Positions 1-64,000 of a stretch of 64,000 nucleotides of DNA are shown here, piece after piece (within the stretch, counting starts at the first letter, position 1; each line of letters starts with the position of its first letter). Both the position numbers and the translations under genes were made by a program. The notes beneath the pieces are model-generated. The model saw only the letters and a list, made by a program, of their open reading frames with translations. It searched no databases and had not been told where the DNA came from. Source of the stretch: Candidatus Phycosocius spiralis (GTDB lineage: Bacteria; Pseudomonadota; Alphaproteobacteria; Caulobacterales; Aquidulcibacteraceae); the NCBI RefSeq assembly GCF_030158815.1, contig NZ_BPFZ01000002.1, positions 62,001-126,000 on the forward strand, in the 5' to 3' direction.

Positions 1-947
1 TGCAAGGCAAACGCATTACCGATCAAATCAAAGCACTGCGCCGCCAAATTGCGCAAGAACTAGGCTTTATCATGCCAGCCGTACGCATTCTCGACAATAT
101 GACCATACCCAATAATGGCTATTCTATTCGGGTGAAGGAGATGGAGGCCGGGGAAGGTGAGTTAAGGATTGGCCAATTATTGGTTATGGACCCATCGGGC
201 GAAACACCCAATCTGCCCGGTGAACCTTGCCAAGAGCCTGCATTTGGCTTGCCTGCTGCATGGGTGAGTGAAAGCTTACGGGAAGAAGCTGCGTTTAAAG
301 GCTATACGATTGTAGATCCTGCAACCGTACTGACCACGCATCTAACCGAAGTCGTCAAAGATAATATGCCAGACCTGCTCTCGATTGCCGAAGTGCAACG
401 CCTGACCAAGGAATTGTCCAAAGAGCATCAAAAACTGGTGGAAGATACTATTCCAAGCCAAGTTTCCTGGGCGACTGTGCAGCGTGTCTTGCAAAGTCTA
501 TTGCGCGAAAGGGTATCCATCCGCGATCTGGCCTCGATCGTGGAAGCCATTTCAGAAGGAACATCTATGGATGCTGTTGCCTTGGTTGAGCATGTACGGG
601 CCCGTCTATCACGCCAAATCTGCTTTCAAAACAGAAGCTCGGATGGATCCCTGCCCATTGTTGCTTTGTCCCCTCATTGGGAGCAAGCGTTTGCTGAAGC
701 CATTGTGGGTGAACGTGGCGACCGTCAATTGGCCTTAGCACCTAGCCAAGTGCATGAGTTTGTGCAGGCGGTACGAGTCGCTTTAGATCGTGCAGCCCAG
801 GGTGGCGAAATACCAGTCATCCTAACGTCAGGGGGTATCAGACCCTATGTGCGTTCTCTGATTGAGCGATTCCGCGCTCAGACCATGGTGATGAGCCAAA
901 ACGAAATTCACCCTAAAGCGAAACTTCGCACCTTGGGTAGTGTTTAG
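1..947 (+). CDS. flhA: Flagellar export gate protein FlhA, C-terminal part
   Basis: The reading frame is already open at base 3 and runs to a TAG at 945-947, so the gene begins before the window. The first visible residues (GKRITDQIKALRRQIAQELG) and the following PAVRILDNM are typical of the start of the cytosolic domain of FlhA. That domain forms the nonameric ring of the flagellar type III export apparatus and docks chaperone-substrate complexes. About 314 residues are visible, close to the usual size of that domain; the membrane part is missing. An internal ATG at 72 is not the start because homology extends upstream of it. flhF follows after 12 bases, fitting a flagellar operon. Confidence 0.93.
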   Translation, partial: QGKRITDQIKALRRQIAQELGFIMPAVRILDNMTIPNNGYSIRVKEMEAGEGELRIGQLLVMDPSGETPNLPGEPCQEPAFGLPAAWVSESLREEAAFKGYTIVDPATVLTTHLTEVVKDNMPDLLSIAEVQRLTKELSKEHQKLVEDTIPSQVSWATVQRVLQSLLRERVSIRDLASIVEAISEGTSMDAVALVEHVRARLSRQICFQNRSSDGSLPIVALSPHWEQAFAEAIVGERGDRQLALAPSQVHEFVQAVRVALDRAAQGGEIPVILTSGGIRPYVRSLIERFRAQTMVMSQNEIHPKAKLRTLGSV

Positions 948-959
948 AAAGTTTGATTG

Positions 960-2324
960 ATGCGCGTCTCCACCTTCTTTGCAGCAACCTTGCCTGAAGC
1001 CATCGCAGTGGTGCGCAAAGAACTTGGCCCAAAAGCAGTGGTTTTGAGCTGGCGTAATACACGCGGCGGCATTGAAATCAGTGCATCTGGCGAACCCCAA
1101 AAGCCCGAACGCCAAACTCAGCGCCAACAAACGCTTAAGTCTGATCAGCACATGCCGGGAAGATCTTCACGCAATGATCTACAAGATGAACCTGTTCGCA
1201 GCCACGCGCGCGTTAAACCGATCCCATTTGAGTCTAAGTCAGAAACCCTGTCCCAACATTTTAAACCTGAAGATTTTGCCTATGACGCCCCAAAACCTGT
1301 ACAATGGTCAAAAGAAGCACCTAAAACAAAACCTCCCCCGATTGTGGGTCGTGGGACTGAAGCTTTACTGACAAAACAAGGTCTGATCAAAAAACCTGAC
1401 TTGGCGACTAGACCTGAACCAAACACACGCAATCAATCAGCCCCTGCCACCCCGTCAGCCCGTCCAAACCGGCATGATCCATCACAATCAGAAGGCAGTA
1501 CAACCTCCCCCCCCTTCTCGGCACAACCAGCCAAAGCCAGCGACATACCATTCACCAAACCTGCTCCCTCTCGTCTTACTCAGCTATGGCTGCGCGCAGG
1601 CCTAACCCCCCAACAGGCAGCGACTTGGACGATCAGTGACGATCCCCAACTACGCATAGCCTTAACCCAGACGCTCGAACAACGCATGCGGTTTGAACCC
1701 ATTGAGGCTGCCCCAACCCAACCCTTAGTATTGGTCGGGCCACCGGGTTCTGGTAAGTCAGCTGCGGTAGCTAAGCTTGCGACCCGCGCTTTGGCTGTAG
1801 GCTATGAAACCTTAATGATTTCAGCTGATAGTGAGCGCTGTGGCGGAGCTGAACAATTGTGCGCTTTGGCGCAGCGCTTGGGGGCACACTTTGCAACCAG
1901 CACCACTGTGCAAGATCTGAACCGCCTAACCAAGGAAGCTAGAAAATCAGGTCAATGCATTCTTGTCGATGCCGCCGCCGCCAGCCCGCTACAGCCTTCC
2001 GATATGCGTGCGATTAAGCGCTTGATCGACGATGTTGGCCTTGAGCCAATCGTGTGTATCCCGGCGGATATGCGGTTTGATGATCAAGAGGATTTGGCTA
2101 AGGCTTACCGGGCTCTTGGTACTAAGCGCGCCATAATCACCCGCCTTGATCTTACCCAGAGACGCGCTTCGGTGCTTTTGGCCTTAGAGAGCGCTGATCT
2201 GGCCTTAGCACAAATCTCATCAACACCCCTGATAACCGGTGGTGTAGCGATCGCGTCTGCCAATCGCTTGGCCGCTTTATTGTTAGAGCCCTTTGATGAT
2301 GTCCAAGCCGAGGATGCAGCATGA
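960..2324 (+). CDS. flhF: Flagellar biosynthesis GTPase FlhF
   Basis: SRP-family GTPase that places the flagellum at the pole. The 454-residue protein starts with a conserved N-terminal block (RVSTFFAATLPEAIAVVRKE). Next comes a long proline/lysine-rich, poorly conserved linker (about 40-205), then the NG GTPase domain. G1 is GPPGSGKS at 260-267, G2 is DSER in ISADSERCGGAEQL, and G4 is TRLD. The G3 motif is odd: residues 337-341 read DAAAA where the family has D-T/x-x-G, so the glycine is gone. The start is the ATG at 960; a TTG lies directly before it at 957. The stop overlaps the flhG start as ATGA. Confidence 0.9.
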   Translation: MRVSTFFAATLPEAIAVVRKELGPKAVVLSWRNTRGGIEISASGEPQKPERQTQRQQTLKSDQHMPGRSSRNDLQDEPVRSHARVKPIPFESKSETLSQHFKPEDFAYDAPKPVQWSKEAPKTKPPPIVGRGTEALLTKQGLIKKPDLATRPEPNTRNQSAPATPSARPNRHDPSQSEGSTTSPPFSAQPAKASDIPFTKPAPSRLTQLWLRAGLTPQQAATWTISDDPQLRIALTQTLEQRMRFEPIEAAPTQPLVLVGPPGSGKSAAVAKLATRALAVGYETLMISADSERCGGAEQLCALAQRLGAHFATSTTVQDLNRLTKEARKSGQCILVDAAAASPLQPSDMRAIKRLIDDVGLEPIVCIPADMRFDDQEDLAKAYRALGTKRAIITRLDLTQRRASVLLALESADLALAQISSTPLITGGVAIASANRLAALLLEPFDDVQAEDAA

Positions 2325-3163
2325 ACGATAAGCTTGGCCAAGTTGTTAAGTTTCCAACCAAAAAACCGTTGGGACGTATCATGGCGATTGCGTCTGGGAA
2401 AGGGGGAGTTGGCAAAACCTTTGTGGCGGTTACCCTTGCACGTGCGCTTTCTGAACTGGGCGAGCGTGTGCTGCTTGTGGATAGTGATCTTGGCCTTGCC
2501 AATGTCGATATCCAATTGGGGATCCATCCAGACCTTAATTTAAGCCATGTTATGGATGGGGAAGCCACTCTGGCCGAAGCGGTGATGCGCATCGCTGGGG
2601 GTTCGACCTGTCTCGGCGGCTTTGACTTATTGCCAGGTAGTCATGGGGTTTCATCCATTGCTGAGCTAGGCGAGCGTGAGGTACAGCGCATGGGTGCTGG
2701 CATTACCGCATTGAGTTTTTCCTATGACCGCATTTTGGTTGATCTTTCAGCTGGCATTGGAAAGACCGTGTTGAAAATTGCCGCCGATGCCGATGATGTT
2801 TTACTGGTCGCGGTCGATGAACCTGCTTCTTTGACCGATGGTTATGCTTTTGTGAAACTGGTGCGCACGCGCAACCCCGATGCCCGAATTGGCATTTTGG
2901 CCAATCGCGTCAAAAATAAAAAGGAAGCCGATCGTATCTATCAATCCTTCGCGCGCGCCTGTGGAACTTGGCTGGGCTTTGAGCCTGGAAAGGCAGGTGC
3001 TATTCACGAAGATGGTGCTGTTAAAGCAGCAATTCGCGCCCAAATGCTGTTAGCGCGTCATGCACCTCAAGCCGTCGCGCTGGGAGACGTTGAAACCATT
3101 GCTCACCTCGTGCGCGCGGGTTCTGCCTTTCAAACCCACGTGGCAACCGCAGTCGAAGCTTAA
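2321..3163 (+). CDS. flhG: MinD-like ATPase FlhG (FleN type), flagellar number regulator
   Basis: A 280-residue ParA/MinD-family ATPase that follows flhF with a 4-base ATGA overlap, so the two are translationally coupled. The deviant Walker A motif is SGKGGVGKT near residues 27-35, followed by LVDSDLGLANVDIQLG (switch region). The usual FlhG job is to limit flagellar number by acting on FlhF and on assembly. The N-terminal segment before the Walker motif is short (about 25 residues). I cannot tell from sequence alone whether it carries the DQAxxLR helix that activates FlhF. Position after flhA-flhF favours FlhG over MinD or a plasmid partition ATPase. Confidence 0.88.
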   Translation: MNDKLGQVVKFPTKKPLGRIMAIASGKGGVGKTFVAVTLARALSELGERVLLVDSDLGLANVDIQLGIHPDLNLSHVMDGEATLAEAVMRIAGGSTCLGGFDLLPGSHGVSSIAELGEREVQRMGAGITALSFSYDRILVDLSAGIGKTVLKIAADADDVLLVAVDEPASLTDGYAFVKLVRTRNPDARIGILANRVKNKKEADRIYQSFARACGTWLGFEPGKAGAIHEDGAVKAAIRAQMLLARHAPQAVALGDVETIAHLVRAGSAFQTHVATAVEA

Positions 3164-3204
3164 AGCCTCTGCCCAAATCGCATGGGCTCGATTAAGAGGA
3201 AGCA

Positions 3205-5361
3205 ATGCCGGTTGTTTCTGTCCTTTTGCCTTTGCCTTTGCCCGAAGCATTCGATTATGTCGTGCCAGGTGGCTTGATGCTGGGCCTTGGCGATGTGGTA
3301 GAGGTGCCTCTTGGCCACCATTCACGCATTGGCATCGTTTGGGCGTTAAAGCCCGATCAGGATGGCAGCAATTTAAAACCGGTTAAATCGCGTTTGGATA
3401 GCCCCCCCTTTGGCGAGGCATTACGCCAATTTATCGACTTTGCGGCCCGTTATCTCGTAACCCCGCCTGGGCAAGTGCTCGCCATGGTGCTACGCCAGCC
3501 TGAAGCTTTAGGTCCTGGCCCGTTTGAACGACTAGCGGTAACAACAGGTTTTATCCCTGAAAACATAAATGCGGCGCGTGCACGCGTGCTGTCTTTGGCG
3601 CAAATCCCGTTGCCGCGGGCTTTGCTTGCAAAAGAAGCCCAAGTGGGTTCAGCAATTGTCACAGCTCTTATAAAACAAGGGGCATTAAAAGAAATAGAAC
3701 GCCCGGTTGATCTACCTTTTGAACCCCTTGATCCAACCCGCGCTGGCCGCCCACTGTCCGATAGTCAAGCCGACGCAGCCCATGTCATTGGGCGGGCGGT
3801 GCAACAAGGTGGCTTTAAACCGTTTTTACTCGATGGTGTAACAGGATCAGGCAAGACCGAAGTATATGTGGAAGCGGTGGCCCAAGCGCTGTTGGCGCGC
3901 CCAGACGATCAGATTTTGATCCTGTTGCCCGAAATCGCTTTGACCCAAACCTTTGTGGCGCGTTTTGAGGATCGGTTTGGCACCCCACCCGTACAATGGC
4001 ATTCAGACGTGGGGTCCCCTGCCAAGCGACGGGCATGGCGAGAAGTGGCTGCCGGGCGCGCACGCTTAGTTATTGGCGCGCGCTCTGCCTTATTTCTACC
4101 ATTTGCTAAGCTTTCTTTGATCATCGTCGATGAGGAGCATGATGGCAGTTATAAGCAAGATGAGGGTTTGCGCTACCATGCGCGCGACATGGCGGTTGCA
4201 CGCGCCAAATTTGAAGAAGCTACGATCGTTTTGGGTTCTGCCACTCCGTCTTTGGAAACCAGCATCAATGCAGATGCCGGGCGCTATCAGCGCTTGGTGC
4301 TACCCAGCCGTTATGGCGTCGCCTTATTGCCGCAGATCGACCTGATCGACTTAAAATCGCACCCGCCCAAAAAAGATCACTGGCTTAGCCCGGTTTTAGT
4401 AAACGCGATGGCCGAAACATTAGCGCAAGGCGAACAAGTCTTATTATTCCTCAATCGGCGCGGGTACGCTCCCGTGGTTTTGTGCCGCACTTGTGGCCAC
4501 CGCATGAAATCGCCAGAGACCGAATCCTGGCTAGTAGAGCATCGCTATTCCAATCGCTTGGTGTGCCACTTAACTGGCTTTTCGATGCGCAAGCCCGATT
4601 CTTGCCCCACATGTGGGACGCCGGGCGGACTGGTATCTGTAGGACCAGGGGTGGAGCGGATTGCAGCTGAGGCGGAAAATTTATTCCCACAAGCGCGCGT
4701 AGCCATTTTCTCCTCTGATACCACCCATACTCCCCAAGCCGTCCGCGACCTTGTGGCCCAAATGGAAGTGGGAGAAATCGATATTGTTATCGGCACCCAG
4801 ATTGTCGCCAAGGGCCATAATTTCCCTAACCTGACCTTGGTGGGTGTGGTCGATGCTGACCTTGGCCTCAAAGGCGGTGATCCACGGGCAGGCGAGCGAA
4901 CATACCAGATGTTAAGCCAAGTCGCCGGGCGTGCGGGTCGGGCTAATCGGCCCGGACGCGCGATGATCCAAACCTATTATCCAGACAATGAGGCGATACA
5001 AGCTCTCTACCTCGGAGACCGCGACGCATTTTTGGCGGCTGAAGTTATGGGGCGAGCGGCCGTGGGCGCGCCACCCTTTGGACGAATGGCGGCTTTGCAC
5101 CTGATGGCCCAGAGCGAAAGTGCCGTAGATGCAGCCGCTGAGACTGCGGCACAAGCCTTGTTTCCTGTCGATGGCGTGGTCGTTTGGGGGCCAGCGCCAC
5201 CGCCACTGTCTATGATCCGGGGTAGGCACCGGCGGCGCTTTTTGATTCAATCCACCAAAGAAGTGGACTTGTCAGCCTTCATGGCCGCATGGCGACGCCA
5301 GTTCCGCGTACCAGCTAGTGTGCGCGTGCAAGTCGACATCGACCCTTATTCGTTTCTGTGA
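3205..5361 (+). CDS. priA: Replication restart helicase PriA, with one degenerate zinc site
   Basis: A 718-residue 3'-5' superfamily 2 helicase that reloads the replisome at stalled forks. An N-terminal DNA-binding region is followed by Walker A (GVTGSGKTEVY, about 210), DEEH (Walker B) and the C-terminal helicase lobe (QVAGRAGRA). The zinc region aligns residue by residue with E. coli PriA. Site one is intact (C427, C430, C467, C470). Site two has lost three of four ligands (S436, T439 and T457 where E. coli has C445, C448 and C466; only C454 remains). The start ATG has an AGGA-type ribosome site (AAGAGGAAGCA). It sits 41 bases after flhG, not obviously coupled to it. Confidence 0.95.
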   Translation: MPVVSVLLPLPLPEAFDYVVPGGLMLGLGDVVEVPLGHHSRIGIVWALKPDQDGSNLKPVKSRLDSPPFGEALRQFIDFAARYLVTPPGQVLAMVLRQPEALGPGPFERLAVTTGFIPENINAARARVLSLAQIPLPRALLAKEAQVGSAIVTALIKQGALKEIERPVDLPFEPLDPTRAGRPLSDSQADAAHVIGRAVQQGGFKPFLLDGVTGSGKTEVYVEAVAQALLARPDDQILILLPEIALTQTFVARFEDRFGTPPVQWHSDVGSPAKRRAWREVAAGRARLVIGARSALFLPFAKLSLIIVDEEHDGSYKQDEGLRYHARDMAVARAKFEEATIVLGSATPSLETSINADAGRYQRLVLPSRYGVALLPQIDLIDLKSHPPKKDHWLSPVLVNAMAETLAQGEQVLLFLNRRGYAPVVLCRTCGHRMKSPETESWLVEHRYSNRLVCHLTGFSMRKPDSCPTCGTPGGLVSVGPGVERIAAEAENLFPQARVAIFSSDTTHTPQAVRDLVAQMEVGEIDIVIGTQIVAKGHNFPNLTLVGVVDADLGLKGGDPRAGERTYQMLSQVAGRAGRANRPGRAMIQTYYPDNEAIQALYLGDRDAFLAAEVMGRAAVGAPPFGRMAALHLMAQSESAVDAAAETAAQALFPVDGVVVWGPAPPPLSMIRGRHRRRFLIQSTKEVDLSAFMAAWRRQFRVPASVRVQVDIDPYSFL

Positions 5362-5419
5362 AGCCGCTGCGATGCGGGGAATCATTGACCTTACCGATGG
5401 GCTCGCACAAAGAAATCCA

Positions 5420-6094
5420 ATGCTCATTGTCCACACCAGAACATTGGACCCCCTATCACGGGCTGTGCGCTTGGCCTTAGGTGAGAAGCGGGCCGTCTTT
5501 CACGTTCGCGAAGCCCTTCCCTTTGAAGAGGATACGACGATTTTGGCCCTATCCCAAGACGGCACTACGCCGATTTTGGTCGATGATTCCTGGGGGCATG
5601 GGGCCACGATCTCTGAAGCCTTGTCGATCTTTGAGTATTTGGAAGACTTATTACCAACCCCACCCCTATTGCCGGGTGGGCCATTAGAGCGCGCGGCAGT
5701 GCGCACCTTGACCATTCGTGCCATAAGGTCTTTAGGGCCAATTGTAGAGCGCATTGTCACCGAAAAAGCCCGAAAACTCATGACCCGTGGAGGTGCACCT
5801 GACCCTTCCATCCTGCGTCAAGCTCACGGTGAGGCCAACCAAGCCTTGGACCAGATTGGTCGGGCGGCGGAAGGTGAGGGTTGGATAGGAGGTAAGAAAT
5901 TATCGATGGCCGATTTAGTCGTGGCCGCCCATTTTTCAGTTCTTGATTATTTAGATGCGGTCAATTGGGCGAGTGCGCCTGCAGGTAAGGATTGGTATGC
6001 AAGGCTAAAGCAACGCCCCGCCTTTCGCCCCTTATTGTTGGATGGACTAGCTGGCCTAAGCGCGCCGCCTCATTATACCGATTTGGACTTTTAG
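5420..6094 (+). CDS. Glutathione S-transferase-like protein
   Basis: A 224-residue protein with the two-part GST fold. It has an N-terminal thioredoxin-like half (LIVHTRTLDPLSRAVRLALG, then TTPILVDD with the cis-Pro motif and SEALSIFEYLE for glutathione contact). An all-helical C-terminal half carries KLSMADLVVAAHFSVLDYLD, the usual GST capping motif. The reaction and substrate cannot be read from sequence. I chose the ATG at 5420 because the GST fold begins directly there; in-frame starts at 5318 and 5372 would add unconserved residues, the first inside priA. queG follows after 7 bases, so the two are probably co-transcribed. Confidence 0.8.
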   Translation: MLIVHTRTLDPLSRAVRLALGEKRAVFHVREALPFEEDTTILALSQDGTTPILVDDSWGHGATISEALSIFEYLEDLLPTPPLLPGGPLERAAVRTLTIRAIRSLGPIVERIVTEKARKLMTRGGAPDPSILRQAHGEANQALDQIGRAAEGEGWIGGKKLSMADLVVAAHFSVLDYLDAVNWASAPAGKDWYARLKQRPAFRPLLLDGLAGLSAPPHYTDLDF

Positions 6095-6101
6095 GTTCGG
6101 T

Positions 6102-7241
6102 GTGACTAAGCCACCCCCCAACTCACCCCCGTTGCATGGCCTAGGTATCAAGGCGCTGGCCTTTGCGCATGGCTTTGACGCATGTGGCATTTGTGATGCA
6201 AGCGCACCTTGGCAAGCAGGCCTACGTTTACGCGCTTTTATCGAAGCGGGTCATCACGGCACCATGAATTGGATATCTGAAACCAGTCATCGGCGCAGTC
6301 ACCCGACACATATGTGGGAAAGAGCTAAATCTGCCATTATGTTGGCACAAAACTATAGCCCTGCGCATAATCCCCTCGACGATTTGGCCCATAAGGACCG
6401 GGCCATTATCTCCGTTTATGCCGGTGGGGATGATTACCATGATGTGATCAAAAAAAAACTCAAAGCACTAGCGGGCGCGTTGCACCAACAATATGGCGCG
6501 CAAGTGAAAGTGTTTGTTGATACCGCCCCCTTGATGGAAAAACCCTTGGCGGCGCTAGCGGGTCTTGGTTGGCAGGGAAAGCACACCAATTTGGTTTCTA
6601 CCCAATTTGGCTCATGGCTGTTTTTGGGCTGTATCTTGATGGATCAAGCAGTTTTGCCTGATGCGCCCAACCCAGATCATTGCGGTAGCTGTAGCGCATG
6701 TTTAGATATCTGCCCAACTAAAGCCTTTCTGGCACCATATCAATTGGATGCGCGGCGCTGCATTTCCTATCTCACCATAGAGCATAAGGGCCCAATACCC
6801 CGTGAGTTTCGCGCCGCAATCGGTAATCGCATCTATGGCTGTGATGATTGCCTGGCCGTTTGCCCGTGGAATAAGTTTGCCCAAACAGCGCAGGAGGCCA
6901 AACTGCACACACGGTCAGAGTTAGGCACCTTAAAACTGGTTGAATTAGCAGAACTTGATGATGCAGATTTTCGCGCTTTGTTTGTCAAAAATCCAGTCAA
7001 GCGTATAGGTCTTGAGCGCTTCTTGCGCAACGTCGCCATTGGCCTTGGCAATAGTGCGACCAAGGCGTCAATGAAAGCCGCGCTACACCTGAGTGAACAT
7101 AAAAGCCCCTTAGTTCGTGGGGCTGCCATTTGGGCCTTATCGCAATTGATGTCGCACCAGGACTTTTCAAGCTTGGCGCAGGCCAGTATGCACAGAGAAA
7201 CCGATCCCGATGTCATCGCCGAATGGGGCCACCCTCCTTGA
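6102..7241 (+). CDS. queG: Epoxyqueuosine reductase QueG
   Basis: Cobalamin- and Fe-S-dependent enzyme performing the last step of queuosine synthesis in tRNA (epoxyqueuosine to queuosine at position 34). The 379 residues include the N-terminal substrate/B12 region (FDACGICDA, AKSAIMLAQNYSP). A two-cluster ferredoxin segment follows, with CGSCSACLDICPTKAF and GCDDCLAVCPWNKFA carrying the eight ligand cysteines. A HEAT-like helical tail follows (SPLVRGAAIWALSQL). The start is GTG at 6102. The 3' end overlaps mtgA. Confidence 0.93.
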   Translation: MTKPPPNSPPLHGLGIKALAFAHGFDACGICDASAPWQAGLRLRAFIEAGHHGTMNWISETSHRRSHPTHMWERAKSAIMLAQNYSPAHNPLDDLAHKDRAIISVYAGGDDYHDVIKKKLKALAGALHQQYGAQVKVFVDTAPLMEKPLAALAGLGWQGKHTNLVSTQFGSWLFLGCILMDQAVLPDAPNPDHCGSCSACLDICPTKAFLAPYQLDARRCISYLTIEHKGPIPREFRAAIGNRIYGCDDCLAVCPWNKFAQTAQEAKLHTRSELGTLKLVELAELDDADFRALFVKNPVKRIGLERFLRNVAIGLGNSATKASMKAALHLSEHKSPLVRGAAIWALSQLMSHQDFSSLAQASMHRETDPDVIAEWGHPP

Positions 7242-7990
7242 ACCCCGCCAGCAAACCAAACACTTTACGCAAGAAACCTCTACGCCCAAGCAAGGGTAAG
7301 ACATGGGGGCGTCGCCTGATACAAGGCCTCATGATCTTGATCTTGACACCGATTGTGATAGCGCTCGCTTATCGCTTCGTGCCGATACCTGGCACTATTT
7401 TGATGGTGGAGCGCGCCCTGCAAGGTATGGATGTGCGGCGTATTCCTGTTCCCCTTACTCGTATAAGCCCGTATCTGGTGCGTTCAGTGATTGCCTCAGA
7501 AGATGCAAAATTTTGCAGCCATAATGGCTTTGATTGGATCGCCATTCAAAAGGCAGTCAAAAGCAATGAGCGGGGACGACGGCTACGCGGGGGCTCTACC
7601 ATCAGTCAACAAACCGCCAAAAATGTATTTTTATGGCCCGAACGCTCTTGGTTGCGCAAAGGGCTAGAGACGGGCTTTACCGTTTTGATTGAGACGGTTT
7701 GGCCTAAGCGTCGTATTATGGAAGCCTATCTTAATGTCGCTGAGTTTGGTCCTGGTATTTTTGGGGCAGAGGCAGGAGCGCTTTATCATTTTGGCAAGCC
7801 GGCAAAGGATTTATCGCCACTAGAAGCCGCACGTATGGCGGCCATCTTGCCCTCACCAGGCAGGTGGAGCCCGACCAATCCGTCGCGTCGGATTGCGCGC
7901 AAATCCAATGCTATTGTCAAGGGTGCGCGCATGGTTCGAGAAAGTGGTCTTTCAAGCTGCATCTATCCACCAAAGAAAAAGTCTCAGTGA
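7223..7990 (+). CDS. mtgA: Monofunctional peptidoglycan glycosyltransferase MtgA
   Basis: Family GT51 enzyme that polymerises lipid II into glycan strands in the periplasm. The 255-residue protein has a basic N-terminus, one membrane segment (LIQGLMILILTPIVIALAYR) and the GT51 core. That core contains the catalytic glutamate in SEDAKFCSHNGFD, then RGGSTISQQTAKNVFLWP and KRRIMEAYLNVAEFGPGIFG, all hallmark motifs. No transpeptidase domain follows. I chose the ATG at 7223, inside the last codons of queG, because it leaves a short basic leader; a TTG at 7238 is an alternative. Confidence 0.9.
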   Translation: MGPPSLNPASKPNTLRKKPLRPSKGKTWGRRLIQGLMILILTPIVIALAYRFVPIPGTILMVERALQGMDVRRIPVPLTRISPYLVRSVIASEDAKFCSHNGFDWIAIQKAVKSNERGRRLRGGSTISQQTAKNVFLWPERSWLRKGLETGFTVLIETVWPKRRIMEAYLNVAEFGPGIFGAEAGALYHFGKPAKDLSPLEAARMAAILPSPGRWSPTNPSRRIARKSNAIVKGARMVRESGLSSCIYPPKKKSQ

Positions 7991-7999
7991 ATAATCGAG

Positions 8000-8576
8000 G
8001 TGATACTCTTGCCCCATACCTCCCTTGAACGCATCGCCCAAGCTTTAGAACGCCTAGCCCCGCCTAGGGCTGAATTACCATCCGCGAACTTGCCGACCAC
8101 CACAGTCAAGCCAATTGGCGTACCATCTTTTTTTTTGATGACCTCTCCATTGAGGCAACCGATGATAGCTATAAGGCGCTAAAATCAGTCATTGATGGCG
8201 GGGTATCGGGGGCTTTGGCCAATCTTTTGGTTTATGCCACATCCAATCGGCGCCATTTAATCAATCGCCCCGACGGCTCCCAGCAGGAGTTTAGACCTGA
8301 GGAAACGGCAGAAGAACAACGTGCCTTGGCCGAGCGTTTTGGCCTCTGGTTGGGTTTTCATCCCTTTGATCAAGCAGTGTGGTTATCCATTGTGACCCCT
8401 TATTGCCAAAGATTGATCTTGATCCTGGTGACCTTGAACTTGAGAGAAGCGCATTGCAATGGTCCACAAAGCTCGGTGCGCGTTCAGGACGTAGCGCTTG
8501 GCAATTTATCATTGAACGGGCCGGCCAATTAGGCCGCACCGTGACGATTGGCGGCCAAGGACACTCTGCTTTTTAA
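8000..8576 (+). pseudogene. Remnant of a DUF815-family AAA+ ATPase gene
   Basis: Pieces of one gene in three frames. Bases 8000-8079 encode LERIAQALERLAPP, the typical N-terminus. From 8080 a second frame gives IRELADHHSQANWR, FFFDDLSIEATDDSYKALK, VYATSNRRHLI and ERFGLWLGFHPFDQAVW, which match the middle and lid of DUF815 proteins. From about 8400 a third frame gives LERSALQWSTKLGARSGRSA and WQFI to a TAA at 8574. Roughly 100 residues are missing at the first junction, including the Walker A region. A shift also lies near 8400. The gene is clearly dead. It follows mtgA by 9 bases. Confidence 0.85.
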
Positions 8577-8776
8577 AATTGGTGTCGGGAATACTCAACT
8601 TAGCGATATTGGTGCTCAATGTCTTCCATCAAACCCTATAAGTCCGATACTGCCTCCCCACACCCCAACTCACGCCATTGAGGTCAGGTAGCTAGGCAGA
8701 ACATGAGCGTGCAAAATGCACTGCGCCTTTGCAGGTAGAGAAGAATGCGGCGCTGGGGCATTAGGTTCTAAAATGA

Positions 8777-10609
8777 TCAGGCCTTGATCCCATTTTGCCA
8801 GTCGACAATTACTTGGTCTAACACGTCCAAGGGCATTGGGCCGCGCAATAGGATTTGATCGTGGAAGGCTTTAAGGTCGAACTTGTCACCCAATTTTGTC
8901 TTGGCATCGGTGCGCAAACGGATGATATTGGTTTTGCCAACCATATAACTGGACGCTTGGCCGGGCCACACGCAATAGCGCTCAACCTCGGTGACAATGC
9001 TGTCGCGCGTATCCCCTGTCGCCTCCATCATATAATCGACGGCTTGCTCCTTGCTCCATTTTTTTGCGTGCAGGCCGGTATCGACAACCAAGCGTGCCGC
9101 ACGGAATGCCGCTGATTGCGCATAGCCTAAACGGCCCGCGATATCGCCTTCATAGAGGCCCAGCTCATCGGCCAATTGCTCAGCATAAAGGGCCCAACCT
9201 TCACCATAGGCGCCAAACCACAGCATTTTTGATCGTAAAAATGGCAATCCTTGGGCTTCTTGCGCCAAAGAAATCTGCAAGTGATGGCCGGGCTGGGCTT
9301 CGTGATAGGTCAAAGTCGGCAAGGACCATTTGGGCCTAGCGGCGGTGTCACGCAGATTGATATAATATGCCCCCGGGCGCGACCCATCAGGTGCTGGTTG
9401 TTGGTAATAACCGCCAGGAGCGCCTGCTTCGGTATAGGCAGGCACGCGTTTGACTTCACAATCGGCTTTGGCGAGGGTGGCGAAAACTTCTGGCAGACGT
9501 TTTTTCAAATTGGCCATTTGCACATTGAGATCGGCCAATAATTGGGTTTTGCCCGCTTCATTATTGGGGTAAAGATATTTTGGATCCTTGCCCAAGGCCG
9601 CCATGCGTTCCCCGACACTGCCTTGCGTCATGCCCAGCTGCTTTAGACCAGCATCCATTTGCGAACCATAAGAACCAACCAGATCACGCCCCAATTCATG
9701 AACTTCGTTGGGGGTCATTTTGGTTGTGGTCCAATAGCCAAGGGCAGCTTGGTAATAAGCTTCCCCTTCAGGAAGTTTCCATACACCAGCATCGGACTTC
9801 GCTTGCCCGCGTAGACCTTCAAACAAGTCAATTTGGGCCTGATAGGCGGGTAAAACCTTTTCAATGACTAGCTTAGTGCACGCTTCGCCTAAGCCCGCTG
9901 CATCAAGCCCCGCCTCCTTGGCCTTGCGTACAAGCCCCGCCACAAGGACGCTATCCTTGGCTGGAGTTCTCATAAAGGTACGCAATTGGCCGAGTGTACG
10001 ATCGATGATGAAGTCGGGCGGAACCACCCCTTTAGCCACATCGGCTTTCACCCGTGTAACTTCTTGACCCATTTGCCCTGCAAAACCCTCAACCCGCGAA
10101 AGCCAGGCCTGCGCATCATCCTTGGTCTTGACCACGTGCTGACTATCGAGGAAATCGGGCATGCCAACATAAGAGCCGGTTAATTGCGACACCAAATACG
10201 GGTTGGGTGAGCCGTAACCCGCTGAGCCATAGCCCATGGGGGCAGCGGCTGCTGAATAGGTCAGCGCCGAGGTGACGACTTGATGGGTGATTTTATCAGT
10301 GGGGTTGAGACTTGTTTGATCAATGGCACCAAGATCCTTTAGCCAGCCTGCAACCCATTGATTGCGCTTGATTTCTGCATCAGCCGAAGCATCAGACACC
10401 CGTGCCTTATAGGGCCCCCCTGCCAAAGCTTCAGGTACAGTGAGGGATGATGCAATTTCAGGTGAGTCTTTAAGCATGGTTGTCGTGATGGTGTCGATCA
10501 AAGCCTTGAGGGCAGGATTATCGGCTTTGCTTTGACTGCAGCCCCACAAAAAACTACCCGCACAAACGGATGCAGCACCCAATAAAGCATCTCGACGCGT
10601 AATTTGCAT
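8777..10609 (-). CDS. DUF885-family zinc-peptidase-like lipoprotein
   Basis: A 610-residue exported protein. The N-terminus MQITRRDALLGAASVCAG combines a twin-arginine motif with a lipobox-like LWGC, so it is probably a Tat-exported lipoprotein. The bulk matches the DUF885 family, which carries a metallopeptidase-like zinc motif. Here that is YHEAQPGHH near residue 435 (HExxxGHH), followed by an EGWALYAEQL segment that would provide the third ligand. Substrate is unknown; family members are usually annotated as putative periplasmic peptidases. I chose the ATG at 10609, preceded by AGGGGGA, over an in-frame GTG 21 bases upstream. It appears monocistronic. Confidence 0.85.
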   Translation of the reverse strand: MQITRRDALLGAASVCAGSFLWGCSQSKADNPALKALIDTITTTMLKDSPEIASSLTVPEALAGGPYKARVSDASADAEIKRNQWVAGWLKDLGAIDQTSLNPTDKITHQVVTSALTYSAAAAPMGYGSAGYGSPNPYLVSQLTGSYVGMPDFLDSQHVVKTKDDAQAWLSRVEGFAGQMGQEVTRVKADVAKGVVPPDFIIDRTLGQLRTFMRTPAKDSVLVAGLVRKAKEAGLDAAGLGEACTKLVIEKVLPAYQAQIDLFEGLRGQAKSDAGVWKLPEGEAYYQAALGYWTTTKMTPNEVHELGRDLVGSYGSQMDAGLKQLGMTQGSVGERMAALGKDPKYLYPNNEAGKTQLLADLNVQMANLKKRLPEVFATLAKADCEVKRVPAYTEAGAPGGYYQQPAPDGSRPGAYYINLRDTAARPKWSLPTLTYHEAQPGHHLQISLAQEAQGLPFLRSKMLWFGAYGEGWALYAEQLADELGLYEGDIAGRLGYAQSAAFRAARLVVDTGLHAKKWSKEQAVDYMMEATGDTRDSIVTEVERYCVWPGQASSYMVGKTNIIRLRTDAKTKLGDKFDLKAFHDQILLRGPMPLDVLDQVIVDWQNGIKA

Positions 10610-10769
10610 GGCTTCCCCCTGATGGCTCACAATGATGATAGGTCAAAACATTAAACCTAACGACTTAGTCTTTGTTATGGCAGTTTTCCCTCCAAAAAAA
10701 GGGTAGACCACTCATATCTAACAGTCGCGACCATAGCCGCCATCATGGTGCGAAAATGACGACGATAAA

Positions 10770-12578
10770 CTAAAGCGCGTCATGCTCTGCCACCCAATGC
10801 CCGGGTGCTATCTCTTGCAGCAAAGGCCGATATTGCGGTCCGGTACCTGCCACCAGTTTTGATTTCATAAACCGCAAATGCGCAAGTGGATCCAAAGGAG
10901 AGGGAAGATCGCCTTCCAAGGGAATTCTAGGTCGGTTTTTTTCGATTTCAGGGTCAGGAATGGGGGCGGCTGAAATCAACGCCCGTGTGTAAGGATGGCG
11001 CGGATTGAGGTAGATTGCATTGTGATCGGCCATCTCAACAACACGACCCAAATACATCACCATAACACGATGGCTGATTTCGCGAACTACCGCCAAATCA
11101 TGGCTGATGAACAACATGGCAAGGCCAAACTCGCGCTGTAAATCCATTAAAAGATCAATGATCTGCGCACGGATAGAGACGTCAAGTGCTGAGACCGCTT
11201 CATCACAAACCACAAACTTAGGCCGCAAGATCATAGCGCGCGCGATGCCTACACGTTGGTTTTGGCCGCCTGAAAATTCGTGCGGGTAGCGGTTGAGCCA
11301 ATTTGGATCGAGGCCGACACGGTTCATCATGTCTTTCACCATGGCGTCGCGCTCAACCCGACCAATGCCTGGCTTATGGACTAGAAGCGGCTCCGCGATG
11401 GAGGCACCAATGGTCATGCGGGGATCCAAGCTCGCCAAAGGGTCTTGAAACACGATGGTTAAGTCCTTGCGCGATGCGCGAAGCTGACTTCTAGAGGTCC
11501 CAGTCACCGGTTTCCCAAGCCATACGACGGCCCCAGCACTCGCAGGCACTAAACGCAAAATCCCGCGCGCTAGGGTCGATTTACCACACCCAGACTCTCC
11601 AACTACGCCAACAGTTTCTCCAGCGCGGATTGTCAAATCAACGCCATCGACGGCGCGCAGTGGCTGAGTCTGCGGGAAAAGGCCGCCACTGACCTTTATC
11701 GGAAAATGAACCTGAAGGTTCTTGGCTTCAACCAATATCGGTGCATCATCCGTGGGCGGATCAGCAAGTTGGACGCCAAGGCGCTGTGGGCGATCCAAGC
11801 GGGGCACGGCGGCGAGTAGTTTTTGGGTATAGGGGTCTTTGGGTGCGCCAAAGATTGCGCGAACTTCGCCTGTCTCAACATAGAGGCCCTTGTGCATCAC
11901 CTGCACCTTGTCAGCCAAGCGAGCTACCACGCCCATGTCATGGGTCACCAATGCGATGGCAGCACCGGTGTCGCGTTTGAGCTCATCCATCAATTCAAGA
12001 ACTTGGGCTTGGACCGTGACATCAAGTGCTGTGGTGGGTTCATCCGCGATCAGCAAAGCTGGCTCACACAGCATCGAAATCGCGATCATAACCCGTTGGC
12101 GCATTCCGCCCGATAACTCATGGGGATATTGGAACAAGCGGCGGGCCGCTTCAGGGATCCGCACCCGCTCTAGCCATTCAATACAGCGCTTGGTGGCGGC
12201 TTCGCCTTTTAAATTCATATGTAAGTTGAGCACTTCAGCCATTTGCTCACCCACTTTCATATGCGGGGTGAGGGAGGTAAGGGGGTCTTGGAAGATCATT
12301 GCCATCTGCTTGCCGCGAATGGAGTTCAGGGCAGCGGGTTTTAAACCCAGTAATTCTTGACCCTTAAACTGGATAGAGCCGCTTGCGACGCCGTTGGAGG
12401 CGAGCAAGCCCATCGCCGCCATAAAGGTTTGGCTTTTGCCGGAGCCGGATTCGCCCACAACCGCCACGCACTCGCCGGGCAGGATATCCAGATTGATGCC
12501 TCGAACCGCTTGAACCGGACCGTCTGGCGTAGAAAACGTCACCGACAGATCGCGCACACTCAAAATCGGGTTTGTCAT
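10770..12578 (-). CDS. Peptide/nickel-type ABC transporter, two ATPase domains fused
   Basis: A 602-residue protein with two complete ABC ATPase modules in tandem, as in YejF or GsiA. The first has GESGSGKS, signature LSGGMRQR and [12 protein letters not shown]. The second has GESGCGKS, signature FSGGQNQR and [11 protein letters not shown]. Each is followed by an oligopeptide-type C-terminal extension, the second ending near [17 protein letters not shown]. It would energise import of peptides or a similar solute. No permease or binding protein is encoded nearby, so its partners must be elsewhere. Start is the ATG at 12578, directly behind an in-frame TTG, with AGGAAA upstream. Confidence 0.88.
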
Positions 12579-12728
12579 CAATAGGTTTCCTCAAATCAAA
12601 CTGCTCAGATTCTGCCTTACTCAGCCTAGGCCGCGCGGTCTATCTGCTCAAGCACATGTTATGACATTGCAGGCAGGATGCACTGCCCATAAGGTCGCAA
12701 AAATCCTAGTTTATCTCGGAAACGCACC

Positions 12729-13880
12729 ATGGCCAACATTCCCTATCTCACTGATCTTCGCTTTGACCACGGGGCCATCAACCAGATCGGCAAGGCCTTA
12801 CAAAGCCTTGGCGCCAGCCGTCCCTTGATCGTTACGGACAAAGGCGTTGTCGCGGCTGGATTGCTGCAGAGGCTACTCGATGCGTTGGACGCTTTTGACC
12901 ATCCCATTGGTCCTGCGGCTATTTTTGATGAAACACCTGGCAATCCAACTGAAGCCGCAACGATCAATGCTTCCCAGCTCTATCAGTCTTGTGGGGCAGA
13001 TTCTCTCATTGCGCTTGGTGGTGGATCGGCCATGGATTTAGCAAAGGGTGTAGGTCTTTTGGTGCATGGGGAGGGACCATTGGCACGCTTTGGAACAGCA
13101 CAGCGCGGCTCTCGTCTCATTGGAAAAATCCCGCCTCTCATTGCCATACCAACCACTTCTGGAACAGGGTCAGAGGTTTCGATTGGCGCGATTATTGTAC
13201 TTGCATCGGGTGAGAAAGAATTATTTGTATCAAAATTTCTAATCCCAAGTATCGCGCTTTGTGACCCCGAACTGACCCTGGGCCTGCCCGCTGGGCTTAC
13301 AGCAGCAACAGGTATGGATGCCGTCACCCATTGTATCGAAAGCATCCTGTCTCCTACGATCAACCCACCTGCTGACGCAATAGCCGCCGACGGGATCAGC
13401 CGTGCGGTTGGTGAAGGTATGTTGGCCCGCGCCGTCAAAGATGGGGGTGACCGTGATGCCCGTTGGCACATGATGATGGCCTCCACTGAAGGCGCTTTGG
13501 CTTTTGTGAAGGGCTTAGGCAGCGTTCACGCTTTATCCCATGCCGCAGGTCGTCTTAAAAGCCCTAGCCTGCATCACGGCACCTTAAACGCGATCTTTTT
13601 ACCCCATGTGATGAAATTCAATGCAGGCGCAAACACAGATGGGGAAGCGCGCATTCGCCACGCCATGGGCCTAAACCCTGGTGCAGATTTGTTTGATGCA
13701 CTATCGAAGCTGAACCAAGACTTGGGCATTCCCGCGAATTTGTCTGAATTGGGTCTCACCGACGATCATGCCGATGGCATTGTCTGCCATGCTCTCTTGG
13801 ACATTGCGCATCTAACCAATCCCAAAACGACCACTCAGGATGATTATCACGCCCTTTATCGCGCAGCCTTATATGGCTAA
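12729..13880 (+). CDS. Iron-containing alcohol dehydrogenase
   Basis: A 383-residue group III alcohol dehydrogenase. The N-terminal dinucleotide-binding half carries GGGSAMDLAKG near residue 97. The C-terminal half carries the metal-binding residues in MDAVTHCIES, HALSHAAG and HHGTLNAIFLPHVM (D-x3-H, H, H pattern). It probably interconverts an alcohol and an aldehyde or ketone with NAD(P); the substrate cannot be read. The gene is divergent from the ABC ATPase gene across 150 bases and is followed by the GDT1 gene after 39 bases. Confidence 0.87.
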   Translation: MANIPYLTDLRFDHGAINQIGKALQSLGASRPLIVTDKGVVAAGLLQRLLDALDAFDHPIGPAAIFDETPGNPTEAATINASQLYQSCGADSLIALGGGSAMDLAKGVGLLVHGEGPLARFGTAQRGSRLIGKIPPLIAIPTTSGTGSEVSIGAIIVLASGEKELFVSKFLIPSIALCDPELTLGLPAGLTAATGMDAVTHCIESILSPTINPPADAIAADGISRAVGEGMLARAVKDGGDRDARWHMMMASTEGALAFVKGLGSVHALSHAAGRLKSPSLHHGTLNAIFLPHVMKFNAGANTDGEARIRHAMGLNPGADLFDALSKLNQDLGIPANLSELGLTDDHADGIVCHALLDIAHLTNPKTTTQDDYHALYRAALYG

Positions 13881-13919
13881 GGATAGCTCAAGACAAAACA
13901 TTTGGTGAGGAATGTTGAT

Positions 13920-14486
13920 ATGGAAGCCATTTGGCTATCTACCCTTATTGTTGCCATCGCAGAAATCGGTGACAAAACCCAGCTTTTAGCCATTGTTTTG
14001 GCCTGCAAATTTCAAAAACCGGTACCGATCTTTGCAGGTATTCTAGTGGCCACTTTGATCAATCATGCTTTTGCCGCCAGCCTCGGCTATGGCATTGCCC
14101 AATTGATCACCGGCAAGTGGTTTCAAATCGGGGTGGGTACAGCTTTTATTCTGATGGGCGGATGGGCTTTGATACCCGACAAGGAAGATGTGGCAGCTGG
14201 CGAAAAGTCCCATGGTGGGGTTTTTATCACCACTTTGATCGCATTCTTTTTGGTTGAGATAGGCGATAAGACCCAGATCGCAACGTCTTTGTTGGCAGCC
14301 CGTTTTGAGAACATCACTTTTGTTACAATCGGCACAACATTTGGTATGATGCTGGCCAATGTACCCGCCGTTTATCTAGGCCAAGCCGCCACTAAAATTG
14401 TCCCGCTGCAAGTGGTTCGCACAATAGCCGGCGCGATCTTTGCAGCCATAGGCGTTTGGGTGATTGGGGCAGCCTTGATTGGTTAA
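13920..14486 (+). CDS. TMEM165/GDT1-family (UPF0016) cation transporter
   Basis: A 188-residue, six-helix inner-membrane protein made of two inverted halves, each with the family signature EIGDKT (in IAEIGDKTQLL and LVEIGDKTQIA). Family members export Mn2+ or exchange Ca2+/Mn2+ for protons. I start at the ATG 13920, preceded by GGTGAGG at a good distance; an in-frame TTG at 13902 would put extra polar residues before helix one. I see no Mn riboswitch in the short upstream gap. A hairpin terminator follows. Confidence 0.88.
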   Translation: MEAIWLSTLIVAIAEIGDKTQLLAIVLACKFQKPVPIFAGILVATLINHAFAASLGYGIAQLITGKWFQIGVGTAFILMGGWALIPDKEDVAAGEKSHGGVFITTLIAFFLVEIGDKTQIATSLLAARFENITFVTIGTTFGMMLANVPAVYLGQAATKIVPLQVVRTIAGAIFAAIGVWVIGAALIG

Positions 14487-14518
14487 CATCGAACCCAACC
14501 CCTAACACGCTAACACAA

Positions 14519-14550
14519 GGTGGCCTTATCGGCCACCCTGTATTGTTTTG
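14519..14550 (+). terminator. Rho-independent terminator after the GDT1 gene
   Basis: Perfect 7-bp stem (GGTGGCC at 14519-14525, GGCCACC at 14531-14537) with a 5-base loop, followed by the T-rich CTGTATTGTTTTG. It lies between two convergent genes, so it may serve both. Confidence 0.75.
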
Positions 14551-14565
14551 TCCAAAAGAGCCAGT

Positions 14566-15357
14566 TTAGGCGTTGGCAATTTCTGGGGATTGGGGTGCAT
14601 TGCGCAAGGTACGTTGCACCATTTTTTGCCATTGTAAAAGCGATACTAAATGGGCATAGATTGCACCCAAACAACCTTTTTGCTTGAGCTCAAGCAATTT
14701 AGCAGCGGGTAGTGCATTTAGTTTTTCTTCAGAAATACCAATATAATCGGCTACTTTCAGTGGCTCAGCTGGGCTACCATCGCCATTGGTTGGTGTGAAG
14801 GTGACTGTTTTTTCTTCCAGTAAATCCATGGCTGTGATGATGTTCATGAATTCTTCTGTCGAGCGGCGCTGACGTTCAAAGTCCTGCAAAAACTCCATAG
14901 CATTATTGGTATATGCTGTTGGCTTATCATCAGCAAACAGGGGAAGATCGGGGTTTTCACCAATCATTTCTGCTTTGGTATCGATGCAAACCACGAAATT
15001 GTCACCTTGTGGGTCGGCTGCAAACACAAAGGGATAACGGCGAATAAAAGCCGGTATATAGCCGTCCAATTCCCAATTACCATCGCCGTCCACGAAAAGA
15101 TTATCGCCAGCGCGCGCCGATAAAACGGCCAAGGGTGTTTTGCCGTCGGGTGCAAAGATGATCGGCATTGACCCTGCAGCCATTCCAAATTCTTGGACTG
15201 TTAAGGGGACAACATGGGTTGTCTCAACAAAACCAAACGGGCGCGCAATATTTTTCAAACCTAGCTGTTTGTGCGCCTCTAAGGACAAAGGTTCTGGGTT
15301 TTTATAAAGTAATACATTGCCAGTAATAGGCGATTCGCCATTTTGGGCGTTAGACAT
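14566..15357 (-). CDS. SapC family protein
   Basis: A 263-residue soluble-looking protein matching the SapC family (Pfam SapC), with LLYKNPEPLSLEAHKQLGL near the start and YIPAFIRRYPFVFA plus VCIDTKAE in the middle. The family is named after a Campylobacter surface-layer cluster gene. In alphaproteobacteria it usually stands near TonB receptors and carbohydrate-uptake genes, and its molecular role is not known to me. Here it stands alone, convergent with the GDT1 gene. No signal peptide is visible. Confidence 0.82.
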   Translation of the reverse strand: MSNAQNGESPITGNVLLYKNPEPLSLEAHKQLGLKNIARPFGFVETTHVVPLTVQEFGMAAGSMPIIFAPDGKTPLAVLSARAGDNLFVDGDGNWELDGYIPAFIRRYPFVFAADPQGDNFVVCIDTKAEMIGENPDLPLFADDKPTAYTNNAMEFLQDFERQRRSTEEFMNIITAMDLLEEKTVTFTPTNGDGSPAEPLKVADYIGISEEKLNALPAAKLLELKQKGCLGAIYAHLVSLLQWQKMVQRTLRNAPQSPEIANA

Positions 15358-15467
15358 AGTGAAAATCTCCGATAAGTTGCGGGCTTCTAGCGGTTATCAA
15401 TGAAAACGCCAACCTTGCTCTGCAATGTATGGGCAAGGGATGTGGCGAAATCCATCCAATAGGTCAG

Positions 15468-17174
15468 TTAACGCACTGTTCGTTGGGTGTCGCTGCGCTT
15501 GCGGACTGCTTCAAACTCATCACCCATGGTCCAACTTGGCCAAGCCTTGTCATTGGCTATCTCCAAGATCAAGCTGCGCGTGGCGGTTAAATCCAACAAG
15601 GCACCTGAAAAATCAAAGCTTGGATCATATTCATCCTGGGGCTTATGATAGCGTTTATCGATCCATTCTCTCATTGCGGCTTGCCCCGCCTCAACCCCAC
15701 CCTTAGCCAATGTCGTGCCGGTTGTAGGAAACAAAGCTGGAACCCCGGCGCGGGCAAAGGGAAAATGGTCTGAGCGATAAAATAAGCCAAACTGGGGATT
15801 GCGGTCAGGGGTAAAAGCGCGGCCTTGGCTGGCCAGTATCTTTTTCATCACGTCGTCTAGACTGGACTTGCCAGAGCCTGGAAACTCCATCTCCTTCGTC
15901 ACTCCCCTATGGGCCAACATATCCAAGGTTAAAGCGGCTGCGGTTTTGGCCAAGGGAAAAAGCGGATGGGTGACATAATAGTCTGAGCCTAACAAACCTT
16001 GTTCTTCTGCAGCCCAGGATGCAAACACGATCGAACGGGCAGGCCTTGGACCCGTGGCTACAGTACGCGCGATTTCAAGCATGCCCGCAACACCTGAAGC
16101 ATTGTCCATCGCGCCATTATAAATCGCATCGCCATCAATTGGCTCACGTATGCCCAAATGATCATGATGGGCACCTAGAACAACGGTTTCATCTGGGCGC
16201 TCAGAACCCTTTAGAAAGCCGACGACGTTACGGGTTGCTATGGTTTCGCGCGACACCTCCATTTCGATGGTGGCTGTTTGGTTCAAAGGAACAGGCTTGA
16301 ACCCCGGCATGCGAGCCGCCCGCTTTAAGGCTTCAAAATCAAGACCAGATTTGCGCAATAACTCAACCGCGACCGCCCGAGATATCCAGCCTTCCACGGC
16401 AACTAAAGATGCCCCTTTATCTGGACGTACATAATCAAACCGGGTGCCGTTTGAATTGCGCACCACGCCCCAACCATATGCGGCTGGCGCATCTTCATGA
16501 ATGATCAACACACCCGCTGCACCAGCTTTGGCAGCGGCTTCAAATTTATAAGGCCACCGACCATACCATTGCATAGCTTTGCCGCCGAATTGGCCGGCAA
16601 CAGCATCACCCGGGGCTGCTTCAAAATCGGGGTCATTGATCAGTACAAGCGCGATTTTGCCTGTCCAATCCAACCCAGCAAAATCATCCCAGTTCTTATC
16701 AGGTGCCGTGACGCCATAGCCTGCAAACACGATTGGTGCGTCTTTGAGATTATAAGACGAGCCATCCGCGCGGCGGCTGATCATCATCACGTCAGAGCCT
16801 TGCTTCCACATCTCATCTTCAACACTGAATGTTCCACCTAGTGCTGTGGTAAAGCGGATAAGGTCAAAGTTTTGAAACCAGGTGCCCTGATCGCCCGCTG
16901 GTTCTAAGCCAATCGCGGCCATGGCACCAGCAATATAGGTTGTGGCCATATCATCGCCGCGGGTTCCAGGGCTTCGACCTTCAAAAAAGTCATCCGCCAA
17001 GGTTTTGATGTGGCTGCGCAGGCGCGCATCCTCAATCGGGGCTAGGGTTTGTGTAGCTGGTTTGGCTTTGCCCGCGGGCTTAGGGGCGGCGTTGAGGCCC
17101 ATAACAAATTGCGACATGCCCAAACCGGCACCAAGCGTGAGGACAAGTGCGAGGCCGACCAAAGACTTTTTCAT
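15468..17174 (-). CDS. M28-family zinc metallopeptidase, secreted
   Basis: A 568-residue exported aminopeptidase-like protein with a signal peptide (KKSLVGLALVLTLGAGLG). A PA-like insert (residues about 150-280, VVFAGYG, GAAGVLIIHEDAP) and an M28 catalytic domain follow. Zinc-site motifs are LGAHHDHLG (about 336), NGAMDNASG (about 353), the catalytic pair in WAAEEQGLLGS (about 390), and YRSDHFPFARAGVPAL carrying the last histidine. It likely removes N-terminal residues from peptides in the periplasm or outside. It starts 9 bases after the SDR stop, probably one transcript. Confidence 0.9.
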   Translation of the reverse strand: MKKSLVGLALVLTLGAGLGMSQFVMGLNAAPKPAGKAKPATQTLAPIEDARLRSHIKTLADDFFEGRSPGTRGDDMATTYIAGAMAAIGLEPAGDQGTWFQNFDLIRFTTALGGTFSVEDEMWKQGSDVMMISRRADGSSYNLKDAPIVFAGYGVTAPDKNWDDFAGLDWTGKIALVLINDPDFEAAPGDAVAGQFGGKAMQWYGRWPYKFEAAAKAGAAGVLIIHEDAPAAYGWGVVRNSNGTRFDYVRPDKGASLVAVEGWISRAVAVELLRKSGLDFEALKRAARMPGFKPVPLNQTATIEMEVSRETIATRNVVGFLKGSERPDETVVLGAHHDHLGIREPIDGDAIYNGAMDNASGVAGMLEIARTVATGPRPARSIVFASWAAEEQGLLGSDYYVTHPLFPLAKTAAALTLDMLAHRGVTKEMEFPGSGKSSLDDVMKKILASQGRAFTPDRNPQFGLFYRSDHFPFARAGVPALFPTTGTTLAKGGVEAGQAAMREWIDKRYHKPQDEYDPSFDFSGALLDLTATRSLILEIANDKAWPSWTMGDEFEAVRKRSDTQRTVR

Positions 17175-17183
17175 GCTGACTTC

Positions 17184-17966
17184 CTAAACAACGGTTGCGC
17201 CACCATCGATGACAAAGGTTTGACCCGTGGTGAACCCCCCTGCCCGCGACGCCAAAAAAACCGCCATACCGGCGATTTCATCGGGCTCACCAATGCGCTT
17301 GAGGCACGAATGGGTGGTGGCTTGCTTGAGTATCTTGGGGTCTTCCCACAAAGCGCGGGCAAAGTCGGTTTTAATGAGGCCAGGTGCTATACAATTGACC
17401 GTAACGCCATCGCCACCAAATTCGAGCGCTAAATTGCGCGCCAACTGCATGTCTGCCGCTTTGGAGATGTTATAAGCCCCTATCACATCGGTGGCTTTGA
17501 TCCCACCAATGGAGGAGATGATTGTGATGTTTCCAGATTGGCGCGCCCGCATCTTTGGGGCCACCATCGAGATCAGCCAATGATTGGAGATGATGTTATT
17601 CTGCAAAATCTTAGCAAAGGCGTCGTCCGCAATACCAGCCATCGGCCCGTAATAAGGGTTAGACGCTGCGTTACACACCACAATATCAATTTGACCGAAA
17701 GCTTCGTTGGTTTGATCGACTAAGCGCTGCAAATCCTCTTTTGAGGAGATGTTGGCTGGAATGGCGATGGCACGGGGGCTTTTTCCATTGGTGCCAAGGG
17801 TTGCATTGATACTGGCGGCGACCTCTTCACAAGGGCCAGCTTTGCGCGAAGATACCACTACATTAGCGCCATGGGCAGCCAATTGCTCAACTATGGCTTT
17901 GCCGATACCCCGTGAGGAGCCCGTAACAATTGCGGTTTTTCCACTTAGATCAAAGATCGACGACAT
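17184..17966 (-). CDS. Short-chain dehydrogenase/reductase
   Basis: A 260-residue classical SDR. The cofactor motif is TGSSRGIG (15-22), NNIISNHW supplies the active-site Asn region, and the catalytic triad is S152-Y165-K169 (SSIGG, AYNISK). It ends in the usual FVIDGG. It is most like 3-oxoacyl-type or general alcohol SDRs. Next to phaR an acetoacetyl-CoA reductase role is conceivable, but it lacks clear PhaB-specific features, so I leave the substrate open. Confidence 0.88.
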   Translation of the reverse strand: MSSIFDLSGKTAIVTGSSRGIGKAIVEQLAAHGANVVVSSRKAGPCEEVAASINATLGTNGKSPRAIAIPANISSKEDLQRLVDQTNEAFGQIDIVVCNAASNPYYGPMAGIADDAFAKILQNNIISNHWLISMVAPKMRARQSGNITIISSIGGIKATDVIGAYNISKAADMQLARNLALEFGGDGVTVNCIAPGLIKTDFARALWEDPKILKQATTHSCLKRIGEPDEIAGMAVFLASRAGGFTTGQTFVIDGGATVV

Positions 17967-17992
17967 AAGACGCGCCCCTTTATTGCTTCGAT

Positions 17993-18583
17993 TTACTTTG
18001 TTGAACCATCAAGCTTGTCTAGCCGAGCTTGCATCGCTTCCATTTGGGCGCGCATCGCGACTAATTCTTGCGCGGTTTCTTGACGCAGTGCGGCTTTACT
18101 TTTGCCGTGCAAAACAGTTGGTACAACAACCCCAGTAAAGGTGCGCGCGGCTTCGGCCATCATTGACATATTGGTGCGGACGGCTTGTTGAAAAAACTCA
18201 ACCGGCCCCGCCAGATCAAATCCGCCGTTCAATGACTTTGAAAAGTGCTCACGGCTATCGGTAAAACTCTTCATCGCCAGATCTAGATAGGACGGCAAAA
18301 ATCCCTGCACGCTATCGCCATAGCACCGAATGATATCGCGCAAGAAGCCAACCGGAAGAAGATTATTGCCTGAACTTTCGGCTTCTAGAATAATCTGAGT
18401 GAGTATGAAGCGGGTAATGTCCTCGTTGGATTTGGCATCAAACACAACAAAATCAACACCATCGCGCACCATCTGGGCCAAGTGTTCCAAAGTCACATAA
18501 GCTGAGGTGGCTGTATTATAGAGCCGCCGGTTGGCATATTTCTTGATCGTCACCACGGGTTTAGCCAATTTGGTTTCGCTCAA
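17993..18583 (-). CDS. phaR: Polyhydroxyalkanoate synthesis repressor PhaR
   Basis: A 196-residue regulator with the PHB/PHA accumulation regulator DNA-binding domain (TIKKYANRRLYNTATSAYVT, LEHLAQMV, FVVFDAKSNEDIT) and a C-terminal helical tail ending in a coiled-coil-like MRAQMEAMQARLDKLDG. PhaR senses PHB granules and represses phasin and PHB genes. I chose the TTG at 18583 because AAAGGAG lies 7 bases upstream and homology starts directly after it. In-frame starts further up (18613 ATG, 18775) lack a ribosome site. It is divergent from phaA. Confidence 0.9.
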   Translation of the reverse strand: MSETKLAKPVVTIKKYANRRLYNTATSAYVTLEHLAQMVRDGVDFVVFDAKSNEDITRFILTQIILEAESSGNNLLPVGFLRDIIRCYGDSVQGFLPSYLDLAMKSFTDSREHFSKSLNGGFDLAGPVEFFQQAVRTNMSMMAEAARTFTGVVVPTVLHGKSKAALRQETAQELVAMRAQMEAMQARLDKLDGSTK

Positions 18584-18859
18584 TTGTAGCTCCTTTAAGC
18601 AGGTATGGGTCATCAGCTTCGCTGTACTTGTTCGCAGATGCAAGGCAATTGGGCAGGTGCGTAACGCCTTAGATAGCCAATGGGTTTCTAGGCCCTTATG
18701 CCAACACCATAATCCACCCAGACCTATTTTTCGCACTTGGACATTGTAAAGAATTGTTTTGCCGATTGACGCCACATCATTCTTACGCGAGACAGATCCT
18801 AACGAAGAACGCTGATTGGGCGCGACCGATTGGCCTGAAATTTCTAGGGAGTTCCTGAC

Positions 18860-20044
18860 ATGAGCACGTCGTCTGAGGATATTGTCATTATATCTGCTGC
18901 CCGCACGCCGATTGGGTCATTTTCTGGTGCGTTTGCGACGCTTGAGGCGCATGAATTAGGGGCCGTGGCGATTGAATCTGCCTTAGCGCGTGCCGGTATC
19001 GGTGGCGAGGAAATATCCGAAGTCATTTTCGGTCAAGTGCTCACCGCTGGCAAAGGTCAAAACCCCGCGCGCCAAGCCAGCCGCGCTGCTGGCATCACCG
19101 ATAGCGCCCCCGCTTGGCTGGTCAATCAGGTTTGTGGCTCAGGATTGCGTACTGTTGCGCTTGCCGCCCAACAAATCATGACAGGAAGTGCCGATATCGT
19201 GGTCGCAGGTGGTCAAGAAAGTATGAGCTTGTCAGCGCATAGTGCCTATCTGCGCGCAGGCACTAAAATGGGTGATCATTCCTTCATCGACACCATGATC
19301 AAGGATGGCCTCACCGATGCTTTCTTTAGCTATCACATGGGGATTACGGCAGAAAACGTCGCAGAAAAGTGGCAGATCACGCGTGAGGAGCAAGATGCGT
19401 TTGCTACCGCCAGCCAACATAAAGCCGAAGCAGCCCAAGACGCAGGCCGCTTCGACAGCCAAATCGCCAAGGTCAGCGTAAAAAGCCGCAAGGGCGAAGT
19501 CATAGTCATTAAAGACGAATATATTCGGCGCGGCGCAACTTTGGAGGCCGCACAAGCTTTGCGGCCCGCGTTCAAAAAAGATGGCACGGTGACCGCAGGC
19601 AATGCATCGGGCATAAATGATGGCGCGGCGGCTTTGGTTGTGATGCGTGCCTCTGAAGCCAGTAAGCGCGGGCTAACCCCACTTGCCCGGATCGCTTCAT
19701 TTGCAACCGCAGGTGTGGATCCTGCCTTAATGGGCACCGGGCCGATACCCGCATCCAAACGCGCTTTGGAAAAAGCAGGTTGGCGGGCAAATGATCTTGA
19801 TTTGATTGAAGCCAATGAGGCCTTTGCCGCCCAAGCCATAGCAGTCAATCGTGAAATGGGTTGGGATACCAGCAAGGTCAATGTGAATGGCGGCGCGATT
19901 GCGTTGGGTCATCCTATTGGGGCCTCTGGCGCGCGTGTGCTTGTCACTTTGCTTTATGAAATGGCGGCCAGAGACGTTAAGCGCGGCCTTGCAACCTTAT
20001 GCATTGGCGGGGGCATGGGGGTTGCAGTGTGTGTGGAGCGTTGA
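18860..20044 (+). CDS. phaA: Acetyl-CoA C-acetyltransferase (biosynthetic thiolase)
   Basis: A 394-residue thiolase condensing two acetyl-CoA to acetoacetyl-CoA, the first PHB step. The nucleophile is C92 in [17 protein letters not shown] supplies the active-site His and CIGGGMG the acid/base Cys near the end. NEAFA is also present. The start ATG has AGGGAG 9 bases upstream. The 276-base gap to divergent phaR should hold promoters for both. No phaB or phaC is present in the window. Confidence 0.92.
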
Positions 20045-20066
20045 AGCACTGAGCGTGCCGTTATTT

Positions 20067-20089
20067 TTATTGCGAAGCACTTGCAATAA
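20067..20089. promoter_or_regulatory. Inverted repeat upstream of bfd
   Basis: Perfect 7-bp arms TTATTGC (20067-20073) and GCAATAA (20083-20089) around 9 bases. It lies 22 bases after the phaA stop and 67 before the bfd start. There is no T tract after it, so an iron-responsive operator is as likely as a terminator; neither is proven. Confidence 0.4.
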
Positions 20090-20101
20090 GAGGCATCATG
20101 C

Positions 20102-20124
20102 GCTATTATCACGGGCTATTATCA
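20102..20124 (+). repeat. 10-base direct repeat upstream of bfd
   Basis: GCTATTATCA occurs at 20102-20111 and again at 20115-20124, a 13-base period, 32 bases before the bfd start. The AT-rich copies could be part of a promoter or regulator site. Confidence 0.45.
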
Positions 20125-20155
20125 TGTGGCTTAAAGTCAGAAACGGAAGACTCGC

Positions 20156-20341
20156 ATGTTTGTGTGCAATTGCAATGGAATTCGTGAGCGCTGCGTCCAA
20201 GCTGCGATCTCGCGTGGTGCCCGCCAACCCTGTGAGATTTTTCATCAGCACCGTTGCAAAGCTCAATGTGGCCGCTGCGTGGAAGACATGCAGGCAATGA
20301 TCGATAGTCTTGCACGCCCTTTGTATCAGACCCAATGCTAG
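20156..20341 (+). CDS. bfd: Bacterioferritin-associated ferredoxin Bfd
   Basis: A 61-residue [2Fe-2S] protein that reduces the haem of bacterioferritin so that stored iron can leave. The ligand cysteines are at C4, C6, C38 and C41 (VCNCNG and QCGRC), the same positions as in E. coli Bfd. Additional cysteines at 13, 26 and 34 are not part of the standard set. It lies 58 bases upstream of bfr in the same direction, a common pairing. Confidence 0.88.
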   Translation: MFVCNCNGIRERCVQAAISRGARQPCEIFHQHRCKAQCGRCVEDMQAMIDSLARPLYQTQC

Positions 20342-20348
20342 GCACTTG

Positions 20349-20369
20349 CTTGTCGAATTCCTCGACAAG
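20349..20369. promoter_or_regulatory. Perfect 8-bp inverted repeat in the bfd-bfr gap
   Basis: Arms CTTGTCGA (20349-20356) and TCGACAAG (20362-20369) around ATTCC. It overlaps the likely -35 and spacer of the bfr promoter, so it could be an operator for an iron regulator. It does not look like a standard Fur box or the Irr ICE motif. Confidence 0.45.
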
Positions 20370-20377
20370 TCTATACT
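20350..20377 (+). promoter_or_regulatory. Candidate promoter of bfr
   Basis: TTGTCG (20350-20355) and TATACT (20372-20377) are separated by 16 bases. The bfr start at 20400 has TAGGAG about 6 bases upstream. The -35 is weak. Confidence 0.4.
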
Positions 20378-20399
20378 GTCCCCAGATTAGGAGTACATC

Positions 20400-20879
20400 A
20401 TGCAAGCCGCAGAGGGCGTCATTGCGCGCCTTAACACCATTCTCACCAACGAACTAACCGCCATCAATCAATATTTCTTGCATGCGCGCATGTATAAAAA
20501 CTGGGGCCTGATTAAGTTGGGCGATGTGACCTATAAGGAATCCATCGGCGAGATGAAGCACGCCGATCATCTGATCGAGCGCATATTGATGCTCGATGGT
20601 TTGCCCAATATGCAAGACATGCATAAGCTGAAACTGGGCGAAGCGGTCCCCGAATGCTTAGCAGCTGACCTTGCGGTGGAATATCGCGGCCAAGGTCAAA
20701 TGAAAGACGCGATTGAGCATTTTGAGAAGGTTCGCGACTTTGTGTCGCGTGACATCGTCGCAAAAATCCTCGAAGATACTGAAGAGCATATCGACTTCTT
20801 AGAAACCCAATTGGCCTTGATCGATAAGCTTGGTCTGCAAAACTATCTCCAAACCGCGATGGGCCCGATTGAGAGCTGA
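20400..20879 (+). CDS. bfr: Bacterioferritin Bfr
   Basis: A 159-residue subunit of the 24-mer iron store. Numbering matches E. coli Bfr: ferroxidase ligands E18, E51, H54, E94 and H130 and haem ligand M52 are present. However, residue 127 is Thr (DTEEHID) where E. coli has the bridging ligand E127. E128 and E129 lie next to it, so coordination may shift, or this subunit may need a partner with a full site. Preceded by bfd and by a palindrome/promoter. A hairpin follows the gene. Confidence 0.93.
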
Positions 20880-20932
20880 AACTCGAATACGGTGCACGCA
20901 ATGGAAAAATCTTAGCGGCTTTTCGTTTGAAA

Positions 20933-20969
20933 AGGCCTTTGGTGCAGGCCTCGCTTACTCCAAAGGCCT
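20933..20969 (+). terminator. Hairpin downstream of bfr
   Basis: Perfect 10-bp arms AGGCCTTTGG (20933-20942) and CCAAAGGCCT (20960-20969) with a 17-base loop that itself holds another AGGCCT-like segment. There is no T tract, so termination is an inference. Confidence 0.45.
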
Positions 20970-21118
20970 CATTGAATTGTCAGTGGGCGATTTGGCAAGT
21001 CATCATCGATAAGCGGTTTTGAACCAGAATGGGCACCAAAAACGCATCCCAGACTACTGAATAGCTTAACCTGAAACGCGATTAGCACCTCTAGGCCTCA
21101 ATCAATCCCTATATGGAT

Positions 21119-22051
21119 TTAGACTACCCGATTTTCCAAGGCCTGGCCCTGATAGACTCGGATCAGGTTCCCAATCGCGGCGCGCACGGCTTCTTGCACG
21201 CTTTCACGCGTGCGGCCCGCCACATGTGGGGTCAGAACGACATTGGACAATTCGGCCCAAAGCTTTGGGTCGGTTGGCTCGTGCGCAAACACATCCAAGC
21301 CTGCGCCTAAAATGCGCTTATTTTTTAGCGCGTCTAGCAAAGCGGGTTCATCCACCACCCCGCCGCGCGCCACATTGATCAGCACGCCTTCTGATCCCAA
21401 AGCATCGAGCACCTCACGCGACACCACTTGGCGGGTTGCCTCAGATAGGGGGCAGGCCAACATCAAAATGTCAGACTGGCGGGCAAGCTCCAGCACGCTC
21501 TCGACCCGCGGCCAAACAAGCTCCGGCTTGGGATTGGGGCCAGACCATATGATCTTCAAGCCAAAGGCCTCCCCCCGCACGGCAATAGCCTGCCCAATGG
21601 CACCCATGCCCAAAATGCCCAATGTCCGCCCCCGCAAGCGATAACGCGGTGCATGGGTCAAAGCATCCGCCCACTCACCAGTACGCACCAAACGATCGAG
21701 CTCAATGATGTTGCGTTCGCCCGCAATCAACAACCCCATGGCAAGGTCGGCCACATCATCGGTATTGATGCCCGGTGAATTACACACCGCAATGCCCGCC
21801 GCTTTCGCCGCCGCAAGATCCACCCCGTCTACCCCCACGCCAGCGGCAATCACGGCCTCAAGCTTAGGAAAAAGACAAAATAAAGCGGCATCGGTTTTTT
21901 TGCCGCCAATACAGGCAATCGCGCGCACCCCGGCACCAGGCCCCGCCGCAAAGGCGGCTAAATCCTCAATCTCCCACACGCGTGTGCACGGGGCGATATT
22001 TTCAAGAAGCGGTTGGGCAAGGGAAAGTTCGGGATGAATGATTAAGATCAT
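21119..22051 (-). CDS. D-2-hydroxyacid dehydrogenase (glyoxylate/hydroxypyruvate reductase type)
   Basis: A 310-residue NAD(P)-dependent enzyme. The Rossmann motif is GILGMGAIGQA. The catalytic set is the Arg in NVARGG, the Glu in LDVFAHEP and the His in LTPHVAGRT. It is close to GhrB/hydroxypyruvate reductases, but phosphoglycerate or other 2-keto acids cannot be excluded. It lies downstream of murC and the MBL gene on the same strand, separated from the latter by 144 bases with a GC-rich repeat, so co-transcription is uncertain. Confidence 0.85.
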   Translation of the reverse strand: MILIIHPELSLAQPLLENIAPCTRVWEIEDLAAFAAGPGAGVRAIACIGGKKTDAALFCLFPKLEAVIAAGVGVDGVDLAAAKAAGIAVCNSPGINTDDVADLAMGLLIAGERNIIELDRLVRTGEWADALTHAPRYRLRGRTLGILGMGAIGQAIAVRGEAFGLKIIWSGPNPKPELVWPRVESVLELARQSDILMLACPLSEATRQVVSREVLDALGSEGVLINVARGGVVDEPALLDALKNKRILGAGLDVFAHEPTDPKLWAELSNVVLTPHVAGRTRESVQEAVRAAIGNLIRVYQGQALENRVV

Positions 22052-22120
22052 GGTCAGCCTTGTGAAAGGGTTAGGTCATAGATGCAAGGGGGGTTAGGAC
22101 CATTCAAGGTAAACGCAGCA

Positions 22121-22175
22121 TTTGTCCTCCCCTACTTACGGGGGAAAGGGACCATGCGAAGCATGGTGGAGGGTA
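22121..22175. repeat. GC-rich dispersed repeat, copy A
   Basis: Begins TTGTCCTCCCC, then about 6 bases, then ACGGGGGA, and continues into ACCATGCGAAGCATGGT, itself a hairpin. The first 30 bases resemble 63621-63651. Such intergenic palindromic repeats are common in alphaproteobacteria. Confidence 0.6.
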
Positions 22176-22195
22176 AATTTTAAAACCATGTCCCC

Positions 22196-22867
22196 CTACT
22201 CCCGCCCCAAGACCCGATCACTGACATAGGGATTGGTCTTGCGCTCTTGGCCAAAACTGCTGATTTCACCATGGCCCGGCACAAAGTGGATGTCGTTCCC
22301 GTAAGGCCAGAGCTTGCCAGTGATCGAAGCGATCAGGTCCTCGAAATTACCTTTGGGAAAGTCACTGCGCCCGATTGAGCCCTTGAACAATAGATCGCCC
22401 ACGAACGCGAGCTTGGCGGCTTGGTTGATAATCGCAACATGGCCGGGGGTATGGCCGGGGCAGTGAACGACGTCAAAAACATGCCCCGCCAGCTCCAATG
22501 TATCGCCGTCTTTGAGATAACGGGTCGGCACACAATTCTCAAAGCCTGTCGTTTGACCATATTTGGCCCAATCCTCAACAATGGTGTCGAGCAGCCATTG
22601 GTCATCTTCGTGTGGGCCAATAATGTCTACGCCAAAGGTTCGCGCCAAGGCCGTGGCCCCACCGGCATGGTCCAAATGGCCATGCGTCAACCAAATCGCG
22701 ACAACCTTAACGCCCGTCTGCTGGGCCGCAGCGACCAGGCGTGGCACTTCACCACCGGGATCCACAAACACCGCTTCTTTAGTAGCCTGCGACCACAACA
22801 GCGTGGTGTTTTGTTGAAACGGTGTAACCGGAATGATCGAAGCTTGCAGGTCAGACGGATTGGGCAT
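22196..22867 (-). CDS. MBL-fold hydrolase (glyoxalase II-like)
   Basis: A 223-residue metallo-beta-lactamase-fold protein with HGHLDHAGG (two-metal HxHxDH motif), HCPGHTPGH, FVGDLLFKGSIGRSD and VPGHGE. It resembles YcbL/type II glyoxalases that hydrolyse thioesters such as S-lactoylglutathione. It starts 12 bases after murC, so it is likely the next gene of the dcw transcript, where murB usually stands. Confidence 0.86.
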   Translation of the reverse strand: MPNPSDLQASIIPVTPFQQNTTLLWSQATKEAVFVDPGGEVPRLVAAAQQTGVKVVAIWLTHGHLDHAGGATALARTFGVDIIGPHEDDQWLLDTIVEDWAKYGQTTGFENCVPTRYLKDGDTLELAGHVFDVVHCPGHTPGHVAIINQAAKLAFVGDLLFKGSIGRSDFPKGNFEDLIASITGKLWPYGNDIHFVPGHGEISSFGQERKTNPYVSDRVLGRE

Positions 22868-22879
22868 GGCGCAAGTTCC

Positions 22880-24280
22880 CTATAACTTCGCCTGCAAGCC
22901 ATTAGCCCAAGCGGTGATATCGCCAGCACCAAGGCACACGAAGATATCGCCTGCGCTACATTCGGACTTTAACAACGCTGGTAGATCGTCGGGGGAGGCT
23001 AGTTTTAACACGCGCTTATGGCCATGATCTCGCGCCGCGCGAACCAATGCGTCCGCGTCCACGCCTGCAATCGGGGCTTCACCTGCTGTGTAGACATCCG
23101 CGATGGCCACTACGTCGGCATCATTGAAGCAACAGGCAAAATCCTCAAACAAGGCTTGCAAGCGGCTAAAACGATGGGGTTGTACGACGGCGATAACTTT
23201 GCCTTGGGTGACTTGGCGGGCGGCTTTGAGAACCGCCGCGATCTCAACCGGATGATGGCCATAATCATCAATGATGCGCACACCTTGCCATTCCCCCACT
23301 TTGGTGAAGCGCCGCTTAACCCCTTCAAACTGCCCAAGGCCACGAATAATCTGGGTGTCAGTTGCCCCAAGCTCGCGCGCAACGGCAATCGCGGCCACGG
23401 CGTTGGTGACATTATGAAGGCCAGGCATCGGCAAATGTAAAGCGTCAATCTGATGGGCGGGACTGCCCCGCTTTGGCGCAAAAGCAACACTAAAGCGTGA
23501 TCCATCGGGGTCAGCTTCAAGGTTTAAGGCACGCACATCGGCTTGGGGATTAAAGCCATAGGTGACAACGCGGCGGTCCGTGGTGCGCGCAACAAGGCCT
23601 TGAACGCCTGGATGGTCAATGCACATGACGGCGAAGCCGTAAAACGGCACGCTATGCACAAAGGTCTCAAATGCGGCTTCCATGGCCTCACCCGTGCCAT
23701 AAAAATCCAAATGCTCAGGGTCCATATTGGTGACGATGGCGATGGTGGGGCGTAATTTGGTAAAGGTGCCGTCGCTTTCATCGGCCTCCACCACCATCCA
23801 ATCGCCAGAGCCTACCCGCGCATTGGTGCCATAGGCATTGATGATACCACCGTTGATCACGGTGGGGTCTTTTTCCGCGGCATCAAGCAAGGTGGCTACC
23901 ATGCTGGTCGTCGTCGTTTTCCCATGCGTGCCGCCCACGGCAATGGTCCAGCCGAGGCGCATCAATTCAGCCAGCATTTCAGCGCGCCGCACCACAGGAA
24001 TACCAAGGTCGCGCGCGGCCACCACCTCCAGATTGTCTGGCTTGACGGCTGAGGAGATTAAAACAATGCCAGCGTCGGCAACATGGGCCCCATCATGTCC
24101 GACAAAGACCTTGATCCCAGCCTTGCGCAGGCGGGTCAGATTGGCGCTATCCTTGGCGTCTGAGCCTTGAACCTTATGCCCCCAGTGGGCGAGGACCTCG
24201 GCGATCCCACTCATGCCTATACCGCCAATACCTACAATATGGATCGCCCCAATGTCGAGCGGGATAGAATTGGTTCGCAT
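22880..24280 (-). CDS. murC: UDP-N-acetylmuramate-L-alanine ligase MurC
   Basis: A 466-residue ATP-dependent ligase adding L-Ala to UDP-MurNAc. The N-terminal UDP-binding motif is [18 protein letters not shown], the ATP site [13 protein letters not shown], and the C-terminal domain begins near [11 protein letters not shown] with DDYGHHP. Full length. Last recognised peptidoglycan gene of this cluster; the usual murB, ddl, ftsQ, ftsA and ftsZ do not follow. Confidence 0.96.
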
Positions 24281-24327
24281 CTAGTGGGGTCTTTCCTTGC
24301 AGATCAAAAAGACGCCTAGCACCAAGT

Positions 24328-25425
24328 TTAAGCGACAGCCAATTGGTTTTGGCTGATCGCACGATAGACAAGATCCGCCAAGGCTTCTGCCGCATCGGGC
24401 TGACCCACAGACTTGGCGGCCTTGGCACGCTTTTGGAGCTCGTCAGGTGCCGTCAAACGATTTCCCAAAAGATCGGTCAACTTAGAAGCGGTGAAGGCTT
24501 GTTCTTGAATAATATCTGCCGCACCCACACTGGCCAAGGCTTTAGCATTAAAGGTCTGATGGTCATTGGTGGCACCAGGCAGTGGCACTAAAATAGCTGG
24601 GCGCCCAACGACGGCGGTTTCAGAAACGGTTGAAGCCCCTGCCCGCCCAATCACCAGATGACATTTGGCCAAACGGTCGGCCATGTCTTTAAAGAAAGGC
24701 CAAACCTCGCACCCGACGCCAGCTTGAACATAGATGTCGCGCGCGCCATCGCATTGCTCTTCGCGGACTTGGTGGGAAACAAACAGGCGGGCGCGAATAT
24801 GTTCCGGCAAGGCCGCAATCGCTTCTGGAACCACTGCTCCTAAAATACGCGCACCTTGGCTGCCACCCGTTACCAAGATACGCAAATCGCCACTCGATAA
24901 ATCGGGATAGCCACCCAAACGGGCATTAACGATGGCTTGGCGGACGGGATTGCCCACCACCACATGCTTATCAGGTTCATCCAAGCCTTCTAGTTGCGCA
25001 AAACCCGATGCAATGGCCACGGCCTTGCCTTGAAACAAGCGATTGACCCGGCCCAATACCGCGTTTTGTTCATGTACCAAGACGGGAACTTTACCGCTGG
25101 AAGCGAGGACTGGAAAGGTCGGATAGCCGCCAAAACCAATGATTGCATCAGGATGTAAGTCTTTCATAAAGGGGCGGACCAAACTCAGGCTTTTCATCAC
25201 GGCAAAGCCCGCATCAATTTTTCCCCGAAGTCCGCCTTCATCGGCATTGGTAACGGGCAGGATCAAAATGTCCTTGGCCGGAAACCCTTCAGTGTAGCGC
25301 TTGCCGCGTGGGTCGGTAATCAAGGCAACTTGACCGCCGCGCGCCACAATCGCATCGCCAAACGCACGCGCTGGAAACATATGGCCGCCCGTGCCGCCAG
25401 CTGCGATGATAACAAGTGGGCCCAT
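24328..25425 (-). CDS. murG: Lipid II synthase MurG
   Basis: A 365-residue GT28 glycosyltransferase adding GlcNAc to lipid I on the inner face of the membrane. The acceptor motif GGTGGHMFPA is at the N-terminus; the UDP-GlcNAc site is around RAGASTVSETAVVGRPAILVP. The start is the ATG at 25425 rather than the TTG six bases upstream. It lies between ftsW and murC in normal dcw order. Confidence 0.95.
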   Translation of the reverse strand: MGPLVIIAAGGTGGHMFPARAFGDAIVARGGQVALITDPRGKRYTEGFPAKDILILPVTNADEGGLRGKIDAGFAVMKSLSLVRPFMKDLHPDAIIGFGGYPTFPVLASSGKVPVLVHEQNAVLGRVNRLFQGKAVAIASGFAQLEGLDEPDKHVVVGNPVRQAIVNARLGGYPDLSSGDLRILVTGGSQGARILGAVVPEAIAALPEHIRARLFVSHQVREEQCDGARDIYVQAGVGCEVWPFFKDMADRLAKCHLVIGRAGASTVSETAVVGRPAILVPLPGATNDHQTFNAKALASVGAADIIQEQAFTASKLTDLLGNRLTAPDELQKRAKAAKSVGQPDAAEALADLVYRAISQNQLAVA

Positions 25426-25526
25426 GGGCAAAATCTATCCTTTAACTTGTGGCTCACGCCAAACCCGATTCCTTTCGGGCTGAATAGCCGATCTTTGTGG
25501 CTAAAACAAAGGCCTACTTGCGTGAC

Positions 25527-26699
25527 TTACCAGCCCACCCACCTTTGTGCATTGGCATCACGCAACGCTTGGCCTGGGCGCTTGCGGGTTAAGGCGAGGG
25601 CCAAACCAATGGTTACTGCCGATCCGAGGATGGAAGAGCCACCGTAGGAGATGAAGGGCAACGTCATGCCCTTGGCTGGCATCAGGTTTAAATTGACAGC
25701 TAAATTGATCGCGGCCTGATAGCCGATCAAGGCAAAAAGGCCCGTTGCTGCAAGATGAGGAAATGTATCACTTTGACGATTGGCGACCACAAGGCCGCGG
25801 ACCACCAAAGCGCAAAACAAAGCGACCAAGCCAACACTGGCGATCAGACCAAATTCTTCTGCCGCTACCGAATAGATAAAATCGGTATGGGCATCGGGCA
25901 AAAAGTGCTTGATTTCCCCTTCCCCCGGCCCACGACCCAAAAAGTCGCCTGCTGCAATGGCGTCGAGCGCGCGGTCGGTTTGATAGGTCTCACCCGCTTC
26001 TGGGTTAAGAAAGCCTTGAATGCGCTTTTGCACATGCTCAAACGCGAAATAAAGCGTCCCCCCACCAATCATCGCGGCACCCGCAAAGGTCGCGATCCAA
26101 ACCCACGACATGCCTGATATTAAAAAGACTGTGAGAAAGGCTATGGTCAATAGACCCGTCTGGCCAATATCGGGCTGAATGATTAAAAGTGCCACGGGCA
26201 AGACATAAAGGGTCATTGCAATATGTGCGGCGGGGAAAGTGGGGTTCTCAATACGTTTGGAGAACAGCCACGCCGCTAACACTATCAAAGCGGGTTTTAG
26301 GATTTCAGAGGGTTGAAACGAAAATCCACCAATTCGCAGCCAGCGTTGCGCCCCTTTAGCCTCATGGCCAAACAGCATGATATAAACCATCAAAACAACC
26401 GCCAGAACATAGAAGATAGCTGCCGCACGCCGTGCACCAACTGGGCTTAAAAGGGAAAGCGCAAGGACAACGCCCGCTCCCACACACACGAAAATGGCTT
26501 GGCGCAATACAAAGAAATATTCGTTTGAAAACCCCAATCGACCCGATGCGGCACCGGAAGATGCAAAGCTAAACACCAAGCCAAATGTCATTAAAACGAT
26601 GACTAGACTAAATACAGGTCGATCGACGGTGCGCCACCAATCACCCATTAGGGTCAAATCAATGCGCGATGTGCGTGTCGTATGAGCAAGACTGGCCAT
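25527..26699 (-). CDS. ftsW: Septal glycan polymerase FtsW
   Basis: A 390-residue SEDS-family membrane protein that polymerises septal glycan together with FtsI. Ten or so hydrophobic helices are visible. Family marks are the WLRIGGFSFQPSEILKPALI loop and MTLPFISYGGSS near the end. I chose the ATG at 26699 because GGAG stands 6 bases before it; an in-frame TTG lies 12 bases upstream. Confidence 0.95.
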   Translation of the reverse strand: MASLAHTTRTSRIDLTLMGDWWRTVDRPVFSLVIVLMTFGLVFSFASSGAASGRLGFSNEYFFVLRQAIFVCVGAGVVLALSLLSPVGARRAAAIFYVLAVVLMVYIMLFGHEAKGAQRWLRIGGFSFQPSEILKPALIVLAAWLFSKRIENPTFPAAHIAMTLYVLPVALLIIQPDIGQTGLLTIAFLTVFLISGMSWVWIATFAGAAMIGGGTLYFAFEHVQKRIQGFLNPEAGETYQTDRALDAIAAGDFLGRGPGEGEIKHFLPDAHTDFIYSVAAEEFGLIASVGLVALFCALVVRGLVVANRQSDTFPHLAATGLFALIGYQAAINLAVNLNLMPAKGMTLPFISYGGSSILGSAVTIGLALALTRKRPGQALRDANAQRWVGW

Positions 26700-26733
26700 A
26701 GCTGGCTCCAAAGGGATTGTCCTTATGCAATGA

Positions 26734-28167
26734 TCAAGCGGTCAAGATCGCGGGTTCTTCTTCGTTTGATACGCCTTGGTTAAGAAGTTCTTTCACACAG
26801 GCGGTAAAATAGCGTCCTCTGGCTTCAAAGTCAGGGAATTGATCAAAGCTGGCGCAGGCGGGTGACAAGATGATCATTTCTTCTGTGTCTGTTTGGCTTG
26901 CGTCCTGCCAAGCACACTTAGTTGCAATATCTATGGTTTCGCACATCTCATAAGATACCTCACCCTCCAAGGTTTGGGCAAATTGGGCTGCGGCTTCCCC
27001 GAATAAATAGGCTTTTTTGACATGGCCAAAGAGCGGGCGCAGGCTTTCGATGCCACCCAGTTTCGCTTGTCCCCCCACGATCCAGCGCACGCTAGAAAAA
27101 GCAGCCAAGGCTTGGGCTGTGGCATCCGCATTGGTTGCTTTGGAATCATTGTAAAAACGAACAGCGCCAAAGCTCGCAATTTCTTGCAAGCGATGTTCTA
27201 GTCCCGCAAAACTCTTTATGCCCTTGGCAATCGCTTCAACACTCAACCCAGCTGCGCGCGCGGCCGCATATGCGGCTGCGGCATTTTGTGCATTATGCAC
27301 ACCGGGTAAAGCGGGTGCGTGGGTAAGATCAACCGCCATGTGACTGCGGCCGGCTAAATTGTCCCATAAGATCGAGCCCAATGCACACACACCCTTGCCT
27401 AAAGCTTGGCTCGCAGAAATCGGCACAATTGTGCGCCCCCCCGCTGCATGCAAGCGGGTGCATAAGGCCATGCCCCAATCATCATCGACGCCAAGGATCG
27501 CCCAATCACTGGGCTTTTGATTGGCAAAGATGCGTTGTTTGGCTGCGGCATAACGCTCCATCGTGGCGTGGCGCTCAAGATGATCTGGAGTTAAATTAAG
27601 ATGGACAGCGGCATTGACGCGCAGGCTTTCGACCAAATCCAACTGATACGAGGATAATTCCAACACATAAATGGCATCCGGGCGAGGAGGCTCTAAAGCT
27701 AATACACTGGTTCCGATGTTACCGCCCATACGGACGTTTTTGCCGCTTGAAGCCAATATATGGCTGATCAAAGCTGTGGTGGTGGATTTGCCATTAGTGC
27801 CAGTGATCGCGATGATAAAGGGCCGCAACGCCTCTGGCATCGCGTTAATCTCGCGGGCGAAAAGCTCCACATCGCCAATGACCGCAACCCCACTTGCCTG
27901 CGCTTTAGGCACGATCCAATGTTGGTTGGGGCCATAAATGGGCACACCTGGACTCATCACAAGGGCTGCGACGTCATCAAAACTATGCTGAGAGAGATTG
28001 GTTAAAGTAAGACCTGCTTCGAGAGCTATTGTACGCGATTGTTCGCTTTCATCCCACGCCAAGACGCACGCGCCCCCTGCCTCTAACGCTAAGGCAGCCG
28101 CGATCCCAGTTCGTGCAAGGCCAAATACGGCGACTTTCTGACCTTTAAGCGTGGTAACAGGGATCAT
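26734..28167 (-). CDS. murD: UDP-MurNAc-L-Ala-D-Glu ligase MurD
   Basis: A 477-residue ligase adding D-Glu. The N-terminal domain starts KGQKVAVFGLARTGIA, the ATP site is ITGTNGKSTTTAL, and NDSKATNADAT is the typical C-terminal-domain motif. The start is the ATG at 28167, 20 bases after mraY; longer in-frame starts would run into mraY without homology. Confidence 0.95.
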   Translation of the reverse strand: MIPVTTLKGQKVAVFGLARTGIAAALALEAGGACVLAWDESEQSRTIALEAGLTLTNLSQHSFDDVAALVMSPGVPIYGPNQHWIVPKAQASGVAVIGDVELFAREINAMPEALRPFIIAITGTNGKSTTTALISHILASSGKNVRMGGNIGTSVLALEPPRPDAIYVLELSSYQLDLVESLRVNAAVHLNLTPDHLERHATMERYAAAKQRIFANQKPSDWAILGVDDDWGMALCTRLHAAGGRTIVPISASQALGKGVCALGSILWDNLAGRSHMAVDLTHAPALPGVHNAQNAAAAYAAARAAGLSVEAIAKGIKSFAGLEHRLQEIASFGAVRFYNDSKATNADATAQALAAFSSVRWIVGGQAKLGGIESLRPLFGHVKKAYLFGEAAAQFAQTLEGEVSYEMCETIDIATKCAWQDASQTDTEEMIILSPACASFDQFPDFEARGRYFTACVKELLNQGVSNEEEPAILTA

Positions 28168-28187
28168 AGGCTTTCTGTCCTTGGCGG

Positions 28188-29273
28188 TTAGCGCAGTTTC
28201 AATGTGGTAAGGCCAATCAGGGCCAGAACTGTGGCAATGATCCAAAAACGAATCACGACGGTAGGCTCACTCCAACCCATTTTCTCAAAGTGGTGGTGGA
28301 TTGGGGCCATACGGAACACCCGCTTACCGGTGAGCTTAAAGCTTGCAACCTGCACAATGACCGATACAAGTTCGAGTACAAATAAGCCACCCACAATGGC
28401 CAGAACAAATTCATGCTTACTGGCAACGGCGGTTACGCCTAAAAGCCCACCCAGCGCCAAGGAGCCCGTATCACCCATAAAAATTTGTGCCGGTGGCGCG
28501 TTCCACCACAAAAAGCCTAAGCCCGCGCCCAAAACCGCTCCAAGAATGATCGCAATTTCACCCACACCTTGGACAAAATGGAGCTGGAGATAATTGGCAA
28601 ATACAAAATTGCCCACCAAGTAAACGATCAGACCAAAAGTTGCCGAAGCAATCATCACAGGCATAATGGCGAGACCATCAAGACCGTCTGTCATGTTCAC
28701 CGCATTGCCAAACCCAACCACGACAATCATGCCGAAGATGAAACTAGCCCATCCCAAATTGAGCAACAGGTCCTTGAAGAAAGGAAAGGCGATGGAGGTA
28801 CCAAAGCCTAGGGGTGCATTATCCCCACGGTTTTGGAGTTGAGCAATGTAATATATGGCGAGGAAGGCAATGATAAACTCTCCAGCGAGCCGCAGAAGTG
28901 AAGATACTCCATCGGTTTTTTGCTTCGACACTTTTGCAAAATCGTCCAAGAACCCGATCAGGCCATAACCGGCCGTAACGCCCAAAACGACCCAAACATA
29001 GGAATTATGGAGGTCAGCCCATAAAAATGAACTTATAAAAACACTCAATAAGATCATTACGCCGCCCATTGTGGGGGTACCTGCTTTGATGAAATGACTT
29101 TCTGGTCCGTCGGAACGAATGGGCTGGCCCTTGCCTTGACGGATCCGCAACCAACCAATCATAGGCTTGCCAAAGACAAACAAGATCAAAGCCGCCGTCA
29201 CCACAGCGCCAGCGGTGCGAAAAGTCAGATAAGTGAATATATTGAAATGGGGGTGCATCAATTCATAGAGCAT
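28188..29273 (-). CDS. mraY: Phospho-MurNAc-pentapeptide transferase MraY
   Basis: A 361-residue multi-pass membrane enzyme making lipid I from undecaprenyl phosphate. Catalytic and signature motifs are [30 protein letters not shown] and [15 protein letters not shown]. The ATG at 29273 overlaps the murF stop by one base (TGATG), so the pair is translationally coupled; a TTG stands one codon before. Confidence 0.96.
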
Positions 29274-30676
29274 CAAAGATCTCCGGAGGTGGTTTCAAGC
29301 GCACTTAGCGCGCGAACAATTTCAGATATGCGCGATCCGTTTGAACCCTTGACCATAATGACATCGCCTGCGCGCGCAGCATTAGCAACAATGGGAGCCA
29401 ATTCTGAAGCTGTGGACGCATAGGCCCCACGTTGGCTAGGCAATAAGGCGTCCCACAAATGTTTCATACGGGTACCTGCACAAAAAACGAGATCAATCTT
29501 CGCCCGGGCAAGTTCGGTTGCCAAAGCACTATGAAACGCATCCTCAAGCACGCCCAATTCCAACATATCCCCCAAAACGGCCAAGCGGCGCGTGCCAGAC
29601 CGGCCTGCCAAGGTTGCAATCGCCCCAGCCATGGAAGTTGGGTTTGCATTATAAGCTTCATCTACCAGGACAAAAAATTCTCCCGGTGCCAAAAAAATCG
29701 GACGCGATATGCCCCGGCCATCCATCGCACCAAATTGCGATAAAGCCATGGCAGAGGCTTCACCATCGCCCCCCGCTAGTACAGCCAAAGTTAAGGCGCA
29801 TAAGCCATTATGAATCCAATGGTCACCAGGCTCTTTGATGTGCCATTGAAAAGATTGACCCATGATGGTGGCCGTTACACGACGTTCTGCCCCGATTGTA
29901 TCAATGCCAACCACATGTGCATCCAAGTGCTGACTGGTGCCAAAGGTAACAAGCTTGATACCATCACGGTCACGCGCACGGCTAGCCAAGCGCGCGGCAT
30001 AGGGATTATCACCGGGAATTACCGCCGTGCCACCTGGATCGAGGCCTAGGAAGATCTCGGCCTTAGCATCGGCAATGCCCGCTTCATCGTCAAAATGCTC
30101 AATATGTACAGGGGCAATGGTAGTAATAGCAGCGATGTGGGGCCGAACTTGGGGGGCGAGGCGGGCAATCTCTCCGCCATGGTTCATGCCAATTTCAAAG
30201 ACACCAAAGCGTGCATCGGCAGGCATACGGGCCAAAGTCAAGGGCACACCCCAATGATTATTATAAGATTTCACCGAAAAATGGGTTTTGGCCGTTTGGG
30301 CTAAGGCTGCGGCTGTCATTTCCTTAACTGTGGTCTTGCCGACCGAACCTGTGATCGCAACTCGTTTTGCAATCACATTGCGCCGGCGCGCTTGAGTTGC
30401 GAGGTTTTCGAGGGCTAAAAGCGTATCAGGAACGATTAAAAGTGGCGCATCGGCGTCCGCGCAACTGGGATCAACCACCATGGCAGCACCCGCCCCTGCA
30501 GCAAGCGCCGCGCTTACAAAACTATGCCCATCGCGCTTGGCTTTCAAGGCAACAAAAAGATCGCCAGGCTCAACCGCTCGGCTATCGATGCAGACGCCAT
30601 GTGTTACCCATGTCCCTTGAGCCTTTCCACCCACTGCCAGGGCGGCTTGCGCCGAAGTCCAAAGCGGCTCAGTCAA
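29273..30676 (-). CDS. murF: UDP-MurNAc-tripeptide D-Ala-D-Ala ligase MurF
   Basis: A 467-residue ligase completing the pentapeptide. The ATP site is [13 protein letters not shown], and [10 protein letters not shown] and NANPTSM are typical. No ATG fits: the plausible starts are TTG 30676, with GGAGGT 4 bases upstream and overlapping the murE stop, or GTG 30688. I prefer TTG because of the ribosome site; the first residues ([13 protein letters not shown]) then begin directly at the conserved domain. Confidence 0.94.
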
Positions 30677-32120
30677 GGTGACCTCCACCCGCCAGCAAAG
30701 CACGCGCAGCCTCTTCTTGATCCGAGAAAGGCAGGATTTGACCTTGCACGCATTGACCGATTTCATGACCCTTGCCTGCGATCAATAGGCAATCACCCTT
30801 GTTCAAAAGCTTTACGGCATGGGCTATCGCCTCGCCGCGATCACCAATCTCCTCAGCTTCAGGGCACCCGACCATTACTTCACGGCGAATGATTTGAGCA
30901 TCCTCAGTACGAGGGTTATCGTCGGTGACAATCACCACATCGGCAAATTTGGCGGCCAATGCCCCCATCAGTGGCCGCTTGCCCTTGTCACGGTCGCCGC
31001 CGCAGCCAAACACCAATACCACGCGACCTGGCGCATGTGGGCGCGCGGCACGTAATAGAACATCGAGCCCATCTGGCGTGTGCGCATAATCGACAAACAC
31101 ATGGGCACCTTGCGCCGTTGCCCCAATATGCTCCATCCGGCCTTTGACGGTTTTAAGGGTGCTAAGCGCCTCAAACACAGTGCTGGGGGCTTCACCCAGT
31201 ACCAAAGCAAAGCCTGCTGCCATAACCGCATTGAGGGCCTGAAACTCCCCAATCAATGGGATTTCAACGGGATAAGTTTTGCTGCCATAACGCAAATCGA
31301 CGCGCTGACTGGCAGGTTTTGGCCATAATTCCTCGATCTTTAGGAAATCCCCGCGCCAGCCGACAAGCTTAAGATCAAGCCCCTTAGCTTTGGCGCAGGC
31401 TTCAAACGCAGGCGCTTCAGCTGCGTCAGCATTGACGATGGCAGGCTGACCTGCGTGGAGGAGATCTTCAAATAACCGCAGTTTGGCCTGACGATAAGCC
31501 GCCATGCTGCCGTGATAATCAAGATGGTCTTGGGTGAGATTGGAAAAGCCTGCCGCCGTCAATCTGACCCCATGCATCCGGCGCTGATCCAAAGCGTGGG
31601 AAGAGCTTTCCATCGCAACATGGGTGATGCCTTCACCCGCTAAGCTTTGGAGAGTAGCATGCAGCGCAATCGGGTCTGGCGTCGTAAAACCTAAATCGAT
31701 GCGACCTTTAGGACCAATTGCCCCCAAAGTCCCAACACTGGCAGCCATTCTACCCGCATGGGTCCAAATCTGACGCAAAAAATCAACTGTTGAGCTTTTG
31801 CCATTGGTGCCTGTAATGGCAACAATGGTTGCGGGCTGGATCGGGTAAAACTTAGAAGCAACGCATGCAAGCGACATTCTCGGTGTTGCGTCTTCAACAA
31901 TAGGTACACCACATGCGGCAAGACCTGGGGCTGCCAAAATGGCAACCGCCCCTGCTTTCACCGCTTGGGCAACATAATCGCGGCCGTCGCGCTTGATGCC
32001 GGTTAAAGCCACAAACAAGTCACCAGGCTTGGTTGTGCGGCTGTCAGAGGAAAGGCCTGAAATCTCGATATTGGCACCAGGGTGGCCAGCTTCAAGAGGC
32101 AGGAGATCGGAGAGTTTCAT
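30669..32120 (-). CDS. murE: UDP-MurNAc-dipeptide diaminopimelate ligase MurE
   Basis: A 483-residue ligase adding the third residue. The ATP site is ITGTNGKSSTVDF. The motif DDNPRTED contains DNPR, which marks the meso-diaminopimelate-adding enzymes rather than lysine-adding ones. The start overlaps the ftsI stop (ATGA, 32117-32120), and the end overlaps the murF start. Confidence 0.96.
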   Translation of the reverse strand: MKLSDLLPLEAGHPGANIEISGLSSDSRTTKPGDLFVALTGIKRDGRDYVAQAVKAGAVAILAAPGLAACGVPIVEDATPRMSLACVASKFYPIQPATIVAITGTNGKSSTVDFLRQIWTHAGRMAASVGTLGAIGPKGRIDLGFTTPDPIALHATLQSLAGEGITHVAMESSSHALDQRRMHGVRLTAAGFSNLTQDHLDYHGSMAAYRQAKLRLFEDLLHAGQPAIVNADAAEAPAFEACAKAKGLDLKLVGWRGDFLKIEELWPKPASQRVDLRYGSKTYPVEIPLIGEFQALNAVMAAGFALVLGEAPSTVFEALSTLKTVKGRMEHIGATAQGAHVFVDYAHTPDGLDVLLRAARPHAPGRVVLVFGCGGDRDKGKRPLMGALAAKFADVVIVTDDNPRTEDAQIIRREVMVGCPEAEEIGDRGEAIAHAVKLLNKGDCLLIAGKGHEIGQCVQGQILPFSDQEEAARALLAGGGHLD

Positions 32121-33787
32121 GGTTCGCTCTGCGCCAATGTACGGGTGGGTTCAATCCCCAATAATGGGGCAGAGCGCGCGACAATGCGCGAAATGGACGG
32201 GGCGGCTGCATAAGCTGCGGTGGCGACATTGCCAGTCTGTTGCGAACCTTTGGGCTCATCAAGCAAAAAAACAATCGCGTAACGAGGGTCATGGGCCGGA
32301 AAAGTGCCAGCAAAGCTCGACACCCGCCGGTTCGCATCATAGCCATTGGGACCGGCTTTTTCAGCTGTGCCGGTTTTGCCTGCAACTTCATAACCTAAAG
32401 CCTCGGCATTACGTCCTGTCCCACCTGTGACGACTTCACGCATAAGCTTGATCAAGGTGGTTGAGGTTTGTGGGCTGATAACAGTTTGGCTTTCAACCGG
32501 GAGTGTTGGATCACGCGCGATAAAGGTAGGACGAACATAATGTCCGCCATTGCACAAGGCCGCATAAGCTGCTGCAACCGCCATGGGTGAGACAGCAATG
32601 CCATGCCCGAAACTTGCTGTAGCTGCTGAAATCTCACTCCATTTTCCAGGTAAGAGTGGACGGGCATTTTCAAGCAATTCCCCACCTGGAGCTTCCATCA
32701 AGCCTAAACGACCAAAAAACTCCAGCAGCCGCGGGGCACCAACAGTGCGGGCGATACGAACAGTTCCAATGTTCGAGGAATGGGCCAATATTTCAGCCAC
32801 TGAAACAATTCTATTCATCGCATGGAAATCTGAAATGAATTCCCTACCAATCCGCATGGGCGCTCGTGCGTCAAACACGGTATCCGGGGTGATCACCTTA
32901 TCTTCTAAGCCAATTGCTACGGTGAATACTTTAAACGTTGAGCCCATCTCAAAGCGTGAGTTTGTCACGCGGTTGTTTTGTTGATCAGGTGTGTTGGCTT
33001 CTGGTCTATTGGGATCCATAAAGGGCCAAGATGCACTGGCGATCACCTCACCTGTTTTAATGTCCAGCATAATAGCTGCCCCGCCAATTGCACCAAAAGC
33101 TGTGGCAGCTTGGCCCAACTCATGTTCGACCAGATATTGCACCCTCATATCCAAGGATAAGCGAACCTTATCACCGTCCGACCCAGTAGTGAGGCGATCA
33201 TTCAGCGCGCGCTCAATCCCGTTAATCCCTGACCCATCAGGATGCATAGAGCCGATCACATGCCCACCATAATGACCCATAGGATAAATGCGTTCAGACT
33301 CTTCAACAAATTCTAAGCCTGGTTGCGCCAATTCCCATACCGCCTGCTTCTGTTTGGGCGTGAGCCGGCGTTGTATCCAGACAAAGCGAGATCGGCTGGA
33401 AAGCTTTGTGATTAAGCTAGCTTCATCCATATCCGGAAACACGGTGCGCAGCGCGCGCGCGGTCTCCACCGGATCCCAGACCCGTTTGGGGTCGGCATAG
33501 AGTGAATGGGCGACCAAGGACGTCGCTAATAGCTGACCGTTTCGATCCACAATATCGGCCCGCTTGGAGGGGGGGGTTGCTTCGGCGCGCGCCGCAGTGG
33601 CGGCTTCATCAACGGGACGAAACAACCCGATCTGTATCGCCCGCAAACTCAACACGCCAAAGCCCGCACAAAAGGCGACGGCCAGTGCAATGGTGCGACC
33701 CCTCATGGTCCCGATCCCGCCTTGATCGCGAGGAACCGGGCGCGGCCAATCATAAATGACTTCAGGGGTGATCCGCGGACTCTTCAT
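32117..33787 (-). CDS. ftsI: Septal transpeptidase FtsI (PBP3)
   Basis: A 556-residue class B penicillin-binding protein that crosslinks septal peptidoglycan with FtsW. A short cytosolic tail and one membrane helix (TIALAVAFCAGFGVLSLRAI) lead into the pedestal. The transpeptidase domain has S-x-x-K in MGSTFKVFTVA, SSN in AHSSNIGT and KTGT in VAGKTGTAEK. Both ends overlap neighbours by ATGA. Confidence 0.96.
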   Translation of the reverse strand: MKSPRITPEVIYDWPRPVPRDQGGIGTMRGRTIALAVAFCAGFGVLSLRAIQIGLFRPVDEAATAARAEATPPSKRADIVDRNGQLLATSLVAHSLYADPKRVWDPVETARALRTVFPDMDEASLITKLSSRSRFVWIQRRLTPKQKQAVWELAQPGLEFVEESERIYPMGHYGGHVIGSMHPDGSGINGIERALNDRLTTGSDGDKVRLSLDMRVQYLVEHELGQAATAFGAIGGAAIMLDIKTGEVIASASWPFMDPNRPEANTPDQQNNRVTNSRFEMGSTFKVFTVAIGLEDKVITPDTVFDARAPMRIGREFISDFHAMNRIVSVAEILAHSSNIGTVRIARTVGAPRLLEFFGRLGLMEAPGGELLENARPLLPGKWSEISAATASFGHGIAVSPMAVAAAYAALCNGGHYVRPTFIARDPTLPVESQTVISPQTSTTLIKLMREVVTGGTGRNAEALGYEVAGKTGTAEKAGPNGYDANRRVSSFAGTFPAHDPRYAIVFLLDEPKGSQQTGNVATAAYAAAPSISRIVARSAPLLGIEPTRTLAQSEP

Positions 33788-34137
33788 CGCGATGCTTCAG
33801 CAATTGGTTTAGAAGTGACTGGGACCTTTTCAGGTGTTTCTGCGTTCATTGGCAAGGGCACGAGCTGATCGAGTTGCTCTATCGTCGCGATACGATCAGC
33901 AGCAATAGGTTCTAAATTAAGTTGGCCGATTGCCGCCGTCTCCAATCGATCAGGACGCTCGATAAAGGCAAGCTCAGCTTCTAAGGTTCGCACTTGGCGA
34001 CGTTCGGCTTCCACTTCACCTTGCAATTGGATCACCTGCTCGCGGACCGTTTGAGCTTCTGACTTGGCCCAATAGAGCGCAAAGGCAAGTGCAACAAGAC
34101 CGGCAAAGCCGAACAGATGTGCGCGGGTCAGGCTCAT
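33784..34137 (-). CDS. ftsL: Cell division protein FtsL
   Basis: A 117-residue bitopic protein: a short N-terminus, one membrane helix (LFGFAGLVALAFALYW) and a periplasmic coiled-coil (AQTVREQVIQLQGEVEAERR onward). With FtsB it activates FtsWI. Sequence conservation is low, so position between rsmH and ftsI carries much of the call. Both ends overlap neighbours by ATGA. Confidence 0.88.
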   Translation of the reverse strand: MSLTRAHLFGFAGLVALAFALYWAKSEAQTVREQVIQLQGEVEAERRQVRTLEAELAFIERPDRLETAAIGQLNLEPIAADRIATIEQLDQLVPLPMNAETPEKVPVTSKPIAEASR

Positions 34138-35111
34138 GCTACCCTCTTTATTTGCGTCAATGGCGGAACCCCAGACAGGCCAGTCACATGGCTTGGGAGC
34201 GCGGGCGCGCTTGTACGGATCGCAGCTCTAAGCTTCGCTGAGCGCGAGCGTGGGTTTTGCGCAATCTCCCGATCACTCGCCCGAACCACCTTTTTGTGGA
34301 TCAGGCTAAAGCTAGGGGCGGGACCGTTTTTTCTGGGGGTGTGGCGCGATCCGGTCACTTCCTTGCTGCGCTCATTAAAGAAGATCTTGACGACCCGATC
34401 TTCGAGTGAGTGAAAGGTAACCACCACCAAGCGCCCGCCTTCAGGCAGTTTTTCTTCCGCAGCAGTCAAAGCCATCTCCAATTCGCCAATCTCGTCGTTG
34501 ACATAGATGCGTAGCGCTTGAAACACGCGGGTGGCGGGGTGGATGTGATCCTTATGTTTATGGCCGATCACACGCGAAACCACGCCTGCTAATTCGGACG
34601 TGCGCAGATAAGGTGTAATTAGCCGGTCGGTAGCAATGGCGCGCGCAATGCGGCGGGCCTCGCGCTCCTCACCATAAAAATGAAACAGCCGACTAAGTTC
34701 TGCTTCACTGAGCTGTGCAATCACGTCGGCCGCACTTGGGCCATCGGTGCCCATGCGCATATCAAGGGGCCCGTCTTGCATGAATGAGAAACCGCGTTCA
34801 GCTTGATCGATCTGAAAAGACGACACGCCAATGTCGAGCACCACGGCGTCGAAAGGCCGACCTAAAGCTGCCAATTGCGAAAATTTTGTCTCAACCATCG
34901 TAAAACGATCTGGCATTTGCGCCGCCAAGGCCATACCGCGCGCAACGGCATCCTTATCGCGGTCGAGCCCAATGACTTGACATGGTGCTGCGGCTAGTAT
35001 CGCGTGCGTATAGCCCCCGCCACCAAAAGTACCATCCACAATGACTTGCCCGGCCCGTGGCGATAAAGCGTCCAGCACTTCTTGCATCATGACGGGCTGA
35101 TGACCACTCAT
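34134..35111 (-). CDS. rsmH: 16S rRNA (cytosine-1402-N4) methyltransferase RsmH
   Basis: A 325-residue SAM-dependent methyltransferase (MraW). Marks: HQPVMMQEVLDAL at the start, DGTFGGGGYTHAIL (SAM site), LDIGVSSFQIDQAERGFSF and VVTFHSLEDRVVK. Modifies the ribosomal P site. Stop-start overlaps couple it to mraZ upstream and ftsL downstream. Confidence 0.96.
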   Translation of the reverse strand: MSGHQPVMMQEVLDALSPRAGQVIVDGTFGGGGYTHAILAAAPCQVIGLDRDKDAVARGMALAAQMPDRFTMVETKFSQLAALGRPFDAVVLDIGVSSFQIDQAERGFSFMQDGPLDMRMGTDGPSAADVIAQLSEAELSRLFHFYGEEREARRIARAIATDRLITPYLRTSELAGVVSRVIGHKHKDHIHPATRVFQALRIYVNDEIGELEMALTAAEEKLPEGGRLVVVTFHSLEDRVVKIFFNERSKEVTGSRHTPRKNGPAPSFSLIHKKVVRASDREIAQNPRSRSAKLRAAIRTSAPALPSHVTGLSGVPPLTQIKRVA

Positions 35112-35590
35112 GGCGTATAGGCCTCGCGGACTTTTTTGCGCGCCATGGCAAAAATTCGCGCCTTGGTCTGGACGGTTTTATCGCGCGCCGCTTGGGCCAT
35201 GCTAATGGCCACTTCAGGACTGGTGATCCGAAAATAGGGCCCAAGCCCGATGAAATTCACGCGCTCACTAAGCGCTGCATGCGCCACAAAGCTCTCAGGC
35301 AAGACCATGCGGCCCGCACTGTCTAATGTCAATTTTCTCGAACCGCCCAGGATCGCCAAGGTCGCGGCCTCTGCCACATCGGGATCGTCTTGCGCTAATT
35401 CTTCGGCAGACTGCGACAGGGCCGCGATGAATGCATCATCCCCGCCCTCCAGCCAAGCGCCTTCCCCAGGCCAAACACGTACATGATCACTTGGCTCTGC
35501 CCCAATTTTAAGGCTGGAACGGAAGTCCGCAGGCAAGGTTACCCGCCTTTTGTCATCCAGTCCTGCATCATAGGTTGAAACAAAGCGCAT
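35108..35590 (-). CDS. mraZ: Transcriptional regulator MraZ
   Basis: A 160-residue protein with two AbrB-like MraZ repeats (DAGLDDKRRVTLPADFR and LDSAGRMVLPESF). MraZ rings bind TGGG repeats in their own promoter and repress the dcw operon. It is the first gene of the cluster, with GAGGG about 5 bases before the ATG. I did not find the usual regular TGGG direct-repeat array upstream. Confidence 0.94.
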   Translation of the reverse strand: MRFVSTYDAGLDDKRRVTLPADFRSSLKIGAEPSDHVRVWPGEGAWLEGGDDAFIAALSQSAEELAQDDPDVAEAATLAILGGSRKLTLDSAGRMVLPESFVAHAALSERVNFIGLGPYFRITSPEVAISMAQAARDKTVQTKARIFAMARKKVREAYTP

Positions 35591-35636
35591 CTAGCCCTCA
35601 CACTCTCATCGCGTAAGGGATATCATGGGAATTAGA

Positions 35637-35649
35637 CCCATTCAATGGG
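35637..35649. promoter_or_regulatory. Small palindrome upstream of mraZ
   Basis: CCCATTCAATGGG, a perfect palindrome around one base, 47 bases before mraZ, with a further ATGGG at about 35625. The TGGG cores could relate to MraZ binding, but orientation alternates instead of repeating directly. Confidence 0.3.
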
Positions 35650-35841
35650 AAATTATGGATATAACTGGAGAGAATTCCAAAATAAGGATTAAGAAGCTGC
35701 TAAAATGAATAACCCACCACCTTTAAGAGGCAGCGGGTCCATTCCGATCAGAGAACCTAAGCGGGGCTAGGCGCTTGTTTTTATGCGGGCAAAGTCCACG
35801 CAGAGCCCGGCAATTCGCCCATGGTTTGGGCCCAAAGGCGT

Positions 35842-35880
35842 TTATGCAACATGAAGGGCGCGCAATTGCTTGATTGCAGC
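35842..35880 (-). repeat. Left copy of a 39-bp direct repeat, remnant of a phosphatase 3' end
   Basis: 36 of 39 bases match 36549-36587. Read on the minus strand it encodes AAIKQLRALHVA and a stop, matching AAIKQLRALYVA at the end of the neighbouring phosphatase. Two of the three differences are synonymous. The 5' part of this copy is absent; a REP hairpin takes its place. Confidence 0.85.
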
Positions 35881-35895
35881 AATGCGCTCCGCGCC

Positions 35896-35923
35896 GTAGG
35901 GTGCATTCCGTAAGGAATGCACC
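35896..35923 (+). repeat. REP hairpin, left
   Basis: GTAG (35896-35899) followed by arms GGTGCATTCC and GGAATGCACC around GTAA. A 5' GTAG beside a hairpin is the classic layout of REPs recognised by RAYT transposases. Inverted relative to the right copy. Confidence 0.85.
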
Positions 35924-35966
35924 ATCCTAAACGACGGGCCAAGTTTATCGAGATCATCCATCGGCT

Positions 35967-36431
35967 TCATATATTCCTTCCATAAAAGCTTGAATACGGC
36001 CAATCTTCGATGGATTTTACCAGGCCATGGCGCACCGGGTTTGCGCGGATATACGCATAGTGATTTTCTAGATCGCGTTCGTCTCGAATTGCATGCTCCC
36101 AAAACCGCCGTTGCCAAAGGCCACGCTCACCTTTGCGTTGCCCTTTTGGAGCCTTAGCATGCGCCCCCATGGCGCGGGTGAAGTGTCGTTTGAGCAACGA
36201 CCAACGAAGCGCATAGTCATCGTCATCTGGCGGCAGCTTCCAAATACAGTGAATATGATCTGGTAAAACGACCCAAGCGGGGCTGGAAAACGGCCTGTGC
36301 GCCTTTGTGCACTGCCAAGCCATTTTAAGCTCCCCTATATGATCCACCAAAGTCGTGGCGCGCCGATCGGCAAGGCAAACCGTGAAGAAAAAGCACCCAC
36401 CTTCGATTTTGATCCGGCGATAGTTTGGCAT
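35967..36431 (-). CDS. REP-associated tyrosine transposase (RAYT, Y1/IS200-like)
   Basis: A 154-residue single-domain HUH nuclease. The HUH motif is LPDHIHCIW (HIH). The catalytic-tyrosine helix is NHYAYIRANPVRHGLV. The N-terminus NYRRIKIEGGCFFFTVCLAD and WPYSSFYG near the end are typical of RAYTs. Such enzymes bind and nick REP sequences beside the GTAG tetranucleotide and are usually domesticated single-copy genes. Key residues appear intact, so the protein may be active. Confidence 0.88.
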   Translation of the reverse strand: MPNYRRIKIEGGCFFFTVCLADRRATTLVDHIGELKMAWQCTKAHRPFSSPAWVVLPDHIHCIWKLPPDDDDYALRWSLLKRHFTRAMGAHAKAPKGQRKGERGLWQRRFWEHAIRDERDLENHYAYIRANPVRHGLVKSIEDWPYSSFYGRNI

Positions 36432-36498
36432 GGGTCGATATCATCATGAATTATGTCTTTGGTAAATGGTTACCTTTGGATGGTTCGGTCGTTAAATC

Positions 36499-36526
36499 GG
36501 TGCATTCCATAAGGAATGCACCCTAC
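36499..36526 (-). repeat. REP hairpin, right
   Basis: On the minus strand GTAG (36526-36523) precedes the same 10-bp arms around a TTAT loop. It ends 22 bases before the phosphatase stop. Confidence 0.85.
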
Positions 36527-36548
36527 GGCGCAGGGCGAGGTGCTGTGC

Positions 36549-36587
36549 TTATGCAACATAAAGGGCGCGCAACTGTTTGATTGCAGC
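36549..36587 (-). repeat. Right copy of the 39-bp direct repeat
   Basis: The last 12 codons and stop of the phosphatase gene, matched by 35842-35880 on the far side of the RAYT module. Confidence 0.85.
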
Positions 36588-37637
36588 GTCACTCAAACCA
36601 AAACGCTGCTTAACCAGACCGATTGGGCCGCCAAATTGTGTGTCCATTTGCGCTAAGGCCTTGCGCATAACCTCGGCATCGGACCCTAAAATGACCGTGG
36701 CAACTTCCGGCAGCAAGCGCGCGAACGGGCTGGTTTGGGCGGCCGTACCGGTTGGTGCACTGCCAGCCTGTTGGGCCAGATTCAAATAATAGGACACTGG
36801 CACATAGGTTTGGCTCAAAGCATAATCGGCAATAACCGTCTCCCGTCGGACGCCCAAAACAGACAGGATCAAGGCGCTGGCCACGCCTGTGCGATCCTTG
36901 CCAGCCGTACAATTGACCACCAGTGGGCCTTTGTTTTCCAGCATGCTGGCAAACATCTCTGTATATTGGGGTGCTAGCATCGTGGCGAAGTTCAGATAGA
37001 CCTCTGAAAATATGTTCACGGCTTCAGCGCGCGTTTTGGCCCGCAATAAGCTCGCGAGCGAGGATTGCATCTCATAATCATGCGCCAAGGTTTTGATCGC
37101 ATCGCTGGCCAGAAGCTGGCTGGGCTCACTGGTGCGCTCTTGCTGGCTGCGCAAGTCACAGATGATCGCAATGCCCAGTTGCGCCAAATACGAAATATCG
37201 CTGCGCGACAGATTGGACATAACGCCAGACCGGTAAAGCTTGCCCCATTTCACAGCCTGACCAGTTTGGGTTTGATACCCACCCAGATCGCGGAAATTGC
37301 GGCCGCATTGAAGGGGTAGCAAGCGTTCTGCGACCCGAACTTGGCGACCCCAGCCCGTGTCGATCAGGAAATAAGGCCGAGGGGTGGTTGGTGCTGCCAC
37401 CTCAGCTTGTCCGCCCCCCGCACCCTTGACCAAGGTGCGCATCAAAACAGCAGGCTTATCTGGGGCATCGGCGACCCGTAACGTGGCTTTCGCGGCCTTA
37501 TCCGACCAGTTTAGCCGAACTTTGCCAGCATCCAAGCGCACGGCTGTGGCTGTTATTGGGGTGGCAGCATCTGCCGCGACTGGCAGGCTAAGCGCACCTG
37601 CGCAGCCAGCACTGACGAGAAAGCTTCTACGATCCAT
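36549..37637 (-). CDS. Exported tyrosine-type phosphatase (CX5R)
   Basis: A 362-residue protein with a twin-arginine-like export signal (MDRRSFLVSAGCAGALSLPV). A roughly 90-residue N-terminal domain leads into a dual-specificity/tyrosine phosphatase domain starting at GRNFRDLGGYQT. The catalytic loop is NCTAGKDRTG (C-x5-R, Cys near 242). This is the Y_phosphatase3 type, which in bacteria includes lipid and phosphotyrosine phosphatases; the substrate is open. I chose the ATG 37637 over a TTG two codons earlier. It lies 43 bases after the TonB receptor, probably co-transcribed. Confidence 0.87.
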   Translation of the reverse strand: MDRRSFLVSAGCAGALSLPVAADAATPITATAVRLDAGKVRLNWSDKAAKATLRVADAPDKPAVLMRTLVKGAGGGQAEVAAPTTPRPYFLIDTGWGRQVRVAERLLPLQCGRNFRDLGGYQTQTGQAVKWGKLYRSGVMSNLSRSDISYLAQLGIAIICDLRSQQERTSEPSQLLASDAIKTLAHDYEMQSSLASLLRAKTRAEAVNIFSEVYLNFATMLAPQYTEMFASMLENKGPLVVNCTAGKDRTGVASALILSVLGVRRETVIADYALSQTYVPVSYYLNLAQQAGSAPTGTAAQTSPFARLLPEVATVILGSDAEVMRKALAQMDTQFGGPIGLVKQRFGLSDAAIKQLRALYVA

Positions 37638-37680
37638 GGCCAAATGCCTTTTTGAACAAGTGATGAGATATCAATACAAA

Positions 37681-39948
37681 TTAAAAGCTGACCGTCGCAT
37701 CAAGCCCATAAGTCATCGGCTCATTATACATGCCAAACGTGCCGATGAAGGCATAAGAAGCGCGGCTCTCATAAAAGGTATGCTCTTCATCCAACATATT
37801 GCGCGACCATAAGGAAAGCTGAAGCTTAGCCCCTTTGCCAACATTAATTTCGCTCAACGCCAAGCGTCCATTGAGGACGCTGGAGCTATCGGTCAATGTC
37901 GCCTCCCCAGACGAGCTGCGATAGCCATCTGCTTGGCTCAGATCGAGATGGGCTTTGAACAGCGCACCCAAAGCTTGGCGTTGATAATCGACCGCAAAAT
38001 TGATCGCATTCTTGGGGGTGTAAACGATAAACACGTTTTGAAGCGCGTTATTGTTAAAGGGGTTCGCTGCTCTTGGCAGCTTTCCATTGGTATAAGCATA
38101 ACTGGCCGACAAGGTAAGGCCTTCAATGGGCGCGAACAAAAGATCGGCCTCATAGCCTTCAATGGTGCCCTTGCCTGGTGCATTGACGGTTTCGAGCGTG
38201 CCGCGGTTGCTATTGAGCAGATTGACCGCCGAAAAATCGATCTGAATATCCTTATATTTGGTGGAATAGGCCGCAAGATTGATACGTGCGCGCCGATCAA
38301 GCCATTCTGACTTCACGCCTATTTCGCTGGTCTCTACCTCTTCAGGATCAAAGGCGCGGTAATTGACAGAGCGGGAGTTTGCACCCCCGGCGCGATAAGC
38401 TGTGCCCCATTTGGCATAGACATGCACTGTATCGGTCGCGTCATAGCTGACCGTCACCATCGGATCGATCCGGTCCGACGACGTGTTGAAGCTGAAAGTG
38501 GTATCCGCGCCATTGACCTTGGTTAGAACGCCCCTTTTTTTATCCTTGGTGTAGCGCGCACCCGCTGTCAGGTGGAGTTGATCCTTAAAGGCGGCTGGCG
38601 CGTAAGTTGCTTGCCCAAATACCGCAAAGCTATCGGCCTTGGCCGTGCTGGCGCGATCCGGGAATGGTGTAGCAGCGCCTGCTTGCAGCGATGGGATGCG
38701 TGTAGCGGCCGTGCCTGTGGCATTCCAGGTCATGGTGTTGGGTGTCCACGCGTCGTCATCGCCTTTTTCATGATAGAAATAGGTACCGGCCACATAGGTC
38801 AGCCGGTCCATGCTACCTAGAATTTGAAACTCTTGGCTGAATTGTTCTTGGCGCAAGGATGCAAGGCTATAGCGCGCAAAATTGCCACTGGGGCGGAAAG
38901 GCCCTGAATGGGCACCAATCCCGTTATCCAATTGGGTTTGATCCACTGTGCGGAACGACGTGATCGAACGCACATCAATGGAGGGCGCGGCTTGCCAGTT
39001 GATGTGGACCACATGGCCGGAGATATTACCAACATTGTCCTCTTGGGGTACGCCGATATCGGTTTCACGGGCGCGGCCCCTTTGTTCTTTTACCAAGGGT
39101 GCGAGTGCCGGTGCAGCTGGGTTCTTCTCGATCAATTGCACATAATAAGGCGTGGTGATGTCTTTGGAGATATCATAATCATATTGGGCCGTGATCGCTT
39201 CACTCGCCTGCCACCGCACACCCAGATGGACGCCGCGACGCTCATATTTATTGAAATCTTCTTCGCCTTGCAGCGTGTTCTCAACTGTACCGTCGCGGCC
39301 CGTGAACACGGCATCGAGCTTCACGGAGACATTATTGACTTCTTCCAAATCCAGATGGGTCTCAGAGAGATAGCCGCCAAAATTACGCATCCCAACGGTT
39401 TGGCGCACGCCAAATTTGCCTGAAGGCTTGCGTGTCACGATGCTGACAGCCCCACCGGTAGAATTACGTCCAAACAAGGTGCCTTGGGGCCCTTTGAGCA
39501 CTTCGATACGCTCAATATCCATCAATGCAGCACCAAGCCCCTGCGAGCGGCCAAGATAAACCCCGTCAATATAAACGCCCACACCTGCGTCACGGCTGGG
39601 CTGGTTCGCATCGAATGGCACAATGCCGCGAATACCCACGGTTAGGGCTGAACTACGCGAGAAGAAGGGTGCGACCCGAAGCGAAGGAATCGAGCCGTTC
39701 ATCAGATCAGCCAAGCTTTCAATTCGCCGCGCCTTTAATTGCTCCCCACCCAAAACCGACATCGCGATAGGAGTGGTCTGTTGGTTGGTTTCACGCTTTT
39801 GCGCCGTGACAACGATGACATCCAAACCCAGGGCCGGCTCATCTTCTGGCGTTGGGGCACCCACGGCCAAAGCGGGGCCCGCTACCAAGCAAGCAAAAGC
39901 GCTTACAGATGCCCACAAGAGGCGCCGCGAGATGGTATTCTTTGTCAT
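37681..39948 (-). CDS. TonB-dependent outer-membrane receptor
   Basis: A 755-residue receptor. Signal peptide RRLLWASVSAFACLVAGPAL is followed by a TonB-box-like DVIVVTAQK and a plug domain (ADLMNGSIPSLRV, GVGVYIDGVYLGR, IERIEVLKGPQGTLFGRNST, GGAVSIVT). A beta-barrel follows, ending in a terminal aromatic (DATVSF). It resembles the large IroN/CirA-like family common in sphingomonads and Caulobacterales. The ligand cannot be deduced, but pairing with a secreted phosphatase could suggest a phosphorylated nutrient. An ATG at 39948 starts the signal peptide. Confidence 0.9.
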   Translation of the reverse strand: MTKNTISRRLLWASVSAFACLVAGPALAVGAPTPEDEPALGLDVIVVTAQKRETNQQTTPIAMSVLGGEQLKARRIESLADLMNGSIPSLRVAPFFSRSSALTVGIRGIVPFDANQPSRDAGVGVYIDGVYLGRSQGLGAALMDIERIEVLKGPQGTLFGRNSTGGAVSIVTRKPSGKFGVRQTVGMRNFGGYLSETHLDLEEVNNVSVKLDAVFTGRDGTVENTLQGEEDFNKYERRGVHLGVRWQASEAITAQYDYDISKDITTPYYVQLIEKNPAAPALAPLVKEQRGRARETDIGVPQEDNVGNISGHVVHINWQAAPSIDVRSITSFRTVDQTQLDNGIGAHSGPFRPSGNFARYSLASLRQEQFSQEFQILGSMDRLTYVAGTYFYHEKGDDDAWTPNTMTWNATGTAATRIPSLQAGAATPFPDRASTAKADSFAVFGQATYAPAAFKDQLHLTAGARYTKDKKRGVLTKVNGADTTFSFNTSSDRIDPMVTVSYDATDTVHVYAKWGTAYRAGGANSRSVNYRAFDPEEVETSEIGVKSEWLDRRARINLAAYSTKYKDIQIDFSAVNLLNSNRGTLETVNAPGKGTIEGYEADLLFAPIEGLTLSASYAYTNGKLPRAANPFNNNALQNVFIVYTPKNAINFAVDYQRQALGALFKAHLDLSQADGYRSSSGEATLTDSSSVLNGRLALSEINVGKGAKLQLSLWSRNMLDEEHTFYESRASYAFIGTFGMYNEPMTYGLDATVSF

Positions 39949-39961
39949 GATGGAATGTCCC

Positions 39962-39996
39962 CTATCCAACAGAATCGCAATTTCTCTGTTGGGTAG
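39962..39996 (-). promoter_or_regulatory. Long hairpin in the TonB receptor leader
   Basis: 12-bp arms CTATCCAACAGA (39962-39973) and TCTGTTGGGTAG (39985-39996), one G-U pair, 11-base loop. It ends 13 bases before the start codon, next to the GGGGACA ribosome site, so it could control translation or be an operator. Confidence 0.5.
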
Positions 39997-40169
39997 CGCC
40001 ACTAACTCGATGGTTTGACGGTTTGATCACGGCCCCGTGAAACTTCGGCTACGGATGTATGAAGGCCCCGTCGCAAAACCATCATCGCTTGGTCATAATT
40101 GGGTGGGTATTGGTGGCGGGGTGGTGATACTCTCACACCGACGGATCACCTCGCGGGCATAAGAAACCA

Positions 40170-40472
40170 TTAAGGCTGACCTGGAGCAAGATCCTCAAAA
40201 CTATAATCGTGCCGCAGGCCAGCACCGACGCGTTTATCAAACTCATCGACCTGGCAATTGACTTTCTTAGTATCAACGCCACGGTCCTTTAACATCCGAG
40301 CAGCGATGGTAAGATATTTGTATTCAGGCTCATCGCTTAGAGGATGTGGGTTGGTAGCGCTTACGGCATCAAGCGCATTGCGATAAATGGATTGAGCTAG
40401 GTCCTCCAGCTTGTAATTATTGCCTCTCTCCAACAATAAACAGCCTTTCTTGGATGCCCACAGCTGCCGCAT
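40170..40472 (-). CDS. Small hypothetical protein
   Basis: About 100 residues, charged, with no signal peptide or membrane segment. I do not recognise a family. Segments such as YKLEDLAQSIYRNALDAV and EYKYLTIAARMLKDRGVD look like ordinary helical protein. Start ATG 40472; a TTG lies 9 bases upstream behind a G-rich stretch. It stands alone between divergent rplM and the TonB receptor. It could be a gene remnant. Confidence 0.4.
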   Translation of the reverse strand: MRQLWASKKGCLLLERGNNYKLEDLAQSIYRNALDAVSATNPHPLSDEPEYKYLTIAARMLKDRGVDTKKVNCQVDEFDKRVGAGLRHDYSFEDLAPGQP

Positions 40473-40532
40473 ACTCTGCAATGCCCCCCCTTGAAACCCC
40501 AGTGTAAGCTGAAACTTTATGCTAGGCTTGAC

Positions 40533-40573
40533 CTAAGCTTAGAGTGGTAATATAATACCATACTTATAAGTAT
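40533..40573. promoter_or_regulatory. Three consecutive palindromes upstream of rplM
   Basis: CTAAGCTTAG (40533-40542), TGGTA-6-TACCA (40545-40560) and ATACTTATAAGTAT (40560-40573), the first and last perfect. AT-rich and 30 bases upstream of the candidate rplM -35. Confidence 0.45.
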
Positions 40574-40602
40574 CTGTTTCATTAAGACTTTCAGTAAATC
40601 GA

Positions 40603-40631
40603 TTGACAGAACCGACTTCGCCAACTAGAAG
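40603..40631 (+). promoter_or_regulatory. Candidate promoter of rplM-rpsI
   Basis: TTGACA (40603-40608), a 17-base spacer, then TAGAAG (40626-40631), a weak -10. It would give a leader of about 50 bases before rplM. Confidence 0.45.
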
Positions 40632-40684
40632 CACGCGCACAAGACTTGGCCCCTTTGGGTGCCGCAATCAATTGGAACAACCCC

Positions 40685-41152
40685 ATGAAGACCTTCAGTG
40701 CCAAAACGCACGAAGCCGAGCATAAATGGATTGTCGTAGATGCTGAAGGGGTGGTTGTTGGCCGTCTCGCGACATTTATTGCCATGCGTTTGCGCGGTAA
40801 GCACCGTCCTGATTTTACCCCCCATGCCGATGTTGGCGATCACGTGGTGATTATTAATGCGCGGAAAGTCGTGTTCACTGGCAACAAGCAGCGTGACAAA
40901 GTTTATTACCGCCACACCGGCTATGCTGGCGGCATTAAAGAAACAACAGCTGAACGTTTGCTCGCTGGGCGTTTTCCTGAGCGGGTACTTGAAAAAGCTG
41001 TGCTGCGTATGATGCCAAAGGAAAGCCCTTTGGCGCGTTCGCAATTCGGCAAGCTGCGTGTCTACGCTGGCGCAGAACACCCACATGAGGCCCAATCCCC
41101 CGAAGTGGTGGATTTCAAGGGTCGTAACCGCAAGAACGTTAGGGCCGCCTAA
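40685..41152 (+). CDS. rplM: 50S ribosomal protein L13 (uL13)
   Basis: A 155-residue protein with the full L13 sequence: [62 protein letters not shown] and [12 protein letters not shown] start at the conserved ATG 40685, not at in-frame 40646. Its stop overlaps the rpsI start by one base (TAATG), so the two are coupled, as in most bacteria. Confidence 0.97.
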
Positions 41153-41634
41153 TGGAAGAAGTAGCAAAAAGCTTCGAAGACCTCGCAGCCATGGGCACCG
41201 GTGAAGGTGTTGTGGAAGTGGTTGTTCGTGAACCTCAGATCGACAGCTTAGGACGGGCCTATTCCACCGGTAAGCGTAAAAGCGCGATTGCGCGCGTTTG
41301 GGTTAAGCGCGGTACCGGTAAGATCACCATCAATGGCAAGGACCATGGCGCTTATTTTGCCCGCCCTGTTCTGCGCATGGTTATCAACCAGCCGATGCAA
41401 GTAACAAACCGCGCAACCGAGTTTGACGTCATCGCCACGGTCAAGGGCGGGGGCCTTTCTGGCCAGGCTGGTGCTGTCCGTCACGGTATTGCAACCGCTT
41501 TGACTCGATTTGAGCCTGGCTTGCGCCCAGTTCTGAAGCCATTTGGCTATCTGACCCGAGACAGCCGTGTGGTTGAGCGTAAGAAGTATGGCCGCGCGAA
41601 AGCACGCCGTAGCTTCCAGTTCTCCAAGCGCTAG
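41152..41634 (+). CDS. rpsI: 30S ribosomal protein S9 (uS9)
   Basis: A 160-residue protein; the S9 domain begins at [20 protein letters not shown] and ends in the invariant basic tail ([17 protein letters not shown]). About 40 N-terminal acidic residues precede it, which is common in alphaproteobacterial S9. A strong terminator follows. Confidence 0.97.
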
Positions 41635-41664
41635 GACTTTCGGTCAGCCAATCTATGGTTGATG

Positions 41665-41697
41665 CGGGCGGCCTTAGCGGGCCGCCCGTTTTCGTTT
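41665..41697 (+). terminator. Rho-independent terminator of rplM-rpsI
   Basis: Perfect 9-bp stem CGGGCGGCC (41665-41673) / GGCCGCCCG (41680-41688) followed by TTTTCGTTT. Confidence 0.88.
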
Positions 41698-41723
41698 AAG
41701 ACTTTGGAGAAAGCCGCCAATCC

Positions 41724-42773
41724 ATGACCACTCAGACCCTTAACGCTGCTATACTTGGTGCCTCTGGCTATACAGGGGCAGAGACCATTCGCCTATTAGC
41801 CCACCACGCCAATGTCCGCATCGGGCCCATTACCGCCCATGCACAGGCCGGGCGCAGCTTGGGTGACTTATTTCCCCATCTTCACCCCTTTGCAGAACGT
41901 AACTTGGTGAAGGCAGAAGATGTGAATTGGGATGGGGTGGATGTGGCGTTTGGCTGTTTACCACACGGGACCAGTGAAGAAGTGTTGGGTAAATTGCCTG
42001 ACCATGTGACGGTGATCGACTTATCCGCCGACTTTCGCTTTCGTGATCCGAGAACCTATGCCGTTCATTATGGTCGCACCCATACGCATCCTGACAAGAC
42101 CAGATCGGCGATTTATGGCTTGACCGAGTTTGCCCGCGAAGCCTTAGCCAACAGGCCTCCAATCATTGCTTGCCCCGGCTGCTACCCCACCGCAAGCCTT
42201 CTGGCGATAAAGCCGTTGCTGGAGGCTGGTATCGTGTTACCTATTGATATTATTATTGACGCCAAATCGGGTGTGTCAGGGGCAGGACGGGGCCTGAAAG
42301 AAGGCAATCTGTTTTGTGAAGCGGCAGAAGGCATCCATGCCTATAGTGTGGGCCAGCACCGTCACGCACCGGAGATTGAGCAGGAATTGTCACTGGCTTC
42401 AGGCGCATCGGTATTAGTGAATTTTACGCCGCATTTGGTGCCGATGACGCGCGGCGAATTGGTCACGTGCCATCTTAAACTGGCACATGGGGCCGAAGTC
42501 GGGGATGTTCGCAAAGTCTTAAGTCAACGCTATGCAGAGGAACCCTTTGTCAAAGTGGCAAAGGCGGGTGCATGCCCCGATACGCGCTGGGTGCGCGGCA
42601 CTAATCTTTGCTTGCTTGCGGTGTTTGCGGATCGCATACCTGGAAGGGTGATTGTGGTGGCCGTGATTGACAATCTGGTTAAGGGATCTGGCGGGCAAGC
42701 CATTCAAAATATGAATAGTGCTTTTGACCTTCCTGAGTCAGAAGCATTGACCATGGAGCCTTTATTTCCTTAA
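41724..42773 (+). CDS. argC: N-acetyl-gamma-glutamyl-phosphate reductase ArgC
   Basis: A 349-residue NADPH-dependent enzyme of arginine synthesis. The nucleotide site is AAILGASGYTGAETIRLL. The catalytic Cys is in IACPGCYPTAS, SGVSGAGRG lies in the substrate loop, and TPHLVPMTRGE supplies the conserved His. Placement right after rpsI is common in alphaproteobacteria. ATG start with GGAGAAAG upstream. Confidence 0.96.
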   Translation: MTTQTLNAAILGASGYTGAETIRLLAHHANVRIGPITAHAQAGRSLGDLFPHLHPFAERNLVKAEDVNWDGVDVAFGCLPHGTSEEVLGKLPDHVTVIDLSADFRFRDPRTYAVHYGRTHTHPDKTRSAIYGLTEFAREALANRPPIIACPGCYPTASLLAIKPLLEAGIVLPIDIIIDAKSGVSGAGRGLKEGNLFCEAAEGIHAYSVGQHRHAPEIEQELSLASGASVLVNFTPHLVPMTRGELVTCHLKLAHGAEVGDVRKVLSQRYAEEPFVKVAKAGACPDTRWVRGTNLCLLAVFADRIPGRVIVVAVIDNLVKGSGGQAIQNMNSAFDLPESEALTMEPLFP

Positions 42774-42774
42774 A

Positions 42775-42793
42775 GAGCAAGGCTGCTCCCTTT
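42775..42793 (+). terminator. Weak hairpin after argC
   Basis: GAGCA (42775-42779) and TGCTC (42784-42788) around a 4-base loop, followed by CCTTTG. Short stem, so a weak or attenuating terminator at best. Confidence 0.35.
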
Positions 42794-42868
42794 GCTGGCC
42801 TAAGCAGGCTCATTCTGTTCTGGGCTAAAGACATTGGTCACGCAAGCAAGTTAGGACATCGGGTAATC

Positions 42869-44383
42869 ATGGCAAAACCGATCTTGCAACATCGAGTGGG
42901 TGAAGAACACGATACTGAGTTCGACCCCCTACTTGGGCGCACAGTGCGCGAAAAACCAGACCGTGTGCCTAAGCCCCGCCCAACACGGCTCAATCTGGAT
43001 CAAAGCGTGTTTGACGAAGTCGATATTACCGACATACTGATCCCTGAGGGTGGTGCCCAAAGACAGAATATCTTAGGGCGTAAATCACGTTTGCGTTCGC
43101 GATCTGGGGCCTCTTCCCCCGATCAAACCCAGGCCTCTTCCTGGTTAGACTTCATAGCTGACCTCCCAACGACCGAAAGTGATATCAAGTTAGACACACA
43201 AAAGACGCTACCTGCCTCAGATGAACCCCTAGAAAGCCCCATGAATAGGAAGCGTCCAAGGCTTGCTTTTATACCCCAATTTGGTGCTGGGATCGAAATG
43301 GCAAAGATCCAAGAAACCCTTGCAGGTAAACCACTTGGACAATGGCTTAAGCCAATCTTTAAAATGGGTGAGGTGATTGAATCGTTCAAGGTCGGCACGC
43401 CCAGTGAGGCGGATCGACAAGCGCGTCGCCAAAACCTGCCGATACGAAGTGCGGTTGCACGGCGCTTAGCATTGCAGAAACTTGCTGCAACAATTTTAGG
43501 ATTTGGACTGTTCCACGCAGCTTTATTTGCCTCCTTTTTCTCCTTTGCGGCACCACTGGGTTATCCCTATGATATGGTGTCAAGTTATCGCTGGTATTGG
43601 ACCTTGATGGCACTGGTCAGTTTCTGCGCATGGGCTTTTGTCCGTAGCAGGGGTATGATGATCCTCTCTGGCCTCGTGGTGGGGCTTAATTGTGTCGTGA
43701 TGTTGCCGTCTATTGGTCAGTCTCCTAAGGGCGGCAGGGATGCCCAAGCTATTGTGGCATGGGCCAATGTGAAGGGGGCTCAACTAGGGTTTGAGCAACT
43801 TATTGCGCAAAGTGAAAAGCAAAAGGCGAGCTTGATCATGATTGGTGAGCCGCCCAAATCAATTCTGATACCGCCTCCCGGGTGGACATTGCTTGAAAAA
43901 CCAGATTTTGCCGATACATCCAGTATTGCAGTTCTGGCCAAAAACCCTTGGAAATCAGTGACCACGCCAGGTGAGCCAGCCATGCTGCACAACAACAACA
44001 TCGATCTCACTGTGATCGGGGTACGGCCACAGCCGCCTAATGGTACCCAAAGCGACCGTGTGACACGTGAAGCCCAGCTCAACCGTGCGGCCATTCGTGC
44101 AGGGGATCAAGCCGGACCGATCGCCGTTATTGGTGATTTTAATGCCGTGCCATGGGACGGGGCGATGGGGCGGTTTCGCCATTATGGCAATGTTGTTCGG
44201 ATACAATGTGGTGGCCTCTTCGGCACGACATTAAGCCAAGCCTACGGCCTGCTTGGCGTTACTTATGATCATGTCTATGTGCGCGATCTTAAAGTGACAA
44301 AATGTAAGCTAGGTAGTGCCCTTAGTGGGGGTCATCACCGCGCTATTTTCCTATCAGTTGCGCCAAAAACGACTGCACGCTAA
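42869..44383 (+). CDS. Membrane protein with endonuclease/exonuclease/phosphatase-like domain
   Basis: A 504-residue protein in three parts. Residues 1-200 are a polar, proline-rich, presumably cytosolic region I do not recognise. Residues about 205-290 hold three membrane segments (LAATILGFGLFHAALFASFF, WTLMALVSFCAWAFV, MMILSGLVVGLNCVVML). Residues about 300-500 resemble the EEP fold: SLIMIGEPP (metal Glu position), IAVIGDFNAVPWDG (GDFN), YDHVYVRD and SGGHHRAIF. The last motif is normally SDH, so the Asp is replaced by His and activity is uncertain. Lies between argC and a convergent NDUFAF6-like gene. Confidence 0.7.
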   Translation: MAKPILQHRVGEEHDTEFDPLLGRTVREKPDRVPKPRPTRLNLDQSVFDEVDITDILIPEGGAQRQNILGRKSRLRSRSGASSPDQTQASSWLDFIADLPTTESDIKLDTQKTLPASDEPLESPMNRKRPRLAFIPQFGAGIEMAKIQETLAGKPLGQWLKPIFKMGEVIESFKVGTPSEADRQARRQNLPIRSAVARRLALQKLAATILGFGLFHAALFASFFSFAAPLGYPYDMVSSYRWYWTLMALVSFCAWAFVRSRGMMILSGLVVGLNCVVMLPSIGQSPKGGRDAQAIVAWANVKGAQLGFEQLIAQSEKQKASLIMIGEPPKSILIPPPGWTLLEKPDFADTSSIAVLAKNPWKSVTTPGEPAMLHNNNIDLTVIGVRPQPPNGTQSDRVTREAQLNRAAIRAGDQAGPIAVIGDFNAVPWDGAMGRFRHYGNVVRIQCGGLFGTTLSQAYGLLGVTYDHVYVRDLKVTKCKLGSALSGGHHRAIFLSVAPKTTAR

Positions 44384-44393
44384 CGCTTGAACT

Positions 44394-45239
44394 TTATAAA
44401 CGCTGGCGCGCAACTGACCAAATCAATAACATTTGTCGGCGAAGTAACGATATCTGGACTGGGTGGACATAGGGATCGGTTAGGCGGGTAAATCTATTGG
44501 CGTAAGTTCTGGCGAGGCTGACATAAGCGATCGCCCCAAAAGCTTGGTTTAAATCTGCTCGAACTAGAGCCCGATTTGCGGCGTTCAATGCAGTGTTGAT
44601 TTGATCTTTGGCTTGGCGCAGGCCACTTTGGGCTGCTAAACTCAGGGCCCCACGACAGACCTCTTCTAGATCTGCACTGGTTAGGGCTTCACTTGGAAGC
44701 CAGCATTGGTGCCGCTGCGCCCACTTGGGCCAATGCGCCATCAACTCCCACAAGCGCCAAGCAATCCCAGCCTGTTTGCAGGCTTCATCCAACGGGCACG
44801 ATAAGGCACCCACACCACCGATCAGGAGGGCGAGGCGGTGAAACTGGCCAAGGCTTTGATCACAATGGGCCAATAAGGCAGGCCAGTCGCGAAAGGGTTG
44901 GGGCTCTTGCTCAGCGCCATATGCGTCAATCATCGCGTCGAAATGCGCCCGCGGAAGCTCATGCTGGCGGATCGTTTGTGCTAAGGCCTCAGCAATTGGA
45001 TGGCCCCGAACGCGGTTTGCCTGATAAATCTCATGCACTGTTTCGCGCCACCACTGAAGGCGCATAGCCGCCAACATAGACTCAGAAACCACTTGTCTTG
45101 CACGGGCAATTTCGTGGTGAAACAAAAGCAAGGCCAGCATGGCGGGCCGTGCTTCTGGCAGCAAAAAGTGGGTCGCCAAGGTGGCATCAGGGGCCACGCG
45201 CGCCGCCTGTTCAATCAAATCTTGGCTGAGTTTGATCAT
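44394..45239 (-). CDS. Squalene/phytoene-synthase-fold protein, NDUFAF6-like
   Basis: A 281-residue protein of the trans-isoprenyl-diphosphate synthase fold. It lacks both aspartate-rich motifs needed for prenyl transfer (first region reads FHHEIARAR) but has MRLQWWRETVHEIY. That matches the group related to mitochondrial complex I assembly factor NDUFAF6 rather than a carotenoid enzyme. Two genes away lies the NDUFAF3-like Mth938 gene. No carotenoid genes are nearby. A strong terminator lies between this gene and the one upstream, so it is transcribed separately. Confidence 0.78.
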   Translation of the reverse strand: MIKLSQDLIEQAARVAPDATLATHFLLPEARPAMLALLLFHHEIARARQVVSESMLAAMRLQWWRETVHEIYQANRVRGHPIAEALAQTIRQHELPRAHFDAMIDAYGAEQEPQPFRDWPALLAHCDQSLGQFHRLALLIGGVGALSCPLDEACKQAGIAWRLWELMAHWPKWAQRHQCWLPSEALTSADLEEVCRGALSLAAQSGLRQAKDQINTALNAANRALVRADLNQAFGAIAYVSLARTYANRFTRLTDPYVHPVQISLLRRQMLLIWSVARQRL

Positions 45240-45254
45240 GCTTGGCCCTAAATC

Positions 45255-45282
45255 AAAAACGGCCCGCGAGGTAGCGGGCCGT
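45255..45282 (-). terminator. Rho-independent terminator of the PuuD-like gene
   Basis: Perfect 9-bp stem (ACGGCCCGC 45259-45267, GCGGGCCGT 45274-45282) with a T run on the minus strand (AAAAA at 45255-45259). Confidence 0.85.
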
Positions 45283-45303
45283 CTTACACTATTCCAAGGA
45301 TGC

Positions 45304-45924
45304 TTAACCCCACATGGTCTGACGCATGCTCATCGCCACCAACATGGGCAAGGATAGCAAGAGATTGGTGCGCGAGAATAACATCGCGGTGCGCGCCGCT
45401 TTTGGCTTAGCTTCAGCTGGGGCATCAACCAGTCCCAGAGCTATCTTCTGGTTTGGCCAAATCACAAACCACACGTTGATAAACATGATGATCGCCAACC
45501 ACATGCCAATGCCGATAAAGACATTACCATCATCGAGCGCAAAGCCATCGCTTGCATTAAGGCTCAAAGCTGGCACCAGATATCCGCGTGCCCAAGCCAC
45601 CAAAAGCCCGGTCACCAAAGTACCCACGGCTGCCCAACGGAACCAAAACAGAGCCTCTGGGGCAATGAATTTGCCAATAGCGGGCTTGAGCTCATCGGGA
45701 ATTTTTGGCATGGTGCGGATTTGTACAAAGTTGAAATAATAAAGCAATCCAATCCACAAGATACCAAAAAATACGTGCAGCCAGCGCATGGCCGCGTGGC
45801 CCATCAACTCATGCATATTTCCCATGGTGTTGGAAGGCTGTGTCGCGAAGACGCCGATTAAGGCAATAGCCAACACAAGACTGACGATCATTGTGTTTCG
45901 AAAGTTGGACAATAAAGCACCCAT
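45304..45924 (-). CDS. PuuD-like (DUF989) membrane protein
   Basis: A 206-residue, roughly five-helix membrane protein resembling the N-terminal membrane part of urate hydroxylase PuuD (Urate_ox_N). It has MGHAAMRWLHVFFGILWIGLLYYFN, here cited as HAAMRWLHVFFGILWIG, and FVIWPNQKIALG. PuuD also has a C-terminal cytochrome c domain; none is present here. Urate oxidation is therefore doubtful, and no purine genes are nearby. The conserved histidines could bind haem. Confidence 0.7.
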   Translation of the reverse strand: MGALLSNFRNTMIVSLVLAIALIGVFATQPSNTMGNMHELMGHAAMRWLHVFFGILWIGLLYYFNFVQIRTMPKIPDELKPAIGKFIAPEALFWFRWAAVGTLVTGLLVAWARGYLVPALSLNASDGFALDDGNVFIGIGMWLAIIMFINVWFVIWPNQKIALGLVDAPAEAKPKAARTAMLFSRTNLLLSLPMLVAMSMRQTMWG

Positions 45925-45982
45925 GATAACCCCTATATGCTGACGTTCGTTAGATATCTTTTTAGCTTAATTTGAAGCCATG

Positions 45983-46384
45983 TCACCCAACCCTCAGCAT
46001 TGCCACTGCAAAGTGACGTCCTTCGCTGGCTAAATGATTATAGGTGCGACACGCTGAGGGCGTTGACATGATCTCCAGCCCAATGCTTGCAGCGCGCAAT
46101 CGTTCCCGCATGTGAAGGGGTGGCGCTTCAATGGTCGCGCCCGTCCCAAACAGCAAAAACTCAATTTGTCCACTTCCTTGAAGAATGGGGGCAAGCAGGG
46201 TTTCAAGTGGGCCTTGGCGCAGGACCTCCATGTCCGAAACCGCCCAAGGGCTTGGCTGATCTGCGAGAACCAGAACCGAGCCATCAATGCGAATGTCGCC
46301 GCTGGGTAAGCCAAACCGAAAGCCGCCCGCGCCATAGGCCGTGATCAAAGGGCGGCCCTTGCCGGTGGCTGGAACCAATTTCAT
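45983..46384 (-). CDS. Mth938/NDUFAF3-like protein
   Basis: A 133-residue single-domain protein of the Mth938-like (DUF498) family: YGAGGFRFG, GSVLVLADQPSPWAV, EFLLFGTGAT and STPSACRTYNHLASEGRHF. The mitochondrial relative NDUFAF3 is a complex I assembly factor. It starts 6 bases after secF, the usual place in alphaproteobacteria, and is likely on the yajC-secDF transcript. Confidence 0.82.
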   Translation of the reverse strand: MKLVPATGKGRPLITAYGAGGFRFGLPSGDIRIDGSVLVLADQPSPWAVSDMEVLRQGPLETLLAPILQGSGQIEFLLFGTGATIEAPPLHMRERLRAASIGLEIMSTPSACRTYNHLASEGRHFAVAMLRVG

Positions 46385-46390
46385 GACCGC

Positions 46391-47335
46391 TTAGGGCCTC
46401 GCATCCGCCGCAGTCTTTGCCACAGCTTTTTCAATACCGCGCTTTGGCGGCCACAGGATCAAGACCGGTGCGGCCACATAGATAGACGAATAGGTGCCAA
46501 TGAATACGCCAAACAGCATGATGATGGTAAATACTTGCATGGTCTCACCCCCAACTACGGTAAGGCCCAAAAGTGCCAAGAATGTCGTTAAGGCCGTAAT
46601 GATGGTGCGCGATAATGTTTCATTGGTCGAAAGGTCAATTATATCGCCTAAGGGCATTTTTTTATATTTGCGCATATTTTCGCGCATGCGGTCAAACACT
46701 ACGACCGTGTCATTCATGGAATAGCCTATGATGGTCAATAAAGCCGCAATAGTGGTAAGGGAAAAATCCAATTGCGTGACGGCCATAAAGCCCAAAGTCA
46801 AAATGATGTCATGGGCCAAAGCAACAATAGAACCAAAGCCCATTTGCAACTCAAACCGGGTCCAAATATATAGCACCACCAGTACAATCGCGATGCCTAG
46901 CGCCAAAGCCCCGTTCACACCAAGTTCCTCAGACACTTTCGGACCAACGACTTCTACGCGAGGAAACTTAACCCCGGGCATCATGGTGCGCAATTCACCT
47001 TTTACCCGGTCAACCGTTGCCGACGCATCCGCCCCGTCAGGTGGTAAAAAGCGGATCATAGCTTGGGTGGGTTCTTGAAAGTCCTGCACACCGACATCGC
47101 GTAAACCCATATTGCCAATTTGTTGACGCACCTGCGCCAGATTGATCGGCCTGTCCCACACTGCCTCCACCACAGTCCCACCTTTAAAGTCAATGCCGAA
47201 ATTAAGGCCCAAGGTAAAGCAAGCCACAAGCGAGCCCATACACAAAACCACCGACACAATGGCCGCAGGGAAGGAAAAACGAACAAACCCAAATTGCGTG
47301 TTCTTAGGGATAAGTTTGATAAATGGCCATTTCAT
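46391..47335 (-). CDS. secF: Protein translocase subunit SecF
   Basis: A 314-residue, six-helix RND-like membrane protein assisting Sec export with proton motive force. The first helix is followed by LNFGIDFKGGTVVEA; later marks are GYSMNDTVVVFDRMREN and NETLSRTIITALTT. It starts 11 bases after secD. Confidence 0.95.
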   Translation of the reverse strand: MKWPFIKLIPKNTQFGFVRFSFPAAIVSVVLCMGSLVACFTLGLNFGIDFKGGTVVEAVWDRPINLAQVRQQIGNMGLRDVGVQDFQEPTQAMIRFLPPDGADASATVDRVKGELRTMMPGVKFPRVEVVGPKVSEELGVNGALALGIAIVLVVLYIWTRFELQMGFGSIVALAHDIILTLGFMAVTQLDFSLTTIAALLTIIGYSMNDTVVVFDRMRENMRKYKKMPLGDIIDLSTNETLSRTIITALTTFLALLGLTVVGGETMQVFTIIMLFGVFIGTYSSIYVAAPVLILWPPKRGIEKAVAKTAADARP

Positions 47336-47346
47336 TGTAGGTTTCC

Positions 47347-48996
47347 TTAAATCGGGAGGCGCTTAGGCTTGGTGCGCCAATACCAAGCCGCAACCAAAAC
47401 CTGCGTCATCAAAATGGCGGTGAACAAGGATGTGATCACACCAATCGACAATGTCCAAGCAAAGCCACGCACTGGACCTGCTCCAAAATAAAACAGGATC
47501 AAGGCCGTCAATAGTGCCGTCACATTGGCGTCCATCACCGTGACAATCGCCCGCTTGAAGCCTGCATCTATGGCCAAAGCGGTTGAGCGACCTGCCAATT
47601 CTTCTTCGCGCATCCGCTCATAGATCAAAACATTGGCGTCCACAGCCGCACCGATGGTCAAGATTAAGCCCGCGATCCCAGGTAAGGTTAAAGTTGCCCC
47701 TACTCCCGTCATGGCGGCGATGATCAAGATCAGATTGACCGCAAGGGCGATGATGGCGATACCGCCAAAAACCAGCCCATAGGCCAAGATCATAAAGACA
47801 ACGATCAACAACATCGCGATGATGCCTGCGGTCGCTCCTGCATTAATGGAATCGCGTCCAAGCTCTGGACCGACGGTACGCTGTTCCATGACTTTTAAAG
47901 GGGCAGGTAGAGCCCCTGCCCGCAATAGGGTCGCTAATTCATTGGCGCTTTCGATGGTAAAGTTACCCGTGATTTGACCACTGCCCGCCAAAATCGGCTC
48001 GCGGATTGACGGTGCCGACAGCACCTTATCGTCGAGCACAATGGCAAAGCGCTTACCAACATTTTCGGTGGTCGCCCGCGCGAAAGCCCGCCCACCCGCG
48101 CCATCAAATTGGAAGGTCACCGAAGGTACACCGGTTTGCTGGTCAAAACCTGGATCGGCTTTGGTCAAATTATCGCCTGTAACCAGCGCGCGACGACGTA
48201 CCAAAACAAAGGGCTCGTTAGGGTCGCCTGGTTGCGCCAACAAAACAGAACCAGGTGGGATGCGCCCTGCCGCTGCTTCGGCGGGCGATATGCTTTCATC
48301 GACCATTTGGAAGGTTAGGCGCGCCGTTTGACCCACAAGGCGCTTGAGTTTTTCAGGATCGCTTTCGCCGGGCGCTTGCACCACAATACGGTCCACACCT
48401 TGACGGGTGATGGCAGGTTCTTTGGTGCCGGTTTCGTCAATGCGGCGACGGATCACTTCTATGGATTGGCTGACGGCGCGCCGGGTCATGGAGATTTTGG
48501 CTTCTTGGGTCAGCCGGATTTCAAGGACAGAGCCAGCCGCTTGCTTTATTTCAAGGTCGCTTCCACCGGTTGGGCCACTTAGACCGACCACAGGGGATGC
48601 AAGCGCAGCAATACGTTTGATGGCTTCAGGAATATCCGCACTATTGTCGATGGTGACGCGCACAACTTCCCCGTCAGGGGACAGTCCACGGCCTGAAAAT
48701 GCGATGGGCCTTTTAGCAGCACCCAATTCGCCCGGGCGCTTTTGCCCGCGCAGCTCACGCGAAAGATCGTCGGCCACACTCTCCAAGCGCGCTTTATAAA
48801 CAGCACCAGCCTCAACTTCAAACATGAGGTAAGAGCCGCCTTGCAAATCAAGGCCCAGATTAACCGTCTTATTGGGCAGAAAGCTTGGCATTGCGCTGCG
48901 TATGGACGCGGGTATAGAGTTTGGCAGGGCAAAAATAAGGCCCAATAAGGTGACGATGATGACGGCGAGAACCCGCCAGCGCGCAACATGTAACAC
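47347..48996 (-). CDS. secD: Protein translocase subunit SecD
   Basis: A 549-residue partner of SecF with a large periplasmic region. Marks: LGLDLQGGSYLMFEV, RRRIDETGTKEPAI, VDANVLIYERMREE and six C-terminal-half helices. The start is GTG at 48996, giving the family-typical opening LHVARWRVLAV. Confidence 0.95.
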   Translation of the reverse strand: MLHVARWRVLAVIIVTLLGLIFALPNSIPASIRSAMPSFLPNKTVNLGLDLQGGSYLMFEVEAGAVYKARLESVADDLSRELRGQKRPGELGAAKRPIAFSGRGLSPDGEVVRVTIDNSADIPEAIKRIAALASPVVGLSGPTGGSDLEIKQAAGSVLEIRLTQEAKISMTRRAVSQSIEVIRRRIDETGTKEPAITRQGVDRIVVQAPGESDPEKLKRLVGQTARLTFQMVDESISPAEAAAGRIPPGSVLLAQPGDPNEPFVLVRRRALVTGDNLTKADPGFDQQTGVPSVTFQFDGAGGRAFARATTENVGKRFAIVLDDKVLSAPSIREPILAGSGQITGNFTIESANELATLLRAGALPAPLKVMEQRTVGPELGRDSINAGATAGIIAMLLIVVFMILAYGLVFGGIAIIALAVNLILIIAAMTGVGATLTLPGIAGLILTIGAAVDANVLIYERMREEELAGRSTALAIDAGFKRAIVTVMDANVTALLTALILFYFGAGPVRGFAWTLSIGVITSLFTAILMTQVLVAAWYWRTKPKRLPI

Positions 48997-49050
48997 GTCT
49001 GAATAGACCTTTGGCTATCTCAGGCCTTGCTTGGCCTAATCTCAACTACA

Positions 49051-49401
49051 TTAGGATTTGGCATCGTTGGCAACAACGGGTTCACCTTTACCTTGAACCT
49101 GACTGACGGTCGATTTAACCACACGAACCGTCACATTGGGTGCAATCTCAACGCTTAACTCATCTTCAGCAACTTTGGTGACTTTTCCAATGATGCCACC
49201 AGATGTCACAATAGTGTCGCCACGGCGGATCGCGCCCAACATTTCAGTATGCTGTTTCATCCGCTTTTGCTGGGGGCGAATAAGCAAAAAGTAAAACACC
49301 ACTAAAATCATTACCAAAGGCAATAATTGCATCATGATCACTTCTGGGCCTGCAGCGGCACCTGCGCCGGCGGCTTGAGCGTATGCGGGGTTGGAAAACA
49401 T
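49051..49401 (-). CDS. yajC: Sec accessory protein YajC
   Basis: A 116-residue protein with one membrane helix (LLPLVMILVVFYFLLIRPQQ) followed by KRMKQHTEMLGAIRRGDTIV and TSGGIIGKV. First gene of yajC-secD-secF. I take ATG 49401, with GAGG about 7 bases upstream, over an ATG-like start four codons earlier. Confidence 0.93.
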   Translation of the reverse strand: MFSNPAYAQAAGAGAAAGPEVIMMQLLPLVMILVVFYFLLIRPQQKRMKQHTEMLGAIRRGDTIVTSGGIIGKVTKVAEDELSVEIAPNVTVRVVKSTVSQVQGKGEPVVANDAKS

Positions 49402-49676
49402 GAAATACCTCAAAAAAGCTTGGGATCAAAACTGCGCTCTAGGTAGGCTTTCTCAATCCAATGAGCAAGTCAGCCAAAGGCAGGCGGGCGAATTAGCATG
49501 TCCACGGCCCTTAGAGCAATGAAACTTATCATAACAAAACCTAAAAGATTCAATCAAGGCGGCGTTTTCCTTGATTTGCTGAATCTGATTCTAAGGAATT
49601 GACTAACCCCGGTTGCGAAAATCAAGATGCCCTCTTTAGCCTTGACATATAGGAAGGGTATCCTAGCCTCCCTCTC

Positions 49677-51032
49677 ATGATCAACAACGCCCCCCTCCGC
49701 TTCGTAAGCTTGGCTTTGGCCATGAGCTTTGTCTCCACGGCCAATGCCGCTACCCCAATTTCAGCTGCGCAGATTAAAGCCGCATCTGAAGCCATTGCCC
49801 CCAAAGTGATCGCATGGCGAAGGGACATTCATGAGCATCCAGAGCTTTCCAATCGGGAGTTTAGAACCAGTGCTTTGGTCGCCGCACACTTGAAGTCGCT
49901 AGGTATGGAAGTGCGCGAAAATGTCGCCAAAACCGGCGTTGTTGGTGTTTTGCGCGGAGGGAAACCCGGCCCTGTGGTGGCTTTGCGGGCCGATATGGAC
50001 GCATTGCCCGTTCTAGAAGCGACCGGCCTGCCTTTTGCCTCGAAAGCCATGGGTGAATATTTAGGTAATCCCGTACCCGTCGCACACGCTTGTGGCCATG
50101 ATGCCCATGTTGCCATGCTGATGGGCGCGGCAGAAATTTTAAGCAAGATGAAGGCGCAAATTCCAGGCACCATCGTCTTTATCTTCCAGCCCGCAGAAGA
50201 AGGGGCACCTCCGGGCGAAAAAGGTGGTGCGGCCTTGATGATTGAGGAAGGGGCATTGGAAAACCCTGCCCCTTCTGCGATTTTCGGTCTCCATGTAGCC
50301 CCAGGCCCAGTGGGCAGCATTTCTTATCGCGCGGGCGGCTTTATGGCCGCGTCGGACAAATTTCAGGTCTTTATCAAGGGTAAGCAAACCCATGGGGCGG
50401 TGCCTTGGGGCGGGATCGATATTGTCTCGCTCCAAGCAGCCATTGTGCAGGATTTTAACCGGCTGGCTGCACGAACGGTTGACGTTACGGCCACGCCAAC
50501 GGTCATAACCACCGCGATGATCCACGGCGGTGTGCGCCACAATATCATTCCAGAGACCCTTGAAATGGGCGGAACATTGCGGACCTTTGACACAACCCAA
50601 CGTCAACAAATCAAAGACCGTATGGCTAAAAGTGTCGCTTCTCTAGCTGCCGCATACGGTGCCCAAGCCCGCATTGAGTTCAACGGTGGCGATCCCTACG
50701 GCGGTAATAATGTCACTTTTAATGACCCTGATTTGGCGCGGGCCACGCTACCAGCCCTAGAAGAAGCGGCGGGCAAAGGCAAAGTTGATATCAATAGGCC
50801 GCCTAAAACCGGCTCTGAAGACTTTTCAGACTTCCAAGCCAAAATTCCCGGCGTGTTTTATAATTTGGGCGTCAGCAAGGATGGCGCACCCGAATCAGAA
50901 TGGGTGGTCAATCACTCCCCCCAATTTGATACCAATGAAGCCGCGCTACCGCTGGGCGTGCGCACCCATATCCTAACCGCCATCCGCTATCTTGAGCGCG
51001 GTGTGCCAGCGGTGCGGTCATCGGGCAAATAG
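49677..51032 (+). CDS. Exported M20-family amidohydrolase
   Basis: A 451-residue metallohydrolase of the N-acyl-amino-acid/hippurate hydrolase type (M20D). Signal peptide FVSLALAMSFVSTANA. Metal and catalytic motifs are RRDIHEHPELSNRE, ALRADMDALPV, HACGHDAHVAMLMGAA, QPAEEGAPPGEKGGA (catalytic Glu) and HGGVRHNIIPE. It probably cleaves acyl or amide bonds of amino-acid conjugates in the periplasm. Monocistronic. TTGACA at 49642 may be its -35, but the -10 is unclear. Confidence 0.9.
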   Translation: MINNAPLRFVSLALAMSFVSTANAATPISAAQIKAASEAIAPKVIAWRRDIHEHPELSNREFRTSALVAAHLKSLGMEVRENVAKTGVVGVLRGGKPGPVVALRADMDALPVLEATGLPFASKAMGEYLGNPVPVAHACGHDAHVAMLMGAAEILSKMKAQIPGTIVFIFQPAEEGAPPGEKGGAALMIEEGALENPAPSAIFGLHVAPGPVGSISYRAGGFMAASDKFQVFIKGKQTHGAVPWGGIDIVSLQAAIVQDFNRLAARTVDVTATPTVITTAMIHGGVRHNIIPETLEMGGTLRTFDTTQRQQIKDRMAKSVASLAAAYGAQARIEFNGGDPYGGNNVTFNDPDLARATLPALEEAAGKGKVDINRPPKTGSEDFSDFQAKIPGVFYNLGVSKDGAPESEWVVNHSPQFDTNEAALPLGVRTHILTAIRYLERGVPAVRSSGK

Positions 51033-51050
51033 AGCCAATCAGGAAGGTCG

Positions 51051-51072
51051 CCCACGCTTTACAATGCGTGGG
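51051..51072. terminator. Hairpin between convergent genes
   Basis: CCCACGC (51051-51057) and GCGTGGG (51066-51072) with an 8-base loop, after the amidohydrolase stop and inside the tail of the convergent pseudogene. No T tract. Confidence 0.4.
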
Positions 51073-51788
51073 TTGCTTTTCCCGCGTCCTCAGCCACCTC
51101 CTTTAAGTCTAGTGCTGTAAAAATCGCCTCAAAACTGGTCTCGTGCATGCCGTCTTTGAGCCAACCGTAAGGCGTGACATTGGTGGCTTTGATGATGCGC
51201 CGTTCAATCCGGCTGATCGGGCCATTTGTTTCATCGGGGACCAAATCAAAGTCGAGCACATTGATGCAGGCTAAATCCTGCTCAAACGGCAAGGAAGTGC
51301 TGGGTCCTGCGCCACACATCCAGCCTAAAGCAATCGGTTGATCCCTTCATGGGCCACGACCAAAGCACTGCTCCATCCGGGGAGATGAAGCAGCTTCTCT
51401 ATCGCTGCGACAGCTCGCGCATAGGCGTCACAAAATAATTCCCCGCCCTCAAAAAAGCGTGCGCCTTCCCCCCCTGTCTGTTCAAACGTGATGGTCAAAT
51501 AGGCGCTGAGTTCTTGCTTACTGGTGAAGGGAATAAACGCGCCTGAATGAAGCGCGGTCAGGCCGGGCCATCCACTAACGCGGGTGGTGCTATACGGTGG
51601 GACAATACAATTTGCGCTGTCTCGCGGGTGCGGCTTAGACCAGAGCATACCGCAATATCCAAGGGCATATGGGCAAAGGCGGCTCCGGCTGCTGCGGCTT
51701 GGTCTTTGCCCAGGGGTAAGCCGGACCACGGTGAGGTCATGGCTTTCACCCCCATACGTCGGCCATAATCCCTATTGCCGTGGCGCAT
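51059..51788 (-). pseudogene. Frameshifted histidine phosphatase (phosphoglycerate mutase-like)
   Basis: Three adjoining frames encode one protein. From 51788: MRHGNRDYG (the RHG phosphohistidine motif) to SGLSRTRETAQI and PPALVDGPA. Then from about 51565: LTALHSGAFIPF to ALVVAHEGINRLL. Then from about 51319: MCGAGPSTSLPFEQDLACIN to the end. Each junction fits a single lost base (a C in GGCCCTG, a G in TTGGCTTTA). The catalytic RHG and the VVAHEG histidine are both still encoded. The upstream codons IYL before MRHG suggest the true start is also lost. Confidence 0.82.
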
Positions 51789-51831
51789 CAGATAAATCCG
51801 CCGCCGCCAATGGTTCCTGCCAACTCCGACT

Positions 51832-52923
51832 TTAGGAGACGCCCCAGTCTTTTAAGATCGCCGCATGATGTTCACCGGGCTTGGGGGCAATCGAAGATAC
51901 AGAGCCCGGAGTTTTGGAAAAGCGCGGGGCAGGTGCTGGCTGCATCACGCCTTCAATCTCAATAAAGGTTTGCCGCGCCACATTATGGGGATGGGTGGCC
52001 GCTTCCTGCCAATCCAGGACCGGGGCAAAGCACACATCGGTACCTTCAAGGAGGGCGCACCACTGGTCGCGGGTTTTAGCTTTAAATATCTCGGCGAGCT
52101 TTATCGAAAGATCTGGCCAAGCCTTGCGATCATATTGGGTCAAAAAGGCTTCGTCGGTGATGGCGGCCTTCTCCAGCAGCAACGCATAAAACTGGGGCTC
52201 AATGGCACCAATCGAAATCCACTTGCCGTCAGCGGTTTCATAGCAATCGTAAAAATGCGCGCCGCCGTCTAAAAGATTGGCGTCGCGGCTGTCCTGCCAA
52301 AAGCCGCCGGCCCGCATGCCCCAGAACATGGCAGTCAAAGAAGCCGCGCCATCGGTCATGGCCGCATCAATCACCTGACCCTCACCGGTTGCGCGCGCAT
52401 GAAGTATCCCTGCCAAAAGCCCTAAGGCCAGAAAAAGCGCACCTCCACCATAATCGCCAATCAGATTAAGCGGAGGTGCTGGCGGACTATCTTTGCGCCC
52501 GCTCGCCCACAAAGCACCCGTTAGCGCAATGTAATTGAGATCATGACCAGCAGCCTTAGCCAAGGGTCCAAACTGACCCCATCCGGTCATCCTACCATAT
52601 ACCAGCTTTGGATTACGCGTCAAAACCACATCAGGGCCTAGCCCCAGTTTTTCAAGAACGCCTGGCCGATAGCCTTCAATCAAGCCTTCGGCTTTATCCA
52701 AAAGCTTTAAACAGGTCTCATGATCTTCCGGGTTCTTCAAATCAAGGCTGATCGAGCGCCGACCACGGCCTGTGACATCTTGAGCGCCACCGCCTGAGCG
52801 CGAGCGGGGACCATCCAAACGGATCACGTCCGCGCCTAAATCCGAGAGCAGCATCCCACAAAACGGACATGGCCCGATGGCTTCAAACTCAACAATTTTA
52901 ACCCCGCTTAATGGACCTGACAT
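51832..52923 (-). CDS. Alpha-methylacyl-CoA racemase-type CaiB/BaiF protein
   Basis: A 363-residue family III CoA-transferase-fold protein. Catalytic residues line up with the well-studied mycobacterial racemase MCR (H126, D156, E241): H127 in AGHDLNY, D157 in LIGDYGGG and E242 in AIEPQFY. This favours epimerisation of 2-methylacyl-CoA rather than CoA transfer. Also GMLLSDLGADVIRLD at the N-terminus. The broken phosphatase follows 43 bases downstream. Confidence 0.87.
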   Translation of the reverse strand: MSGPLSGVKIVEFEAIGPCPFCGMLLSDLGADVIRLDGPRSRSGGGAQDVTGRGRRSISLDLKNPEDHETCLKLLDKAEGLIEGYRPGVLEKLGLGPDVVLTRNPKLVYGRMTGWGQFGPLAKAAGHDLNYIALTGALWASGRKDSPPAPPLNLIGDYGGGALFLALGLLAGILHARATGEGQVIDAAMTDGAASLTAMFWGMRAGGFWQDSRDANLLDGGAHFYDCYETADGKWISIGAIEPQFYALLLEKAAITDEAFLTQYDRKAWPDLSIKLAEIFKAKTRDQWCALLEGTDVCFAPVLDWQEAATHPHNVARQTFIEIEGVMQPAPAPRFSKTPGSVSSIAPKPGEHHAAILKDWGVS

Positions 52924-53025
52924 CGCGCTCCCCGCCTGATTCTCGTTTGGCCCTTAACAGGCTTTGCCAATCTGTGTTGCGACACTATTGGCGACAGAGC
53001 AATCACAATTGCCATGTAGCCACAA

Positions 53026-53895
53026 TCATACGTCAATCACTTTCCACGCCGCAGCCCGGTTGCGGATCCAGGTCATCTGACGTTTGGCATAATGGCGGCT
53101 GTCAAGGATTGCGCGCGCGACGGCAGCTTCATAGCCGCATTGTTCTTGAAAAAAGTCGATTAAGCTTTGCATGCCAACAGCTTTCATAATCGGTAGGCTA
53201 GGATCAAGCCCGCGTTGATAAAGCGCATGGGCTTCGTCGAGTGCACCATCTTCCATCATCTTCTTAAACCGGCTCTCGATGCGCTGATAAAGCACCTCGC
53301 GCTGCGGCATCAGGGCCACGCCTTCCCAAGTACCCGCGGCCAAAAGCGGGGGGTGGGGGTCTTGGTGCCAAACCGATAAGGGTCGCCCGGTGGCTTCAAA
53401 AACCTCTAAGGCGCGCGCAATCCGCACCCCGTCCTTGGGCTCAATCTGGCGGGCTGACTTGGGGTCCACAACCAAAAGACGGGCATAGGCAGCCTTGATG
53501 TCATCACTTACTAGCCTGCGCGTATTCGCGCGAACTTCTGCGGGAACGGGCGGTGTGGGCACCAATCCCTGGGTCAATGCATGCGCATAAAGACCCGTTC
53601 CGCCCACTAAAATGGGACGCTTGCCCCGCGCCTGACAATCCACAATGGCGCTATGGGCCGCTTCCAGCCACGCCCCAGTTGAAAAAATGATCGCCCCGTC
53701 TACATGGCCAAACAGATGATGGGGTACACGCGCGGTTTCTTGTGCACTAGGGCGGGCAGTGAGGATATGCAAATCCCGATACACTTGCATCGAATCCATA
53801 TTGATCACTTCACCATTATGCTCAATGGCAGCATCAATGGCATAAGCGGTCTTGCCTGAAGCGGTGGGGCCGAGAATAAGGAGAACGGTTTGCAT
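53026..53895 (-). CDS. miaA: tRNA dimethylallyltransferase MiaA
   Basis: A 289-residue enzyme that prenylates A37 of tRNAs reading UNN codons. Marks: LGPTASGKTAYAIDAA (P-loop), INMDSMQVYRDLHILTARP, LVGGTGLYAHALTQG and, at the end, RHYAKRQMTWIRN. Divergent from serB across only 25 bases, so promoters must lie inside the flanking genes or overlap. Confidence 0.95.
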   Translation of the reverse strand: MQTVLLILGPTASGKTAYAIDAAIEHNGEVINMDSMQVYRDLHILTARPSAQETARVPHHLFGHVDGAIIFSTGAWLEAAHSAIVDCQARGKRPILVGGTGLYAHALTQGLVPTPPVPAEVRANTRRLVSDDIKAAYARLLVVDPKSARQIEPKDGVRIARALEVFEATGRPLSVWHQDPHPPLLAAGTWEGVALMPQREVLYQRIESRFKKMMEDGALDEAHALYQRGLDPSLPIMKAVGMQSLIDFFQEQCGYEAAVARAILDSRHYAKRQMTWIRNRAAAWKVIDV

Positions 53896-53920
53896 GTCCT
53901 GCCTCTAGCCCAAGTTTGAC

Positions 53921-54838
53921 GTGGCCGCCAATGCACTGCTGCTTGAGAAGAAATTGGAGAAGGATGTGCCCGCACTGGTTTTGGTAAGCCCCACAGGGGG
54001 AAGCATACTTGAAGAAGCAGTAGCGCGGATTGAAGCGCTGTGGGGCGAAATGGTGGTGACCACAATTGAGGCTGGTGAAGCCCTTTATGTGAGTTGCCAA
54101 TCTGGAGATGTGGAAGAGGCCATCTCTTGGCTTGAGGGCTTACCGCTGGACTATTCAACCCGCCAACCCACCTTAAAGCGGCTGTTAATTGCCGATATGG
54201 ATTCGACCATTATTGGCTGCGAATGCTTGGATGAATTAGCCGATTTTGCTGGAAAAAAAGGGGATGTATCCGCCATTACCGAACGCGCCATGGCCGGAGA
54301 ATTGGATTTTGAAGCCGCGCTAACTGCGCGCGTGGCCATGTTGGCAGGATTAAACCTTTCAGCTCTTCAGGACTGTTATGATGCGCGCGTCACCATAAAT
54401 CCGGGCGCTGAGATTTTCGTGCGCACGATGACGAAATTGGGTGCGCATTGCGCCTTAGTATCAGGCGGATTTAGCTTTTTTACCACCAAAGTCGCTGAGG
54501 CAGTGGGCTTTCATAGTCAAAGGGCTAACATATTGATGGTGGAGGGCAACTTGCTTACCGGGAAGGTTCGCCTACCGATCTTGGGTAAAGAAGCTAAGCT
54601 TCTGGCCCTTAAAGAAGACGCTGCCCGCCTAGGATTAGACCTAGATCAAACGATAGCGATTGGCGATGGTGCCAATGATTTGATGATGATTGAAGCAGCT
54701 GGTCTTGGCATTGCCTACCGCGCCAAACCGATTGTCGCGGCCAAGGCCAGTGCCCGTATTGAATATGGCACCTTGGAAAGTGCGCTTTTTTTCCAAGGAA
54801 TTAGACGGCGTGACTTTGTGAAACCAGACACACTTTAA
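53921..54838 (+). CDS. serB: Phosphoserine phosphatase SerB
   Basis: A 305-residue HAD-family enzyme making L-serine. An N-terminal regulatory region (residues 1-85) precedes the HAD core: nucleophile motif IADMDSTIIGCECLDELAD (near 93), VSGGFSFFT, and the acidic motif AIGDGANDLMMIEAAGLGIA. The start is GTG at 53921. The last four bases (TTAA) are shared with the stop of the convergent OmpA-like gene. Confidence 0.94.
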   Translation: MAANALLLEKKLEKDVPALVLVSPTGGSILEEAVARIEALWGEMVVTTIEAGEALYVSCQSGDVEEAISWLEGLPLDYSTRQPTLKRLLIADMDSTIIGCECLDELADFAGKKGDVSAITERAMAGELDFEAALTARVAMLAGLNLSALQDCYDARVTINPGAEIFVRTMTKLGAHCALVSGGFSFFTTKVAEAVGFHSQRANILMVEGNLLTGKVRLPILGKEAKLLALKEDAARLGLDLDQTIAIGDGANDLMMIEAAGLGIAYRAKPIVAAKASARIEYGTLESALFFQGIRRRDFVKPDTL

Positions 54839-56520
54839 CCTTTTGGGGCAGGTTCGCCCTCACCCACAGGTTTTGGTGGGCCAAGCCTGACGCCGGCTGG
54901 GATTTCGCGTTCTTGGGATACTGCCTGCGAACCTAGATTGATCAAGGGGCATGCCGGTGGAGCACATAGCCATACTTCGACGCGGCGATTGCGAACCCGC
55001 CCACGTTCATCTCCGTTAAATCCCACTGGCAGACTGTCGCCATAAGAGCGCACAAGTCCTGGCGTCACGCCTAAGCCTTGCAGGGCCAGCGCGACCGTTT
55101 CAGCACGCGATTGCGCCAAGCCAATATTAATAGTCCGAGTACCGACATTATCAGCAAAACCTAGCAAAGCGATTCTTCGCTTATCTATTTGGTTTCTTCT
55201 CACAAAATCCACGAAGCGCTTCAAATCTTCAACAGCACGCGAATCAAGTTCATTCGCCCCCTCATAAAAACGTATGTCGAAATTCATACGTTCGGCAAAA
55301 CGTCCAAATGCGCGATAGTCTTTGGAGGCATCAGTTGGTGCTAATACTTTCACCGCGCGCACCTTCATCGGTGTGAAGCCCAAGCGTGCAACCAAATCCT
55401 GACCAGTCGGAGAAATTGCAAAATCGGCAAAATCCCGTGCTTCAGGGTCGGCACCTGATGAACCTACGTAAAGATAAAGGCGCTGGGTAAATGGATAAGT
55501 CTCGGTTGAGATCGAAAAATCATCCGCGCCAACTGACCGTGCGCCCCGCTCGTTTATTGCTAGGGATTTGGCATTGCCACTCTCATGCTGGGTGATACCA
55601 ATTGCATAAGTATCAAGACCCACAGCTTCAGCGACCCCACTTTGATCGGTAAAAAAAGCAGTATTGTCTGGCGGCTCACGATCCCCTAAGAGACGCCCGG
55701 CCACACTGGATGCAAAATCAGGCCCCGTGTCTTCAAGCTTAATGACAATTGGACCCTGCCAATTTTTTGTTACCTGTTTCCAATCTGTAATCTCACCAGC
55801 CAAAATCCGACTGAGGGTCTCAACATCCATCTTATTGATAGGATTGCCACGGTTGACGATAACTAGACTGGTCGTAAGCCCAATCACGCGTTCGCTGGCG
55901 GCACTGGTAAGATTACCCAAGGCAGAAAGGCGATCGGCTTCACCTGGCTGAATCGACCGCACGGACATCACCGCTTCCACACGTTGTTGTGTCAGCGCCT
56001 CAAAACCACCTTGCGAAGAAGCCAAAGCGATCAAGACCCGACCTACATCGCCATTGCGGAAACCCCTAACCTCTATCATCTGATCGGTTTTCTCACCACG
56101 TACCGACGTATAACCACGCTGACGCATCCAAGCACTGACCAGATCCATCATGATATCTGAGCCCATTATGGCAGCACCACCAAGTCGGAACAGCACATCC
56201 GGGGCACGGTTTTGTCCAGCAGAAAAATTGGCATTGGATGGAATTTGGCCCTGTTCGGCCGATTTTAGATGCTGGCTTTCAGCTTGAAAAATCCAAGACA
56301 TCCAAAAAAGCGCAATCAATCCAACCACAATGACGACGCTGGACAACAGAAGCAACAAATCAGTTACGGTTATTTTGTTTGCTTTTTTAGGGGCAGTGGC
56401 CACAAGCTTGCCAGAGGTTGCCATGGGTTTCGAACGCTGGCGTGGCGTGCGCGATTTTGCACTCTTTGGATTGAACGCCTGCTCCCAGTCATAAGGCACA
56501 TCGTCGCGGCCATCTGCCAT
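54835..56520 (-). CDS. Inner-membrane-anchored substrate-binding/OmpA fusion protein
   Basis: A 561-residue protein. Residues 1-50 are cytosolic and basic. One membrane helix follows (LLLLLSSVVIVVGLIALFWM). Residues about 105-370 form a PstS-like type 2 periplasmic binding domain (FRLGGAAIMGSDIMMDLVSA, NPINKMDVETLSRILAGEIT). Residues about 400-530 form an OmpA/Pal peptidoglycan-binding domain (LLGFADNVGTRTINIGLAQS, RNRRVEVWL). Such fusions are known but their role is unclear; phosphate or anion sensing at the cell wall is an inference. No pst transport genes are nearby. Confidence 0.85.
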   Translation of the reverse strand: MADGRDDVPYDWEQAFNPKSAKSRTPRQRSKPMATSGKLVATAPKKANKITVTDLLLLLSSVVIVVGLIALFWMSWIFQAESQHLKSAEQGQIPSNANFSAGQNRAPDVLFRLGGAAIMGSDIMMDLVSAWMRQRGYTSVRGEKTDQMIEVRGFRNGDVGRVLIALASSQGGFEALTQQRVEAVMSVRSIQPGEADRLSALGNLTSAASERVIGLTTSLVIVNRGNPINKMDVETLSRILAGEITDWKQVTKNWQGPIVIKLEDTGPDFASSVAGRLLGDREPPDNTAFFTDQSGVAEAVGLDTYAIGITQHESGNAKSLAINERGARSVGADDFSISTETYPFTQRLYLYVGSSGADPEARDFADFAISPTGQDLVARLGFTPMKVRAVKVLAPTDASKDYRAFGRFAERMNFDIRFYEGANELDSRAVEDLKRFVDFVRRNQIDKRRIALLGFADNVGTRTINIGLAQSRAETVALALQGLGVTPGLVRSYGDSLPVGFNGDERGRVRNRRVEVWLCAPPACPLINLGSQAVSQEREIPAGVRLGPPKPVGEGEPAPKG

Positions 56521-56781
56521 GATGGGTTCCCTAAATTCTAACTAAATTTATTTTAACTTACGTCTATCCTAAACTAGGACAAAACGTCTAATGCTGATCA
56601 GCGCGATGGCTGCCTCGTGCTGATAGTCGAGTGAACTTAAAAGGTCCAGACTTAAATGCCAGACCAATAAATGTTAATCGCAATAAGACCTGAGTTCCAT
56701 GAACTTTCATGTTCAGTATACCCACTCGGTGACTCAACGCGCAAGATCCTCTAACATGATTAAAGCCTGAAGTGTTGAGTG

Positions 56782-56854
56782 GTCTCAACTGGGATAAAGC
56801 ATTACCTCATTGCACAATGAAAGGCCCGCGGATGGATCACGTCTCAACAGGGAT
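56782..56854 (+). repeat. Direct repeat in the gap before rpmE
   Basis: GTCTCAACTGGGAT (56782-56795) recurs as GTCTCAACAGGGAT (56841-56854), 13 of 14 identical, 59 bases apart. The first copy forms a GTTGAG-TGGT-CTCAAC hairpin with bases just upstream (56774-56789). Between them lies CATTGCACAATG, a small palindrome. Confidence 0.5.
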
Positions 56855-56873
56855 CCTTGGGTCTGATACATGA

Positions 56874-56936
56874 GGCCCTGATAGAGCAAGCTTAGCATCT
56901 TGGCCTGCTTGCAGGACTAGACTCTGGGCCCTTTTT
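56874..56936 (+). ncRNA. Orphan terminator-like structure, possible small RNA end
   Basis: A rod-like fold is possible: GGCCC (56874-56878) with GGGCC (56926-56930), AGAG (56883-56886) with CTCT (56922-56925), and GCAAGC (56886-56891) with GCTTGC (56907-56912). TTTTT follows at 56932-56936. The nearest plus-strand gene upstream ends at 54838 and two convergent genes intervene, so this looks like the 3' end of an independent transcript. The rest of 56521-57019 holds no gene that I can support. Confidence 0.35.
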
Positions 56937-57019
56937 CCTCTATCGCGCCCATCTCATCGGAATTATGACCTCACTGACTTAACCGCGCGCCACGTTTGGC
57001 CTACGCGCAGGATACGATA

Positions 57020-57244
57020 ATGAAAGCCGACACCCACCCCAACTATGATTTCATCACCATCGTGATGACCAATGGTACATCCTACCGAACCCGCTCAACC
57101 ATGGGCGGTGCAGGTAAGTCCTTGTCGTTGGATATTGACCCAAGCGTCCATCCAGCTTGGACGGGTTCAACCAATACACTGCTGGACCGCGGTGGTCGTG
57201 TTGCCCGCTTCAATGATAAATTTGCTGGTTTCATAACCAAATAA
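57020..57244 (+). CDS. rpmE: 50S ribosomal protein L31 (bL31)
   Basis: A 74-residue protein, [20 protein letters not shown] onward, with [12 protein letters not shown] and [14 protein letters not shown]. It lacks the four zinc cysteines, i.e. the C-minus type usual in alphaproteobacteria. I start at 57020 rather than the in-frame TTG at 56996. AGGA stands about 6 bases upstream. Confidence 0.93.
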
Positions 57245-57273
57245 CTGTTTATCTGGCTCATAAGCTGAGTGTG

Positions 57274-57294
57274 GAAAACCGGAACGGGGTTTTC
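57274..57294 (+). terminator. Hairpin after rpmE
   Basis: GAAAACC (57274-57280) and GGTTTTC (57288-57294), 7-base loop, 29 bases after the rpmE stop. The T-rich side lies in the stem; a plausible terminator. Confidence 0.5.
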
Positions 57295-57418
57295 TGATCT
57301 TAAAGAAACCATTGTTGGATGCTACCCAAGGAGGGTATAGCATAAATGCAACCCTTTTAGTGTGATTGTGACATTGTGCGTGATCATATGCTAAATGTTT
57401 CGATTTCAACTATGGCGG

Positions 57419-57450
57419 CCAGATCAAATCCCTGCCAGATCAAATACCTG
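57419..57450. repeat. Tandem 16-bp repeat
   Basis: CCAGATCAAATCCCTG directly followed by CCAGATCAAATACCTG, 15 of 16 identical. Confidence 0.8.
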
Positions 57451-57485
57451 ATTATGTAACTTGCTGACACTGGTGCATACTGGTT

Positions 57486-57502
57486 GACCAAGGCTCTTGG
57501 TC
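57486..57502. repeat. Tight palindrome
   Basis: GACCAAG, 3 bases, CTTGGTC: perfect 7-bp arms. Could be an operator or RNA hairpin. Confidence 0.45.
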
Positions 57503-58168
57503 GGGGGTGCCTTGACGCAGGCAGCATCACAAATGGCACTGGGCATAATGGGTTGGCGAATTATACGTCCAATAGCCGGCCTGTTGCGCAAGCGATTGAG
57601 GGATTGCAATGGGCAGCATATCCCATCCAAGCGTCTTACGTTATATCACGCACTCCAAAATAATACCCCTCCACCTGCATCACCACCCTGCCTATGGGCA
57701 ATTGGTTTGCAGGATCATAAAGTGGATTATGCAGGCAACCACAGGTTAAGCCTATCTTCACCCATCATTAAGGCATTGGTGAGTTGTGCTTGATACCGAC
57801 CATGACACGGGATCAATTGCAAGTTCTTCCCTCATGGTAATGAACCTACCGGTAAGAGAAGATCAAAGGTGGCTAAACGTTTGCCAACATCCTATCGCAG
57901 GGTTAGTCGATCGTTCTAGCGATGCTTTCGCCATGACGTCACCAGAACAATGAGAGACACGGGGGCAGCCATTGGACTGTGGGTGGATATGATGGAGATG
58001 GCCTCATGCCGCATGGCAAAGGGCGGGCCGCGCGCTTTAAGGGGTTAGAAGGCGATGCGAGCATCAAGCATGGCTCGACAGATCACACTTTTCCTAATTG
58101 TCACTCGGGAAGTCTAAGCCACGCACAAGTTCAGAAAAGCAAGATATTGCTATTTAAGGATTAAAAAC

Positions 58169-58208
58169 ATGTGTTGCTTGGTCATCACTTAATTCAAGTA
58201 CAACACAT
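58169..58208. repeat. Strong hairpin in the gene-free stretch
   Basis: ATGTGTTG (58169-58176) pairs with CAACACAT (58201-58208), and inside CTTG (58177-58180) with CAAG (58195-58198), leaving a 2-base bulge and a 14-base loop. No T tract. Confidence 0.55.
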
Positions 58209-58305
58209 AAACCAATGATTAAACGCGTCGAAATTCAAGAATGATGTCAAATGTGTCACATAATCCCTGTGCTATCATTTGTAGGCAGAAATCATGATAA
58301 TGACT

Positions 58306-58327
58306 AATGCCGCAATTCAATGGCATT
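58306..58327. repeat. Small inverted repeat
   Basis: AATGCC (58306-58311) and GGCATT (58322-58327), 10-base loop, followed by TTAG. Confidence 0.35.
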
Positions 58328-58408
58328 TTAGAAGGTAGGTCTCATGGCGAGCCCACATTTAAACTTGAACCATAATCCTAAAATTGCCAAATCATGAGGT
58401 CGCCCAAC

Positions 58409-58434
58409 AAAAAAGGGGCCCAATTGGCCCCTTT
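58409..58434 (-). terminator. Rho-independent terminator of the first DUF465 gene
   Basis: Stem AAAGGGGCC (58412-58420) / GGCCCCTTT (58426-58434) with a run of six A (T on the minus strand) at 58409-58414. Confidence 0.88.
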
Positions 58435-58451
58435 CCCTATCATCGAGGGTT

Positions 58452-58622
58452 TCAGTGTCGCCGTCTTAATGTTTCAAGTTCTTCTTTGAGTTTGAGTTTC
58501 TGTCGCTTAAGCGTAGCAATCTGTATATCGTCTGAAGCTAAGCTTTTCATTTCGTTTTGGATCGCTAAATCAAGCTTGGCATGTTTATCGGACAACTCAC
58601 GGATATACGCTTCAATCGCCAT
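58452..58622 (-). CDS. DUF465/YdcH-family small coiled-coil protein (copy 1)
   Basis: 56 residues, a helical hairpin: AIEAYIRELSDKHAKLDLAI then IATLKRQKLKLKEELETLRR. This is the YdcH pattern (xxxHxxLDxxI ... LKxxKLxLKDEI). Function unknown. ATG 58622 is fixed by AAAGGAGG 7 bases upstream. It is divergent from ubiX and has its own terminator. A paralogue lies at 59805. Confidence 0.85.
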   Translation of the reverse strand: MAIEAYIRELSDKHAKLDLAIQNEMKSLASDDIQIATLKRQKLKLKEELETLRRRH

Positions 58623-58718
58623 GTGGCGGCCTCCTTTGCATTCAGAGGCAAGTATGAAAACACGTGATTGGAGAATCGCCAAGCATTTTTTATCGCAATA
58701 TGGGCAAGGTTGATCACA

Positions 58719-59303
58719 ATGATGTCAAAGCGCTTGATAATAGGGATAAGTGGAGCCTCCGGCGCACTCTATGGCGTGCGCGCTTTGGACATGGCGCGCG
58801 AGCTTTGTGTGGAAACACACCTTGTACTGACAAAGGCCGCAGAATTGACGTTGGCCTCTGAAGGCCTACCAAGTTCAATTGAGCTCAAAAAACGTGCCAC
58901 TGTTGTGCATAAAATTAGCGATGTTGGTGCCTCTATTGCCTCTGGTTCTTTCAAAACAAGCGGCATGTTGATTGCTCCATGTTCTATTCGCACCATGGGT
59001 GAAATTGCAACGGGGGTGACTTCCAATCTTTTAACCCGCGCAGCCGATGTGCAGCTTAAAGAGCGCCGTCGTTTGGTGTTAATGGTGCGCGAAACCCCCT
59101 ATCATCTTGGTCACATTCAGGCCATGGCTACAATTACCCAAATTGGTGGTATCATTTTTCCTCCGGTGCCCGCTTTCTATGCGCAACCGCAAACCATTGA
59201 TGAAGTCGTTACTCAGTCTGTAGGGCGCGCACTTGACCTGTTGGGATTTGAAGCAAAGGGGGTCAAGCGCTGGGGTGAAGATGTCGGTCCAGTTGAAGTC
59301 TAA
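58719..59303 (+). CDS. ubiX: Flavin prenyltransferase UbiX
   Basis: A 194-residue enzyme that prenylates FMN to make the cofactor of UbiD decarboxylases (ubiquinone synthesis). Marks: RLIIGISGASGALYGVRAL, APCSIRTMGEIATGV and RRRLVLMVRETPYHLGHI. Two ATGs stand in tandem at 58719 and 58722; longer in-frame starts add unconserved residues. No ubiD in the window; ubiB ends at 63667. Confidence 0.94.
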   Translation: MMSKRLIIGISGASGALYGVRALDMARELCVETHLVLTKAAELTLASEGLPSSIELKKRATVVHKISDVGASIASGSFKTSGMLIAPCSIRTMGEIATGVTSNLLTRAADVQLKERRRLVLMVRETPYHLGHIQAMATITQIGGIIFPPVPAFYAQPQTIDEVVTQSVGRALDLLGFEAKGVKRWGEDVGPVEV

Positions 59304-59307
59304 AACG

Positions 59308-59772
59308 ATGGATAATATTTGGGATTTTGCACTCGCGATTTATCAACAAAATGGGGTAAAAGCAGATTGCTTAGTGGCCCAAGACGTTTACGGCTTGGAT
59401 GTAACAATGCTGATTTTTGCCCTATATCGCAGCCGTCATGGACTAGGCTTTGACGCACCAGCCAGCTATGAATTGGCACGTCAATTAACCCGCATGCTGG
59501 TTGATCCCCTGCGCGCACGCCGTCGCGCCTTAAAGTCCACCCCTGCAGGCCATGACCCTAGAACAATCGCGCAATTACGAGATCAGATCGAGGCCGCAGA
59601 GCTGGCCGGTGAACACACCATTTTACAGACCTTGATAAAATCCGACATTAAGGGTCCTAAGCGAAATGGCTATGATAGCTTGTGTGCTTGTGTTGTTGCG
59701 GCCAATATTAGCCTTGACTTAGATTTGGAGGCACTTCTAAAGCGGCTCGCGCTTGCGGGACAAAAGATTTGA
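59308..59772 (+). CDS. TIGR02444-family protein
   Basis: 154 residues, helical, starting NIWDFALAIYQQNGVKADCL and VYGLDVTMLIFALYRSRHG, the pattern of TIGR02444 (DUF2390). Function unknown. It starts 4 bases after ubiX and 32 bases before the second DUF465 gene, so the three are probably one operon. Confidence 0.72.
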   Translation: MDNIWDFALAIYQQNGVKADCLVAQDVYGLDVTMLIFALYRSRHGLGFDAPASYELARQLTRMLVDPLRARRRALKSTPAGHDPRTIAQLRDQIEAAELAGEHTILQTLIKSDIKGPKRNGYDSLCACVVAANISLDLDLEALLKRLALAGQKI

Positions 59773-59804
59773 TGGGATAGATCCCATTTCAGCAAGGCAA
59801 GATA

Positions 59805-60035
59805 ATGGCAAGCGACTGGGATTCACCTTCTGAGAATGCTGACACCGCCCGCTTGGAAGCCAAGATAGAAGCCCTACGCGAAGAGCACCGGGCACTTGAT
59901 ATTGCGATAGAGGCACTCCAGGCTGCCGCCCCCCACAATCAGATCAGCATCATGCGCCTCAAACGCCGCAAATTGTCGCTCAAGGATGAAATCGTTTATT
60001 GGGAAGACCAGCGCACTCCTGATATCATCGCGTGA
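59805..60035 (+). CDS. DUF465/YdcH-family small protein (copy 2)
   Basis: 76 residues: an acidic, low-complexity N-terminus, then EALREEHRALDIAIEAL and IMRLKRRKLSLKDEIVYWED, the YdcH helical pair. It ends in PDIIA, a family-typical tail. ATG 59805 has AAGGCAAG upstream. It differs from copy 1 by its longer N-terminus. Confidence 0.82.
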   Translation: MASDWDSPSENADTARLEAKIEALREEHRALDIAIEALQAAAPHNQISIMRLKRRKLSLKDEIVYWEDQRTPDIIA

Positions 60036-60156
60036 ATTCCTAATAAGGCTATCGTGATTTATGTAGAATTGGTTTAGATCGTTAGTCTTCTTAGGCCAGC
60101 TCATAGATCGAAATGCCGGGCTGCAATCCAGATTTGGTCGGCCAAAGATTGATTGG

Positions 60157-61092
60157 TTAGCCAAACCGGCTATCTTTAGGTATCCAATGCCCATGCAGGA
60201 ACACATCTGCAGGGACAACTCCTTTACCCTCACGTTGTACAACAAGAACACGAAGCGCGCCTTGTCCGCAGGCGATGAGTAGGCGGTCGTCGAGGGTGGT
60301 TCCTGCTGATCCATGCCCGTCCTCAACTCGGCTCAACAGAATTTTGGCGCGCGCCCCATCGGGCAGCACGCACCAAGCACCAGGATAGGGAGAAAAAGCA
60401 CGAATCGCGCGGTCTAGAATCTCTGAGGGTTTGGTCCAATCAATGCGGGTCTCGGCCCGATCAATCTTGGCTGCATAGGTGATCCCGACCTCTGCTTGGG
60501 GCACGCACTTCAGGCCGCCATGGGCGATCTGGGGCAGTGTTTCAACCATTAAGCGGGCACCGAGCAATGCCAGGCGGTCATGCAAGCTCCCGGTTGTCTC
60601 ATCTGGCGCAATCGGGGTTCGTGCGGTTGCATAAATTCCGCCGGTATCAAGGCCCACCTCCATCGCCATGACTTGCACGCCCGTTTCAGCATCGCCTGCT
60701 TCAATCGCGCGCTGCATGGGTGCGGCACCGCGCCAGCGTGGAAGGAGCGAGCCGTGCAGATTAAAGCAGCCCAAGCGCGGCGCCTCCAAAATCGCTTTGG
60801 GTAGGATCAGGCCATAAGCCACCACAATCGCGGCATCGGCTTTGAGCGATGCGAAAGCCTCTTGAGCTTCCACTGATTTCAGGCTGGCAGGGGTGCGGAC
60901 CTCGATACCTTCCGCCTGCGCCCAGCTATGAACCGGGGTGGCGCGCAAGGCTTTTCCGCGCCCGGCAGGCTTGGCGGGTTGGGAATAGACGCACACGATC
61001 TGGTGGCCCGCTTCTTTCAAGGCCACCAAAGTGGGCACCGCAAAATCGGGGGAGCCCATGAATATCAAGCGAAGTGGTAAAGAAGCGCTCAC
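60157..61092 (-). CDS. fmt: Methionyl-tRNA formyltransferase
   Basis: A 311-residue enzyme formylating initiator Met-tRNA. Marks: [35 protein letters not shown] and the catalytic [22 protein letters not shown]-terminal OB-fold follows. The start is GTG 61092, overlapping the def stop as GTGA. Confidence 0.95.
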
Positions 61093-61610
61093 GCCGCCCG
61101 TTTAAGCTTCTTGACTTTGGCCAACGCACGGTCGCGCCGCAAGCGCGACAAATGGTCAATAAAGAGAATGCCTTCTAAATGATCCATCTCGTGCTGAATG
61201 CAGGTGGCAAACATGCCATCGGCATCTTCTTCGACAAGTTCATTATCGCGATTAAGATAGCGCAAGCGCACTTTGGCGGGCCGCTCGAGCTCATCGTAAT
61301 ATTCAGGAACCGATAGGCAGCCTTCTTCATAAGGGGCGGTTTCTTCGCTGCGCCAGATGATTTCAGGGTTCACAAAAAACCGTGGCGCGCGCGCTTCTGG
61401 CGGGTCGCTTTTGCCCCATTCCAGATCCATCACAATCACCCGGACGGGCTCACCGATCTGCACAGCGGCCAAGCCAATGCCACTGGCCGCATACATGCTA
61501 TCCAGCATATCATCCATTAGCGCACGGATGGCATCATCCACTTCCGCGACCGGGGTGGAGACTTGTTTCAAGATCGGGTTGGGGACGGTTAGAATTGGGC
61601 GTACTGTCAT
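61089..61610 (-). CDS. def: Peptide deformylase
   Basis: A 173-residue metalloenzyme removing the N-formyl group. The three family motifs are [20 protein letters not shown] (here [11 protein letters not shown]) and [14 protein letters not shown]. First gene of def-fmt. Confidence 0.96.
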
Positions 61611-61694
61611 GTTGCTTAGGTATGAGTGAGAAGCCTAAAGGTCAAGTAAAGGGTGTGACAGGTTGCGCTACCCACCAATGGGTAAGCGATTAAG

Positions 61695-61743
61695 CCCCTC
61701 TCCTACTGGGGTCGACCAATTGGGCGACGGGTTGGGGTGTGGG
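61695..61743. repeat. Intergenic GC-rich repeat, copy 1
   Basis: Begins CCCCTCTCC, holds TGGGGTCGACC and CGACGGGTTGGGG. About 40 of 49 bases match the reverse complement of 62136-62187. Confidence 0.7.
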
Positions 61744-61849
61744 CATTAACACTCCTAGATTCATTTGTAGGATGTCCATCATGCCAGATGTTCCTTCACC
61801 GATCCTGAAGCCAGTGCGCTCATAACGACAGCACATGACGAAAAGCTAA

Positions 61850-62140
61850 GAAATTTTCTGGCAACGGGTTCGAAATCGCCAAATTGGCGGCTTGAAGTTG
61901 CGTCGCCAAGTTGCGATCCACGGCTTCGTGGTCACTTTTGCTTGTCTCTCAAATCGCTTAGTTATCGAGATTGATGGTGGCATTCATAGCCTTGGGGCCG
62001 TGCAACGCGCGATGAAGTTGGTGACGCAAAGCTCGCGTCCATTGGCTTTCAGGTGATGGGGTGCTTTGATCGCGCTATTTTTGAGCAGTTGGAGAAGGTG
62101 GTCGGCCTCATTGAGGATTATTTACGCACTCCGTACCCCC
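61850..62140 (+). pseudogene. Remnant of a DUF559-type (Vsr-like) endonuclease gene
   Basis: Frame from 61850: WQRVRNRQIGGLKLRRQVAI, HGFVVTFACLSNRLVIEIDG, GIHSLGAVQRAMKL. This then shifts near 62018 to DAKLASIGFQVMGCFDRAIF and EQLEKVVGLIEDYL. That is the DUF559 pattern, including the EIDGGxH metal-site motif. No start codon in frame, a stop just upstream and one frameshift make it dead. It lies between inverted copies of the GC-rich repeat. The rest of 61611-62230 holds no gene. Confidence 0.8.
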
Positions 62141-62187
62141 TCACCCCCGACCCGTCGACCTATAGGTCGACCCCAAGGGGCGAGGGG
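62136..62187. repeat. Intergenic GC-rich repeat, copy 2, inverted
   Basis: Centred on the perfect 18-bp palindrome GTCGACCTATAGGTCGAC (62154-62171), flanked by CCCCTC and GAGGGG arms. Reverse complement resembles 61695-61743. Confidence 0.75.
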
Positions 62188-62230
62188 AGAAAAAGCTTCA
62201 ACTAAATGGACTGGTGACTTCTTACAACGC

Positions 62231-63559
62231 CTAATCCACCGAATGCAAAACCTGACCAATCGTATCCACCAAGCGATCAATATGGCTTTCTTCAATGATC
62301 AATGGCGGCGAAAGGGCGATTATATCGCCAGTGACACGGATCAGGGCACCTTTTTCATAAGCCTTCACAAACACCTCATAGCCGCGTGCGCCAATCACCC
62401 CGTCACGTGGGGCAAGTTCAATGCCACCTATTAAGCCTAAATTGCGCACATCGATCACATGGGGTGCGCCTTTAAGCTCGTGCAGGCGTTGTTGCCAATA
62501 GGGCGCGATATCGACGGCACGGGTCATGAGGCCTTCGCGCTCCATAATTTCCATCGTGGCAAGGCCCGCAGCGCAGGCTGCAGGATGGCCCGAGCAGGTA
62601 TAACCATGGAAGAGCTCAATCAGGTTTTCAGGCCCACCCATATAAGCATCATGAACTTCACGGCGGGCAAAAACAGCCCCCATCGGTAAAGCCCCATTGG
62701 TAATGCCCTTGGCGGTACAGATCAGATCAGGCGTGACTCCCAGCGCTTGGGTGGCAAAGGGTTTGCCCAAGCGGCCATAGCCGGTGATGACTTCATCAAA
62801 GATCAAAAGGCAGCCGACGCGATCACAGGCGGCGCGCAATTCTTCCAGATATCCGATAGGGGGAATTAAAACCCCAGTTGACCCTGCCACAGGCTCAACA
62901 ATCACCGCGGCAATCGTCTCTGGGCCATGTAAAGCGGCAATGCGGTCCAACTCTTTAGCCAGATGGGCACCCTTTGGGGGATGGCCTTTAGCAAACACAT
63001 TGTCAGCCAAACCATGTGTGTGGGGCAAGTGATCGACGCCAGGAAGCCCCGAGCCAAACACCCGTCGATTGGTGACAATACCGCCAACCGAAATGCCGCC
63101 AAAATTAGTACCGTGATAGCCGCGCTCCCGCCCGATCAGGCGGGTCCTGCGGTGATCCCCACGCGCATAATGATAGCCCAAAGCGATCTTAAGGGCCGTC
63201 TCCACGCTTTCAGAGCCCGAATTGGTAAAAAATATGCGGTCAAAACCATCGGGTGCAAGTCTCGCCAAACATTCGGCAAATTCAAACGCAATCGGATGGC
63301 CCATCTGAAAGGTTGGCGCATAATCGAGTGTCGCCATTTGTCTGGCGACCGCGTCCACAATCTCTTGGCGCCCATGGCCTGCATTGACCGTCCAAAGCCC
63401 CGCGGTGCCGTCTAATATCTCGCGGTCATCGTCGCTGCGATAAAACATGCCATAGGCAGAAACCATCAGGCGCGGGGCCGCCTTAAATCGGCGGTTGGCC
63501 GTAAACGGCATCCAAAAGGCATCAAGAACGGGCGCATTGGCTGGAGCAGAATTTGTCAT
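62231..63559 (-). CDS. Class III omega-aminotransferase (beta-alanine-pyruvate type)
   Basis: A 442-residue PLP enzyme. Marks: DAFWMPFTANRRF, GTAGLWTVNAGHGR, FFTNSGSESVETALKIA, RGYHGTNFGGISVGG, LIFDEVITGYGRLG (PLP Asp) and CTAKGITNGALPMGA (PLP Lys). The pattern fits omega-amino acid-pyruvate transaminase. Monocistronic. ATG 63559. Confidence 0.9.
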   Translation of the reverse strand: MTNSAPANAPVLDAFWMPFTANRRFKAAPRLMVSAYGMFYRSDDDREILDGTAGLWTVNAGHGRQEIVDAVARQMATLDYAPTFQMGHPIAFEFAECLARLAPDGFDRIFFTNSGSESVETALKIALGYHYARGDHRRTRLIGRERGYHGTNFGGISVGGIVTNRRVFGSGLPGVDHLPHTHGLADNVFAKGHPPKGAHLAKELDRIAALHGPETIAAVIVEPVAGSTGVLIPPIGYLEELRAACDRVGCLLIFDEVITGYGRLGKPFATQALGVTPDLICTAKGITNGALPMGAVFARREVHDAYMGGPENLIELFHGYTCSGHPAACAAGLATMEIMEREGLMTRAVDIAPYWQQRLHELKGAPHVIDVRNLGLIGGIELAPRDGVIGARGYEVFVKAYEKGALIRVTGDIIALSPPLIIEESHIDRLVDTIGQVLHSVD

Positions 63560-63619
63560 AACAAAATGCTAAACCGCGCTCGGTGATCAATCAAGCGCAT
63601 TATCGAGGCTGGACGCAAA

Positions 63620-63651
63620 CTTGTCCTCCCCAGCTCACGGGGGAGGACAGG
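63620..63651. repeat. GC-rich dispersed repeat, copy B
   Basis: TGTCCTCCCC and GGGGAGGACA form a perfect 10-bp stem around 8 bases. The first half resembles 22121-22150. Confidence 0.65.
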
Positions 63652-63666
63652 CGAGGCTTTATGTCT

Positions 63667-64000
63667 TTAGCGCTTACGCTGCTCGGCCCGTTCCACCAGC
63701 TTCTCAATGCGGGCAAATAAGAGGGGTAGTTTCCGCGCCGTTGTTATTACGCCTGAAACATCCTCACACAATTGGCGCGTCATGCCTTCAGGCCCCAAAT
63801 GGGCGGTCATAAAGCGTTCGACAATGGGGCGGGACGCCTCCCAAATATCGTGATTTGGATCAATAGCGCGCGCCACGCCTTCCACTTGCACCATTGTCTT
63901 TTGCAACAAAACAAGTTCGGGTCGCATATGCATGCCAAATTGCTCGGTCACATCAAAAAGCTGGGTCAATACCCGGCCCATGGAGACTTCGCGCGCTGGC
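63667..64000 (-). CDS. ubiB: UbiB (ABC1/ADCK-like kinase), C-terminal end
   Basis: The gene runs off the right edge; about 110 C-terminal residues are visible. AREVSMGRVLTQLFDVTEQF, MRPELVLLQKTMVQVEGVAR and DPNHDIWEASRPIVERFM match the end of UbiB, an atypical kinase needed for ubiquinone synthesis. The ATP-binding region is outside the window. The usual C-terminal membrane helix is not evident; the protein ends in a basic tail. Confidence 0.88.
   Translation of the reverse strand, partial: PAREVSMGRVLTQLFDVTEQFGMHMRPELVLLQKTMVQVEGVARAIDPNHDIWEASRPIVERFMTAHLGPEGMTRQLCEDVSGVITTARKLPLLFARIEKLVERAEQRKR

Follow-up and report, generated by a model that had tools for sequence, protein, structure and literature searches.

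How does a transposase module come to lie between two copies of the same gene end? The question is raised by a stretch of 64,000 nucleotides of DNA from Candidatus Phycosocius spiralis (contig NZ_BPFZ01000002.1, positions 62,001 to 126,000; hereafter the window), in which a RAYT gene (REP-associated tyrosine transposase) and two REP hairpins stand between a phosphatase gene and mraZ, and in which the last codons of the phosphatase gene recur on the far side of the module. Read along the minus strand, the order is phosphatase, 22 nt, REP, RAYT, REP, 15 nt, gene-end copy and mraZ flank, with the following features in window coordinates:

36549..37643, minus strand: Y_phosphatase3-family gene (PF13350, Pfam 1.4e-61), an intact open frame whose 3' end is the right 39-bp copy
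36549..36587, minus strand: right 39-bp repeat copy, the last 12 codons of the phosphatase gene plus the stop TAA
36527..36548, no strand: 22-nt spacer from the phosphatase stop to the GTAG of the right REP, read from the sequence
36499..36526, minus strand: right REP, GTAG and a hairpin with a 10-bp stem (pattern match with 0 mismatches; DNA fold z -3.75)
35967..36431, minus strand: RAYT, 154 aa (NF047646, 8.1e-55, full length)
35896..35923, plus strand: left REP, GTAG and a hairpin with a 10-bp stem (pattern match with 0 mismatches; DNA fold z -3.68)
35878..35895, plus strand: outer arm of the left REP, starting AGCAATGCGC, its AGC coinciding with the three terminal bases of the left copy
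35842..35880, minus strand: left 39-bp repeat copy, a remnant of the phosphatase gene end matching the right copy at 36 of 39 positions
35108..35590, minus strand: mraZ, downstream neighbour and synteny marker for the empty site (Pfam MraZ, 1.2e-11)

The two copies (35842-35880 and 36549-36587) are 36/39 identical, align without gaps and show no extension beyond 39 bp. They comprise the last 13 phosphatase codons including the stop, and each adjoins one REP edge. Of the three differences, one replaces Tyr by His and the remaining two are synonymous; the right copy, which is the intact gene end, encodes AAIKQLRALYVA followed by the stop, and the left copy encodes AAIKQLRALHVA followed by the stop. 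Within the window the 39-bp pattern has exactly two occurrences and it never arose in 100 shuffles, the chance expectation being zero, so that a phosphatase end on both sides of the module, as described in the earlier note, is a real feature of the locus. At the left junction the repeat copy and the REP arm overlap by the 3 bp AGC, which is likewise there in two of the four other REP copies of the genome; the overlap is compatible with a microhomology join, but is no proof of one. The left copy is also in frame with a 91-aa open frame (35842-36117, minus strand) that runs through the REP and the 3' region of the RAYT, possibly by chance.

The RAYT (35967-36431, minus strand) reaches 184.7 bits against a cut-off of 80 and covers positions 1-146 of NF047646, and its match to Pfam Y1_Tnp (0.0034) lies below the Pfam cut-off. 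HIH and NHxxYI motifs can be read in its sequence, and an active nuclease that cleaves at the foot of the REP is a prediction. The two REPs are inverted around the gene with GTAG outermost in each, and both fold better than shuffles; together with the family match this bears out the architecture that had been recognised from the letters of the window. When the genome was searched for the REP, as the earlier note had advised, few copies were recovered altogether, namely those at C1, C3, C11 and C17 and a weaker match at C15. They start AGCAATGCGC at C11 and C17, and read ATCAATGCGC at C3 and ATCATTGCGC at C1. The C3 copy belongs to a MITE-like relic (G000:C3:34255-34535, L003/L004) that retains both module ends and has lost most of the RAYT interior, and the C1 copy to a relic consisting of the left REP and the RAYT end (G000:C1:308917-309089, L002). 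Flanking repeats longer than 11 bp were found at neither the C1 nor the C3 relic.

The gene order in congeners indicates what the locus looks like without the module. A phosphatase orthologue stands beside mraZ in four of eight congeners, as a single copy with ~57-60 % amino acid identity and ~140 bp between the two genes, and the left 39-bp copy of the window lies between the module and mraZ, at the place where these four have their phosphatase end. Neither the RAYT nor the exact REP core is present in the examined mraZ locus (~4 kb) of any of the eight, in which mraZ has 77-79 % amino acid identity. The comparison with relatives thus yields an empty site at the level of gene order only, orthologues of ~57-60 % amino acid identity giving a poor DNA alignment of the phosphatase end. 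Judged from this gene order, the module is an insertion between phosphatase and mraZ. The same four congeners each have one further phosphatase match, a 34-35 % paralogue elsewhere. In the genome of the window, the search for a second full copy of the phosphatase, which the earlier note had likewise proposed, returned a 32 % paralogue at C3 as the sole other match and no such copy. The other four congeners (L130, L131, L135, L137) are without phosphatase in the ~1 kb upstream of mraZ, which implies that the gene itself is variable across the genus.

The RAYT was found in 1 of 60 genomes of the family at E<=1e-20 (the window's own), in 10 of 387 genomes of a class sample at E<=1e-25 and in 69 of 397 genomes of a phylum sample at E<=1e-30. 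The module is thus patchily distributed and was probably acquired.

A survey of other RAYT modules covered 280 loci (80 + 120 + 80), with a RAYT frame in 193 of the first 200 and in all 80 of the last; redundancy between the genome sets was partly removed by dropping loci with already-used coordinates. Modules with at least 150 bp on each side were considered testable, which gave 277 including the window (191 + 86, several per locus in places). At least 8 of these 277 were judged to be framed by duplicates, ~20-250 bp long, of a gene end or of target sequence next to a stop, a count by judgement rather than by automatic scoring that may miss diverged cases; as the window was the starting case, the independent figure is at least 7/276. 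The other 269 modules have no such duplication by the same judgement, among the matches listed. Automatic direct-repeat hits from self-comparison were frequent, but mostly REP/BIME arrays, which were removed by masking and by eye. RAYTs also cluster within a few kb in places, with five matches in L374 (G1105:C4) and three in L413 (G849:C1).

The duplicated targets differ from case to case. In L093 the repeat spans 207 bp, or 69 codons of a permease end, with 17 synonymous and 2 nonsynonymous differences, and the permease stop is followed by the GTAG of a REP after 12 nt. L373 has a gene end of 18 codons, of which one copy stops with TGA and its counterpart with TAA, with 6 synonymous and 0 nonsynonymous differences, and L404 a 99-bp repeat that takes in flank and the final 24 codons, counting the stop, of a gene on the opposite strand, with 2 synonymous differences and 1 nonsynonymous. 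A gene start of 13 codons is duplicated in L386 (4 synonymous, 3 nonsynonymous); no open frame of at least 110 aa continues it, and the gene looks broken on the far side. The L180 repeat is noncoding, ~20-26 bp directly after the stop of an exbD-like gene, and has a third copy 13 kb away beside an identical 481-bp exbD-like end, so that a local gene duplication may explain part of it. Two cases are less clean. In L094 the repeated gene start, presumably of an RNA-methyltransferase-like gene, continues into a second RAYT fragment. In L409 a regulator-like gene has its end repeated, ~90-180 bp from the REPs and gapped at 72 % identity. Among related observations, a stretch of 481 bp ending past an exbD-like stop is 100 % identical in L321 and L322 (G787:C1:2108228 and 2121036), 13 kb apart, where one copy enters a RAYT module and the other does not, and the L093 remnant, like that of the window, lies inside an open frame (182 aa), again possibly by chance.

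In the window, L093, L373, L386, L404 and L180 both copies lie at most 22 nt from the REP GTAG. Repeat length across these six cases ranges from ~20 to 210 bp, and the neighbouring gene end is kept in full in five of them, L386 being the exception. As a control, 363 intervals away from RAYTs were taken from the first 191 loci only and inspected less closely; 10 of them score >=14 and 2 score >=25. Scores >=14 were reached by 22/191 and 15/86 modules, much of the excess over the control being REPs, and by 0.25/191 mismatched flank pairs. Paired flanks are enriched in repeats, but whether genuine copies of gene ends are enriched as well depends on the sorting by eye. The strongest control hit (L193) resembles a coding sequence that is repeated.

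The substitutions between the copies provide insight into their history. Six ungapped coding pairs (the window, L093, L373, L404, L386 and L094; L409 was left out) were compared with a null model in which the copies are identical at the start and the remnant decays neutrally, with 2000 simulations. In the pool, 32 codons differ synonymously and 8 nonsynonymously, where the model expects 24.6 nonsynonymous; 8 or fewer occurred in none of the simulations, of which the lowest gave 12, and the pooled test retains P=0.0015 when L093 is removed. Taken singly, L093 has 2 nonsynonymous differences against 12.0 expected and L373 has 0 against 3.2 (P 0.0075), L386 is borderline (P 0.07), and L404 and L094 are uninformative. 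We interpret the pooled deficit of nonsynonymous changes as an indication that most of the divergence between the copies arose in working genes, prior to their joining, and in the informative cases they look, from their codons, like two alleles of one gene that have been united and not like a duplication made at insertion. The claim that the left copy of the window evolved as coding sequence accordingly fares differently by scale: on the window alone, with three differences only and P=0.50, it does not follow and mechanisms are not discriminated, whereas the pool, above all L093 and L373, renders it credible. A classical target-site duplication, of fixed length, identical at birth and decaying neutrally, disagrees both with lengths of ~20-210 bp and with the pooled codon test.

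L093 can be compared with relatives. Its module DNA matches L306 (87 %) and L304 (85 %), and the flank from ~630 bp beyond the remnant has its best match, 94 % over 341 bp, in L305, which is without the L093-type module; the first ~550 bp beyond the remnant match L305 just in short, partly REP-like pieces. Compared with the intact copy and with five relatives, the remnant has 7 private changes that are synonymous and 3 that are nonsynonymous. L306, which is outside the survey, has a similar RAYT and beyond it a permease remnant made up of the final 18 codons, different from that of L093 at the same locus, and L304 has a similar RAYT, yet no permease remnant in the examined flank. The distance from permease stop to RAYT start is 340 bp in L304, 596 bp in L306 and 200 bp in L093, and a donor with the 200-bp spacing was seen in neither L304 nor L306. 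No second full permease end was found in the flanks of L302-L306 (~1.5 kb past the stop; 0.8 kb in L303). The content of this intergenic spot downstream of the permease gene varies: L304 and L306 have an L093-like RAYT, of which L303 shows the start, L305 has a distantly related RAYT-like gene, and L302 has other sequence; the spot may be a hotspot for REP-associated cargo.

The reading that we prefer, and to which we assign an even chance, is that a homologous crossover on the side of the gene brought the module in, while its other end was joined without homology at a REP edge. Donor DNA from a related lineage would have contained a phosphatase end of its own and, after it, the REP-RAYT-REP module. 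A homologous crossover within the resident phosphatase gene would have joined one side, and on the other the outer edge of the left REP would have been fused non-homologously with the resident gene, some codons short of the stop. The end of the resident gene would then stay as a remnant, the left 39 bp beside the old flank, and the donor-type end, now the right copy, would complete the working gene. The free end at the REP edge could be supplied by hairpin processing or by RAYT cleavage beside the REP; RAYT-type enzymes cut near the REP in vitro, which would give a reason for a free end there. We infer which of the two copies in the window is foreign, the homologous crossover and the REP edge as the break point. 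Several results favour the reading: both copies stand at REP edges, congeners have the empty site, a few other RAYT modules share the layout, the pooled divergence between copies resembles the divergence between working genes, and in L093 module and farther flank match different relatives. It is opposed by the 269 of 277 modules judged to be without duplication, among the matches listed, by the differing permease-to-RAYT spacing in L304 and L306, by the merely piecewise match of the nearer L093 flank to L305, and by the C1 and C3 relics with no flanking repeat above 11 bp. Moreover, if donor DNA ended at random, donor flank would frequently remain outside the REP, and copies at most 22 nt away rather favour a unit that ends at the REPs. 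Gene-end copies around a few related modules suggest that recombination between related strains is at times how such modules arrive. A hybrid route, which we regard as unlikely, would have cleavage at the REP edges free the module together with a short neighbouring piece of gene end, which then guides homology-based entry elsewhere. If so, the module would home to the same gene end in other lineages, usually without breaking it, and leave long, variable, allele-like duplications behind.

The closeness of both copies to the GTAG in the six cases (at most 22 nt), as if the unit ended at the REPs, is likewise expected if the RAYT itself inserts the unit from REP to REP and, through staggered nicks followed by gap repair, duplicates a long target stretch of variable length. 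Five of the six neighbouring genes keeping their full end (the L386 gene looks broken) and the cleavage near the REP by TnpA-REP enzymes in vitro (PMC8266576, in its accessible text) agree with this, and later allelic exchange of the intact copy would mask neutral decay, which makes it a rival to recombination. It is, however, unlikely: repeat length varies from ~20 to 210 bp in the six cases, the expected neutral decay is missing from the pooled copies, so that extra gene-replacement events would be needed, and IS200/IS605 relatives are reported to be without larger target duplications (excerpted text of PMC2817692). Divergence as coding sequence, and a remnant beginning right at the REP, would be accounted for as well if tandem phosphatase genes once flanked the module and a deletion at the REP edge left just the last 39 bp of the second. 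GTAG ends often give flanking ORFs a TAG stop, according to the available part of PMC3733652, which makes a REP after a stop ordinary, and L306 has a different permease-end remnant at the locus of L093. We nevertheless consider the tandem origin improbable. The deletion of a second phosphatase copy, raised in the earlier note, gains no support from relatives, as the four orthologue-bearing congeners have one copy beside mraZ and a 34-35 % paralogue; a tandem gene was found neither in these four nor in the genome of the window, and a second full permease end not in the examined L302-L306 flanks.

Tyrosine-recombinase islands restore gene ends, and the restored gene end and the direct repeats at both module ends could accordingly reflect an attachment-site-like core of 39 bp carried by the module. 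This is highly improbable, as the 0.7-kb unit has no long open frame fit for an integrase besides the RAYT, and repeat lengths and target genes vary by case with no fixed core sequence. For chance similarity or an assembly artefact we found nothing in favour, and their probability is negligible: chance predicts zero occurrences and is refuted by the shuffles, and the copies differ from each other, so that a doubled read is unlikely. By contrast, the alternatives of capture or of an unusual insertion mechanism, both raised in the earlier note, are supported by the empty site in congeners and by recurrence at a few RAYT modules.

If recombination between lineages is the route, its products bear on how RAYTs, which are patchily distributed, come to travel: gene-end duplications with allele-like divergence would be the scar of arrival. 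Such scars would make the travel of RAYT modules testable from sequence, and they point to inter-lineage recombination that breaks at REP edges. Gene-end duplications at RAYT modules were not found reported in the open-licence literature, a scope that excludes most subscription journals and that was covered in part.

Inverted GTAG REPs around a RAYT are the standard REPtron (accessible sections of PMC2817692, PMC6006769 and PMC3733652), and the module shares with REPtrons (RAYT, or TnpA-REP) the family match, the two inverted GTAG REPs and further genomic REPs. It differs in the long duplication around it, of which the published descriptions make no mention in the portions available, and the corresponding portions of PMC6006769 and PMC8266576 state that there is no evidence for mobility of RAYT genes. 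With IS200/IS605 transposition it has the enzyme superfamily in common (HuH, single tyrosine), although larger target duplications are not made there (PMC2817692, as excerpted). Restriction-modification genes are described as inserting with long, variable target duplications (Nobusato et al. 2000, as cited in the available text of PMC3031569). The window resembles these in having a gene between long, variable direct repeats of the target, with a target repeat at both ends and an empty site in all four orthologue-bearing congeners, but its cargo is a RAYT module, it ends at REP hairpins, and the pooled copies are allele-like. Homology-facilitated illegitimate recombination, finally, is an established process, with reports from three competent species as well as E. 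coli (PMC3240628, in part), and was proposed for displaced genes in Vibrio effector-immunity loci (PMC5361080, likewise in part). The likeness consists in one homologous side, one non-homologous join and older gene parts pushed downstream; the difference lies in the join, which here would fall at a REP edge, and in the extension to RAYT modules, which we propose from sequence.
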